A program made the translations under genes and the position numbers. 64,000 nucleotides of DNA, from contig JAAOMT010000276.1 in assembly GCA_016748015.1 (NCBI GenBank), forward strand, positions 344,088 through 408,087, read 5' to 3'. This document shows, piece after piece, positions 1-64,000 of this stretch. Source of the stretch: Geosiphon pyriformis. Lineage: Eukaryota; Glomeromycota; Glomeromycetes; Archaeosporales; Geosiphonaceae. Positions within the stretch are counted from its first letter, which is position 1; each line of letters begins with the position of its first letter. The notes below the pieces were generated by a model. The model worked only from the letters and a program-made list of their open reading frames with translations. It was not told the origin of the DNA and ran no database searches.

Positions 1-1155
1 GTTTGGGTCGCTAAAATACTCCAGGAGTGCATTTTTAAATTCGGCGAAGCTCATGGGTTTTGTTTCCAGGCTTTGATACCACGAGTTGGCTGTGCCTTTC
101 AGGAAGAAAGATAATGTTTGAATTGCTCTTTGGTCATTCCAGTTATTTGCCTGGATGGCTTTTTGTGCTTCTCTGAGCCATGTGTGCACGTCCATTTCTT
201 TTTCCTCTCCTGAGAAATCTGTTAGTCTTGCAATGTATGGTGTGGTCATTTCATTGCCATTTTCTGCTGGTGGGTTTATTGGTCTAAGAGGAGGTGGGAT
301 GATATTTCCTTGAGCGTTCCTAAAGGTGGCTTCCCTTATATCCAGTTCTTCCTCTTGATCACGAGTTTCTTGGTTTCTGGACTGGCTGCTTGTTCCAGTG
401 ACTGGTCTTGTGATTGTTTTTTCACTGGTCTCTTTTTCGGATTCCGATTCAGACTCCTCTTCATGGTTTTCAAACTCCGTTCTAAATTTTGGCTGAAAAA
501 GAGAGTTTTGGAATAGTGATGAATATCCTCCTGTAATTGGTATGTCTCCCCAGTTATGTTGTTTAATTTTATCAATATAACTAGGAGTTCTTGGCGTTTG
601 TGAAGTTGATGTTGATGATGATGCAGCTCCTAATGGAATTTGTATCTTATTTTCTGGTGAAAAATGGTATGATTTATCTTCTGGTGAATAAATATGTTGT
701 TTCTTTATTGATTGAGTGACAGTTTTCTTTGGTGTTTGAGCTGATGTTCCTAGTTTTTGCTGGTTACTTTCCTGATTAGTTTCTAAATTTTCTTTGGTTT
801 TGTTGGTGCATTCCCTAGTGTTTCCTGTGGATATTGGAAAATTTTCGTTGGTGTATTGCTCAATTTCTCGATGGATTTTGACAATAGTTGTGGCTATTAC
901 TGCTACTTCTTTTGTAGTGTATTGTGATAATTCTCTATACAATCCAAGTTTTGCATCGTGTGGTTCTTCTTTCTTTCCTATATGATAATTTATTCTGGCA
1001 TTGATATAATAAGTGAGAGCAGATTCTGCTAGACAACACCCTTCTGGTAATCCAAGATCACTTTGATTTTGTGTGTAAATAGCATGGCAGAATTCAAGAA
1101 CAGTAAGATTAGGGGTTTTTGTCGCCACTTTTGTCTTTTCCTTTTTAGCAATGAA
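1..1155 (-). CDS. LTR retrotransposon gag (partial, runs off window start)
   Basis: An open frame of 385 codons without any stop runs from 1155 to the window edge. Its last 75 or so codons match the retrotransposon gag domain of Ty3/gypsy elements: motifs TWLREAQKAIQANNW, LSFFLKGTANSWYQ and SFAEFKNALLEYF are readable. Before this lies a long low-complexity region rich in Ser, Thr, Glu and Gln. Gag proteins of this type form the capsid particle that packages element RNA. The frame starts just downstream of a PBS and LTR (1192-2077), so context agrees. Oddly, the first in-frame Met is at 247-249, about 302 codons in; two in-frame stops lie at 1156-1164. Start by a non-AUG codon, by splicing or after a sequencing gap is possible. 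The rest of gag and pol lie outside the window. Confidence 0.85.
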
Positions 1156-1191
1156 TTATTGCTAATTATTATTTCCTTTTTGATTTTCTTT

Positions 1192-1210
1192 CCTCGTAGG
1201 GTTCACCAAA
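1192..1210 (-). promoter_or_regulatory. Primer-binding site of element 1
   Basis: Directly after the LTR end, on the minus strand, comes TTTGGTGAACCCTACGAGG. A TGG two bases inside the LTR is the usual position for pairing with the CCA end of a tRNA primer. The tRNA was not identified. The two LTR elements at the other end of the window have the related start TGGTGCTC at the same place. Confidence 0.6.
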
Positions 1211-2077
1211 TGTTACGGAATAGTTTTCTTGTTATATTTAATTGCTGATATCCTGTTTTAATTGCAATCAGTCTTTCATGAGTTCCTCAATTCTATTTGT
1301 GTGATAATGTTACTGTTACACTGAAAGCTTTCTTTTTACTGTTGCGATATAAGTTATTCTTTAATTCTTGATTGTTGTGTGTGTTTATGTACTCCTTCTC
1401 AGAGGCTGAACTGAAATCTACCCACTGTCTGGGGTCTTCTCTGAGGCTATCCTTGCAATTGCCTGATGTGTTTCTCTAATCTAAAAACACAGAATGTTAA
1501 TGGTCTTTAGCGCTTTTCTAATTCTCACAATAAAACTTTTCTCAATTAGTAACAACATGAATAATCTTGATCAAGGATTATTCTTCCAAGGGATTTAGTT
1601 GATGAATGATAGTTTCATTCAATAAATAATACAAGTAAGTTTCTTAATACTTTGGGTTGTGATAGTTTTGTTTTAAATATTTTTTTTCATTTCTTTTTGA
1701 TTTTTAAAGGTTTCTTGGGATATTTAATTTGAAAGTATGATTTAAAGTGGAGTTTGTTGGATAAAATTGGATCTGTTGCTTGATAAGTTATGATTTTTAT
1801 TACTTGATTGATTATTTCCCAATATTAAAACTACTGTATATATACATGTTTGTAGTTCTACGAGAAAATACTTTCTTTTTGATATTTCAACCTGGTGTTT
1901 GCTGCTATCACCAGTTGGTGTTGGCTGCTATTGTGAACTGGTGCTTGCCACTATCGCGAAATGGTGTTTGCTACTATGTTAATCATTACCTTTTTAAGAT
2001 TATTACTGTGCTATATTATGATTGAATAGTTTGTATTATTTTTATGATTCTTTTTGCTAAATTCTTAAACCGTAACA
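1211..2077 (-). repeat. 5' LTR of LTR retrotransposon element 1
   Basis: The 867-bp segment begins and ends with the perfect 8-bp inverted repeat TGTTACGG/CCGTAACA, the TG...CA form of retroviral-type LTRs. The gag frame and PBS lie on one side, and foreign LINE sequence starts at 2078 on the other, so the boundaries are well fixed. Reading direction is minus. A TATA-like tgtatatatac lies near 1835. The bases after the LTR, ctggg (2078-2082), would be one copy of the target duplication; the partner is outside the window. Confidence 0.85.
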
Positions 2078-3770
2078 CTGGGAAACTATTGATCTGAATG
2101 TGTTTAACTTCTAAACCAACTTATTAACCTGCTTTATAAGGCTGGTGAAACTGTATTCAAAAGCAGCAAACCTACTATTTAATTTATCAGAAACCAATGA
2201 AATAGGTTTTATCTTTAGAAAAAAGCCAGAATTTGATAAATCATAATGTACAGAAAAAAAAAAAAAAGATTCACCAAAAATTTTTGTCCAAAAAACACCA
2301 CCAAAAGTGATTGAATAAGTAATAAGAGCCAACTGTTTGGCATAGATGGCTGCCAATCTACTTTTATCTGTATTTGACAATACTTTTTGAGAAAAAACAC
2401 CAAAGGAAAAATTCTTATTTACAGAATAGTTCAATAATATATAGGTTAAATTTTTATATTTGTATACTTAGCAGAACCAAGAACAGACCAGTATAGATTG
2501 GTGCTCCTAAGCACTGATGTAGTTTCCATGACAATATTTAATAATACAGCAAAGTTAAAACAAATAACTATACATTTGATTTAAGCATATATAATTGGAT
2601 AACAGTTAATAACACATGTTTTTCTACTTACTGAATTGATATAATTCCAAATATTATATGTATTTGTTTTTATTAACAGAGTATATAACAGTACTCTATG
2701 ATTGTCTCTTGCATTTCATGATTTTTTGTTCTTATTAATTCTAAATACATGTACTATGTTTTTCCTAATTAGAACAAACTATCTTGCTGTGACCAAATCA
2801 GCATAATCTACCTCATCAAATTTAACCACAGCTTTTTGCTACAGCCCTACCAATTGTATTTTAATCGACTTAATCAACCTAAATTCAGAAAGTACAGTAT
2901 GTACAATCTCAGCCAAAATACTAATTAAGATCTTTTTTAATACCACAGCCTAATCTGAATGCATTACAGATTTTTTGAGATTAGTATTTACCAAAATTTT
3001 CACACTTTTAGTTTTTTTGATAGCTTATACTAAACTTGATTTAAAAATAAATATCACTTTAATGATTCTAGTGAATTTTAAAAAAATATATGTTCTTCCA
3101 AAACCATTGATTTTTAAAAACAATTTTCTGACTACTATAAACTTTTTTTGAAAAAATTTCTCAGTTATTTTATCTAAATTAATATTCAGAACAAATGACT
3201 TTTTAATAGAAATATTAACCAAATTCTTCAAAAAAAGAGGAAAAATTAGTAGAGTATTTAACAAAATATTATTATTATTATTCCCATCACTTAAAAAGTT
3301 AATTTTTCTCAACAGCTTCTTCAAAATCTTTTTGGTTTTAACACATAAACTCTTTGGTATCCAGTTAGTATCTCTACTATTAAAAGAAATCTTATTACTA
3401 TAGTTAAACCTGGTTTTTTCAATTAAATACTTCTCTTTCATGTTAATACTATCAAATTCAGTAGTGTTACCAGCTTCTAAACTCCAAGAATAACCAACCA
3501 ATCCCTTAGTAGAAATCTCTTTAGTCTTAATATTGTTTTCCAAAACACCACTTCTTTTTTTTTCTTAATAATATAGGTTTAATATTCACAATATAACCAG
3601 ATTTCATAATAAACTTTTTCAAAACAGTAATATTAGAGCCAACAGTGGTCTTATAATCAAGCAAAAACAGTTTGAATTTATTATATTGAATGATAAAAAA
3701 CTTTTTTCAAAAAACTATTTTGACTTTTTTTTGGGAATTTAAAATAAAGAAGAAAAAAAAATTTTTTTTT
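2078..3770 (-). pseudogene. LINE ORF1 relic interrupted by element 1
   Basis: Translated minus-strand pieces match ORF1 of the better kept LINEs at 24-26 and 50-52 kb. At 3543-3025 the N-terminal half is readable (KKSFVLNINL, FLKINGFGRT), matching HKFFVLNIDL and FSGINGFRGV of the 25-kb copy. At 2434-2111 a C-terminal stretch (SRLAAIYAKQLALITYSITF) matches LANIYKRKQALVTCSVSF of the 50-kb copy. Between them a Cys-rich segment is recognisable but stop-ridden. ORF1 proteins of this class bind RNA. The 5' end is near 3770; the 3' part was displaced when the LTR element landed at 2077/2078. Strong C-to-T decay makes exact edges uncertain. Confidence 0.75.
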
Positions 3771-4152
3771 GGTAATTTTTTAATTTTTTCTTGTAATTCA
3801 ATTATATATGATTTATTAAAAAATTTTTATAATATTATAATAATATTTTCTATGTATTTTGTATTGATAATTTTTTTTTATGTTAATTTTTTTTTTATAA
3901 GATTAAACTAGAATACCACTTGAATCATAGTGCTAATAAGAATTTCTAAAGTCATTTTAAAATCTATTTTTACAAAAAAATAGAGTGTTATAACTACAAA
4001 AGATTGTTTAGAATATTTTAAATTGAATTCAGCATCATTTTTATGGGCTTTTTCAAAATATATTTTTTTATTGTCATTACTATATTATTTTAATTCTAAT
4101 TATTTGGAAAGATTAGAGTAAGCAAAATACTGTTCTATTTTAGTAGTCTTAT
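3771..4152. other. AT-rich spacer, nothing recognised
   Basis: Homopolymer-rich sequence between the LINE relic and the solo LTR. No coherent reading frame or repeat was seen. Confidence 0.5.
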
Positions 4153-4938
4153 TGTTACTTATAAAATATAGGAATTATATTAATACATAAATTAGCCAAT
4201 TATAAATAGATATAGTAAATAGAAAATTCTAGAATTTCTTTTAAAAGAATTGCAAGATTTCAAAATTACAAGATTCTTATATAAAGAATTCCAGAATTTC
4301 TCTTAAAAATTTGCAGGATTCCTAGTGTGAAAAATTGAGGAATTGAGAAATCTCAATTATGTATATATAATAGTAGTATTAGAAACAAAAAAAACAGATA
4401 TCTGAGTTCCACTTCCTAGTTAGCATCTATACTTTTGCACTATCAATAAATATACTTATTAATTATATTAATTCAATTATCCATTATTAACACTTCATGT
4501 TGATAGTAACTTATACTTAACCATACTGGAACAATAGTTTTTGATCATAGCTATTAACAAGATACTAACTTAATTGCCTTGACTTTATTTTCTTTATTTT
4601 CTTTTGTTTATTGTTGTTAACTAATTGATTAAAAATTAAGCACTGAGTTATAAACATTACAGAACTGGTAAAAGACCCAGGAATAAGGGTAAAAACTCAT
4701 AAAATTAAGGATAGCTTACCAAGAAATTACTGGCCACCACATTAAGAAAAAAATTTGACAGAATTGCAATTCCAAAAGGCTACTAAAACACAACATGTGA
4801 ATCTTTGTCTATTATATAAAAGACTCAACCAAAACTTTCAGATACTAAAACCTACAGAAATCATCAACCATATACATATCAAGTACCAAGTAATGAGTTT
4901 GTTATTTGATTTGAAACTTCAAATAATCATTTATAACA
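4153..4938 (+). repeat. Probable solo LTR, same family as LTR at 60133-60992
   Basis: The segment starts TGTTACTTATAAAATATAGG and ends in TATAACA. It aligns along its whole length with the 60133-60992 LTR: shared start, ATAAATTAGCC, the TGCAGGATT motif, the TATA region GTATATATA (about 4361) and the 3' part AAAAGACYCAGGAATAAGGG. It is decayed. Left flank TTAT (4149-4152) and right flank TTAT (4939-4942) would be a 4-bp target duplication. No PBS follows, so a solo LTR left by LTR-LTR recombination is the simplest reading. Confidence 0.75.
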
Positions 4939-5209
4939 TTATTTAACTCTTAAAATATTATGTCTTTAGTAATAAATTTGTATTTTTCCTCAGATTTTCT
5001 TAATTTAAGAATAGAATATAGTGTTTATAAGAGTGGATTAAATAAAAAATTACATTTATTACAATACTAAAAATGACAAAAAATTAAGCAATAATTGCAC
5101 AGTTTTGTATTAAGATCTGTTAATTTCTGTTTTTATTCTTTTTGAATAAGGACAAGTTTTTGTTATTAGTCTTAAAATACTTTAGAATCATTTATAAATA
5201 AATTATTTA
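4939..5209. other. AT-rich spacer, nothing recognised
   Basis: No reading frame, repeat or element end was recognised between the solo LTR and the Ty3-type relic. Confidence 0.5.
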
Positions 5210-6589
5210 TTTTTTTAATGATTATTAGAGCATTTTTTATGATGTGTATTTTTTTAATTATAGCACTCTCCTATTTTGCTGTGGTTATTTTCCAAATTTT
5301 TTTTTTATTGTAAAGATATAAATTCAATCAGTTTATTGCTTGGCTATAGATAATAATAAGAGTTTTTTTTCAGATCCAGTCATTGATTAAAATAGTGTAT
5401 TGATAGAATTTGTTACATGTTTTTTTTCTGCCAAAGACATTATTTCATAGTTTTTCATTTAATAAGATTTTATCATATGTAAAACATAATGTATTGTTTT
5501 ATTTGCCTTGCTATTTTGGTCATCTAAATTGTTTTAATACACAAAATTGGCAATATTATTTGATAGTAATTGGCCATATTTTATCATCTTTAATACAGAC
5601 ACTTATTGAAAATAACTTTTTTCTACAATCAACACAAATTAATTTTGGAGATTAATATAGTTAGGTAGATTGATAGAACTGTCTAAAGTTTTTTGTTAGC
5701 TTTTTTTTTACTTTTTTTTTCCAAGTAAGAGGTAGTAGTAGTTCTGTTCTAAAATTATTAATTCAAAAAACTTGATAGGTTTTCAAGATTGGCTAAGAAT
5801 TAAGTTCTTTGAATTTAATTAAGAATTATTCTAAAGCCACTATTTTGACATAATAAGTACTTTAGTGTATTGTCCATTAAAAGTAATCTAAAGTTTCTAA
5901 GTGTAATATGGGCTTTAGTTACTTAATTATTTTTTATAAGAGCTTAATACTAAATGGTTTCTATAATAAGTACTTTAGTTAGGATATTAATTTCATAGAT
6001 TTTGAAAAAAAAATTGTTGATTTCTTTTATTAGTGTTTTGGTATTTCTATCTATAATAATTATTCTAACAGTGGCTATGTAATCTACTTAATAACCTAAT
6101 TAATTCATAAGTTGTTTTGTAATTATGTTGCTTATAAATCTACTGTTAAGTATTAATTTAATGTTTATTTGTTTTACTTTAATATTAGTGTATATTGTCA
6201 TAATTGGCATATTCTAATTAATAACAGTTCTACTTAAAAAATCAGCAGTATTTAAACTGTCAATATTAAATAAAAATATGATAACCAGAGTATAATTCTT
6301 AGTAATTGTAATAAGAAAAATTGTTTTAGAGATCTAATTGGTGTTTTAAAAAGAAAAATTGGTAATTGTAACTATATTTTTTTCTTTTAAAAGTATAGCA
6401 TTACCAAAATTCGAAGTCTCTGTAAGTTAAGATAGAAGATCTAATTTGGATATTCTGTTTGTGCCACTTAGAAGTATATATTGTTATAATTTATTAGATG
6501 AGATGATTTATTGCTGGGTTGTAACTAATGTTTACTATTGTTTTATTATTTCTAATTATAGTTAATGTCTTGAGATTTAAGATTATTAT
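5210..6589 (-). pseudogene. Ty3-type pol relic: protease and Cys-rich region
   Basis: On the minus strand an aspartic-protease-like segment is readable at about 6150-5930: INIKLILNSRFISNIITKQL followed by a LGY turn and a KTLIKEI strand. The catalytic triplet reads Asn-Ser-Arg (6147-6139) where Asp-Ser-Gly is expected, two G-to-A changes. From about 5650 to 5210 one frame, with several nonsense codons but no frameshift, carries Cys pairs (CVDC, YCQFC) and a short DKIWPITIK segment that looks like a zinc-binding domain. The order gag, protease, Cys-rich region continues from 6590-8120. Reverse transcriptase was not found. Confidence 0.55.
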
Positions 6590-8120
6590 ATATTAGAGCT
6601 TGATATTGTAATGTCATCTGTATTATTGCTTATGGAAGTTGATAATAAGTTAAGAATAGTTAAGATAAATACTGTAGTTGTAAATATTACAGCAAAAAAT
6701 ATTGGAATTTTATGGCTTGAGAATATTTTATTTGTGGATAACATTAACTTTCTCAGTTTTGATTGGCTAATTTCTTTCTGCAATTTCTTGTAATATGTCT
6801 AAATTTTTGACAATAGTAACAATTATGAGAATCTGACTTTCAGAGTTGTTGTTGCTGTTGTTAATTCTGCTATTATTAATAATTACTAAAGTTATTTCTA
6901 CATTGTAACAGTTGATAAATTCTAAAGTTTCTTGTTAAGAATCTCTCAATTTTCTGAATTAATTTCTCACTTAATTAGGTAAGCTTGGCATCAATATTTA
7001 ATGTTTTGTTTATGATTAAGTTGATGGCTTAAGTATAATTGGCTTTTTATTCTGCTGATTCAAAGTTACAAGCAAGTATTACAGTCTCTTATAAGCTACT
7101 AGGATAGCAGAATTTAATAAATAAAAAAATACTACTTCTTAATTCTTTGATAAATTGGTTAAAGGTTTGTTTTGACATATAATAATCTCTTTTAATTGCC
7201 TGAATTTAATGAAAAATTTGATTAAATTGTCTAAAATAAGTGGTTACTGTTTCATAATTTTTTTGTTTTATTATACTAAATTGATTTTGTAGTCTAATAA
7301 GTATATTAAAATTGTAAAAATATTGTAGAAAGACAATTTTAAAAGCAGTAAAGTTAATTGGTTTCTCTTTAAGAATTTGGTACTATAAGTCTGCAGTTCT
7401 TGTTAAGAAGAATAATAAAGCTTAAATTATTTTGATTTCATTCCAATTATTGGCTTTGATTACTTTTTTAGCTTTTATAATCTATGTATATATGTTTTTT
7501 TCTTTATTAAAAAAATTTTCCAGTCTGGTAATATCTTTATAAGCTATAATCTAAATAATAAAAGTTGGTTTAATTGTTAACAAAGAAAATATTGACAAAA
7601 ATATGTCTGATTGCTTTGTTGAATTTATAACTGGTTGTTTTTTTATTAGTGTAGCCAATAAGTTATAGAATAGCTGTTTTATTTGAGAGTATAATAGTTA
7701 TTTAAAGATAATACTAATAGTTGTGTTTAAGAAGAAATGCTTTTGTTGAGTTTATTGGCTGTTAGGATAAAATTTTCAAACAATAATCCATATTTTCTTA
7801 AAAATTTAATCCAAAAATTTTGGTTATAGTCTTAAGAGTACAAAGTTCTAAGAGTTTTTAAAGTTTTTAATTGGGTTTTGGTAAGTTGATTGAGCAGAAT
7901 TTTACTTCTCAGTATTTGGTAATATAAAAAAGTAGTTGACAAAAAAAATCTTGATTTTTTGTTAACTGTAGGTCAAATTTTTTTTTATGTAACTGGTGTA
8001 TTCTTGTTTTTAGATTCAAATTTTTCAGAGTTCAGTTTCAATAATTGTTATTTTTTTACTTAGAGATATTGTTTTTGAATGTATTCTTTAATTTCTTTAT
8101 CAATTATGAAAAAAAACTTG
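6590..8120 (-). pseudogene. Ty3-type gag relic with zinc knuckle
   Basis: The 7370-7500 region aligns at base level with the gag of element 1 (ttggtactataagtctg here, ttgataccacgagttgg there), which gives a decayed copy of its NSWYQ segment. At 6821-6780 the minus strand encodes CYYCQKFRHITRNC, a complete CX2CX4HX4C zinc knuckle that binds RNA in gag nucleocapsids, preceded by a Gln/Asn run. At about 8110-8060 KEIKEYIQKQ resembles REIEQYTNEN in element 1. Many stop codons are present. Together with the pol relic below it this is one dead Ty3-type element. Confidence 0.65.
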
Positions 8121-8499
8121 GTTATAGTCTAGGTGGTAATTAAATTTGAGTATATTAATAATTTTTGATGAATTTGTTTTCCAAGTTTTTTTGTGTTTAT
8201 TGTTTAGTTTAGTAAGTAGTCAATTTTGGTATTTATATAATAACAAAAATTACTTTCTACAGTAATGATTTTTAATAGTATTCTTAAGTCTTCTTTAAAG
8301 TATTGAAATACAGTGAACTCTTTTTATAATTACACCTTTTGGTCAGCACATTTGTGGTAATTATAGAGAGATGGAACTATAAAAAATAATCAATATCTTA
8401 TCACATGATCTATATATCACATGCATAATATAATAACCAATTATATATATTTTATTTAAAAAAGCTATCTATTTGCAACTGTTTTTTTTCTTCTTGAAC

Positions 8500-10009
8500 T
8501 TTGAGAACAGTATTATGAATTAATATTCTCAAAGGTTTAAAAAAGTCTGAATCAACTTTTTCACTATACTGCTCTTCACAATAGCACAATGTATCTTCAA
8601 GTGCAATTTTACTTTAATGTATAGATAGCAAAGGCAAAGGTTTATCTTCATTTTCACTTTCTAAATCTTCATTTGTATTAGAATTTCCACTATACTTGTT
8701 GTTAATAAGATCCACAATTTCATCCTCTAAGGCATAAGTGAATAATGGTTCAAACTTGTCAATATTAATGAAGTTTATTGCCAATAGCTTATTAATATCA
8801 ATGTGCTTAATAAGAACTTGTACTTCTTGTAGGAGTTCTTGTTTAATATCTAATAGATGGGCTGGCATTTGACTATTATTCAAAATTTCTGTATGATGCC
8901 AACAGTTTTGGATTGTAGTTGTTGTTACCACTGACTATGCATCAATTAGAAAGTTAACCACATCCTTTAATGTTACTGTTAATATTAGAATCTTGCCATC
9001 ATACTGATTAATAAGATAAAAAAAAACAACTTTCAGTATTGTGCCTTAAAAGATGCAATAATTCTTGTATCTAATTGTTGCAAATAGGATGTTGTATTGG
9101 ATGGTAAGTATCTAATCATAATATTAGATAATATGGAAGATTTTCTACCATAAGGACCAGTATTATTAAGCAATAGCAAAATTTTTTTTTCTTGCAACAC
9201 ATTTCTTCATTTAATAAATTAAACCATTTACTAAAAATATTAGTTCGCATCCATGCTTTTGTATTGTAATGATAAGTAATTGGAAGTGCATTCATATTAA
9301 TATTGCAAAAACATCATGGCTTTACAGCTTTGCCAATAATTAAAGACTGCAACTTGATGCTGCCTGTTGTATTACATGCAAGAAGTATGGTAATTTGACT
9401 CTTATCATGCTTAATGTCAGAGGTAGATCTTGTTGCCAAAGTTGTATTTAGTGGCATTCTAAAGAATAATGCTGTCTCATCAGCATTGTAAACATCATTT
9501 AGATCATATTCATTGATAATCTCACACAGTTTCTCTTGTTCCTCTGGTAAAATTTCCAAAGAGACACTGTTTGCTTCACTATGTATCTTAATGTGGTGCA
9601 AATTATGACATTTCTTGAACTTTTCTAACCAATCATCTGATGCTTTAAAGTTATTTTTTTTTGGAAACTTTTCAGCAAACTTGAAGGCTTTTGTTTGTAA
9701 AATTTTTCCAGTAAGAATACAGTTGGTAGCTAGTGCTCCAAGCATCTATTTTCCTAGTGCATCATTTATCTTTAGAAATATCTCTTTCCTGTTCTTTGTC
9801 AATTAATCAGAGTTGCCAGATACATTTTTTTCGATCCATTGGTCTGATTTTGCAAGTATCTTTGTTACAGTGAAGTGGTCAACCTTTAGATTAAATATTT
9901 TGATAAGTCTATTTGCTGAGTAGTCAAAATGCTTTAGTTTGTACTAGCAGAGAGTCTTTTTAGTCTCTAAGAAGATTGCTGCTCACTTTTGGTTCGCATT
10001 TTTTGGCAT
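8500..10009 (-). pseudogene. pogo/Tigger-like DDE transposase relic
   Basis: Translation from ATG at 10009-10007 gives the family order: N-terminal DNA-binding region, a CENP-B-type segment (KASDDWLEKFKKCHN at about 9650-9600), then the DDE_1 nuclease. The first catalytic Asp is in VYNADETALFFRMP (about 9490-9450). The second expected motif reads LLLLNNTGPYG, with Asn for Asp. The third is in QQLDTRIIASFKAQY (about 9090-9040). The C-terminal TTTTIQNCWHHTEIL helix is present at 8931-8880 in another frame, so a frameshift lies between about 9030 and 8960. Several nonsense codons are present. The protein cannot be active. Confidence 0.8.
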
Positions 10010-10519
10010 GTTAATAAGAACACACTTTTTATTGCATTTTGTTTTTATAAAGCATTGATGTATCTGTTATGTCTCAAATGTCATTTTGCCTTATATCTAA
10101 TCGAACATGTAAGATGTCTCATGTCATATGAGGTGCCTTAGATTATAAAAAGTGGCCAAATTATAAAAATAAAGGTTTTAATCCAACTGTAAGATTCTAA
10201 GTGCAAATAACAGATTCTCGGTAAAAAGAAACCTAATTTCAATAATGCATTTGTGACACTTTTTGCCTCTTACCTCTAACTGATGATCAATAATGAAGAC
10301 TGTTAATTTGATTCTCCACATACTTGCATAATTGTATAGAAGATAGCACAATGTCATGTTGTCAAGCTCTCCAAACACAGCAATACCTATATTAATTGGA
10401 ATATTGATATAAAATACTTTGCACAATGTCAGGAATATTGGAGTGAAAATCAATTGCAGTTTTTTAAAAAATGTTCTGATCATCATAAATTGTGAGATTT
10501 AATATGTAATATATATAGG

Positions 10520-11420
10520 CATGCAATGGCTTCCAAATTAATGTGGCCATATGTTGTTTTTAAGGAAAATTCATCTGTTGAAGGTTACTTAGAATGAGCC
10601 CAAAATGAAACAGATCCTATGTTCAGGTTAAAGTATGAACAAGTCTTTTTTATTTACAAGCAATTATTAACTTTCATATTGGAGTTTGTTTCAATAGGTC
10701 TTCATTAAGACTCATGACTAGACAAATGTTTGCACTAATTTGGTCTGCTTGGCACCATCATATTTACCAATTAATTGAAATTGCTGATGAAAAACAATAA
10801 CTATGATTGAAGCCTGAAGTTTGCAAGCTGATTCAAGAAAGAATTGTAATTTCTTAATCTAAACTTTTAAATCAACATCAAGGCCATGATGCAATACTTG
10901 AAAAAATTAACAAAATGCTCAAATCATTGATTCCTTCTATACCTTCACAATGGCATTGGAAAATTGCAGTGCATAACTGTATTAAATTTAAGAGATTGTG
11001 TACTAACCTCTTTAATGTTATCAAATATTCTAAAAATGAAATATACAGATCTTGTATACATCCTAGCTTTATTGTTGAATCAAATCAATTTCGAGTTCAG
11101 ATAAGAAAGACACAGTTTGTAAATCCAAATGTTTCTAATTGTGTTTTTCGTGATATTGGCTATGAATGGATATTAATCAAAGAAATGAAAAAATTCAGTA
11201 AAATTGCACAGATGAAAAAAAAAGACTTTCTTAAAGCAAGATGAATTAAGAAAATATTGTTAGGTACTTGGAAACCAATTCCAGTAACAAGTAAAGAAGC
11301 AGATCATCAAAAAATGTAAATCTGTTAATAAAATCACAACTATTACCTATTATTAACTCACTAATACCTCTTTTAAATGATTATGTTTTCGAAGCTTATC
11401 AAGTTAATTGTGTGATAGTC
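10520..11420 (+). pseudogene. Relic of an unrecognised repeat-associated protein
   Basis: One plus-strand frame reads ILEKINKMLKSLIPSIPSQ from just before 10915, then VQIRKTQFVNPNVSNCVF and EMKKFSKIAQMKKKDFLKAR up to 11244, then KPIPVTSKEADHQK. Upstream (10530-10910) the frame continues through WSAWHHHIYQLIE with several nonsense codons at likely Gln and Trp positions. The composition looks like real protein. I do not know its function; its place inside the pogo TIRs suggests it is carried by another mobile element. Confidence 0.4.
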
Positions 11421-12370
11421 TAATAAATATCCTTCAAAAAGTTAGAAATATATTGTATTGTGTACAGTTTTGTTTACCTTGAGTTGGGTGTATTACCATT
11501 TATAATTGGCATTTTTAAAACATGATATATTGAATCTAAGTTCAAATCTTCATTCTGCGTAATTATGTTTGGATTATGAAAAGCATTTAACACGGATTTA
11601 TTTGTCCCAAAAAAGTTGATTTTTAATACATCTTTAAAACTATCAGTCAAACTTTCACTTGCTAATACTAAATATTGGTCAAATGATGAATATAATTGCT
11701 AGTATGGAGTCCTTTTTTAATCATAGATGTCAAAGTTGGTGTAAAAATGTATTTATTGGGTATATATCAGAATCTTCATGCTCTGAGTTTTATTATTGAT
11801 CATATTTTTCTTCCTAAGGAAAGGTAAATTCAAACTCCATTTCCAGTTGATTTGCTCAAACAATGTTCTATTAACAAACTTGTTCCCAGAGAATCCTATT
11901 GGACCATTATTATTGTTTGTAGGTCTGTTAATTTCTTCTCCCAATACAAAGAAAAAGTAATCTTATTAGCCAAAGTTTGATCCAGAGTAACTTTATTGAT
12001 ACTCACAGCAACAGTCTCCAAAACACTACCAGTCTCTGAAGCACCATTAGTCTCCAAAACACCAAGAGCAGCAGTACTGTACTATATGTCAACTATTATT
12101 AAAACTCTTATAATACTCACAAACAACAAGCCAGATATAATAGTTCCATTATTGTCTTCTGATGGCAGTGGTGGCTTATAAAGAAGAAAAGTAATTGAAT
12201 ATTGTAATATTTGAGAAATTTTGTTTAGTGTTCTACAATTGTTTTCAAAAATTTCTCTAATTTTTTTTACTACCATAAAAAAAATGATTTCTATTGACAA
12301 TTGGGAAATCTTCCTGACTGTACATGTCCGATTAAATATGAGATGACATCTGATGTTCATATCTAATATC
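11421..12370. other. Unassigned segment inside the pogo TIRs
   Basis: Minus-strand reading near 11750-12080 gives short plausible protein pieces (FEQINWKWSLNL, GVLETNGASETGSVLE), too broken to name. No terminal repeat was found. Confidence 0.35.
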
Positions 12371-12584
12371 ATATAATTATAGTGTGACTATAAAGAGTGG
12401 AAATTACTTATATTCTGTTATCATATTTGTGGGAATAAAGATTATAAGGATATATATATAGTAAAAGTAACTATAAGGAGATAATATTATATATAAATAG
12501 TTTTGGTTTTTAAAAAAATGTGATTATAAGAAGATAGTAACTATAACCAGAGAAACTATAGAAAAAGTTCATTGTACTTTTTTT

Positions 12585-12870
12585 TATATATTTCTCTTAG
12601 TTCTATAAGACTGTTTTTGATTATTTTGTTATTACTAATTATTGTTTGCTATTTCTGTTATTGCTTTGTTTTTTTATATTATTACTAGTTATCCTTGTTA
12701 TTTTATGCTATATCATGTTATTATATTTTGTATTGTGTTATCCTGAATTATTACATGTTATTCTGTATTCTTTTGTATTATCCTGTATTATTATGTTTTT
12801 AATTACATTTCTTCATAATTTGGATTGGTTTTTCTACTTGAATAATATCATATTATTACTAATTGATAAA
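12585..12870 (+). repeat. AT-rich module M, copy 1
   Basis: Begins with ctataagactgtttttgatt and continues with irregular 9-11 bp units of the form ttatyytgta. Copies occur at about 14000-14290 and 15890-16180. Copy 1 runs into an LTR fragment, so the module may be the U3 part of an LTR variant. Confidence 0.5.
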
Positions 12871-13200
12871 AGTTTTATTGTAAGAATTAAAAAAAGTGCT
12901 AAAGACCATTAACATTTTGTGTTTTTAGATTAAAAAAACATATTTGACAATTGCAAAAATAGCTTCAAAAAAGACTCCAAATAGTGAGTAGATTTCAGTT
13001 TAATTTTTGAAAAAAAGTATATAAATACATATAACAATCAAAAATTAAGAAATAACTTATATTGTGATATTAAAAAAAAAGCCTTCAGTATAATAGTGAT
13101 ATTATTACACAAATAGAATTAAAAATTCACAAAAGACTAATTGCAATTAAAACAGAATATTAGCAATTAAATATACCAAGAAAATCATCTTATAATAATA
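12836..13200 (+). repeat. Decayed LTR fragment related to the 1211-2077 LTR
   Basis: Bases 12836-13200 align with the reverse complement of about 1560-1211. Shared stretches include GCTAAAGACCATTAACATT, GTGTTTTTAGATTA, GTAGATTTCAGTT and AATTGCAATTAAAACAG. Differences are mostly C-to-T and G-to-A. Orientation is opposite to element 1. The expected terminal CCGTAACA is decayed (near cttataat, 13186-13194) and no PBS or gag follows clearly. Confidence 0.75.
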
Positions 13201-13288
13201 ATAAGTAATTTTTTTTAATAGTTCTAATAGTTGCCACTTTTGTGAATTTTTAGAATGCTTTGTTTTTATAAATTTTATAACCTTATAG

Positions 13289-13346
13289 AAAGCACCAAAT
13301 ATTATAAATAAACTTGATAAGGTATTGAAATAATATTTGGTGCTTT
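13289..13346. repeat. 17-bp perfect inverted repeat (hairpin)
   Basis: AAAGCACCAAATATTAT at 13289-13305 and its exact reverse complement at 13330-13346 enclose 24 bases. The related site near 15150 has lost the left arm. Confidence 0.8.
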
Positions 13347-14290
13347 TAATTTAAATAAAAAAAGCTTAACAGATTTTTTTTATAAATACTTAAATGAATT
13401 AGTAATATTAGTTTCTAAAGATTTTTATTTGTTTTACTTATGAAGTTTTTTGGTTATAAAATACAAAGAAGTAATTTGGCTGTTTGTACAGTTACTAGAA
13501 TTTGACAGTGTTTTTTTGTTCTTTTAGTAAGCTACCAAAATAATATTAATATCTAATTTTAAAAAGAGTTTTTTTTTTTATCAGATTATTACAAAGTCTA
13601 TTTTTAAACAGTTAATTTTACAATGTTGTTATTTCACAAGAGAAAAAATAAAAAAAATAAAAATAAAAAATAAAAATAAAAATAAAAAAAAAATTAATAT
13701 TGTTAATTATAATTAAGAATGATTGGTTCAAGTTATTATTGTTTAAGGTAGTTTTATATTAAAAATATTTGACTAAGAACAAAAGTAAAAGAATAATTAA
13801 TTTGGTTTTAAACATGAAATTCATAAATTATGTATAAGTAATTTTTGGTTTCAAATATTTTTTTTATTTAAGGTAATATAGATATATAGATAAAATAGAT
13901 CTAATAAATATTGATAAAAAGATATATTTTTCTATCTGTTTTTCTGACTATTTGTCTGTCTGTCTTTTTGTCTTTTTCTGCTAAAACTATTTGTTTTTAT
14001 ACATATTTCTAGTTTTATAAACTTGTTTTTGATCATTTGTTATTACTAACTATCATTCATTATTTTTGTTGTTGCTTTATTTTTTTATATTATAACTAGT
14101 TATTCTATGTTATAACTAGTTATTTCATATTATTGTGTGTTATTTCACATTATTTTAAGTTATAACACATTATTTTGTGTTATTTTGTATTATTATATTT
14201 TTTCTAAGTTATCATATTTTTAATTACATTTTTTTCAATATCTTTTGAATTGGTTTTTCTATTCGAGTAATAATATATTTGATGTAAAAT
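13289..14290. repeat. 1-kb AT-rich repeat block R, copy 1
   Basis: Aligns in order with 15150-16180. Anchors are aataaacttgataaggtat against aataaacttaataagatat, atttttaaacagttaattt in both, and the module M part at the end. No coding frame. Class unknown. Confidence 0.65.
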
Positions 14291-15149
14291 ATAATAAGAT
14301 TATATTTTTCTGTTGATTTAAATTTGACTATTGAAATTAAAATTAAGAGTTTAGTTTTCTTTATATTAACAAAGTTTTAAATAATTGTATTAACTTTAGA
14401 ATATATTTTTAATTTTGGTGTTATTGTAGTTTATTTAAATAATTAAGCTATTTTAGATGTTTGTTTATCTAAATTAAAGTTAAATTTGTCTAATTTTTAC
14501 AATTATTATTGATTAAAAAAACATTATTTTAAGAATATTACTAAAAAAAAACTTTTATATTATTTAACTAAAAATTAAAAACTATTTAGACATTGTAAGT
14601 AATATAATAACTAATAAGTTAACTAAAATTATATTTTATTTAAGTTTTATATTTTTTGTTTATATTTATAAAAAAAATATTTAAATTAATAGTAAAGCTA
14701 TTTTTAATAATACTTGATATTTTATTTATAATATTTTCAAATCTGTTTGTTATATTTAATAGAAATTTAAGTTTAGTATTATAATTATAAAAAAACTGCT
14801 TAAAAATATTAATTAAATTTAATTATTTTTGGTTTAGTATCTTAATTTTTATATAACTATTAACTATATAAATAAACTTATAATAAGTATGTATTTTTAT
14901 TATATAAAATTTTTATATTATTGTCTATTTATTATAATTTATAAATATTTGTATAATAAAAAATATTTCAGTATTTTGTGTTTATATTGTGAAAAAATTG
15001 AGTTTTTTGACTGCTTTTTTTTATATATAGTAAATTATAATATTCACAAAAAATTGTTCTTATTATATATTATTAAATAAAAGTTTATATTAAATCTAAA
15101 CTTATTATTATTTTGTGTTTTATAATTGCTTACTTTTTATATATCTAAT
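14291..15149. other. AT-rich interval between the two R copies
   Basis: Nothing recognised; nearly all A and T. Confidence 0.5.
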
Positions 15150-16180
15150 AAAATATTATTACAAATAAACTTAATAAGATATAGTTATAATATTTGGCAT
15201 TTATAATTTAATAATAAAAGCAGTATAAAAATTAAATAAATAGGCTTTAGTTATATTATGAATTATTAGTTTTTGAAAATTTTTTTGTTTTAAAGTTTTA
15301 CTTATTAAGTTTTTTTATTATAAAGCACAATAATATTATTTTTTTAATTACATAACTATTATTGTATTTTTTTTGAGCTAATAAATACAATTACTAAAGT
15401 CTAATATTGTTTTTTTACTCTTTTGATAAGCTAATAAAATAAAGTTAATATTTAAACTTAGAAAAAGCTTTTTTTTTTTTACTAAACTATCATAAAATTT
15501 ATTTTTAAACAGTTAATTTTTAATATTGCTGCTTTACAAAAAAAAAATAAAGAAAAATAAAGAAATAAAACAAAAAAAAAACAAAAATAAATAAATAAAT
15601 AAATTAATATCTCATTAATTACTATAATTAAGAATAATTAGTCCAGTTATTTAAAATTCCAAAAGTATTTATGGTAATAATATCTGGTCTGAAATAAAAA
15701 TAAGAGTAATAATTAATTGAATTTTAAAAACCAAAGTATTAAAATCATATACTTTGTAGATTTAAGTAATAATATTTTATTTAATTAATATTAAATATAG
15801 AAAAATAAAAATAAAATTATAAGACTAAAGAAAAAATATTTTAAAAAAATTAATTTTTATTAAGTCTGTTTTTTTTATCTGCTAAAATTATTTTTTTTAT
15901 ACATATTTTTTAATTCTATAAGATTATTTTTAATTGTTTATTATTGTTAGTTATTGCTTATTATTTTAGCTATTGTTTTGTTTTTTTATATTATAATTAG
16001 TTATTTTATATTATTGTGTATTATCTTGTATTATCTTGAATTATTTTATAATGTTTTGTTTTATTTTGTTTTATTTTGTATTATCACATTTTTTTTATAT
16101 TATCACATATTAATTATATTCTTTTTATAGTTTTTAATTAATTTTTTTACTTAAGTAATATTATATATTATTATATACAA
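15150..16180. repeat. 1-kb AT-rich repeat block R, copy 2
   Basis: Second copy of the 13289-14290 block, in the same orientation and about 1.86 kb downstream. It is more decayed: GC-containing positions in copy 1 are often A or T here. Confidence 0.65.
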
Positions 16181-16900
16181 AAATTTTGTTTTTAAAAAAT
16201 GATTTTATAAGACTATATTAATTTTTGGCAATATTAATTTGGTTGCTAAAAAGCTAATTGGTTTTATACATAATTTAAAAATGGTTTATCAAAAAAATTT
16301 AGATTATTAAGTCTAAATATAAAGTAATTTTGAAAAAAAATTATTTAATTTTTTGTAATAGTTTTATGTTTTTTGTTATATGTGGTTTTTTATTGAATTG
16401 TTTAATATTATTAAAATATTTGGTATTTGTTTTAAATTATGTAAATTTTTTTTAATATTAATTATAATGTTTTTATTAAATAAATTTGTAATATCATTTT
16501 AATTAATCTAAGTAATTAGTTATATATAAAAAATAAATAATTTGTATTTAATTTTAATTACTTAATTTAATATATTATATTAAATAGTAATTGAATTTTA
16601 TTCATAAAATAATAATAATAATAAAATATAATATTATATAAAAACCTTATTTTTAAAAATTATTTAATAAAAATAATATTAATTTTTAATAACATATAAA
16701 AAACAGTATTAAAATTAAGTTAAAAAATAATAATTTATTGTTTGCTAATAATTTATGTTAATTAATATTAATAGTTTTTTAATAATTTTATTTAAAAATA
16801 TTATATAAATATTAAATATTAAAAAATTAAGCTTTAAGTTTTAATTTATAATTATAATATAAATTTTTTAATATAAAAAGTTTAATTTTTATTAATATAA
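16181..16900. other. AT desert 5' of the ORF1-only LINE
   Basis: Almost pure A/T, no frame or repeat recognised. Confidence 0.5.
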
Positions 16901-19190
16901 TTATATATAACTTTTTGTCTTCTTAATTTTATAACCACAACCAGAGCAAAGAGTAAAAAGGCTGCACTTAATATTTGTCCTGAGATATCTAATAAAATTT
17001 CAACCAGAGGAGCTCTCTTTGTTGTAGAAGCAACTAGGCAAAATGTTTTAGAAGCCTTCTTCTTACCCAGTAATCGTGATAAGCTGTATTTGGTAGCCAC
17101 TGAAGCAACTTTCTCATCTTTGGCTGGTTTCTTACCAGTCAAAGTCCTCTTAAAGAAACACATCTGGATTAGTCCCAGTGTTGCCTCCACCCCAACCAAG
17201 AGCCCAAAAGTTTTTAATAATAGATCAGTAAATAAGCTGGTATTTCCCTCCATAGCTTCAACATCTGGTGCTGCTAGCACTTCTTCTTTAAAAAAAATGG
17301 TTAAAAAAACCAAAAGTTCAGAAAAGTGGGGGCAGTTGCTTGTCTCTACTATTGTTACACCAAACCCCTTTGTGGTTCCCAATGAGATTTTAGATAAGAT
17401 CTCCATAGTATTATTCAGCACATCATCTAAGATAGACCAAGATCAACCACTGGCTGTGTTGCCAAATGTGGTGTCTTCCAACAAATCATCACCGGTTTTA
17501 GAAGCAAAACAATCTCTTCCTGTTGGGTCATCTGTTTTTGGAAACTGGGCTGATCAAATGGAAACTGATTCATCTCCTTCTCTAGTTTCTGGTGCTACTT
17601 CTGGTGGTGCTTGGAAAACTATTACTAGTTGTCAAAAGTTTGCTGAATAGGTGGCCTCCACTCTGGTGTCTGGTGCTACTTTTAAGATCAAATTGGTTCA
17701 TGTTAAGACTGTTTTTCAGTCTGTGCATGGTTTTTTGGGTGCTAAATCTGTTTCAAAAGACAATGTGAAGCTTTTCTGTATGGAATTTGCTTTTCAATAG
17801 TCTTTGGAAGCTGTGTTTTTGGTTGAGCTTACAAGCTCTGTTCATTTGGCCACTCTTAAAATTGCCAAGTCTTTGGTGGTTTCTGAATCTGGTTCCTTTT
17901 CTGCTGCTGTTGTGCTGTGTGATGTACTTTTGGGTGTGTTTACTGCTAACGTTAAGTTGGCTCTTAGTGTGTTTGGTAGTGTTACTTGTGTTGTACTGAA
18001 GCCTGCTGGCATTTGGCAGTATGTGGTGGTTTATTTTGAAAAGTTGGACTCTGCTGTGTCTGCCTTGAAGCATTGGTCAGTCTTGGTGGACAAGAATAGT
18101 GTTAGAATCCTCTTTCTGGTGAATCAAAATGAGACTATTTTGTCTTGTGATAAGTTTAAGACCAAATTGGTCAACCTTCCCTCTGGCTGTACCGTCTTTG
18201 AAATCAGTGATATGATTTTTTAGATTAATGATTGAACATGTTTCATCCCTCATTCTCCTGATTCTGGTCATTGTTCCCAGTTTGCTTTGGTTACATTTGA
18301 CTCTCAAGGTAATTTGGATTCTGCTGTAGTCAAGACTGGTACTCTAAAAAAATGCCATATTTGGTGGGAAACTCCTGGCTGCTGGCACTGCTTTAGGTGT
18401 TAAGAAATGGGCCATCTGGCCATGGATTGTAAGATTTTCCCATCTCCCACTCCCAAGATTCCCAAGGTTTTTAAGTCTCGTTTTGTGGGTTCTGCTTCAT
18501 ATGCCAAGACTGCTGCTCCTTCTGGTCTTTCTGAGTTTCCTCCTTTAGTGGCTCTTTTAGCTGTTTCTGCTGCTGATCCTGCTGTTGGTTCCAGATTGGA
18601 CTCTTTGGAAAAGCAGATTTCGGATTTGGCTGCTCTGGTTAAGTCTATTGTTGAGTCTGTTGGTTCTTTGGTTGCTTTAGTGTCTTGTTTTCTTGATAAT
18701 AATGTTGTTAAAGCTGTTTAAGTCAAGAAAGATATTATTTCTATGAAGAATGCTGCTAACAATTTTGCTGACCTCATGGTTGGAGTTTCTAAGAACATTG
18801 CTTGTCTTAGATCTAAGATTGACTTTGGTGATATAGATTATGATGGTATACTGGCTGCTAAGTTTTTCTTTTTAAGTAAGAACACTGTTGAGCATGTTAT
18901 TGCTTTGTGGCAAATGTCTGGTGCTGAAACCAGAAGCAATATTGAATCTATTAGATTGTTTTTTAGTAAGTTTATTTTTGACTCTAGGAATCTGAATGGT
19001 ATCATTGAAAGAATTCATGGGTTGGAGTTATTCTCACTTATTTTTGATTCAGTGTAGTGAATCCTTGATTGGGCCGAGTGTTTGATCACATGTAGAAAAC
19101 GCATGATTTATGTCTATAATGTAATTCCTTCTGTGATATCATAGTTTTAGGTTGTATTTGGGTTTTACTCATTAAATAAATATAAAAAAA
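16880..19190 (+). mobile_element. ORF1-only LINE-like element (non-autonomous candidate)
   Basis: One long ORF1 (16901-19057) is followed within 20 b by a 3' UTR that matches the 3' UTRs of the two-ORF LINEs: GAGTGTTTGATCACATGTAG here, GAGTGTCTGGTCACATGTAG at the 19.7-kb end. It then has GCATGATT, a CATTTGG-like box and an A-rich tail ending near 19190. No endonuclease or reverse transcriptase lies between ORF1 and the 3' UTR. The element could be an internally deleted copy or a true gag-only parasite that uses the LINE enzyme in trans. Confidence 0.7.
16901..19057 (+). pseudogene. LINE-type ORF1 (RNA-binding, zinc knuckle), six nonsense codons
   Basis: A single frame of 719 codons with six internal stops (17648, 17798, 18221, 18233, 18401, 18719) and no frameshift; the natural stop is 19055-19057. 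There is no ATG at the start; an in-frame TAA precedes 16901. The order is a Lys/Ser/Thr-rich N-terminal third, an RRM-like region (about 17690-18220, with VFGSVTCVVLKPAG and WQYVVVYFEKL), a CX2CX4HX4C zinc knuckle (18389-18430) with a TAA where Gln would sit, and a C-terminal helical part (SRLDSLEKQISDLAALV). Such proteins coat element RNA. All six stops are one C-to-T or G-to-A step from Gln, Arg or Trp codons. Confidence 0.75.
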
Positions 19191-19654
19191 AAATTATATA
19201 TAATAGTTTTAATTAACAAAATAATTAATTATATATAGAAAATATATAAATTATATATAATTTAAAACAGTTAATTAAATTATATTTATAAAATACCAAT
19301 AAAAAAATAATTAACAAATTTTATTATTATTATTATTTATAAGTAGAATCTAATTACTATTTAATATAATACAATTATTTAAAGTTTTAAATTAAATATA
19401 ATTTATGTACTTACTATATATAATTAATTATTTAGTCAATCAAAACAATACTATAAAACAATATTAATAAATATATTAGCAATTATATTAAAAAAATGTT
19501 ATTAATTCTTAATTTAAAACCAATAGTATATTTTTTAATTATTTTTAACAAATACATAATATTACAATATATTATAACTAAAAAATTTAAACTATTAACA
19601 CTAATTATATTATTATTGTTTAAATAATTTTTTTTGTTTTATTATTATTATTTT
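19191..19654. other. AT desert between two tail-to-tail LINEs
   Basis: Almost only A/T. It separates the 3' tail of the ORF1-only element (plus strand) from the 3' tail of the 19655-26360 LINE (minus strand). Confidence 0.6.
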
Positions 19655-19783
19655 TTTTTATTAAAGTTTAATGAATGGAGTCTAAATGCCACCTAGTGCT
19701 ATACATCATACAAATAATCTAAATTAGGCACGAATCATGCCTTTGCTACATGTGACCAGACACTCAGACTAGTTAGAACAACA

Positions 19784-22700
19784 CTATGCACTTATATAAA
19801 CTGAAGCCATATTACCAATACCTGCATAAAACAAACAACATTTACAATACCCAAAACTAATGCCGAGTACATCAGCAACACCCAACAACCTAATCACCCC
19901 AGCCAAAAGCCACATAGAAAAACCAGAAACAGTGACAGAAATAGAACCATCATGTGGAATCAACTTATTCTTTTCTATAATGGCCTGGTGTTTCACATAG
20001 ACCAGCCAGATATTATTACAAAATGTAAGACAAAACTCCCGTACAAAATTCACAATATTGATCACTGCCACCTTAGGATCCTTGTAAACAGAAACAGACT
20101 TGTGATACCAATTGCCAAAAACAAAACCCTTACACAGAGCCATACTAACAGTCATATCTGAAATGCAAGTCGACAACAACTGTAATATGCATGAAGAAAA
20201 ACGAGACAGACCAGAACACACCTCTCAAACAGCTGCATAAGTGTCCAACAAATTGGCATGACTATTAGCATCAGAAGAGCAAGAAAAGACATGGTCTGAG
20301 ACTTCAACCTCACCACAAAACAAACAAACTACACTGAGATAACCTCTATTATACAAATGCTTTTGCACAGCAACAGAAAGACAATGATGAAGGGCTTTCA
20401 TGAAATATGTACGAAAGCCAGCCATCCAAATACTAGTAAAACCAGTCGCCATGTGAGAATTTGGGTGCCACACCAGAAAAGACCTCAACCAGTCAATATC
20501 AGCACACAAACAACCTGAAACAACCCGGGAACCAGAACCAACCTCCCAATGCATGCGATGGATTGACCTGAATATGTCATGAACAAAATGCCTCGAATTA
20601 CTAGAAACCGTATCAACACCAGCCTTCAAAAACCTCTCATTGACCAAGTGGAACAGGTGCCAGGCAGAAAGGGCAGTATTCTTAACCAGTGCATCAGCAC
20701 GTTTGTTGTCTAAGACATCCAAATGACCCTTAACTTTAATTCAATTAACATCAAAATTTTTGCGACAAATAACATTGGCGATGTGATGATGCTCAATCCA
20801 ACAACAATTCCTGAAATCAGAGCCAACTGATAAAGACTCTGATCTGCAAGCATCAATAGCCGCCTGGCTGTCCGAGAACAAGTTAACCAAATAAAAAGAA
20901 GGAACACACTCCAGAGCTAAAGCAATGGCCTACAACTCTGCCAAAGTAGAAGAAACCAAACCAGAAACTCCCACACCCAGACCTGAATCAATGTCCTCAA
21001 AGAAAACCACAGCATCAGCTAACATGTCAACAGTGTCCAAGTTACTCAGAGACCTATTTGTGTACACAGAGAGGCAGGCGGCACCTACACTCAACAGATC
21101 ATTACAAATAACACCAAAACCAAGAGACTGACGGATGTCAGAAAAACCACCAACACCCTCATGAGGGAAATGACTAGAAGGAGAAGTTACACTACCAAGA
21201 AAATGTACAAAGAGATCAAACCAGAAGAAGACCAGGCCATGGAGGTCCAGTCTTTTCCAATGCTTGAAAGTTTTCCAATCAAAAACAATGCCATTCTGGT
21301 CACAAAGCTGTTCCACAAAAGCAATACCATAATGCCTGAAGGAGGAAACACATTTGAAGAAAATTGTCTCACCGAGTACTAGAGACATAGGAGTACTGCA
21401 CCAAAGACAAAAAGCACCAGTCAGAAAGCCACTCAAAGACAAATCACACCTGGAAAAAATATGAACCACATCTGCCAAAAAGTTGTTTAAAGGGCTAACT
21501 CTAACACAAACAGGAAACAACAAAGGATGATGAGGATGCCAGCTGAGAACCTGGAGATTGTGAAACCTATGAGAAAACAAGTGACCCAAAACACCAACCG
21601 AATTCACAAAAACAATAACAGAAGCTGACTTGCTCTTAGCTTGAATCTGCTCAAAAGTCTTTAAATTGTACAAGGAAAAATAATGAAGTGCATTATTGGA
21701 AAAGTCCAAAGGCAGTCCAGATTTGGATTTCAAGCCCTTGCAAATCAAAACGTCCCATTTATTACACATACTGAGAGAAATAAAACTGAACTGAGTTCTG
21801 TAGCTGATGATAGGAAAGAGAACTGAAGACACCAAATAAGCAAACTATTTATCTGAAATAACTTTTCTCAGAATAAGATTGATGAAAAACTGAACATCCA
21901 AATGCACCTTAACCAAGCTAGACTTCGAAAGACCATCAGAAAATAAAAAAATACCCAGATAATAATGAGATTCACCTCTTTTAGCAATGGAAATTGGCAT
22001 ACCACTGATAGTTAGATAAGGAGCAGCGACCCGACAGTTGATAAAAATGGCCATAGTTTTGTCATTGTTTATCGAAATGTCATTTAAACGAAAGAACTCA
22101 CTAGCAACATTGAGGATGTGTTGTGTAGCAGCTTGGCTGCTACCGACCCAAATAGTATCATCAACAAAAGCACTAGTGGCCAAAAACAATATCAGCCCAG
22201 CTTGAAATTTTACCTGGCCAGTCTTAGAAATGAAATAAAAAATCAACCTGTAATCACAAATGCTCTCCTGTCTTTTAATCTCACACAAAAGCAAGTCATA
22301 AAATATGCACCAGAGAAGTGGTGAAAAAACCTTCCCCTGATCCAATCTATCATGAACATAATATCCATTAGTCAAACCAAAATTTGTCATCACTCTGTTA
22401 GTGCGATCATTATGAATGCTACCAAAAAATCTGATAAATTTGTCACACATTTTGATCCTAATCAAACTTCTCTTGAGATGCTCCCAACCAACAGAATCAT
22501 AAGCTTTGCGTATATTCTGTAAAACCAGCCACAATTCTTGGTTCTTTTCTAAAGCATTTTCAATCACTAAACCAATAGCAAAGATAGGCGATTGAATAGA
22601 CATACTTTTCAGAACAGAGAAATTGTTCCCATGGAGAACATCAAAAGTGCTACAAGCCAGAGAGATCTGATCTGAAAAAATCTTAGAAAGAACCTTACAA

Positions 22701-24472
22701 GCTGTCTTAATCAAAGCAATAGGATGGGTATTTGTAAGAACTCCCTCTCACCCATAAGGTTTAGGAATCATTGAGACCCAGATTTCTCTTCAAGGTCCAG
22801 GCACTGATTCACTATCCAAACAAAAATTTAAGAGCACCAAAAGCATATCCAAAACTGACTTGTCACAGTGTTTCCAAAGTTCATTAGAGATATCAGAAAA
22901 ACCAGCTGCTTTCCCATCAGGCAAATTTGAAATAACACCAAACATCTCATCAAAACCAATTGAATGCATTATATTAGAGAAGACACCATTGAAAACATAA
23001 TCCAAAGGCAGAAATTGCCTTGCCCAATCATCAGAGATATCAGAAACCACTACACATTTCTTAGTCCAACCCTCCATGATTCCATCTACCTTAGATTTAA
23101 CCAATTCAGGCTCCAGGACTAACTCCCCACCATCCACCAAATGATTCAACACCACTTTATGAAAAAGATGCTTCAAAACATTTCTAATAGTGTGACTCTT
23201 ATCCACCTCAAAACTCTCCATTCTCCTCTCAATAGCCTGTCTTATATGAGATTCTTCAGCACACTTAGATTCCAACAACTTAGAAGAGCGGTAAGACTTC
23301 CTCACCTTAGCCAGCCTAGAACAGATCGCATCAAAACTGGTGCCAGAAAGAAACAGAGATCTAACTGGCAAAGTGCCCACAGAATCAAGCCTGTTCTAAG
23401 TATTCAACAACAAGGCAAAATTTCCACCAAAAACCAACCAAGAAGTCTTTGTCAGTTTAGACACAAGTAGCTCCAGTTTATAAAACCGGGAAGATACCTT
23501 ATTAAAAACACAATTAAAACCCTTAAACCATTTTTTCTTGAACATTCCACTAGCCACAAAAACCATAACTTTATGAACAATGTCCCATATTGCATCCAGA
23601 TCAGAAAACTGCTCAGCCATAACAAACTTATCTAAGAACATAACAGCATTAGCAGCCATAGCATTTCTGAATTCTGACCACTTAATCTTACTGGTATTTT
23701 TGATATCATACTTCCAATGATCTCTATTAGCTTGTTTGTGCAGTGAATTCAGCTAGACATTGAGCAGGCCACCCAATCTCACAGAAACATAAACAGCCTT
23801 GTGATCAGTATCAAAATATTTCTCAATGCCATCCACACCATGATTCACCACTGCACCAACCAAATTAGAAAAAACTAACATATAGTCAATTGTCTTAGTG
23901 ATACCACGAGAATTGTACCAAGTAGGTGATTTTACAAAAAAGCTCTCTCCCAGAGAGTTAATCAAACCCAAATCAAAACATTTTTTGAAACTGGCACATC
24001 TGTGCGAACCATCCTCATTAAAATCACCACTAAGAATAACAAAAAAAGACTCATTAACGGCTTTAGCAATGAGAAAATTGATCTCATCAGCCTGAGAAAA
24101 CCGAGCCACTGATAAAGCACCAGCATAGAGCCCCAAAATAGACACTGAAAGTTTATTTTTGAAAAGCAACTTGATGGATAAGAGCCGACCAGTCACCTCA
24201 GAGATCTTGTAGACGTACTTTGCTAAAGAAGAATTCATGACGATTAACACCCTAGCACCCAAAAAACCAAAATCCAGACCAGAAGTAAAAACCCAAACAC
24301 CATCAAATTTGTTGGCCAACCATGGGTGAACTTTCCCTTTAAGCTTTGACTCTGTAAAAATAGAAACCAAATTGTCTATATTCTTGTGTCAACGAATGAT
24401 ATCATCTTGCTTTACAGGATTGTTCAACCCATAAACATTACATATAGCAATTTTTCATACCAGACCACTCAT
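19784..24472 (-). pseudogene. LINE ORF2, copy B: endonuclease, reverse transcriptase, RNase H
   Basis: The frame spans 1,563 codons from ATG (24472-24470), with about ten nonsense codons and no frameshift. An apurinic-type endonuclease is shown by VILSGDFNEDGS, TKTIDYMLV and DTDHKAV (about 24060-23800). Reverse transcriptase is shown by NLPDGKAAGFSDISNELWKH, LVLQNIRKAYDSVGW, RLDQGKVFSPLLW and SAFVDDTIWVGSS (FVDD for the usual F/YADD; 23000-22100). RNase H is shown by STLAEL, LFSDSQAAIDA and GHLDVLDNKRADAL (20960-20680). A Cys/His motif (CLFCGEVEVSDHVFSC) and a tail with NNIWLVYVKHQAIIEKNKLI follow. Such proteins nick target DNA and copy the RNA in place. Confidence 0.85.
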
Positions 24473-26304
24473 TGAAAAAGAGAGAAAGGAAGAGCACCAC
24501 CCACCAAAGCCAAACCATCCAAGTGCACTGATAGGCTCATGACCGAAGCAGAGAGACCTTCCAACATGTTTTCCAATTTCACAACCTCAGGTGAGACAGT
24601 TGAACCAAGAATGGCAGCAGTTTTGTCACTAGTGGCATCATCTGAACCCACTCCCATCACTATATCTTCCCCTTGATTCTGCAATGGGGGGGTCACTGGC
24701 AGCTGACATCCAGGGCTAGACTGGAAAACTGCCAGTATGAATGAGTCTAACCTTTTAGCCAACTCACCAATTTGTCCTGTGAGACTAACAAGACTGCTTT
24801 CAATATTCTTTAAATGGTCTTCCAATTCACTATTAACAGTTAGGAGAGGTTTACCATAAGATATGGAACCAGATTAAGCTAAACCACCAAAAGCCAAAGG
24901 ATGAAAAACAGGGGCAGATTTTCTTTCATATATCTTCACCAGACAGAACTGATCCTGAGCTGAGAGAGGAGCTCTTTTGCTCCTAGGACTTGAGAACACA
25001 CCAGCAGTATGACAAGCGAGAGAAGTATGACCAGAAGTTTTGCAAATTGAGCACAGTACAGTGGTTAAACGAGACCATTAGAGACCAACACTTTTTATAA
25101 CAGGAGTGTTTGCCATTGCCTAAATAAAGCTACCTTCAAAATCGAAGCACACAGTGGCACAACGTGCCCAGACATAACTAACAGAACTGCATTCAATAAC
25201 ACATGTTTTCCCACTGACTGAACCAATGAAGTCCCAAAGATTATGAGTGTTGGTGCCCATGGGGAGAGTATAAAGCAAAGCCCTAAACTCATCTCTGGTA
25301 TCTCACATTTGTTTGTCAACATTGGCCCGGGCCACATGCACTGCATTTTTCCCAATAAGAATAAACTACTCAGCCACCAAGAGATCAGCCTGAATTTGAT
25401 CCTCCAATTCGACAATTATCTTTTGTTATAGACCCACCAACTGTATCTTGATTGACTTAATAAACCCAAATTCAGAAATGGCTGCATGCACTGCCTTAAT
25501 GGAAGTTTCCACAGGAATTTCTTTCAACACAATTGCCCAATTCGTATGATTGTTAATAGGGCGCTTAAGATTGGTATTTACTACAACACCACGATTATTT
25601 GCCAACTGTGCAGCTGCCATCATTGTCTTTTCATAAGTGAAAGATGCCTGGATGATTCCACCAAATTTTGAGGGAGTAGAGACCCCCCTAAAACCATTTA
25701 TACCTGAAAAGATTTTTCTGACAAAATTGACTTTTTCATAAAAGGATTTTCCAGCCACCATTACCAAATCAATATTTAAAACGAAGAATTTGTGAACAGG
25801 TACTTGAACGGATGGTTTGACCAAAAAAGGAGGTGGGAGAAGAAGAGAATCATCCAACACATCATCTTCTGCATTGACAATATCATAATCAATCACATCC
25901 AGTGGCTTCTCTAACACTTTTTTGGTCTTTACATGCAAATCCTTTGGTGTTTAATCAGGATCTCCTCCTGCAAAAGTACTATTATCATCATAGTCTACAC
26001 TGGTTTTTTCAACCAAGCATTCTTCTTCCATGTCAATACTCTCAGATTTCATAGTGTTATCAGTCTCAAAACTCCATGAACAAACACCAAGAGCTTTGGC
26101 AGCAATCCCTTTATTATCAATACTCTTTTCCAATACACCACTCTTCCTCTTCTTCCTTGATGCGACAGCCTTGAAACCACTCTCAGAACCAGAAGCTTTA
26201 ATGGTCTTTTTTATAACAGCAATAACAGAGCCAACAGTGGCTTCGTAATCGAAGAATGGTTTTAATTTATCGTACTGAATGGTAAAAAACTTCTTTTGAA
26301 AAAA
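24469..26304 (-). pseudogene. LINE ORF1, copy B (RRM-like plus Cys-rich region)
   Basis: A single frame of about 612 codons with several stops. The N-terminus is basic (SRKKRKSGVLEKS). The middle has PVHKFFVLNIDLVMVAGKSF and FSGINGFRG. An RRM-like region follows (NWAIVLKEIP, AISEFGFIKSIKIQLVGL), then a Cys-rich zone (CSICKTSGHTSLACHTAG, about 25050-25000), and a C-terminal helix region (LEDHLKNIESSLVSLTGQIG). The product would bind element RNA. No ATG is seen at the start; the in-frame stop upstream is at 26307-26305. The terminal TGA (24471-24469) overlaps the ORF2 start. Confidence 0.75.
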
Positions 26305-26360
26305 CTATAAACTCTTTTTTGGGATTTTTGGATGAAGGAGAGAAAGAAGTTTTTTTTGCT

Positions 26361-28059
26361 AATATTTGACAATATTATTATTTATAGCTTTAAGTTAGAT
26401 AATTATATATAATTTTTATAATTAATAATTATTTATTATATAAAATTAATTAATTCTAACTTAAAAATTTTAATATTATTAAAAACCATTTTAATTTTTA
26501 TTAATTAATTTTTAAAAACAAATTTTTATATAAGACTAAGTATAAATTAATATTAAAAAGACTTAGAACTAATAATTAAAACATTATTAAAAATATTAAA
26601 CTAGTATTAATTAGAAACTTTCAAAAAATAAATTATTTTTTTAACAATTTTTAATAAATAAACAAATCTAACCTACAAATAAAAACATAATTTAAGAATA
26701 ATATATTTTTATATCATATATATAATATATTTGAATATTTACTATTATATAAATGTTTTTTAATAATAATTAGTAATTTTTTATATAAAGCTTTTTTCAA
26801 ATACATATATATATTAACTATAAACTTGTTTATAAAACTAATAATCATATAAAAGTTAAGATGTTAAATTAAAACAGTAAACATTTATTAATATTATTAA
26901 TAAGAAATTAATTTACAATTTTGGAGTTTAAATCAATATTTAAAAATGCTTAATTATCCAAAAAAATTATAATATTAAATAATACTAAAACATATTTAAA
27001 TATTAAAACAATAACTTATATCTTAGCTAAAATTAAATATAACAAACTATAAATTTTAATAACAATTTTCAAATTAACATCAAAAAAATAAGCTGTAATA
27101 TCAAGATTTTAAACAAAAAAACAGTTTGTAAACTAAAACAAATAAAAGCAAAAACATTAATATTTAATATACATATTTTAAAAAATTTTTTGACCAAATT
27201 ATTATTTAAAACAAAATCTAAAATATAAGTAAATTATGAAAAAACTAATCGATTTTTTTTGTTTTTAATTTAGTTTTTAAAAAAAATTTAAACAATTTAT
27301 ATTTTAAATATTATTATTAAAATAAAATATATTAAATTATTATATTTTAAATTATTAAGTTTGCAATAATTTTAAATTTAATTTTTTTTGTTATTATTGT
27401 GTTTTATAAAATATTTTATAAAATATTTAATAAAATTATTATTATTAAATTAAGATTAATTAAATTTTAATAATATTTTATTATTTATTTAAATATATTA
27501 CTTATAAAATTTATAATATAATTAATTAAATTTATGTTTAATTTATTTAATTTTTCAGTTTTTATATTTTTAATTTAATAAATTTGTTTAAAAAAAACTT
27601 TTTTCTTTTTTTATTCCAAATTTTTTAAAAAAATATTATTTTAATAAAAAAGTTCTTATTTTTTATTTTATTATTATTAACATTTATAAAACAGTAATTT
27701 TTTTATATTAAACTTAATAATTAATATTAATAATATAATAATTAAAAAAAAATTATTTATGGCTTTATTAATAATATATTTACATAAAAACCAAAAGCTT
27801 GGCCAAAAAACATTAAAAATTTAAAAAAATAAAAGATTTTTTAATAAATAATAATAATTGTAAAGCAAATAATAAAAATAAAATTTTATTAAATTTTTAG
27901 ACAAATACTTTAAAAACAAAAAAAACAAAAATAAATAAAATGTCAGCTTTTTATTTGGTATTATTGATTTTAATATAAATAATAAAGAGATATATTTTTT
28001 ATTTTTGTGTTTTATTGTTTTAAAATTTAAGTAATTAAATTTTATGATAATTAAAAAAA
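26361..28059. other. AT desert, nothing recognised
   Basis: About 1.7 kb of nearly pure A/T with no supported gene or repeat. It may be an extremely decayed mobile element. Confidence 0.5.
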
Positions 28060-28600
28060 AGTAAATATTCTTATTAAAAAATTCTTTGTTTTAAATATTA
28101 ATTTTTTGGCTATTAAGAAAAAAAATGCTATAACAAAAGTACAGATAATTAAAAATTTATTTTTAACTATAAATAGTTTTAAAAAAACCATTATCTTTTT
28201 AAAACTTTTATATTTAAGAAAAATTTAAAAAAACTATAACATTGGCTAAAAATAAGAATATTTTGGTAAATAGTAATCTTAAAAAACCAAAAGTTCATTT
28301 AAATTAGGTTGTAATTGCTAAGAAAATTTTATAAATGTATTTATCAATTCAATCACAATTAATTGGGCTGTAACAGAAAACTATAATAGAGTTTGCCAAA
28401 TTAGATTAGATTAATTTTCTGGCTTTTAAATAATTCTTTTTAATTGGCAAGAATTCAATACATATAACTAAGATTATTAAGAATTGGGCCATCTAAAGAC
28501 AAAGAAATAGATTTAGTGTTGTTATAACTAAAGATTTTAATTTTTTTATTTAAATGTTATTAATGTTGTTTTTTTGTTTAATCTGTTGTTGATAGAAGCT
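28060..28600 (+). pseudogene. LINE ORF1 relic next to the gene island
   Basis: Plus-strand frames read FFVLNINFLAI, LAKNKNILVNSNLKKPK, IQSQLIGL and FFLIGKNSIHITK, matching HKFFVLNIDL, LANNRGVVVNTNLKRP, KIQLVGL and FILIGKNAVHVAR of the 25-kb LINE in the same order. It is stop-rich and heavily AT-shifted. The first host exon starts about 70 bases downstream. Confidence 0.7.
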
Positions 28601-28671
28601 GGTAGACCTTTGATAAGCTAATTTATTTTCCTTCTAAGGTGAGAGCGAGATCCTTATTTTTATTGATAATG

Positions 28672-28995
28672 GATCTTAATCTCGCGTTCGTCCCTGGATC
28701 CCGTGTAATTGCCTATGGTTCCCAATGCGATTTTTTTATTCGTGCGACAATGTATGAGGATGAGCTCAATGTATTTAAGGTAAGTATTTTATTAGTTGAA
28801 GCTATTTTTACAGAGTTTATAAGAATTGAACTTTTTTTATATTTTTATGAAATATATAGGATAACAAGCGGCTCTTCGGTTTTTAGAGTGGGCTAAAAAC
28901 CTTTCGGAACACCATGAGCAGATCTGGGGATTGATGAATTTTTAACGACTTCTATGTTGGATATTAATGAAGATTCCGACGAACCGCACTGGTAA
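28672..28995 (+). CDS. Small protein of unknown function, two exons, two apparent frameshifts
   Basis: Exon 1 (28672-28779) begins with ATG and encodes MDLNLAFVPGSRVIAYGSQC and 16 more residues. The intron 28780-28859 has GTAAGT and ATATAG ends. Exon 2 starts DNKRLFGF and then meets TAG. If the T5 runs at about 28880 and 28940 are each read as T6, the frame continues through WAKNLSEHHEQIWG and LDINEDSDEPHW to TAA (28993-28995), about 82 residues in all. The sensible sequence on both sides of each break suggests homopolymer miscalls, though a pseudogene is possible. I do not recognise the family. Base composition is like the host genes, unlike the flanking relics. Confidence 0.5.
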
Positions 28996-29279
28996 TGTTT
29001 AATTGCATATACTGGGGCCATGTGTTATAATATCCAGTTGGATCATTGGGAATCAGATATACAAGCGCATGAATCGAACTGGGCGAGTGCGAAATTAAGA
29101 TCCACCATCTAATAAAATAAGAATCCCCGCCCTCAAAAAGTGTGTTTATCAAACAAATGCATCATTTCTATAAAACATGTGCTTGATCATGCCTACATTT
29201 ACAATTCCGATCATCATAGCAAAATTCTATAAATGCGCTACGAAATTTTAATTTTTTCTTCCAAGTTGTGATTATAGGA

Positions 29280-32200
29280 ATGGATGTTTTAACTTTAATA
29301 ACGTTTCGCAAATCAATCATGGTTCATTGGTTTCAGTTTGTGGTATTGATATGCCTGTTTTACCTTTTGAAACGGCAGGTCCCAAATGTAAATTTCTATG
29401 AGTTTGTCATGTTGACGTGTGCTAGTCTCCTTTTTTACCACCTTCTTTGTAAATATTTCTTTTCAAGAATGAAACACCAAACTATAAATGCCCATAAAAT
29501 ATATTTTTGTCGAACCTTTCATTCGCGTTTTTTTCCAAGGCGTCATGCGTTTCAATATCCCATAATTTATGTTGGTGTGAATCTCGACGAACTGGAGCAA
29601 AAAAATTATATATCTTCTGGCCAAGGTTCGAGTTGCCTAGCATACAAATGGTAAATATCAGATGTTGATGAAATTTTTTTAGATTATTTGAATCATAGCA
29701 CCTTCTGAATTTGCATTGTACCTTCCCATCGTATCTGGGACCGTAACTACGGCCAAAATTTTCATTAAAGATTTATATTTTTATTGTCCAGGATTTTTGG
29801 ATATAATCAGCGAGCTTTATTTAGCATAAGGGATGTTGATTATTTGGGTCAAGTTAGGTCAGGTGATAGTCAGAAAGGCTTTGAGAACACATCCTGTTTA
29901 TCCGAAAGCATAAAAAATAAGTTGATCTGGTATATAGAGGAGCATGTAAGTAATACTTTACTCACCATTTATATCATTAGCGTATAATTTTCTGTTTGCG
30001 GTCCACCCAGGCTAAATAAAGCGCAACGACATCACAATCAGCAATTTTCGAGAATCAAATAAAGAGTCCCAGTTATAAAGGGCTCTAACGAATTCAATTT
30101 AATGCCAAGAGAAGGCTGGAATATGTATTCTGATTATCACACAACTTGGATACACTCATTTGTTGAAGGAAATTGAATTATATCTCGAGTGTAAAAATTT
30201 GAAGTGGAGGATCCTATGTTTCGAATTTCAACAAGATATTGTAGTGACCTAGAGAAATCCTTGATATTATAGAAAATTTCAGCAATTAATCTAAAGAGGT
30301 TTGAGCTAGTTACAACACCCAGGTTTTTTGGCTATGCGTTCAATCCAGTCAGTTTTTATTATTGTTATGACAATGATGATGATCTCACCGTTGTCGTTTT
30401 GGAAGTTAATAATACCTTTGGAGAAAAGCATTTATACGTGCTTGGAAGAGATGCTGAAAATATTGAAGCAAATCGTCAAGGGTGACTATAAACTGAGCAC
30501 TGAAAATTTTTAAAAGCTACATTGAAAAATTAATGGAATTAAAGATTAATTATTCAACTTATGAAGATATGATATGAGTTTTACGATTCGGCGCGCTTTT
30601 CATGTGTCGCCGTTCAATGATCGCAAAGGTTTCTATCGGGTTTTTTGCCGGAGCCCTTTGTCAGGCCAGCTAGACATGCGTATAGTAGTGTACACTGAAA
30701 TTTCGTCAACTATCATTACTGATTCTAAATCTAGTCAGACAATTTTCCCCGCTTTCGGCAGAAAAAAGATGGTTGCTTTAGTGACTGGCCCCTCTTATTC
30801 ACTTACGCCAGTTGCTCTATGTTACGCTGTGTTAACATACCCGCTGGATATATTCCTGACTATGCCTCGTATTCTCAAAGAAGCATACAAACTTCATTAT
30901 AATAAAGGAATGGGGGTTTTTCACAGGCCCAATCCTATAAAAGGGACTGTTGTAAAGTTGAAACCCAATTTTATAGATTTGTAAGTATTTTCTGAATTGA
31001 ATAATTTGAATGTACTAATAACCTTTAAATGTTTAATGGCTTTCATATTTAGATATGCCCAACAACTTGTAACTAATTATTTGATAGATTTGGTAACTAA
31101 TTGTCCTCAGCCGATTTCAATCAAAATTCATCTTCCTGACGTCAAAGAACCAACCATTCATATCAAGTCGAGAGAAAAATTTCCTTCAATCAAGATTTCC
31201 CCTTCTCCCAAACCGATCATTATAACTCTTTCAAATTATTCTTTTTTCACAAATTTTTTATTTAATCAATCAATCAATCGGGCTTTATTGGTCGGATTTT
31301 TTGAAAAAGCTTGGGAATGTAATGATCTTCCTCTTCTCCTTGATTTCTTTTTCAATATGACAAAAAAAAGAGGGGCAATTTTTCGATATAAAAAGCCCTA
31401 CTTGTCGGATTACGAGTCTTGGGCGGCAAAAATCCGGCGCATATATCTTCGAAGTATAGTAGAGGGAAAAGCCTCTGGTGGGCTTGAAGCTAAAAAAAAG
31501 TATGATCAAATGTTTCACTGGTCAGGAAATGGAAAAGAAAAGAATTATAGAACGGCTATCGCTCAAAATGATGTTATCTATAAAGTTAGACTTTCTGGCA
31601 TAGTAAGTAGAAGAAATTACCTGCTAGTCATTTTTTAATGTTGTTGATGCCCGTTACTTTTCTCATCATCAAACCTCCAATATTTTATAGAAATCGAACC
31701 CCAGCAGTATGTCAACAGCAATTAGGGATCTTTTAAAAGAATTGGAAGACGGCAAACTTATCGATTTCAACCATATTTACTTATTAACAGTCCCATCATC
31801 GGGCTCCGTGAAACATCTCGCTCCTTTGATCACTGACCAACTTCACCTCTTGCCCTTCCCACCCCGATACCTTCCCTATGATACCAAAGAACCAATAAAA
31901 CATCCAATTGATCATTTTCTTTTGTCAGCAACTGATAATGATCGTAAGAAACATCTATGGATGTTGTTTATTGGTGCAATTGGGTATAAATTGGACAGTT
32001 GGCTGTGGCAAAAGATTACAAGATTCACCGATGGGCCTCATGGGAATCCTTTTATCACTGAAAAACATATTTGGGAAGGAGTTATTGATCTTTTAGAAGG
32101 AAGTGATGGTGGCTTTATTAATGAGAGCAAAAATTTTTTTGAACAATGGGAGGTTGTTTTTGAACGGCGAGGTATGTTAATCTCCCACAGTACTTTATCA

Positions 32201-32464
32201 GCAGAATTTTCAAATATTTTATTATTGTAAACCGGAAAAGGTGATTCCACGATCTAAGCTATTTTTATTTTACCAAATTCGAATCGATTAGTCGAAAATA
32301 AGCAATTCCAACTGGTGCCCCCAGTTCTGACAAATGATGCACCATTAGAGCGACGAGGAAATTTATCTAACCCAAATATACAAGAAGATTCACAATATCG
32401 ACTGTGGTTTTATATGAAAACTTATCGGGAGATTGTTCTATTAAACCCAAATCTAATAATTTAA
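29280..32464 (+). CDS. DUF1365 family protein (seven exons, 779 aa)
   Basis: The exon model is 29280-29650, 29792-29945, 30273-30481, 30579-30980, 31053-31602, 31691-32171 and 32292-32464: 2,340 nt, exactly 780 codons. The N-terminus has two hydrophobic segments (WFQFVVLICLFYLL, FVMLTCASLLFYHLL), so membrane anchoring is likely. The DUF1365 core (PF07103) is clear: HSRFFPRRHAFQYPIIYVGV, IFGYNQRALFSI, FFGYAFNPVSFYYCYD, VLEVNNTFGEKHLY and FHVSPFNDRKGFYRVF. The biochemical role of this family is not established; in bacteria it often sits near lipid-modifying enzymes. The long C-terminal part (31053 on) is not matched to any domain. Introns are 72-327 bp; 30981-31052 has a TACTAATAAC branch point. 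The third junction (30482-30578) and the first ATG are the least certain points. Stop-to-start distance to the next gene is 208 bp. Confidence 0.85.
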
Positions 32465-32672
32465 TATCGCCATCTTCAATATGAGTCAATTAAGTTTGTG
32501 AACCCTATAATGGTGATTTTCAGTAGACTCGTGATTTTGCTTAACAAGTAAAATTGAGTGCTTATTAATTTAATTTGGAGCGATTCATATTTCACTCGTT
32601 GATTTTGAACCGTTTTAAACAGAAGCCGGTCTATGGTACATCACTCCATTACCTGTACTTTTAAATTTAATA

Positions 32673-34531
32673 ATGAATAACCAACAACTTTGTCAGGGAC
32701 AAAATTGCTCTAATCTTGCCAAATTACAATGTCCCACGTGTATCAAACTTAACATACCAGGTTCTTTCTTTTGCTCTCAACAATGCTTCAAACAAAACTG
32801 GGTAAATTCTTTCTTGCATTTCTTGGGATGTCGAGATCTTAACCTTTTTTTAACCGCATTTTCTTTCTCCAAAAAGTCCACTCACAAATTGGTACACAAG
32901 TCGTCAGCAGCACAAAATGGTAAATACTTTTTACCCTTTAAGCAAATTACATATCTTGTTCTAATCCTTATTTGTTCTAATAAAAATATCATATCAGAAA
33001 CATACATACCAGCTTTTCCTTACACTGGTACACTTCGTGCAGTGTATCCTTTTTCTCCTCGAAGAGCGGTCCCACAACATATCAAAAAACCTGACTATGC
33101 TAATGATCCAGAAGGTATTTGTTAATGGACTATTGGTTAATATAAATAAATTTCTCTTTCGATTTTACTAATTTCAAAGATCTTAAATTTTAATATTGGT
33201 AAATGAAGGACAATCACTATCCGAAATTAGGAGTAAACAAGCAAGCATCGTTCTGAGTCCGGAAGCAATAGAAAAAATGCGTACTGTGTGCAAGGTATTA
33301 AAAGACCATCATTAATATTTTTAATGTTACAACGATCTCTTGAAATTTTACAATCTATCTTTTTGGGAATAATTTTTAGCTTGGACGTGAAGTATTGGAT
33401 ATCGGCGCAGCAGCAGTTAAACCCGGAGTCACAACTGATGAAATAGATCGCATTGTACATGAGGCTGCAATAGAAAGAAATTCTTATCCTTCTCCGTTAA
33501 ATTATTATAAATTTCCTAAATCAGTATGCACGTAAGTTTCCACATTTTCAATCTCTATTTAAAATCTATTTATAGTTTATAATTTCTGACTAGATATTTC
33601 ATTTGTAAATATGTCAGTTCAGTGAACGAAGGTACTCTTAAGATGGAAACCCATATAATTCCGATCATGGATCTTGTTTTACATTTTCCTATCAATTTTC
33701 AGTCATTTGTCACGGCATCCCAGATCGTCGGGAACTCCAAGATGGTGATATTGTAAATCTTGACGTGAGTTTATATCACGATGAATATCATGGCGATTTG
33801 AATGAAACTTATGCGGTGGGAACTATCGATCAAGATAGTCAAAGGCTGTTGGCTACTGCTAAACAATGTTTGACTAAATCTATTGAATGTGGTAGGTAAG
33901 ATGACTTTAAGAAATGTTTGCTTATACAAATTTTTTTGAACCCGCTAAATATTTTCACGAATTTAGTAAAACCCGGTTTTTTATATCGCGATCTTGGGAG
34001 TGTCATTGAAAAAATTGCAAAGAATAATAATTGTTCGGTTGTTCGTAGCTACTGCGGGCATGGGATACATAAGTAAATCACCCAAATAGTTTATTAGTCG
34101 TTCTTTAAATTTACAATGACTAAGGAAATATTGTAAATTAATAGATTATTTCATTGCGCACCAAGTGTACCTCATTATTCAAGTAAGCCTCTCATATCTT
34201 CTTTGATTGATCTCTTGATCTTTAAATAAAGAATACAAATTTTTTTTAAAGAAAACAAGGGGATAGGCATTATGAAACCCGGGCATGTCTTTACCATTGA
34301 ACCTATGATTAATTTAGGTAAATAACGCTTCATTATTTCCTACCTCTTTTCAAAATTTAATGATTCTTTTTATCATTAGGTACCCACAGAGACAGACTTT
34401 GGCCTGATAATTGGACAGCCGTAACAGAAGATGGAAAACGGAGTGCTCAATTTGAGCACACTTTATTAGTTACAGAAGATGGGGTGGAGGTTCTCACCGC
34501 TGGGGTTGGAGAAAAACGGTTTTACCCTTGA
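32673..34531 (+). CDS. map1: Methionine aminopeptidase type 1 (eleven exons, 363 aa)
   Basis: Exons are 32673-32801, 32877-32919, 32998-33114, 33209-33294, 33380-33531, 33618-33631, 33703-33891, 33967-34072, 34145-34182, 34252-34317 and 34380-34531, in total 364 codons with the stop. The enzyme removes the first Met from nascent proteins at the ribosome. The N-terminus has the zinc-finger of eukaryotic type 1 enzymes ([25 protein letters not shown]). The catalytic domain keeps the metal ligands: [56 protein letters not shown] and FEHTLL. Length is normal for the family. One exon is only 14 nt. Several introns end in AAG rather than TAG/CAG. The gene is probably housekeeping. Confidence 0.95.
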
Positions 34532-34576
34532 AATATTCACTTCCAGTTTTCATAGTCTTCGGTCGTTATTTCTTAT

Positions 34577-34819
34577 TTAAGAGGACTTTGTCCCAAGCTG
34601 AGGCTTCATGGCTCTTTTTAACATCGCATCCCACGCCTCCAAATAAAGTGTGCAGATGATTCCTGTGTACCCAAATTCTGAGATTTTATGATTAAGAAAT
34701 TGACTAGCAAGAGAGATTTTGTTGAAAATTAATCTAAAAGTTGATATTTGACTAGACTGACGTGCCGCTTTCGAGATAAAGGAGGGCAGAATTTTGATGA
34801 TAACATAGAACTCTACCAG
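34577..34819 (-). CDS. Orphan terminal exon or gene remnant
   Basis: An 80-codon open frame on the minus strand starts right after a TAG acceptor-like site (34820-34822) and ends in TAA at 34577-34579. It reads LVEFYVIIKILPSFISKAAR, later SEFGYTGIICTLYLEAWDAM and KPQLGTKSS. Codon use and GC look like host coding sequence, and an open run of this length is unusual here. No upstream exon was found before the next gene at 35283, whose 3' end it would follow. It faces the methionine aminopeptidase gene tail to tail, 45 bases apart. It may be a fragment. No family recognised. Confidence 0.4.
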   Translation of the reverse strand: MVEFYVIIKILPSFISKAARQSSQISTFRLIFNKISLASQFLNHKISEFGYTGIICTLYLEAWDAMLKRAMKPQLGTKSS

Positions 34820-35282
34820 CTATCCATTTTAATTTCCCATTGCTAGTTGAAATTCTAACTTTCGAAATAATCAAAGAATTATCGCTCCATATGATAAAAC
34901 AAACTTGAATTGATGAGGCCAAAATTAGAATTCAAATCTAACAAGGCAAAACATTTTATACGAGGCAAAGCTTTAAATTTTGACAATAAATATTGATATT
35001 AGAGAAAATATTTATTTCAAATTCAAACAATAATTGGATCAAAAATTATTTTCGTGTTCTCTAATAATGGACTATTGTTAAAAATGGTGAGTTTATTTCG
35101 GACCCTTAAATTGAAATTTAATCTTTAATGCAGGAAGCAACACCCAAAATTTACAAAATCAAAAAGCGGATATCATGATATTGAAATAGTATTATTGTAC
35201 ACAGTGGAATATGATTTTGAGTAGTCAAAGATTTTTAAAGGAAACAAAAATACGTAATATACACCCCATTTTATCCCTCACC

Positions 35283-36891
35283 CTAAGGTATTCGGAGTTT
35301 CTCCATACCACGACTTCTTATGTACTCCTCAACACCAACTGTGTTATTAAGATATCTTTGGATGAATTCAGTAGTTAGGTATTCGGGCTTTGGCTTATCA
35401 CTATTCTTTCCCTCCTGACTTTCGAATTGATTAATAAGTGGCTCATGTTGATAATCCATTGTAATCGGGGAGTTCTGCTTTGCAACTATCCTTTGCTCCA
35501 TTTCTTGATATGAACTAGACTCATTCTCACTATGAAAAGCAAGAGAACGACTGCTTCTTTCATGAGGGATGTCTGGATCTACGGTGTAGGAGTTCAATTC
35601 CTCGTCTTCTTGAGAAAGAAGATTTAAAGGACTCGGGATATTGTGAAATATTCTTCGTACGAAATTTTTCATGGCCAGTACAGGACTATTTGAAGGAGTA
35701 CTTTGGAAATTGAATTGTTCCTCCTCCCTATCTAAATCTTCCCCTTCTGAAATCTGTGAAGGAGGGGTGGATATGTTAATGGAAGTCCTTTGATGATATT
35801 GCTCTTTTGGGCCCTCCTGACGTTTGTTTGTATCCCCCCTATCAAATTCTTCCGCTTCTGAAATCCGTGCAAGAGGGGTGGATTGCCTAGCTCTTAATTT
35901 AGTACTCTTGGCCTCCGGGTCCGAGAAGAAGCCCAGTTCCTCGTACTTCTCTGGATAGGCGTGTCGAATTCTATTTTGTTTGAGAAAAAGATTTTGCTCA
36001 TAATGTAAATAATATTCATTGCAATATATAAGTTTTAATATGATAACGAAAACATGCCTGTCTCTTAAATCAGTGCTTTTCCGATGATCTAAGCCGATTT
36101 CTTTATCATGACAAATCTTTGCCCAATTACTACCATGCTAAGATTAGAGAACCAATTATGAAACCAAAATTCATATTAGAGAAATTAGGTTATTGATTAT
36201 TGGTACAATAATATATTATTCACCCTCACCTTTTCAACACCCTCAAGCAATTTTCTATCTTCCTCGGGGGTGAAGTAGTGCTTCTTACGGCGCTGAACGC
36301 GACGAAAAATTGGTCGAGTTGAAGTGTCGTCTGATTCGTCAGAAGCTAAATTGGGGGCAGATTCATCAGATATGTTGGTGAATCGACCATAGAGACGATT
36401 GTATTCAGTTGAAAAGCTTGCTCTAAATCTGGTTTTCGTATAAACCAAAGTAAGATCCAAATGCATTAATGGGTGATCCACACTTTACAACTTTCCCTGG
36501 CAATGTTCTTAAGCTCTTTTTAAGAGATTGAATCAGTCACTCAACAACTGTACTCACTTATCCTTTAAATCAACAGCAGTCCTGTTTGAGAAATGGTATT
36601 CAGGATCCTCAACCATTTTCTTCCACGCCCCCACACCATACTGAGTAATAAACAGATAAAATGAGAAACACTAAGTGAATAACACTGAATAGGTTCAAAA
36701 TAATTTATAATTTGAAAAGTTTGATTTTGTAGAAACCACACCTTGAGGCACGCGTTTGACAAGTCTCGGGTCTCAGCTTCGGACCAAAAATGTCGCGGAC
36801 GTCTTGGTTTTCTTGACCTTTTCCTAGGATTATCTCGCCTTAATGTTCTCAGGGTGTCGGAGGTTGTACGACCTTCTCTTTCTTCAAACAT
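35283..36891 (-). CDS. Double-Myb telobox DNA-binding protein, Tay1/Teb1-like (five exons, 399 aa)
   Basis: Exons in reading order are 36891-36742, 36640-36558, 36428-36230, 36137-36058 and 35970-35283, together 400 codons. Two Myb/SANT domains are evident. The first runs RPRHFWSEAETRDLSNACLK, YGVGAWKKMVED, then the telobox-like helix VDLKDKFRASF. The second runs RKKHYFTPEEDRKLLEGVEK, HGSNWAKI, then TDLRDRIRHAYPEKY. In known fungal proteins (Yarrowia Tay1, S. pombe Teb1) two such domains bind telomere-repeat-like DNA at telomeres or promoters. The C-terminal 200 residues are acidic, Ser-rich and look disordered. The intron 36057-35971 has a GC donor (CAG|GCATGT). Which in vivo role applies cannot be told from sequence. 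Confidence 0.8.
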
Positions 36892-37373
36892 AATGAAAAT
36901 AATAAAAAAATTTTGAATTTGAAATTTATGATTATTTGAATTCAGTATTTAACTGTTGCGCGTTGTGGTCTAAGCAAGGTTAAAAAGGTTGGTTTGTTAT
37001 TAATCGCGAGTGTTGTCACAATGGTGTGATATTTTTTACATTTGAACCTATAGTATCATTACGATCTTACCACGAACTTAGACTAGTTCGGTATCATACA
37101 TGAACATGAGATGATCAGGAATCAGGGTCATCAAAAACGTGCACAGAGCGCAGTTAGATGCTCAAACAATTGATCAGATTACCTAATTTTCCAAAGTTAA
37201 AAGAAAAAAATAAGTATTTTTTATTGATTTACGTAATTGCTAATTTTTTTTTATTCAAAATATTATTTAATTTTGTTTTTCCAAGTTAAAATATTATTAT
37301 TTTATTATTTATTATAAAATTTATAAATTTATAAATTTGATTTCGTTATATGATTTATTACAACATTCTAAAA

Positions 37374-37408
<35 letters not shown>

Positions 37409-38508
37409 AGACGCATAAACTGTTTTTAGATTTATGATAAATTCATATATAAATTTCATATCAAAGTACGTTTATATTAATAATAATAATAATAATTAAT
37501 TTAACAAAATATTATTGTGAGAAAATGCTTACAATTATCTGTTTTGTGTTCAATATAGGGTTTTATTAAGATACAAAGACTTTCCTAAAAAAGCCCAACG
37601 GGATGAAGCAACATGGCAATAGAGGCGTAGTCTATTCCTCAGGGGAAGGGTTCACTCAGCTAACAATATGCATATACATCAAATATCGGCAAGACATTTT
37701 TGGTTTTAAGCAGATCCTTATTCTAATATGTCACAACATGAAGTTCACTGAAGATTATTTTCGAAAAGCCCTAAAAATGTTGATTTTTATTTTGTGGCGT
37801 TATGTTCACTTGTATGGTTTTTTTTGATATACGTAAAGATAATGATATATCTCAAATTGATGCACCAAAGAAGAGGCGGATATGAACAAATCGGCCGGCC
37901 AGCCAGCGAACGAATATTATAATGTATCAAATATATAAAGGTAAGAAACTAATATGTTAGTGATGAAAACTAATTTATAGAAAGTGGGATAATAAAAGGA
38001 ACTTCAAAGTTGCGGGTAGATTGAACACTAAAAAATTAAAAAATAATACAGCCTTTCTTAATTCCTGTAATTTTAAACTGATTGGAATTTTCACTAGGAA
38101 ATTTCAAGAATCAAAAAAGAGACACTAATAATACTAAGTGTAGGAGGAAAAGAATTAGTAATTATATGAATACAAGAGGAAATGAAGGTGACTTTTTTGT
38201 TCGTATGTGTGTTTTTGTATGGTATCTATGAGAGATGGATACGTTCATTCGTTCATTTTATCAAATTTCTTGTTAAACAACTGTCAATCCATTCCAAAAA
38301 TGTCTAAGATTGGTCCAAGAGTCTCAAATAATACCCAAATAAACAAGAAAAATCTTCATGATCATCATCAAAAAATACCAAGGCAGAAAGAAAAACCAAA
38401 TATTTTTTTGATAATGCCCCATTCTTTCTTTCTTTCTTTCTTTCTTTCTTTGATTGTCTGGATTCAAAAAAGAACCACTTATTTTAAAAGATTGATCACA
38501 CATGGCTA
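36892..38508. other. Intergenic region with two microsatellites
   Basis: Shared upstream side of the Myb gene and downstream side of the next gene. It has a (TTA)n tract at 37375-37407 and a (TTTC)n tract at about 38424-38451. Short open frames here have no support. Confidence 0.6.
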
Positions 38509-39588
38509 TCATTCCGAGACGATTAACGAAGAGTTAAAAGCATTTGTGAATTCTGCTTCACTGATATTCGGAGCTCCTGAACTTAGATTTAATCCGGTCT
38601 GTGAAGAATTTGCCGAATCTGATAGGTATATTGAAGGAACTCGCGATAATGGTGAGGCTCGATAGGCACCAGTTGTTATAAGTTCATCCATGGCTTTTTC
38701 ACAGAACGATTCGAGAGCTTTTTCCAACTTTTGAAATATTGAGAATTTATGTTAATATTTGATTCATGGGAATAATGAGAGGATCAAGGGTAACAGATTG
38801 ATTGATGTCACACTTACATGATATATTCCTGTAGTGGTTAGTTTTACTATTTCAGCAGGATCGAATTGGTCAAATTTGGTATCAAAACGAAATTTGCAAG
38901 CTCTGAATTTTTCAAAAGACATTTTTTTTTTTTTAAATAAAATCGATCATGGTAATATCTCGAACTGAAATTTTCAAGATGAAGGATTACTTACGCAGCA
39001 AAGAATTTTAGATTCTCGGTTGCTCGATAAGTTCGTGTTGTATCTTCATGAATTTTATCAATGAAACCGAATGGACGTTTTGATCGTCGAACCACAGTAT
39101 TATAAATATCGCAAATCAATTTTCCGTCTCTAGAAGGATAAGTATGAATTAGTATGAGAATTTCTAAAATTTTTCAAATTCACCAAAAAACTCACGCTAA
39201 TGCAGCGAAAAATTCAGTTCTGTCATGCCGAGGATCTGGAAGTTTTACGTAGTTGGGAGATTGTTTTGATTTTGAAGGACGATGAGCTTCAAGAAATGAA
39301 TGATATCGAGCTAAGAATGCAAAAATTCATGTTTAATTTATGTTTTAATTATGATTCAAATGAACCCTTCTATTTTTTTTTAAATTTCAGGTATTTAAAA
39401 TCTAGAAAGACTTACCAATGACGTCATCTTCAAATAATTCTGGATGTGTCCAATCAAGATTAAAATACCCAGGAGAAGCAGGAGGGGTTATCAATGATGT
39501 TCTGTTATCATGAATATCATCATCAAGACTTGAAGAAGTTGAAGAAGAAGATGGGGTAGCAGTATGATTTATAGTTGCTCTTACATAA

Positions 39589-39627
<39 letters not shown>

Positions 39628-40597
39628 AGGGCAGGAGTATGATTTATACTTGCTCTTAGATAAGAAGTATGTGGATATATATTTTTGTCGTCAAATAATA
39701 AACAATCTTCAACTACTTCAAGATATTTTCGTAATATATGTCGATCATTAGTAAGTGATCTAATACTAGATTGTTTATATATATGTCCATCCTCGCTGCT
39801 ACTATCATCAGTGTCGTCATCTCGACTATTCTTTTCCAGATTACTAATCATTTCGAGAACTTCCAAGGCTGCCGATCGAATTCGGACCATTGATTCTGGT
39901 GATAAATCCTCTTTAACCATAGTATAATTTTTCACCGATTGTACAGCTTTTGTTGTGGTGGCGATCACATCTAACACGTCAACCATCACTGGAGTATCAT
40001 CAGATTGAGCATCACCCACGGTAAAATGCCACGCGTCAAGCATTTCTTCTATATCAATGTGACACATGGCCAATACTACTTCGGGGTCAGTTTCGATATC
40101 AAGTTTTGAGGTAATGTAAGAGGGTAATGGTGGTGGTGAAGGTGGAAGTGGTGTGGGTGGAAATGGAATCTCCTCGGGTTCTTCAGAAATATTTAGTAGC
40201 TCCGTTAAATTTGTGTTTATAGTAAGTTTTGGTAAATTATCTTGACTGTAATTATAAATTTTATTTTTAGAATTTTATTTTTTCACCAATAAATTATTTA
40301 ATAAATGACGTACCCATTTTTAGGTTTTTTTGGTTTTATTATGATTCCTCTTTTGGCATAAAAGTGTTGTAAGTGAGTAATGCTTCCAAGTGCCAGAACC
40401 GATTGGCGCTTTTTTGCACTATGAGCAAAATCTCTTGGTTTTAAAGGTTTCTTATAAAATCGTTTTGGTGTTCCTGGAGTCGTGGGCATTAAGGTAAAAG
40501 ATTTATTCTTTTGTCTACCTTCTGGGTCAGTCTCCAGATAAGAAGGGGTTGCAATTGGGGATATAGTGGTATATCTTTGAGCAGAAGTAGCTTCCAT
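38509..40597 (-). CDS. Fungal protein with calponin-homology-like domain (six exons, 555 aa)
   Basis: Exons in reading order are 40597-40314, 40245-39416, 39310-39196, 39129-38995, 38902-38818 and 38727-38509: 1,668 nt, 556 codons. After a Thr/Pro-rich start comes a conserved-looking block (DFAHSAKKRQSVLALGSITH, LQHFYAKRG). A Pro-rich linker and a mostly disordered middle with a 13-Ser run follow. The C-terminal third reads FFAALADGKLICDIYNTVVR, ENLKFFAAACKF and LEKALESFCEKAMDEL, the spacing of a CH domain (L.DG..LC..N, then N...F..AC, then a final helix), which in other proteins binds actin or microtubules. That function is inference here. The last intron ends in AAG. No upstream TATA box was recognised. 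Confidence 0.75.
39589..39627 (-). repeat. (GAT)n microsatellite coding for a polyserine run
   Basis: Thirteen GAT units on the plus strand are read as TCA on the minus strand and give consecutive Ser in the CH-like protein. The repeats SYLRASINHTPA and SYVRATINHTAT on either side show that it lies within a duplicated segment. Confidence 0.85.
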
Positions 40598-41248
40598 TTG
40601 TTTGTTTTGATAACACACAATAACTCGAACGATTATATTTTCGTTTCCAAGTGTATAATATCAAGTTCTAGAACTTTTTAGCAAAACACTGAAATAGATA
40701 AAATAGCTAAAAATAGCTTTGGGTCAGAAATATTTTCACTTCTCTCTTTTTTCTTTGGGGTTTTTGTATTCTTTAGACTTTTCAAAGTTATGAAGAAAAT
40801 TCACGTATGATGAAGAACTTTTTATCTTAAGATGGTGTTCACGGGCACAGTGAAATACAATTACCAAAAGAGGAATGTGAACAGCCTACCTATTCTATTT
40901 GAGGAATGAATAATTTTTTTTTATTGTAGTCAAAAAAGTTGCGGTGGGGTGTTGGTGTCGGTGTTGGTGTTGATGATAGTGATAGTGATAGTAGTGGCAA
41001 CGAAATGACAAATTACCAAAATGAGTTTTACCAACCTTCCTTAACTATTCTTAAAGAATATATGGTTACTCTTCACTATTTCATTAAAAATAGTAAAGTC
41101 GAATAAATAATTAAGAAGTTGACCAGTTTATAGTAAAGCGGATTTAGACTATGGTTGAAAGGTTGACTTGAGAAGTTGTTTACGTGATTGATTGATTGAT
41201 TGTGATTGAAAATTCATGAAAAATTTTTTAAGGAATGTGAGGTTTATC

Positions 41249-41354
41249 GTGGTGGTAGTTGTGGTGATTGTGGTGGTGGTGGTGGTGGTGGTAGTGGTAG
41301 TGGTAGTGGTGGTGGTGGTGGTGATGATGATGATGATGATGATAATGATGATAG
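41249..41354. repeat. Compound (GTG)n/(GAT)n microsatellite
   Basis: GTG and AGT units grade into GAT units. Any frame gives homopolymeric Gly, Val, Asp or Thr runs, so the open frames are not genes. Confidence 0.9.
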
Positions 41355-41925
41355 GAAAGAGAAGTTGGCCGGTACCGATAAACAAGTTCCAAATTATGAC
41401 GGGAAATGGATTGAAATAAGGAAAATTATGATATGATAAAGAAGGAAAAAGGAGGTTATTATTTTAAGAGATAAAAACAAGATTAAGAATTTAAGAAGGT
41501 TTAAAAAAAACTTACACAGGATTTTCTTAAACCTTTTAACCAGTATAAATTCTGGTATTTTGGAAAATTTGAAATAAAAGTAATATAAAAAATGTAACTT
41601 TAGATTATTCGAGAAACATGAGAAATGAATTAAAAATCTTGAGTAGTTGATATATAAAATGGCAATAACAATCGACTGGAATTTCTAAAATGTACCATGA
41701 ATAGAATACAGGAAGGAAATTGAGGCATAACGAGCATGAAAAACATTATTAGTGGTGCATCATAATTATGAATTCAGTATTTCCTATATGTGTTTGACGA
41801 CCTGCTGCTTACTTTAGCTTATAGAGATATGGGCTCACGGTTTCTCTTCTCCCATAGTACTTTTTTTGAATCAATTTTGTCATCCCGCCCACTGCATGTA
41901 AGACATGAGTTGATGGAATTATCAC

Positions 41926-41934
41926 TATTATTAC

Positions 41935-42013
<79 letters not shown>
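41926..42013. repeat. (TTA)n microsatellite
   Basis: About 29 near-perfect TTA units. Confidence 0.95.
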
Positions 42014-43324
42014 TTGAATTTTCATTTCATTTTATTTTATTTTTCATGACGTTTAAAAAAAAATCTTTAGTTTTAATGTAAGCAGTAGGTCTTTGTTTCC
42101 TTTGCGCGGGCTGTGAATGAAAAAATATATGTCAGCTAATTTACTTGTTCACAATTCGGTAATTTTAATCATTTTCTATTCCCATGGTGATTCTTAGTCA
42201 CTTTTATTATGTACATTAATTTTGTATCACTAATCATATCTATTTTTAAATTCTCACAAGATTAATGCCTTTTTCAATGATAGATTATTTTTTGAATTTA
42301 ACAACACGAAAAGTCAATCATCATAGATATCATCATGATCATCCCTCGGAGTGATAGGATTTATCTATTTAACAAACGGTGATGATTATGGTGATTATTT
42401 TGTTTGACAAAAATGAAAATCTGTGTAATAATTTATGAGGTTAATACGACCATTGAAAAAAAAAATTATGTTTAGAAATAATTGTTCTATTTTTCATCGA
42501 CAAGCTTCTTATTGTTAAAAATAAAATTGGTAAGTAGAAAAGTTATGAGAATAAGCCTTTCCTATCTACGAGTAGACGGAGAACTTTGGATTTTTATTCC
42601 CTAATACTCTCATAGAAAAAGAGCTAAATTCGATTGTGTCATTTGACAGTGCACAAACGTTCTAGTCTCCAAGCTTTGCATGATTCTGAAATCTTGTATT
42701 CATGAAAGAATAAACTCTAAGCACTTATTAAAAACCTAAAGACACGAACACCTTGCATCATGAACAATGGAGAACAAAAATGGTAGAAATTTTGCTTACA
42801 ATGAAAATGAGAAAGTTCATTAAGGTTTAGAGCTTTCACAATTGAAAGTTTAGGCTGCCATTAAAATTTAATCCGTTCTTAGACTAATAAATGAAAGATG
42901 TGGGGGATTAGGTAAAGCTCTTTGAATTATATGCAAGAAGATAATCCATCTTTCCACAAATATTTGAGGCTCAAAAAATCAATCATAACAAATAGAGCAT
43001 GTGAAAATTTTCAATTAATAAAAATAATGTTATACAAAGTTTTTGATATCACGAAAGTTTCGAAAATGGCTGTACAAAACGAACCAAAGAACAAAAAAAA
43101 AATGTTCTCACTCCTATCATTTCTTTTTTATTTTGTTTAATCTAAAATTTTATTTTACGAGACTTTTGTTTGTAAATATTTATAAATCTTTAATTTTTGT
43201 TTGTAAATATTTTTACATACGTATATCATGTTTGCTATTGTTGTTGCCCATTTTTATAATCTTATTAAGAAGAAAAGAAAAAAAAGAATAATAATACAAA
43301 AGAATAATTAATATATAATTATTT

Positions 43325-43331
43325 TTTATTC

Positions 43332-43364
<33 letters not shown>

Positions 43365-43392
43365 TATTATTATTATTATTACTATTATTAAT
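43325..43392. repeat. Self-complementary (AAT)n(ATT)n tract
   Basis: Ten or more AAT units pass into ATT units, so the strand can fold on itself. Confidence 0.85.
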
Positions 43393-44019
43393 TGTCATTT
43401 TAAATTGATAAACATCAATTTTATTAAACACTATTTTATTATATGTAATGAATATAATTATTAAAAAGTTCTTAAAAAATATATTATTTAAAACATGCTA
43501 CAATAGACAATAAATAAATTTTGTTTGCATATATCATATAATTACTGTAACTTAATAATTGGTTTTTTTAGAAAAGTACTTGAACACTAATTTTTTTTTA
43601 GGTTTTAAATACCAAATAAAATCTAAATTTTAAGTTAAAAATAAATATAAAAACTATAATTGGGTTTTAGAATTTTACAAAAATCTGTATATAAAAAATA
43701 ATAAATATAATAACTTTAAATATAAAAAAACAATATTTTTCTTGAAAATAAATTGTAATTATGGTTGTTTAAAAAATATTTTAAATATTTTAAATTTAAA
43801 CAAAATATATTTTTAATAATTTAGCTAAAAAAAATAAATAATAATAAAATAATTATTAGATAATCTTTTAAAAAAAATACATTCTAATAAAAAAAAGTTT
43901 TTATTAATAAAATTGTTATATACTATTTTTTCAAAATTTATTTTTTAATATATTAAAAATTATTTAATAATAAATAATATAATTTTTTTTATTAACATTT
44001 AACAAGTAAGGCCCAAATG
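43393..44019. other. AT desert 3' of LINE copy C
   Basis: Nearly pure A/T; nothing recognised. Confidence 0.5.
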
Positions 44020-44115
44020 TTATCTAGCACAATATATTAAACTAAGTAATCTAAACTAAGCACAAATTATGCATTTTCTATACATGATCAACCACTCAAA
44101 CTAATTAGAGCAATA

Positions 44116-44899
44116 CTATAAATCTATCATAACAGACACCATACTATCAAAACTGGAAAAGAAACAGCAAGGTTTACAAAAGCCAAAACATATACCTATT
44201 GCCTTAGCAACTTCAAGCAACCTAACTACCCCAGCCAAGAACAAAGACAATAGATCATAGATTACAGAAAAAACAGAACCATCACAATAAATTAAACCAC
44301 CTTTCTTCATAAAGACCCTATATTTGGTTCTAACCATCCATATTTTAACATAGTGAGCAGTACCAAAATCTCGAACCAAGTCAATAATAATTTTCTCTGC
44401 AGACTTAGCATCATCCAAAACAGAAACAGCTTCCAAATACCAATCCCTGAATAAAAAGTCTTTGCTCAAAGAGATGTACAGCACATCATTAGAAACGCAC
44501 AAAGAGAGCACCTGTGAGATCCGAAACAAAGAAAGACCCAAACCAGACACAGCATACCACTTAGCTAGATGGGAAGCAAACAGATCTTTACAAACATTAG
44601 AGTCAAATACACACACAAAAAAGTGATTAGAGCTCTCCACCTCTTCACAATAAAGACATAAAACACTTGGATAATTTCTGTCATACAAGTGCTTTTGCAC
44701 AGTGACTGGCAGGCAGCAGTGCAGAGCTTTTAAAAAATATAAGCACAGACCAGCAGTGGATTTGCTAGTAAATCCAGCCACCATATGTAAGTTGGGGTGC
44801 CAGACCAAGACAGTATGAACTCAATCCACATCACTAATTATATCACTGTTAATAACAGCAAAACCAGGTTCAACCTCCCATTCAACATGATTCACAGTG
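44116..44899 (-). pseudogene. LINE ORF2, copy C, 3' part (Cys/His motif and tail)
   Basis: Continues the ORF2 after the inserted repeat: VNHVEWEVEPG, VLVWHPNLHMVAGF, then the Cys/His motif CLYCEEVESSNHFFVCVF and a tail with VKIWMVRTKYRVFMKKGGLI, ending at TAG near 44116. The same tail is found in the 20-kb and 56-kb copies. Removing 1,016 bases (insertion plus one 8-bp duplicate) brings both parts into one frame. Confidence 0.75.
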
Positions 44900-44907
44900 T
44901 TACCAGA

Positions 44908-45915
44908 CGAAATTAGAGATATTATTTAGCATGAAATTATCTTATAATTCCTATTATTAATTAGCATATATTATTGTTTTAAATGATCACTTATTATATT
45001 AGAAAAAATGTCCAAAATTATCATTTAATTAATAATCCAAATTGTACACAACACCAATGTAACCTAATTGCGATAATCAATCATGCAATACCCTGAACTA
45101 TGTAACATTCAAAAAGTTCGCTAAAATTTGTAGAAATTCGCCGAAATAATTGATAGTTCACCGAAATATCTAATAGTTCGCTAAAATAACTTATAGTTTG
45201 CCGAAATGTATCTTTAGTTCAGCAAAATTGTAGAAAATAGCAAAGTTCGAGTTCATAGAATAGTGTTATGACAAGTTGTATAAAAGAAGAGCTTCTCTCT
45301 TTGAGAAAATATATCTTACTTTAGATTTATTACTTAGAACCATTTCTATACACACAAAAAGAAATAAATACCAAATAATTTGAAAAACCAAATTCTTTAA
45401 TTATTGTACTTGGAAAATCCCCAAAAACCAACTAACATTTCGAAATTGATTAACTACCAATTTCAGTAAACTGTTAGTGACTCCAGGCCTGGATAGAAAA
45501 CGTTCTCTTGATAAGATCCTATTTCTTTTACACTTCTTTTATTTTTTTTTCTTTTCTTATTACAATCATTAGAGTAGCCTACAGATGAGATTCCTGTAGA
45601 AGAGTTGATTTTCACAGCAAAGTAACTACACATTTTTAGCAAGCTTCCAGACAAGCAATTCCTGGGAAAGAGTTGACGTTTATTACAACGTAACTACATA
45701 AAGCAACTGGCACGGAATTGGCTATTTCACTTATAAGCCCAGCAAGTTCAAATTATAAGAGATAATTTAAAGATAAATTCAGTTACTGGAGGTTCAACCA
45801 CATCCAGAAACGTGAATTCACAGCAAATAAGTATCAACAACATTACAGAAAAGAGACCAAAAAAAAACCTCTGATAACAACAACCCTAAAAATATCCTAA
45901 GCAAAATACTAAACA
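44908..45915. mobile_element. 1-kb unclassified repeat inserted in LINE copy C (copy 1)
   Basis: Interrupts LINE ORF2 and is flanked by TTACCAGA (44900-44907) and TTGCCAGA (45916-45923), an 8-bp direct repeat with one mismatch. A related sequence is at 53660-54610. No terminal inverted repeat and no convincing ORF were seen. It holds a run of about 20-bp units built on AGTTCGCCGAAAT (45105-45235). An alternative reading is a solo LTR from 44898 (TGTTACC) to 45915 (AAACA), but that leaves no target duplication. Confidence 0.6.
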
Positions 45916-45923
45916 TTGCCAGA

Positions 45924-48900
45924 TACCACCACTCTATCAATCTCAATAAACATTTCCTTAATCAAAATAGAAAGTACTAAATTTGAACTTGCAGTTGAAT
46001 CAGCCAACTTGTTAGCATGTTCTTTAACCTTACATTAAGAAACACCAAGCCTCTTATTTTTTATTAAATTTACAACACCACATCACTCTATCTAGCACTG
46101 GTTATGGAAATTCGGAGAAGCCAAAACTGACTCAGTAACACAAGCATTTAAGGCAGCCTGACTGTTCGAATAAACCACAACAGAATTATAAGAAGAAACA
46201 CACTTCAAAGCTAAAGTGATCACTTGCAATTTCACCAAAGTGGAAGAAACCAATCCATTAACCCTAATGCCAATACTCATATCCACATCTGAGAAGTACA
46301 CAGCTACACCACATCCCATTTCCTGCATACCAAAATTTTTCAAAGATCCATCCATGTAAACTTCAATGACATTTAAATTAGAGGTAAGAAGACACTGCTT
46401 TATCTGAAGAATATCATCTAAACTACCAACATCCAGTGACTAGAATTCAGCAACAGAGAGACCTTCACAAGGAGAAAAATGAGCCAGGAAACCATATGCC
46501 AAAATGAACTAATAAGGGACTGGGCCCCTTGGGTTAAGCCTTTTCCAATGGTGGAAGCTTTTCCAGTCAAAAATCAAACCTTTTTTAGTACACAGCTGTT
46601 CGATAAAAGCAATTCCAAATCTCTTGAGTGAGTGTAAAACTTCATAAAACAAATAATTTCCCAGAACCAAAGACATGGATGTCCTACCAGAAAAACGGAA
46701 TACCATATAAGAAAAGTTCCCAAGAGACACATTACAATTCAAAAAAATTCTTATAACACCAGCCAGAAAATTGTTGACCAAATTAACACGCAATCTGACT
46801 GGGGAACACAAAAAATAAACAGGCAATTAACTTAGAACCTGAAGGTCCAGAGACCTATGAATAAACAAGTGACCCAAAATCCCACTAGTATTCGAGAAAC
46901 TCAGCACAAAAACCAATTTGCACTCAGCCTGCAACTGTTCAAAAGACTTCAAACCATACAACAACAAATGATGAAAAGCCTTATTAGAAAAATTCCTTGG
47001 TAGTCCAGTTTTAAGCCTCAAACCTTTCTTAATCATTGTGTTCTACTTAATACACACACTCTTAGAAAGAAAACTAAACTGAAATCTATAAATAACAATA
47101 GGTTGTAATACAGCTAAAACCAGATAGAGAAACTTTTTGTCTAAAATAGTCTTCCTCAAAACCAAATTAACAAAGAACCTAACATTTGAATAAGCTTTTG
47201 CCAAACTGGGTTTGGACAAACCTTTAGATGACAAATAAATCTCAAGATACCTATGAGACTTCCCTCTTTGAGCAATTGAAATTAGCAGACCACTTATTGA
47301 CAATAATGCCTCTTTTACTCTTCTGTTGATAGAAATAGCCACAGTCTTTTTATTATTAATAGAAATATTATTTATACTGAAAAATTCACTTGCAATGTTC
47401 AAAATGTACTAAGTAGCAGTCTGGCTACTTTCTACCCAAATTGTGTTATCAACAAAAACACCAGCTGCCAAAAACAAGATCAAATCATCATGAGTCTCCA
47501 ACCTGCCAGATCTAGCAACAAACCTGGAATCAATACAGTATCTACACAAACTCTCCTGTCTCTTAACTTCACATAAAAAGTGATCATAGAAAATTCTTCA
47601 AAGCAAAAGAGAAAACACCTCACCCTAATCAAGACCATTATGTACCCAGTACTCATTAGTCAGACCAAAATTAGTCATGACATGATTGACATGATCATTG
47701 TGAATACTTCCAAAGAATCTGATGAAATAATCACACATCTTAATTTGAACCAAACTATTTCATAAATGGTGCCAACCTACAGAGTCATAGGCCTTCTACA
47801 TATTCTGTAAAACAAGCCAAAGCTCACGATTTTTCTCTAAAGCATCTTCAACAACTGAACTGATGGCAAAAATAGGAGACTGGGTAGTAGTGCCTTTAAA
47901 CATAAAAAAATTGTTACTGTGAAGAACATCAAATACACTGCATACTAACAAAATCCTATCAAAAAGTAACTTAAAGAGAATCTTATGAGCAGTCTTAATC
48001 AAAGCAATCAGTCTAGTATTGGTCAGAACACTTTTCCACTCATAAAGCTTAAGAAATATAAACACCCAAGCTTCTTTTCAGCATCAGGGTACAAATTTAC
48101 AAACCAAACAGAGATTCAAGAAATCCAATAACATACCAAGCATAGAACTGTTACAATGTTTCCAGAGTTTATTTGTAATACCTGACAAACCAGCTGCTTT
48201 GCCATTTGGCAGATCTTTGACCACATGCACCAAATCTTCATAGCTGATAGCTTTTATTACCTCAGAAAAAGCATTATTGTCGACATAATTCAATAGCAGA
48301 TATTGACATTGCCACAAATTAAGAATGTTATATAGTACTACCTTTTTTCTTGTTCAATCTTCTATAATCTTGTCAACATTATCCTTAACGTCAACTGAAT
48401 CTACAATTAAACTACCATCAGAAACCAGATGATCTAATACCACTTTTTGAAAAGGGTGTTTCAAAACACTACAGATCATGTGATCTTTGTTAACTGTGAA
48501 ACTTTCCATCTGTTTCTCAATAGCAGATCTAATGCCTGATTCCTCAGCCAGTTTGGATGCACAATAAGATTTCCTCACATTAAAGAAAGCAAAACGTATA
48601 CAATCAAAGTTTGCACTAGAGTCAATAAAAACCCAAATAACAGACACCTTGTCAGTATCCAAAGAGTGTCAATGTTCCAAAAGGGAGAAAAACCTGTTAG
48701 ATATTACATCATAAGATGCTTTAGTCAACCTTAAGACCAAAATTTCCAGTTTGTGAAACCAAGATGACTCTTTAGTAAACACCTTGTTATAGCTCTTAAA
48801 CCATTTTTTTTTGAAAACATTATTAGCCAAAAGAAACACCACTTTGTGAACAGTGTTCCATATAGTATCCAGATCTGAATACTTCTTAGATGTAGCAAAC

Positions 48901-49736
48901 TTATTAGAGAACATAATAGTATTGGCCATTGTAGCATCCTTGAACTCATCCTATGTAATCTCATTAGCAAATTTAATATTAAACTTTCAGTAATCTTTGT
49001 TTGCTTGTTTGTGAAAAGAGTTCAACTGCACATCCAAAAGTCTGCCTAATTCTATGAACACGGAGACAGCACAATAATTAGTATTAAAGTGCTTACTAAC
49101 ATTCAGAACACCACAGCACAAAATTGTATTAACCAAACTCAAAAAAACAAAAATATAGTTAATTGTTTTAACAGCACCTCTGGAATTTTCCCACATAGGC
49201 ATTTTGGCTACTGAGCTCCCAGCTAAGAAATTAACTAGGCCCAAACTAAAACATTTTTTAAAACTTGCACACTTGCGGGAACCATCTTTATTGAAGTTGT
49301 CACCAAGGACAATGAAAGTGGATTTATTTGTAGCTTTGACAATAAGAGAGTTAACAGCATTAGCTTGGGAGAAATGAACTGTAAAAGAAGCATCAGCATA
49401 AAGCCCCAGAATCATAACAGAAAGTCTATTTTTAAAGAGCAACTTGATAGAGATAAGATGACCAGATACCTCAGAAACCTTACTTATATGCTTAGCCAAA
49501 AAATTGTTGATAACTATAACAACACCCAAATCCGAGTTCAAACCCAAGATAAACACTTGAACACCATCAAATTTGTTAGTAATCTATGAGTGGATCTTTC
49601 CTTTCAGCTTCGTTTCTGTAAAAATTAAAACCAGATTGTTTATGTCTTTATGTCAATGCACAATATTATCTTGTTTAGCTGGATTGTTTATTCTTCTGAC
49701 ATTGCATGTAGCAATTTTCCAAACTAGATCACTCAT
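45924..49736 (-). pseudogene. LINE ORF2, copy C, 5' part (endonuclease, RT, RNase H)
   Basis: The frame opens MSDLVWKIATCNV. Endonuclease motifs are FIVLGDNFNKDGS and VKTINYIFV; the final DTDH motif is decayed to NTNYCAV. Reverse transcriptase is readable as VVKDLPNGKAAGLSGITNKL and ENRELWLVLQNM. RNase H is shown by SSTLVKLQVITLALKCV and VYSNSQAALNACV (46270-46140). A single frame with about a dozen stops and no indel runs until the 1-kb repeat splits it after VVVSGN. Confidence 0.75.
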
Positions 49737-51693
49737 TGAGATGGAGAAGAAGCTGATAAACCCAAACTAGAGCACAAAAAATCCAATTTCATCAAAACCA
49801 AACTGACTGAAACTTCCAAAGCCATAATTTCCGATTCCAAACCACCTATTTTGATAGTAAGAACTTTTGAGCTGCTTATGCTTAGGTCAAAGGAAGCATT
49901 ATTAATCACTAAAAGAAAAAGAGAAGAAGGCACTATCACACTATCCACAACTATATCCAAACACAAAGCTGAGTTCAAAGGAGCAGCAACAACAGAAAAA
50001 AGGACACTAGATAGAAACATTATCAACACCAAATCCACAAAGCTCAATTTTCTCAGAATCTCAGAAACTTGGTCTGACAAAAGCTCCATGGAGCATTTCA
50101 AAGAGACCATGCAATCAGCCAAACCAAAATCATCAAAAGTATTAGAAGTTGACACCAAAGGTTTTGCACTTAAAAGCAAATCTGTACCAGAAGAACCTAA
50201 TAAGGCCACATGAGAAGAAGAGCTACCTGCAATCTGAGCCCAAGTTTTCCCACCAAAAGACACTGAACAGGTAACTAAAGCCTGCTTTCTCTTATAAATA
50301 TTAGCCAAATGGATCTGATCCTGAAAAGACATTACCCACTTATGACAAATTCCAAAGTTCCCACCAACTGAACACACATTAGAAATATGACCAAATTGTT
50401 TACACTTGGCACAACAAGCCAAAGAAAGACCAGCTCATTGCAAATTCACACCCTTATAAACTGGAACAGATTCAATAGCAGCCAATCTGGATGTTTTACT
50501 ATTAAAACAGACTACTGTACATCTATTACAAACATATGAACCAGAATTATGGCCAATGAAGCAAGTTTTCCCACTATATAAATCTAATAAATCTGATAAG
50601 TCATGAACAGTCATGTCTATTGGCAAAGTGTACAACAATGTCTAATAACAATCCCTAACTACCCACAATTCTTTGTTATCTACAGCTAATACAACACAAA
50701 CAGAATCTTTACCCATGAGAACTGACTATTTAGAAGCAACTGATCTAGCCACATCTGATGATTTAAATTCTACTACAGCTTTTTGCCAAAGTCCAATCAG
50801 TTGCATTCTAATCGAAATTACCTGATCAAACTTAGAAAATACTGGTTCAATTGCCAATTTGGGAAAATCCATTGGGATCTCCTTGACTATCACTTCCCAA
50901 TCTGAACAGCTGTTTGGTTTCCTAATATCAATATTTACCAGAATTTTTTTACTGATTGCCATTTTCTTGGCCTTGATCAAACTTAACTCAGAAGTAAAAG
51001 AAGATTTAATGATGTCTAAGAGTTTTGAAGGAGCAGATGCACCCCCAAAACTATTAACCTGATAAAAGATTTTTTTTACAGCAATCAACTTGTTACCAAT
51101 AGTTTTGTCAGACAAGACAGAAATTCTAATATCCAATGCAAATAACTTAACAGGATCAAAAATATGTTTTCCCGATGCACATGATTCAACAGAGTGCAAT
51201 TTTTTGAAGCCTGTAAACTTAGAAGATGGGAGAGCCATCATATTATCATTATCACTTAGAACATCGAACAAAGAAGCCTTTAGGGATTGACCTAACATGT
51301 ATGTGCAAATGCATGTTTTCCTGAAAGTGGTATCATCCTCCATGTCATCAATCATAGAAGTGTCTAAGTCAGCATAACTAGTTTTCTCAATGACAATATT
51401 TTTTATGTTCTTTAAGTCTAACAGACTATCCACACTATTTGTTTTGTTTTCCATTTCACTGCCCCAAGATTTTGAAAACTTACCATTAGCATTATCAATA
51501 TCTGTCAGGTCCAGCAGGCCAGCAGATAAATCAACCACTCTGACATCAACTTTGGGATTCTTAGGCTTCTTGTAAGATACACTACAAGAGTACACACTAT
51601 TAATTCTCTTTTTTTTGCATTAGGCCAGATCTCCAAATCAACAGAAGTAGATCCAGAGCCATCAGCAACAGGACTTGCCAGTTCCATGTTCAT
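49733..51693 (-). pseudogene. LINE ORF1, copy C, nearly intact
   Basis: Starts with a true ATG (51693-51691) and reads MNMELASPVADGSGSTSV. After the A8 run (51616-51609 on the minus strand) the frame shifts, and one extra A would restore it to VSYKKPKNPKVDVRVVDLSA. An RRM-like middle follows (VIVKEIPMDFPKLAIEPVFS, KFDQVISIRMQLIGL, FIGHNSGSYVCNRCTVVCF). A Cys/His zinc knuckle is CCAKCKQFGHISNVC (about 50420-50370). Only a few nonsense codons are present. It ends in TGA at 49735-49733, overlapping the ORF2 ATG. The protein would bind and package element RNA. Confidence 0.8.
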
Positions 51694-51790
51694 GAATAAA
51701 GATATGTCTGAAGAAATAGTTGAAAGTACAAAGAGAAAAGGGAGTAGGAAAAAAAACTTTTTCTTCAGCAATATCTTGCTCTCATTGTAA

Positions 51791-53659
51791 CCAGAGGATT
51801 AACAAGAGAAAAATTTTTTATTGTATTATATATATAATATTATATATTTATAATAATATAAAAAAATATTATAATAAAAAATCAAAATAATTATTAATAT
51901 AATTATAACAATAATTATAAGTAATTTTCTTAAAAATTATGTTAAATTTATAAATTATTAAGTTTTAATAAAAATATTAATTGTATTATTTAATTGTTTA
52001 TATTTTTGTTAATTAAAATAAATTATAAATTGGTTTATGTAATTTTATTACAGATTTTCAAAATAATATTACATTAAAATTGTGAAAATATAATATATTT
52101 TACAAGTTATAATATTAATTAATATTTTATATTCAAATTATATAAAATTAAAAATAAATTTATATAATTTGTGTTAATAGTTTTAAAATAGCTTATAGTA
52201 TAATATTTATAATAATAAAAATTAAAAAACTTATTAAAAAAATTAAAAAAAAAATTTGGTTAAAATTAAATTAAAAAAAACTATTACAATAAAAATACAA
52301 ATTAATAAATAGTAAATAAAAATTTTATAAAAAAATAAAATTAATTCTTATAATGTTAATATTATTGTTTATTATAATTATAATTAAATACAAAATATTT
52401 ATATTATATATTTTAAGTTACAAATAAATAAAATTTATTATTTTAGTTTATATAAAATATTTTTATTTAGTTTTTAAAAATAATATAATATATAAACAAA
52501 TAAATTATATTCTTAATAAAAACAAAATAATAAACAAAAATTTTAATAAAACATTAAACATAATAATAAAAAACCATTTAAATATTGTTTATAATAATAT
52601 AAAAAAACAAAATATTATTATTATTATTATTATTATTATTTACTTATATTTAATAATTTATAATTATTATAAAAATATTAAACTTAATTTTATGGTACTT
52701 AAACATGTTAAATTCAAATATAATAGTAATTTTAAATTAATTAAAAAACTATATTATAAAATAATTGTAGATTATATAAATTATATTATTAAAATTACAA
52801 AAAAATTAATTATAATTTAATTAAATTAAATAAAGCTCAATATTATAATAATAATAAAATTTTTCAATATTTAAATCTTAATTTTATATTAAAATTTTTT
52901 AAAAAGATTAAGTAATTTACAGAAATATTATTGTTTTTTTTAAAAAAAAATTAATTTAATATTAATACTTTTTTTAAATTACAAAAAAAACAAAAATCAT
53001 AATATTTTTTTATTTATAAAAAATAAATTTAAAAATATTATTTGTTTAAAACCAATTTATATTGTTAATAAATAAAAATAAAATTGATTTTTTTATATTT
53101 TTATTAAATAATTAAACAAAAAAAAATATTTTTTGGTATTTTTTAAGTTATTATTTTTAATTTAATATTGGTTTTTTTTGGTATGTTATAATTATATTAA
53201 TTATAATATTTAATTTTAATTTAATTTTTAAATTATATGATAAATATTTAAGCACTTTTTTTGTTTTTTAAAAATATTATTAATAATATTTAAAAATTTA
53301 TTACAAATTATTAAAAGCTTTTTGAATAAATAATTTTTATTTAAATATTTTATAAAATTATAAAATTTAAATTAATTTATATTATTTTTATATGTTAATT
53401 TTTACATAATTTTATTAATTTAAAATTGGTTATTAAAAACAATATTAGATTTTTACATAAAGTTTGTATTTTAAGCTTTTTTAAATATTATTATTCAAAT
53501 TAAATTATTTTTGTTTGCTTTTTTTATTATTTTTAAGATTGTAAAATTTTTATTTTTATTTTTATAGCTATAATTTTATATAATATTTTTTTTAAAAACT
53601 TTTTTTTTTATATTCCAAATTTTTGAAAAAGTGCTTTATTTTAAAAGAAGTTTTTTCTA
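51791..53659. other. AT desert, nothing recognised
   Basis: About 1.9 kb of almost pure A/T upstream of LINE copy C, including a (TTA)n tract near 52615-52640. No supported feature. Confidence 0.5.
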
Positions 53660-54610
53660 TTATTATTAGAATTTTAGCCATTAATTAACATAAAATTACT
53701 TTTATAATTCTTATCATTAATTAATATATATTATTATTATTTTAATTATTAATTATTATTTACTTAATTAATCTAATTTGTACAATATATAATTGTAATA
53801 ATCAAAACATATAATATACTAAACTTTATAACATTTAAGAACTTACCAAAATTTGTAGAATTTTGCAAAATAATAGTTTACTAAAATAATTCATAGTTTA
53901 TAGAAACAATTTGTAGTTTGCCAAAATATATTTTTAAATTTATTGAAAGTATAGCAAAAAAAAATGCAAATTCAAAGACTAATATTATAATAAGTTGTAT
54001 AAAAAAAAAGCTTTTCTTTTTAAAAAAATGTATTTCAGTTAGAATTATCTTATCTTAAAAATACTTTTACTTTTATTAATAAAATAATATTTCAAAAACA
54101 AAAATTATTAAATTATTTATACTTAAAATTTCCAAAACCCAACTAATGTTTTGAAATTAATTAACTACTAATTTTAGTAATTTATTAGTAACTTCAGACT
54201 TGGATAGAAAATGATTTCTTTAACAAAATTTTTTTTCTTTTATATTTTCTTTATTTTCTTTTATTTTTTTTATTATATATATTAGAATAGTTTACAAACA
54301 AAATTTCTGTAAAAAATTAACTTTCACAATAAAGTAATTACACATTTTTAGTAAGCTTTTAGATAAACAATTCTTAAAAAAGAGTTTATTTTTACTGCAA
54401 AGTAACTATATAAATAATTGGCATGAAATTGGTTATTTTATTTATAAGCTTAATAGTTCAAATTATAGAAGATAATTTAAAGATAAATTCAGTTATTAAA
54501 AGTTTAATAGCTTCTAATAATAGCAAATTTACAGTAAATAATATTAACAACATTCAGAAAAAGAAACCAAAAATTTCTAGTAATACTGTCTTTGATTATT
54601 TTTTGTTATT
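53660..54610. repeat. 1-kb unclassified repeat, copy 2 (decayed)
   Basis: Aligns with 44908-45860 throughout: ctcaacttggat-type anchors such as acttggatagaaaatg against cctggatagaaaacg, aagtaactacacattttta in related form, and attcagtta in both. It is far richer in A/T than copy 1. Its distal 40 bases do not match; LINE ORF1-like sequence begins there instead. Confidence 0.65.
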
Positions 54611-55730
54611 TAGTTAAATATCTTAAAACTTTTTTTGTTTAACTATAAGACTGCTAATATTGACAATAGTTTGAATATAAAAAAGTCCAAAAAAAAGTTT
54701 GGTGCTAGTTTTATAGTTTTAGAATTGTCTATTAAAAAGAAGTATAAAAAGAGTGTTTTAAAAAAATCTATTATTAAAATTAATACTGGTGGTTTTTAAG
54801 AATTATTTAAGACTAATAGAATAAGTAGTTTAATTACTGATAATATTATTAATCAGTGAGCATAAATATAAAGAAGGAGTTTTTTGTTAAAAAAACCAGT
54901 TTTTAATTTAATAGTAACAATAAATTGAAACACAAAAATATTAAAATGATTTTTAAAAGACCAGATAAAATTATTACTAAACATATTTTTGGAAAGTTTT
55001 TTGAATAGATTAATTTCAATATTGGTAATAATAATGAAAATAATATTTTAGATGGTTTTTTTTTTTTTTTTTTTTTTAAGTTTTTAGTTAATATTTTGGT
55101 TTATAAATTATTTGTTTTAAATATTAATTTTTTGGCCATTTTTAGAAAGTTAGTTTGAAATAAATTGAAAATTGTTAGAAATATGTTTTTTGATATAAAT
55201 GATTTTAGAAAAGTTTTTATTCTTTCAAAATTTGGCAAAATTATTCCAATATCTTTTACTTTTAAAAAAACAATAATAATTATGATTAATTTGATTAATT
55301 TAAAGAGTATTGTAATAAACATTTATCTTAATATCTAGTAAAAAATTAAACCAATTAGGTTATTATTATAAAAAAAAATTCTGTAGAAATATCTGTAAAA
55401 ACTATACAAATTGTATTAATTAACTTTAATATTATTAAATTAATCAAAATATAATTAATAAAACTATAGCAAAAGATAATTATAAAATTAAAAGATCAGA
55501 ATCAGATCAGTTTTTTGGTATTTAAGTGATTTATTTTTATTAAAAAAAACACAATTTGTATAATTAGAGTTAACATTAATAAATAATTATAAAATTTTAC
55601 AAATAAGTTTAAAACTTTGTTTTATATACATTTTATAAAAACAAATACTTATAATCTTTGAAATTTTATTGGTTTAATTAGAAAAAAACTTATATAATTA
55701 ATTATAATCTTATTAGTTACAATTATAATA
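54600..55730 (+). pseudogene. LINE ORF1 relic, plus strand
   Basis: Frames read KKKYKKSVLKKSI, KLFVLNINFLAIFRKL, MFFDINDFRKVFILSKFGKI and ISFTFKKTIII, in the order of RKKRKSGVLEKSI, HKFFVLNIDLVMVAG, FSGINGFRGVSTPSKFGGI and ASFTYEKTMM in the 25-kb LINE. It contains a T22 run (about 55055-55078). Very heavily AT-shifted. Confidence 0.7.
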
Positions 55731-56059
55731 AGTATAAACTGTGTATTTTGATTCAAAAAAGAGTTTAATCAAAAAATTGTTGTGGTTTCTGTTATTAAAA
55801 ATGTTATATTTTATTGATCTTATCTGTTTTTGGCTTTTTATTTAGTTTGTGATAAGTCTAATTATATTTTTTTTGAATGCAATTTAATTAATAGTAAATT
55901 AGTGCTTAAGAAAAAAAAAGACTTTCCTTTTGGCTCTAAACTAATTTAAATTGGCTTAAATCTATGTAATAAAATCTGGTTTTATTATTTATTTGGTTGT
56001 TTTTAAAAGTATATCTTGAATATTTGTTGTTAATAAACTCTCTTTTTTTTTTTATCATT
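55731..56059 (+). other. Possible continuation of the LINE ORF1 relic
   Basis: Stop-poor plus-strand reading with Cys residues (VCDKSNYIFFEC), perhaps the decayed Cys-rich part of ORF1. Not firmly assigned. Confidence 0.3.
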
Positions 56060-59000
56060 TTACAAGTGAAGTCCAAATACTGCTTATAACTATATATCAA
56101 AGAATTGATCTAAAATAGGTGTGAATTATGCACTTTCTATATATGACCAGTCATTTGGACCAATTAGGACAACATTATGTATTTATATGAACAAAAACTG
56201 AGCCACTAACACCAAAAAAAAATAAGCAAGATTTGTGAAAGCCAAAATGCATGTCAAAAGTCTTATCAATACCAAGCAGCTTGACCATATTAGCAGAAAC
56301 CTCCAAAGCCAAACCAGAAACTGATATAAAAACCAAACCATCCAAAAAAATTAGTCTATTTTTTTCTATATAGGCCTGATGTTTTACACAAACCAACCAG
56401 ATATCATCTCTAAAAGTAAGACTGAGAGAATGCACAAATTCAATAACTTTCAAACCAGCAATTTTGGGATTATAGAATATGAAAACAGCCTTGTAAAACC
56501 AATAAGTAAAAACAAAGCCCTTATAAAGAGCTGTAAACACAGAAAAATCTGAAACACAGAATAACAATAGCTGTAACACACTTGAAAAAGAGTGAAAAAA
56601 ACTAGAAAGTGCCTTCTAAGAATTCACATGGGAATCTAATATATAATGATGAATAGAAACATTGACCTCACAAGAAAAGCCATGATCTAATATCTCCACA
56701 TTATCACAATATAAACACAATACACTAGGGTAATATCTATTATAAAGACACTTCCAAATAGCAACAGGCAGCCAATAATATAAAGCTTTCATAAAATAAA
56801 TATGTGTATTAGCTAAGAGTCTGTTAGTAGAAATGGTGGCCATATGCAAATTAGGATGTCACATTAATAATGAGCTGAGCCAATCAACATCCAAGAGCAA
56901 ACTGCTTGCCAAAAACTTAGAACTAGACCCAATCTCCCAATGAGCCTAACAAATAAAATAATAAATATCATGAACAAAGTGTCTAGAATTGCCAGAAACA
57001 ATATTACCATTAGCCATTATAAAGAGTTCATTCAAGTAAAAAGAAAGATACTAGTTAGAAAGAGAGACAATATTAGCAATCATGTTAGTATGCTTATTTT
57101 CCAAAACACCAAAGTGACTTTTTATCTTGTTTCAACTAACTCTCAAATTTTTACTATGAATAATGTTCACAATATGCCAGTGCTCAACTCAATACTAATT
57201 ACGAAAATCAGAACCCACCAGACCTAATTCCAACTTACAAGCATCCAAAGCAAATTGATTATCTGAAAATAAGTTAACAGAACTAGACAAGAAAACACAC
57301 TTCAGAGCCAATATGATAGTTTGTATTTCTGCCAAAGTAGATGACATCAAATCTGACACATCAACACCCAAACTTACATTAATATTCTCAAAAAAAACTG
57401 CAGTACCAGTTCTTTTGCTAACTGTGCCCAGACTTTTTAGAAACCCATTCATATTGCCAGAAACAATCCAAGAAAAACACTCATAAACAGACACAAAATT
57501 ACAAGAACCAAAAATGTTTGAAGGATCAACACCATTCAAAGCAGTAGAAAGAGAAGAAAAGAGAGTTGCATTATTAAGAAACACAACAAAAAGTTTAAAC
57601 CACTTAGGAATAGGTTCACAGGGGTCCAATTTCTTCTATCACTTAAAGATATACCAATTAAAAATAGCACTATGATAATCATGAAGCTGATCCACAAATG
57701 CAATGCCATATCTTTAGAGTAATGGAAAAGAGTTGGAAAATTTGGACTTACCAAGAACAGCAGACATGGGAACCCCACCACAAAACTGAAAAAAATTGGC
57801 TAAAAAGCCATCCAGAGACAACTTGTACTCAAAAAGAATATGAATCATGCCTGCCAAAAAGTTATTGAAAAAACTAACACAAATATAAACAGGAAAACTC
57901 AGAGGATAAGTAGGGTGCCAACATAAAACTTGCAAATTATGAGATCTGTGAGAAAACAAGTGACCTAAAATTCCACTAGAGTTTACAAAACTGACAAAAA
58001 AAGCCATATTACTTTCAGATTGAATTTGCATGAAAGATTTCAAACCATAAAAGGAGAGGTAGTAGATCATGTTACCAGGAAAATTGAGAGGTAAACCAGA
58101 TTTAAATTTTAAGCCTTTATAAATCAAAACATCCCACTTGTTGCACACATTAATAGGAACAAAGCTAAACTGCATCTTATAACCAATAATAGAATAGAAA
58201 ACAGCTGACATTAAATACAAGAACTGCTTATCTAAGACAGTCTTTTATAGAACCAGATTGGTAAAAAAATGAATGTCCAAATGTGTCTTAGCCAAACTAG
58301 GCTTCAAAAGACTCTCAGATAACAAGAAGATACCTAGATATTAATGGAATTCATTTTTTTTGCAATAAAGATGAGTAAACTACTGATAAACAAAAAAAGT
58401 TGAACAACTCTGCAATTAATAAGAATGGCTACTGTTTTGTCATTATTAATAGAAATGTTATTAATCCAAAAAAATTTACTAGCAACATTGAAAATATGTT
58501 GAATAGCATTTTAACTGCTACCAACCCAAATCGTGTTATCAACAAATACATTAGTAGCAAAAAAAAAAAAAGCCCAGTCCTAGATTCAGTATGACAATTT
58601 TTAGAAATAAAATAAGAATTCAATCTATACTTATACACACTTTTCTGATGCTTAACTTCACATAACAGGAGATTATGAAATATTTGTTACAGAAAAGGAG
58701 AAAAAACCTCTCCTTGGTTCAGACCATTATACACATAATAACTATTGGTTAGCCCAAAATCAGTCATAACTCAGTTGGTGCAATTTCTGTAAATACTACC
58801 AAAAAATTGATTGATTTGCTACACATTTTAATCCTGACCAAGTTTTTCCTAAGATGCTTCCAGCCAACAGAGTCGTATGCTTTTTGTATGTCCTGCAAAA
58901 CCAGCCAGAGCTCTTGGTTCTTTTCCAATGCATTTTCAACCACCAAGCCAATTGCAAAAATAGGAGATTGTGTTATTATGTCTTTTAAAACAGAAAAATT

Positions 59001-60132
59001 ATTCTTACAAAGAATATCATAAGTGCTATATGCTAAAAAAATTCCATCAAACAGAATCTTGAAAAGAATCTTGTGAGCTGTTTCAATTAAAGCAATAGAG
59101 TGGGTATTCATGAGAACATCCTTCCACTCATACAATTTGGGAATCATCAAGACCCAAGTCTCTCTTCAAGAACTGGGTACTGATTTACTAAATAAACAAG
59201 AGTTTATAAGCTCTAAAAACATGTCCAAAACCACCCTGTCACAATGTTTCCAAAGTTCATTTGGGATGCCAGAAAGACCAGCAGCTTTATTATCAGGAAG
59301 ATTGGAAATCACAACAAAAAATTCATCAAACTTAATTGAACACATCACATTTGAAAAAGCATTATCAAAAACATGCTCCAACAGTTGATATTGATAAGAC
59401 TATTTCTCAAATATATTATCAACAATTACATAACTCCTAGTTTGGCTCTTCATAATCACATCTATCTTGGTCTTTACTAGATCAAGTTCTAAAATTAGTT
59501 TATTATCAATGACCAGATAATTCAATACCATCTTGCTGAAAGGATGCTTTAGCACACTTCTGATGGTATGACCTTTGTTTACCTCAAAACTTTCTATTCT
59601 TCTGTTAATTGCATACTTAATGTTTGTCTCCTCCACTTTCTTGGATTCAGTAAGCTTGCTAGCACAATATGATTTCCTTATGCCAAAAAGAATTAAATAC
59701 ACACAATCCAAATCAGCCCTAGAATTCAGAAGAGTTTAAACAGTTAAGGCGTTATTATCATTCAAAGAAGACCAGTAATCCAATAAAGCAACAAACTTAC
59801 CACCTAGGCTCACATGAGAACACTTGACAATTTTTGACACCAGAATTTCTAACTTATAAAACCAAGACAAATCTTTGGTAAAAACACTATCAAAACTCCT
59901 AAACTATTTTTTCTTGAAAACATTACCTGTCAAAAGACACATTATTTTACTAATAACATTCCACATAGCATCCAGATCAGATGCCCTTATGAACACAACA
60001 AACTTATTAGAAAACATCACAGCATTTAACACTGTCATCTCCTGGAACTTGTTCTATTTGGCAACATTTATATTCTTAATATCATACTTCTAGCAATCTC
60101 TATTTGCCATTTTGTAAAGAGAATTCAACCAC
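56060..60132 (-). mobile_element. LINE copy D, 5' part displaced by an LTR element
   Basis: The 3' tail and UTR (56060-56174) and the 3' two thirds of ORF2 are present. At 60132/60133 LINE sequence stops and an LTR begins. The endonuclease and ORF1 are therefore either beyond the nested elements outside the window or lost. Confidence 0.8.
56175..60132 (-). pseudogene. LINE ORF2, copy D (RT, RNase H, C-terminal tail; 5'-truncated)
   Basis: Reverse transcriptase motifs are VISNLPDNKAAGLSGIPNEL, LVLQDIQKAYDSVGW, FGLTNSYYV, GEVFSPF and VFVDNTIWVGSS (FVDN, last catalytic Asp changed to Asn). RNase H is shown by STLAEIQTIILALKCVF and NLFSDNQFALDACK. Then CLYCDNVEILDHGFSC and DDIWLVCVKHQAYIEKNRLI. 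One frame holds throughout except for a stretch between T runs at about 58800 (T6) and 58570 (T13), where a one-base loss and a later gain cancel. About fifteen nonsense codons. Confidence 0.8.
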
Positions 60133-60992
60133 TGTTACTCATAGAATATAGGAAATATATTAACATATAAATTAGCCAATCAGAAGTAACCATAGTAAAG
60201 ATAGAATTCCAAAATTTTTCTCAGAAGAATTGCAGGATTCCAGAAATTTCAGAATTCTCATACAAGGAATTATAAGATTCCAGAATTCCAGAATTTCTCT
60301 CAAAGAAATTGCAGGATTTCAGGAATTCCAGAATTTCTGGTGTGAAGAATTGAAGAATTAAAAAATCTTAATTATGTATATATAGCAGTAGTGCTAAAAG
60401 TAAAAAAGACAGAATCTTTTAGTTAGAAACTTTTTAGTTTAGATTTAATCAAAACAACTTTTCAATTACAAATATTAATAAATAAATTATTTTATATCTC
60501 AATTTACTCTTCACTATCAACTTTTCATATTGATAGTCTCAAATACTTAATCATACTGAAACAATAGCTCTTGATTACAGCTATTGACAGAATACTAACC
60601 ATTATTGTCTTGGCTTATTTGCTTTTATTTTTCTTTTATTTTCTTTGTTACTTTCTTTTGTTTTACTAACTTGATTATAAGGATTCACATGTGGAGGTAC
60701 TAACATCAGGATATAGCACTGGTAAAAGACTCAGGAATAAGGGTAGACACTCGGAATTGAGAATATCTTACTAGGAGATTTACTGGCCATCATGCTGAGA
60801 AAGAAATTGACAAAACTGTGGTTTCGGAAAGCTATGGATAAAACTATTAGTTAAAATCTCTGTTTATTATACAAAGAACTACATCAAAATCTTCAGATAC
60901 AAATAGCCTACAGATATTACTCAAGTCATTAATTAAGCACCAAGTTATGAGTTTGTTATTTGCTTTGAGACCCCAAATAATCACCTATAACA
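60133..60992 (+). repeat. 5' LTR of LTR retrotransposon element 2
   Basis: 860 bp beginning TGTTACTCATAG and ending CTATAACA, with TTTGGTGCTC directly after it. LINE coding sequence abuts the left end. The U3 part has a repeated motif AATTGCAGGATTYCAG (about 60228 and 60308). The solo LTR at 4153-4938 is the same family. Confidence 0.85.
60375..60384 (+). promoter_or_regulatory. Likely TATA box of element 2 LTR
   Basis: TGTATATATAG, kept as GTATATATAA at the same place (4361) in the solo LTR, 240 bases from the LTR start. Confidence 0.5.
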
Positions 60993-61011
60993 TTTGGTGC
61001 TCTCTGTGAGG
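60993..61011 (+). promoter_or_regulatory. Primer-binding site of element 2
   Basis: TTTGGTGCTCTCTGTGAGG follows the LTR end. The TGG sits two bases inside, as in element 1, and the rest resembles the site of element 3. Confidence 0.6.
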
Positions 61012-61472
61012 TATAATTCAACAGAAAAACCAACACTACAACACTTATTTAAAACAGTGACAGAACCCAAAGAAACAGGGACAAACCATCTGAGATTTGT
61101 AAAATCTTTATTCCAACACTATCATGCTCACCTTGGATTAACAAATAATAGTTGGCCAACAGAATCAGCTTTCAATTGCTATGTTAACAAAAGAATAGTA
61201 TACCACTTGGAGGCCAAGGAGATCCAGAATCTGCCTTTAACAACTTTTTCAGTGAATTGCTCCAAAGCACCACTTTTTCACAAAACTATCTATTTGCACC
61301 CCTAATTACAGAAATAAACAAGGAAATTAAAAAATATATCAAGCAGAGATTTTCTATTATTTTTGCCAACAAAAAAAAAGGAAGGTTACAAACACCAACA
61401 GAAACACCAAAACAAATCTAACTACCCACTTGGAAGAAACAAAGATTTGATTTACCTGTTAATCCATCATAT
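61012..61472 (+). pseudogene. Element 2 internal region, gag start, cut by element 3
   Basis: One frame reads STEKPTLQHLFKTVTEPKET, SLFQHYHAHLGLTNNSWPTE and VNKRIVYHLEAKEIQNLPL up to a stop at 61303-61305, then more stop-containing coding-like sequence. The PBS just upstream fits the start of gag. Not matched to a named domain. The insertion of element 3 at 61473 separates it from the rest. Confidence 0.5.
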
Positions 61473-62112
61473 TGTTACAGTTGAAACTTATACTTCTTAT
61501 TAATTATCACATGTATTAGCCATTAATGTCATATAAATTAGCCACACTATTTTTAGATAGTAATCATTGACCTGATCATTGACCATTTTTGACAGTTATA
61601 TAAACAATGAATCTTTTAGCTGTAGAAAAACATGTTCAAAATAATCAAAAATAAATAAAATAACAACTTTTATCTTAATCATTCTCTTATCACTAATTTT
61701 CCTTTCCCTACCTTCAAGTATCTAAACATCTTGAGATAAAAAATTACTTGTTGGTTAATTTTTACCCTTTTTCTGAAATGTATAAGTATAGCATTTGAAG
61801 ATTATTGAATAAAACATGATTGAAAAGTACATCTAATACTTGATATTGAATTCTAAAAGTGCTGATATAAGGCATAGAATTATACCAAATGTGATTATTT
61901 GTTGACAGTATAAACTATTTCTCTACCTTCAAATTTCCCAGTTACCTTTTGAAAAAAATAGTGACTTAGATATTTTATGAGACTGATCTTGTATATTGAA
62001 TTCATACTTATTCAATTCGCTCTTTGAAGTTGAAATCCCTTTGATTATTTTTATTATCCTACAATTCTGTTCTTCCTTGCTATCCATTAACTTGTTACTC
62101 CAATCCATAACA
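61473..62112 (+). repeat. 5' LTR of LTR retrotransposon element 3
   Basis: 640 bp beginning TGTTACAG and ending CCATAACA. A TATA-like TTATATAAAC lies at about 61596. A PBS and gag follow. It lies within the internal region of element 2, so it is a younger insertion. Confidence 0.75.
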
Positions 62113-62118
62113 TAAAAG

Positions 62119-62135
62119 TGGTGCTCCCTGTAAGG
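62119..62135 (+). promoter_or_regulatory. Primer-binding site of element 3
   Basis: TGGTGCTCCCTGTAAGG, six bases after the LTR end. It differs from the element 2 site at two positions, so both probably use the same tRNA, not identified. Confidence 0.6.
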
Positions 62136-62149
62136 TTGTCAGAATCCAC

Positions 62150-63718
62150 TTTGTTTTTTATTGTATAGGTAATTATTCATACCTGTCACAACAATTAGAA
62201 GAACACTTTGAAACACACAACAAAAACAATCTAGACTTTATTGAACTCAATCCTTTGCTCTCCTGCTTGATTTGCTTCCCCATTGAAGATCAATTCAGTA
62301 AACAATTTCAAGATTTTTGGAACTGGTTCCTAAACAAGCATTCAGCTGAAACCTACACAGCCTATACAACTTATTACTTTGATCAAGCTTATTTTGAAGA
62401 CAACTTTAAAGAAAGAAACAACAGCATCAATCAACTTTTATACTCCACAACTTTTGAACAACAGCCCCCTAATTCTGAATATCTGAATCATCAAATCCAC
62501 ATTTGGATTGCTGCCCATCAAGCAACTGAAACTCTTTTTGAAACAGAAGAAGAAAGCTACCAAACTGCCTCTGTTTTTGACCTTTTATCAAGCAAATCAG
62601 ACTCATCTACACAAACAGTTACTTCTGAACCAATGGCTAATAACCTCATGCAAGCAAATATTCTGGCCACCCTTTAAAGTATACAAACTACTCTAGAAAG
62701 AAGAAACAATACCCCACTACCATTATTTAGAGGTAATGCATAAGATCCAATTGAATAGTTGGATGATTTTAAGAGAGCTGCCATAGCCAACCAATATGAT
62801 AAAAAATACAAGTTTCAAATTGTTGGTGGCTATCTCCAAAACTCTTCTGCTACCTGGTTTTCACAAGAAACAAATGCCAATGCTCAACACTGAATAATCA
62901 GATGGACACCAATCAATGCTGGAAAAGAAAATACCTCTTTCACTATCTGGTTTGAGACCAAGTTTAGAACCCCAATATTAATATCCAAATGGTGTATAGA
63001 ATTGGAAAGAAGAACTCAAGACCCTAGAGAAGTAGTGACTGAATATATTAAAGCTATCAGAAAGCTAATCAAACGTGTAGACTCCAAGAAAAACTGAACA
63101 AAAGAGCAAAAGATTTATTCTTTTACAAAAAGATTAAGAACTGATCTATTGTATGCTTTTTGGCCTCTCTTGGCTTTAAAAGATAACCCAACAATGGACA
63201 TGGCTATTGAACTGGTACAAAAAATTAAAGATAACCAAAGAATGCATTTAAGATTCACACTTCCAGTTTTTGCTCCTGCTTCTGTCATTGCTCCAGCTCC
63301 ACAAATGGCTGCTGCCTCTTTTGTTGCCCAAACTCAAGACCCAAATGAACAATTAATAGATAGACTTACAGCTAATCTTGTCTGGCTACTGGAACCTTTG
63401 GCCCAAGCAGTTAGAAAAAATTAACAACCTTAAAGACCTAGATTTGAATCCCACTTTAATTAGCCTCAACAACCATCATATCAAAGACAGCAAAATTATG
63501 GCCTATTTGTGTGCTATTACTGTGGACTAACTAGACACTTTTTAAGAGACTGTAACAATCCTCTATTGCCTCCTCCAGCTCCTAAAAATAATGACACCCA
63601 GAATAACAGACCCAACAATAATAATGTTCTCAATCAAAGATCCAATCATGTCAACATCAATTTCTTTGAAAAGGATCCCTTAGTGGAAGCCACTGTTTAT
63701 CAGCCTTTAAACTGGTAG
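62150..63718 (+). pseudogene. Element 3 gag with zinc knuckle, about nine nonsense codons
   Basis: One frame from about 62150 to TAG at 63716-63718 with no indel. The N-terminal part has FIELNPLLSC and FWNWFLNKHSAETYTAYTTY. The capsid-like part has LDDFKRAAIANQYDKKYKF, FQIVGGYLQNSSATWF, WCIELERRTQDPREVVTEYI and TKRLRTDLLYAFWPL, typical of Ty3/gypsy gag. The knuckle CYYCGLTRHFLRDC (CX2CX4HX4C) is at 63512-63553. Stops fall where Gln or Trp is expected (for instance after GNA and before LDDF). The product would form particles and bind RNA. Confidence 0.8.
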
Positions 63719-64000
63719 ATGCACCTTTAAAGGGTAAAAGTGCAAGCCAACCAGAAGAAAATCTTTTTTATGCTTTTAACCTAACTGATGATGACCATAA
63801 CATGAATGAACTAGCAATCAACACTTTTGAACCAAAAAGAAAGAAGAAGAAAGCCAAAATTGATTTCGTTATAAATTCAAAGAAAGTCTCCACATTAACT
63901 GCTGATAACAATGAACTACCAAAAACTAAAGTTTTTAAAAATTCTCCAAAATTGGAACTTCCAGAAATTGTACAAAAATCTGGACCATATTCTGTTGTCA
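63670..64000 (+). CDS. Start of element 3 pol, in the -1 frame relative to gag
   Basis: The frame is open from 63670 to the window end, overlapping the last 49 bases of gag, with no ATG near the start. It reads FKLVDAPLKGKSASQPEENL and later a basic run KRKKKKAKIDF. Protease would be expected next, beyond the window. Entry is most simply explained by -1 frameshifting at 63706-63712. Confidence 0.65.
63706..63743 (+). promoter_or_regulatory. Candidate -1 ribosomal frameshift signal (gag/pol)
   Basis: T_TTA_AAC (63706-63712) is in the correct phase: the zero-frame codons are TTA and AAC. The gag stop TAG is four bases on. After an 8-base spacer, 63721-63743 can fold as GCAC/GTGC plus TTTA/TAAA with one C-A mismatch and loop AAGGG. 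Slippage leads into the open pol frame. Confidence 0.6.

Follow-up and report, generated by a model that had tools for sequence, protein, structure and literature searches.

A probable programmed -1 ribosomal frameshift signal at the gag/pol junction of an abundant Ty3-type retrotransposon family of Geosiphon

A Ty3-type retrotransposon family in the genome of Geosiphon pyriformis very probably makes its Gag-Pol protein by programmed -1 ribosomal frameshifting, judging from the arrangement of its reading frames. The signal lies at the gag/pol junction and consists of a slippery heptamer T_TTA_AAC in the gag phase, a gag stop a few bases further on, pol in the -1 frame, and a potential RNA structure after an 8-nt spacer. 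It was read initially in a single copy at the end of a 64,000-nt stretch of DNA (the window; contig C294, positions 344088-408087), and the same layout was then found in 52 of 52 junctions across the genome. The signal thus appears genuine and is probably functional. The features of the window copy are collected in Table 1.

Table 1. Features of the retrotransposon copy at the end of the window (window coordinates)
Feature	Position	Strand	Basis or remark
5' LTR (TGTTACAG...AACA), approximate bounds	61473-62112	+	genome matches; TG...CA ends read from sequence
Putative primer-binding site TGGTGCTCC...	62119-62131	+	TGG site 6 nt past the LTR; no tRNA matched
gag frame (frame of the TAG at 63716), with in-frame stops	62111-63718	+	reading frames
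CCHC knuckle CYYCGLTRHFLRDC in gag	~63512-63553	+	read from sequence
pol, -1 frame, open to window end	63670-64000	+	runs on along the contig
Slippery heptamer T_TTA_AAC	63706-63712	+	read from sequence; family-wide comparison
gag stop TAG	63716-63718	+	starts on the fourth base past the heptamer
Stem S1, 5' arm	63721-63727	+	8-nt spacer from the heptamer; 1 of 7 pairs non-standard in this copy
Stem S1, 3' arm	63736-63743	+	bulged A at 63739
Putative pseudoknot stem S2, 5' arm	63729-63734	+	AAAGGG, within the S1 loop
Putative pseudoknot stem S2, 3' arm	63763-63768	+	CTTTTT here, CCCTTT in many copies
Alternative outer stem CUGGU/ACCAG	63712-63716 / 63750-63754	+	seen in minimum-energy folds

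The Element

The window ends in a Ty3-type LTR retrotransposon, whose 5' part fills the last 2.5 kb. The LTR-like repeat was delimited by searching the genome with window 59600-62600. Many matches elsewhere start at query positions 1860-1874; others start at 1962-1968 and are accompanied by a further piece beginning at ~1861-1874. Four separate matches end at 2511-2513, which places the repeat at ~61465-62112. The putative primer-binding site is also found past an LTR-like end in another copy. No direct repeat of at least 60 nt was found within locus L009, the 3' part of which is disrupted.

Decay is evident in the window copy, whose gag contains in-frame stops. From the end of the LTR onward the gag frame is open (62111-62677), and the first in-frame ATG comes only at 62633, deep in protein-like sequence; the gag start region of this copy looks degraded. 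The domains are seen best in other copies. A zf-CCHC match is over the cut-off in L029 (E 3e-6) and just under it in L026 (E 5e-4); no such match was called in the piece from the window copy itself. One other copy carries Retrotrans_gag (35.2 bits), RVT_1 (125.6 bits) and RT_RNaseH_2, followed by Integrase_H2C2 and rve downstream of the RT. A gag with a CCHC knuckle and the order RT-RNase H then integrase assign the family, by its predicted domains, to Ty3/gypsy (Metaviridae). An aspartic-protease motif, LDSG, is present in pol beyond the window, where an Asp_protease_2 match (L009:3758-4444, E 7e-4) is below the cut-off.

Two irregularities were seen in pol. At L097:1540-1853 the RT-RNase H and integrase lie in different frames, the change falling inside the RNase H match; this is probably an indel of that one copy, a second recoding site being the alternative. 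Downstream of the window copy, at L009:7390-9156, there is an opposite-strand integrase-like piece (rve_3, 26.3 bits, just under the cut-off) and an RT piece recognized by eye without a Pfam match. These pieces are probably another element inserted in or beside the window copy.

The gag/pol Junction

The gag codons across the heptamer are CAG CCT TTA AAC TGG TAG. Thus TTTAAAC is in the phase that the initial annotation had given it, and the TAG does begin at 63716, four bases on. The -1 frame opens just past a TGA at 63667 and has no stop from 63670 to 64000, as had been described; up to the same point there are 15 stops in the +1 frame and, starting with the one at 63716, 7 in the 0 frame. 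The gag/pol overlap, earlier put at about 50 bases, is 49 nt (63670-63718).

The heptamer taken by itself is a weak signal. The initial annotation had cautioned that TTTAAAC is not rare in AT-rich DNA, and the caution is justified: the window (28.8% G+C) contains it 16 times on the + strand and 12 times on the - strand. In 20,000 codon shuffles, built on a 183-codon gag stretch from one other copy, an in-phase canonical heptamer of any kind fell within the last 11 gag codons in 5.9%, and TTTAAAC in 0.67%. Chance is excluded because the layout recurs over the family, not because of the heptamer alone.

Copies across the Genome

Two sets of copies were drawn from the genome (124.7 Mb searched, 406 contigs). 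The first was obtained by DNA similarity to the last 601 nt of the window; the best 40 of 903 first-look candidates, 84-100% identical, were scored. The second consisted of 17 regions hand-picked from 150 RT matches for varied profile bounds. The family zinc knuckle is present in 12 of these 17, and all 12 have the junction; L081 and L091 are mostly masked, and the family junction is absent from L084, L085 and L095. Together the two sets supply 52 junctions (40 plus 12).

The layout does not vary among the 52 junctions. In every one it is the -1 frame that best matches the first 40 pol residues, with at least 13 identities against at most 3 elsewhere; the lowest match, in L011, is accompanied by a 1-nt deletion 51 nt downstream. 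A 0-frame stop is likewise present in all 52, located 9 nt past the start of TTA in 41 and 6 nt past it in 11. Intact copies with gag and pol in a single frame, named at the outset as one observation that would speak against frameshifting, were not seen among them. Over 200 codons the -1 frame is stop-free in 22 of the 40 DNA-similarity copies, the stops in the other 18 being what decay would give, and in the 0 frame each of the 40 has 10-20 stops. The -1 layout is, from the sequence comparison, ancestral to the copies seen, and the proposal of -1 frameshifting as the family's route to Gag-Pol is strengthened accordingly from one copy to many.

Of the 52 junctions, 50 have TTTAAAC and 2 have TTTAAAT. 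The genome was also searched for a pattern in which seven free bases stand between fixed flanks, TATCAGCC-N7-TGGTAGG; it occurs at 148 places, copies with other flanks falling outside this count; among 100 listed, 94 have TTTAAAC and 6 have TTTAAAT. Conservation of the heptamer had been suggested as a test, and it proves to be a weak one. In 350 aligned columns of the 40 copies the differing letters comprise 1157 transitions and 169 transversions, and columns with at least 39 of 40 letters alike make up 176 of 207 A/T-major columns vs 19 of 143 G/C-major columns. The copy differences point to decay by C>T and G>A changes, a direction deduced from this skew. Since A/T columns hardly vary anywhere in the family, constancy of the heptamer's six T/A positions is expected without selection, and heptamer conservation was rejected as proof of selection. 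Because the constancy of TTTAAA is uninformative, the case rests on the frames, the stops and the phase.

The G/C transitions among copies L010-L048 in the junction region are of the kind expected from a RIP-like process or from the deamination of methylated cytosine.

A search for relatives outside the genome with a 14-row pol alignment confirmed 0 of 84 pattern-matched stretches in viral contigs and 0 of 91 in prokaryotic genome contigs. The conservation observed is accordingly that within one genome. If the host is a fungus, no relative would be expected in such collections. The large set of Sel1 repeats in the genome (1991 first-look candidates, of which 150 were scored) and the style of its transposons and genes are in keeping with a glomeromycete host, without proving it.

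Position of the Slip

The -1 frame is closed shortly before the heptamer in most copies. A -1-frame stop lies 21 nt upstream in 38 of 52 (26 of the 40 and all 12 RT-picked copies), so that in these a slip is confined to the ~30 nt before the gag stop, where TTTAAAC is the sole canonical slip site. A second canonical in-phase heptamer between -36 and +12 was found in two of the 52 copies, L044 (at -36) and L047 (at -30). Neither is inside a confined stretch; in L047 the extra heptamer lies upstream of the -1-frame stop at 21 nt. On mammalian ribosomes U_UUA_AAC ranks among the most shift-prone heptamers (PMC5009743).

Downstream RNA Structure

The stem first described after an 8-base spacer is confirmed, S1 starting at 63721. 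The description of the structure as a stem-loop stands for the stem and is less certain for the plain hairpin, as a pseudoknot may form instead through pairing of the S1 loop with a downstream arm (S2). Pseudoknot potential, evaluated by a stacking-energy search, was found in 38 of 52 copies, 25 in the S2 register of Table 1 and 13 in a neighbouring register; the best-scoring register of the window copy is the nearby alternative, one of the 13. Under the scoring used the pseudoknot is absent from 14 of 52 copies, one of them RT-picked. Against dinucleotide shuffles (52 copies) the score has a median p of 0.013, against synonymous recoding (51 copies) one of 0.007, and 11 of 12 RT-picked copies score among the best 0-1.1% when compared with 15,624 other positions; these values are to be read with scoring rules fixed after the pairing was seen and with copies and null positions that are not independent.

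Simple folding is less distinctive. The 60 nt past the heptamer in the window copy give z = -1.65, with 15 of 200 shuffles as good, a modest result, and six copies range from z = -0.94 to -2.83, only mildly better than shuffles. The covarying stem that the initial annotation had proposed to look for did not appear: none of the seven testable pairs, drawn from S1, S2 and the outer stem, showed an association (Fisher p 0.10-1.0), two further pairs yielding counts only. Covariation thus favours neither the pseudoknot nor the plain hairpin.

The main competing interpretation accepts a slip at TTTAAAC and assigns the stimulation to an extended stem-loop, in which the outer CUGGU/ACCAG helix is added to S1, or to no structure at all. 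The nested stem appears in the minimum-energy folds, which by their nature cannot show pseudoknots, and the outer helix has five standard pairs in 36 of 51 copies. However, its 5' arm overlaps the last base of the heptamer and the first base of the stop, and would presumably sit inside the ribosome, and the pseudoknot potential exceeds that of the shuffled and synonymous controls. A stem-loop or no stimulator is a serious possibility of the second rank, and the modelling inclines us, without much firmness, to an H-type pseudoknot as the 3' element.

Other Explanations of the Frame Change

Pol could be made separately, by termination at the gag stop and reinitiation at a downstream AUG (window 63802), with no Gag-Pol fusion. 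A pol-frame ATG is indeed located ~84 nt past the gag stop, and among 14 aligned copies the residue is Met in 11 and Ile in 3. However, the stretch from heptamer to ATG is open in the -1 frame and similar at the protein level, which reinitiation would not need, and both the in-phase heptamer and the tight overlap would be left unexplained. This route is improbable. Still less probable is the joining of gag to pol in a spliced mRNA. The junction offers a GT (GGTAGG or GGTAGA) and AG dinucleotides downstream, but the near AGs that restore the frame give introns of 26 or 32 nt (counted by hand, near acceptors), too short for usual spliceosomal introns.

A further explanation, raised with the single copy, was an indel in decayed DNA, gag and pol having shared one frame in the ancestral element. 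Decay of the window copy is plain from its gag stops, and other Ty3-like elements of this genome do keep their knuckle and protease motif in one frame. These were surveyed in a comparison set of the 30 loci with the best Retrotrans_gag matches, none of which has a blastn match to 1.8 kb of the frameshifting family. A C-x2-C-x4-HWK knuckle is present in 25 of the 30, and 13 of the 14 loci that show both knuckle and protease motif have them in one frame, the exception being L065. With pol in the -1 frame at 52 of 52 junctions, however, an indel in a single decayed copy is no explanation, and the worry first raised about it is answered. The open frames agree: in 149 of 150 Gag matches the frame is 544 aa or less, the remaining one, of 1845, extending into masked N. 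A whole gag frame is ~530 aa, as estimated from one copy. No intact fused gag-pol frame was found among the 150, a result that is informative only where gag is unbroken. An indel origin of the layout is barely credible.

Two other recoding events were also considered. Stop readthrough is disfavoured by the dense 0-frame stops of the 40 copies, and a +1 shift by the 15 +1-frame stops before 64000 and by the -1-frame pol peptide of all 52 copies.

Other Retroelements in the Genome

A second Ty3-like kind has successive ORFs in one frame (L063 and L078; L084 and L085 by eye). We take L084, L085, L091 and L095 to be a separate Ty3-like kind with a dUTPase-like domain upstream of the RT; in L084 and L085 the stretch from this domain to the RT is one continuous frame. 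The window also contains fragments recognized by eye as LINE-type (non-LTR) retrotransposons on the - strand, at 20225-25950 and 57714-59711. In the former, RVT_1 matches 21848-22747 with 55.8 bits, and 20933-21844 is without a Pfam match.

Relation to Known Systems

Fungal elements such as MAGGY are presumably possible comparators, and the coronavirus IBV has a spacer similar to that of the Geosiphon element. IBV also shifts at the same heptamer, U_UUA_AAC (PMC5009743); it is an unrelated element, and the H-type pseudoknot of the Geosiphon family is a candidate. In a 2003 survey, as reported in PMC5009743 (section 11), 28 of 51 animal elements have pol in the -1 frame, the balance between +1 and -1 being less one-sided in fungi. 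The -1 LTR retrotransposons of animals and fungi in that survey resemble the family described here in having a classical heptamer near the gag end. Yeast Ty3, which shares the superfamily and has RT, RNase H and integrase as well, shifts +1 at GCG_AGU_U (PMC5009743), whereas the Geosiphon element has pol in the -1 frame. PEG10 is alike in its Ty3/gypsy origin, -1 shift and pseudoknot stimulator, the last being a candidate here, and unlike in being a domesticated host gene (PMC5009743; PMC2800197). Among the leading literature-search results no paper was recognized on frameshifting in glomeromycete retrotransposons or on this family, and the word "frameshift" has 0 occurrences in the main text of PMC8647823 and PMC11075540.

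Proposed Mechanism and Implications

What the sequences show is the phase of the heptamer, the frames and the stops, all constant over 52 copies; that the ribosome slips, how efficiently it does so and the pseudoknot are inferred. With UUA in its P site and AAC in its A site, a ribosome would slip one base back onto UUU and AAA and continue in the pol frame. Most ribosomes would continue to the stop, the third or fourth codon counted from UUA, and produce Gag. The ribosome is probably made to stall by the RNA structure that starts 8 nt downstream, and the best candidate for this stimulator is an H-type pseudoknot with an S1 of at most 8 bp including one bulge, an S2 of ~6 bp, an L1 of 1-2 nt and an L3 of 16-21 nt. 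A more speculative and rather unlikely extension is that two competing folds set the Gag:Gag-Pol ratio: on free RNA the extended stem would cover the final base of the slip site and extend to the gag stop, and its melting by the ribosome would allow refolding into the slip-driving H-type pseudoknot.

The mechanism is well known, and the family is an additional example of it. What had been a guess from a single copy is raised to a family-level case, that of an abundant Ty3-type family with a probable -1 shift at U_UUA_AAC. An annotation that expects one frame would wrongly call the copies of this family broken at the junction. If the two-fold reading is true, frameshifting and single-frame Ty3-like lineages in one genome would provide a natural comparison of strategies.
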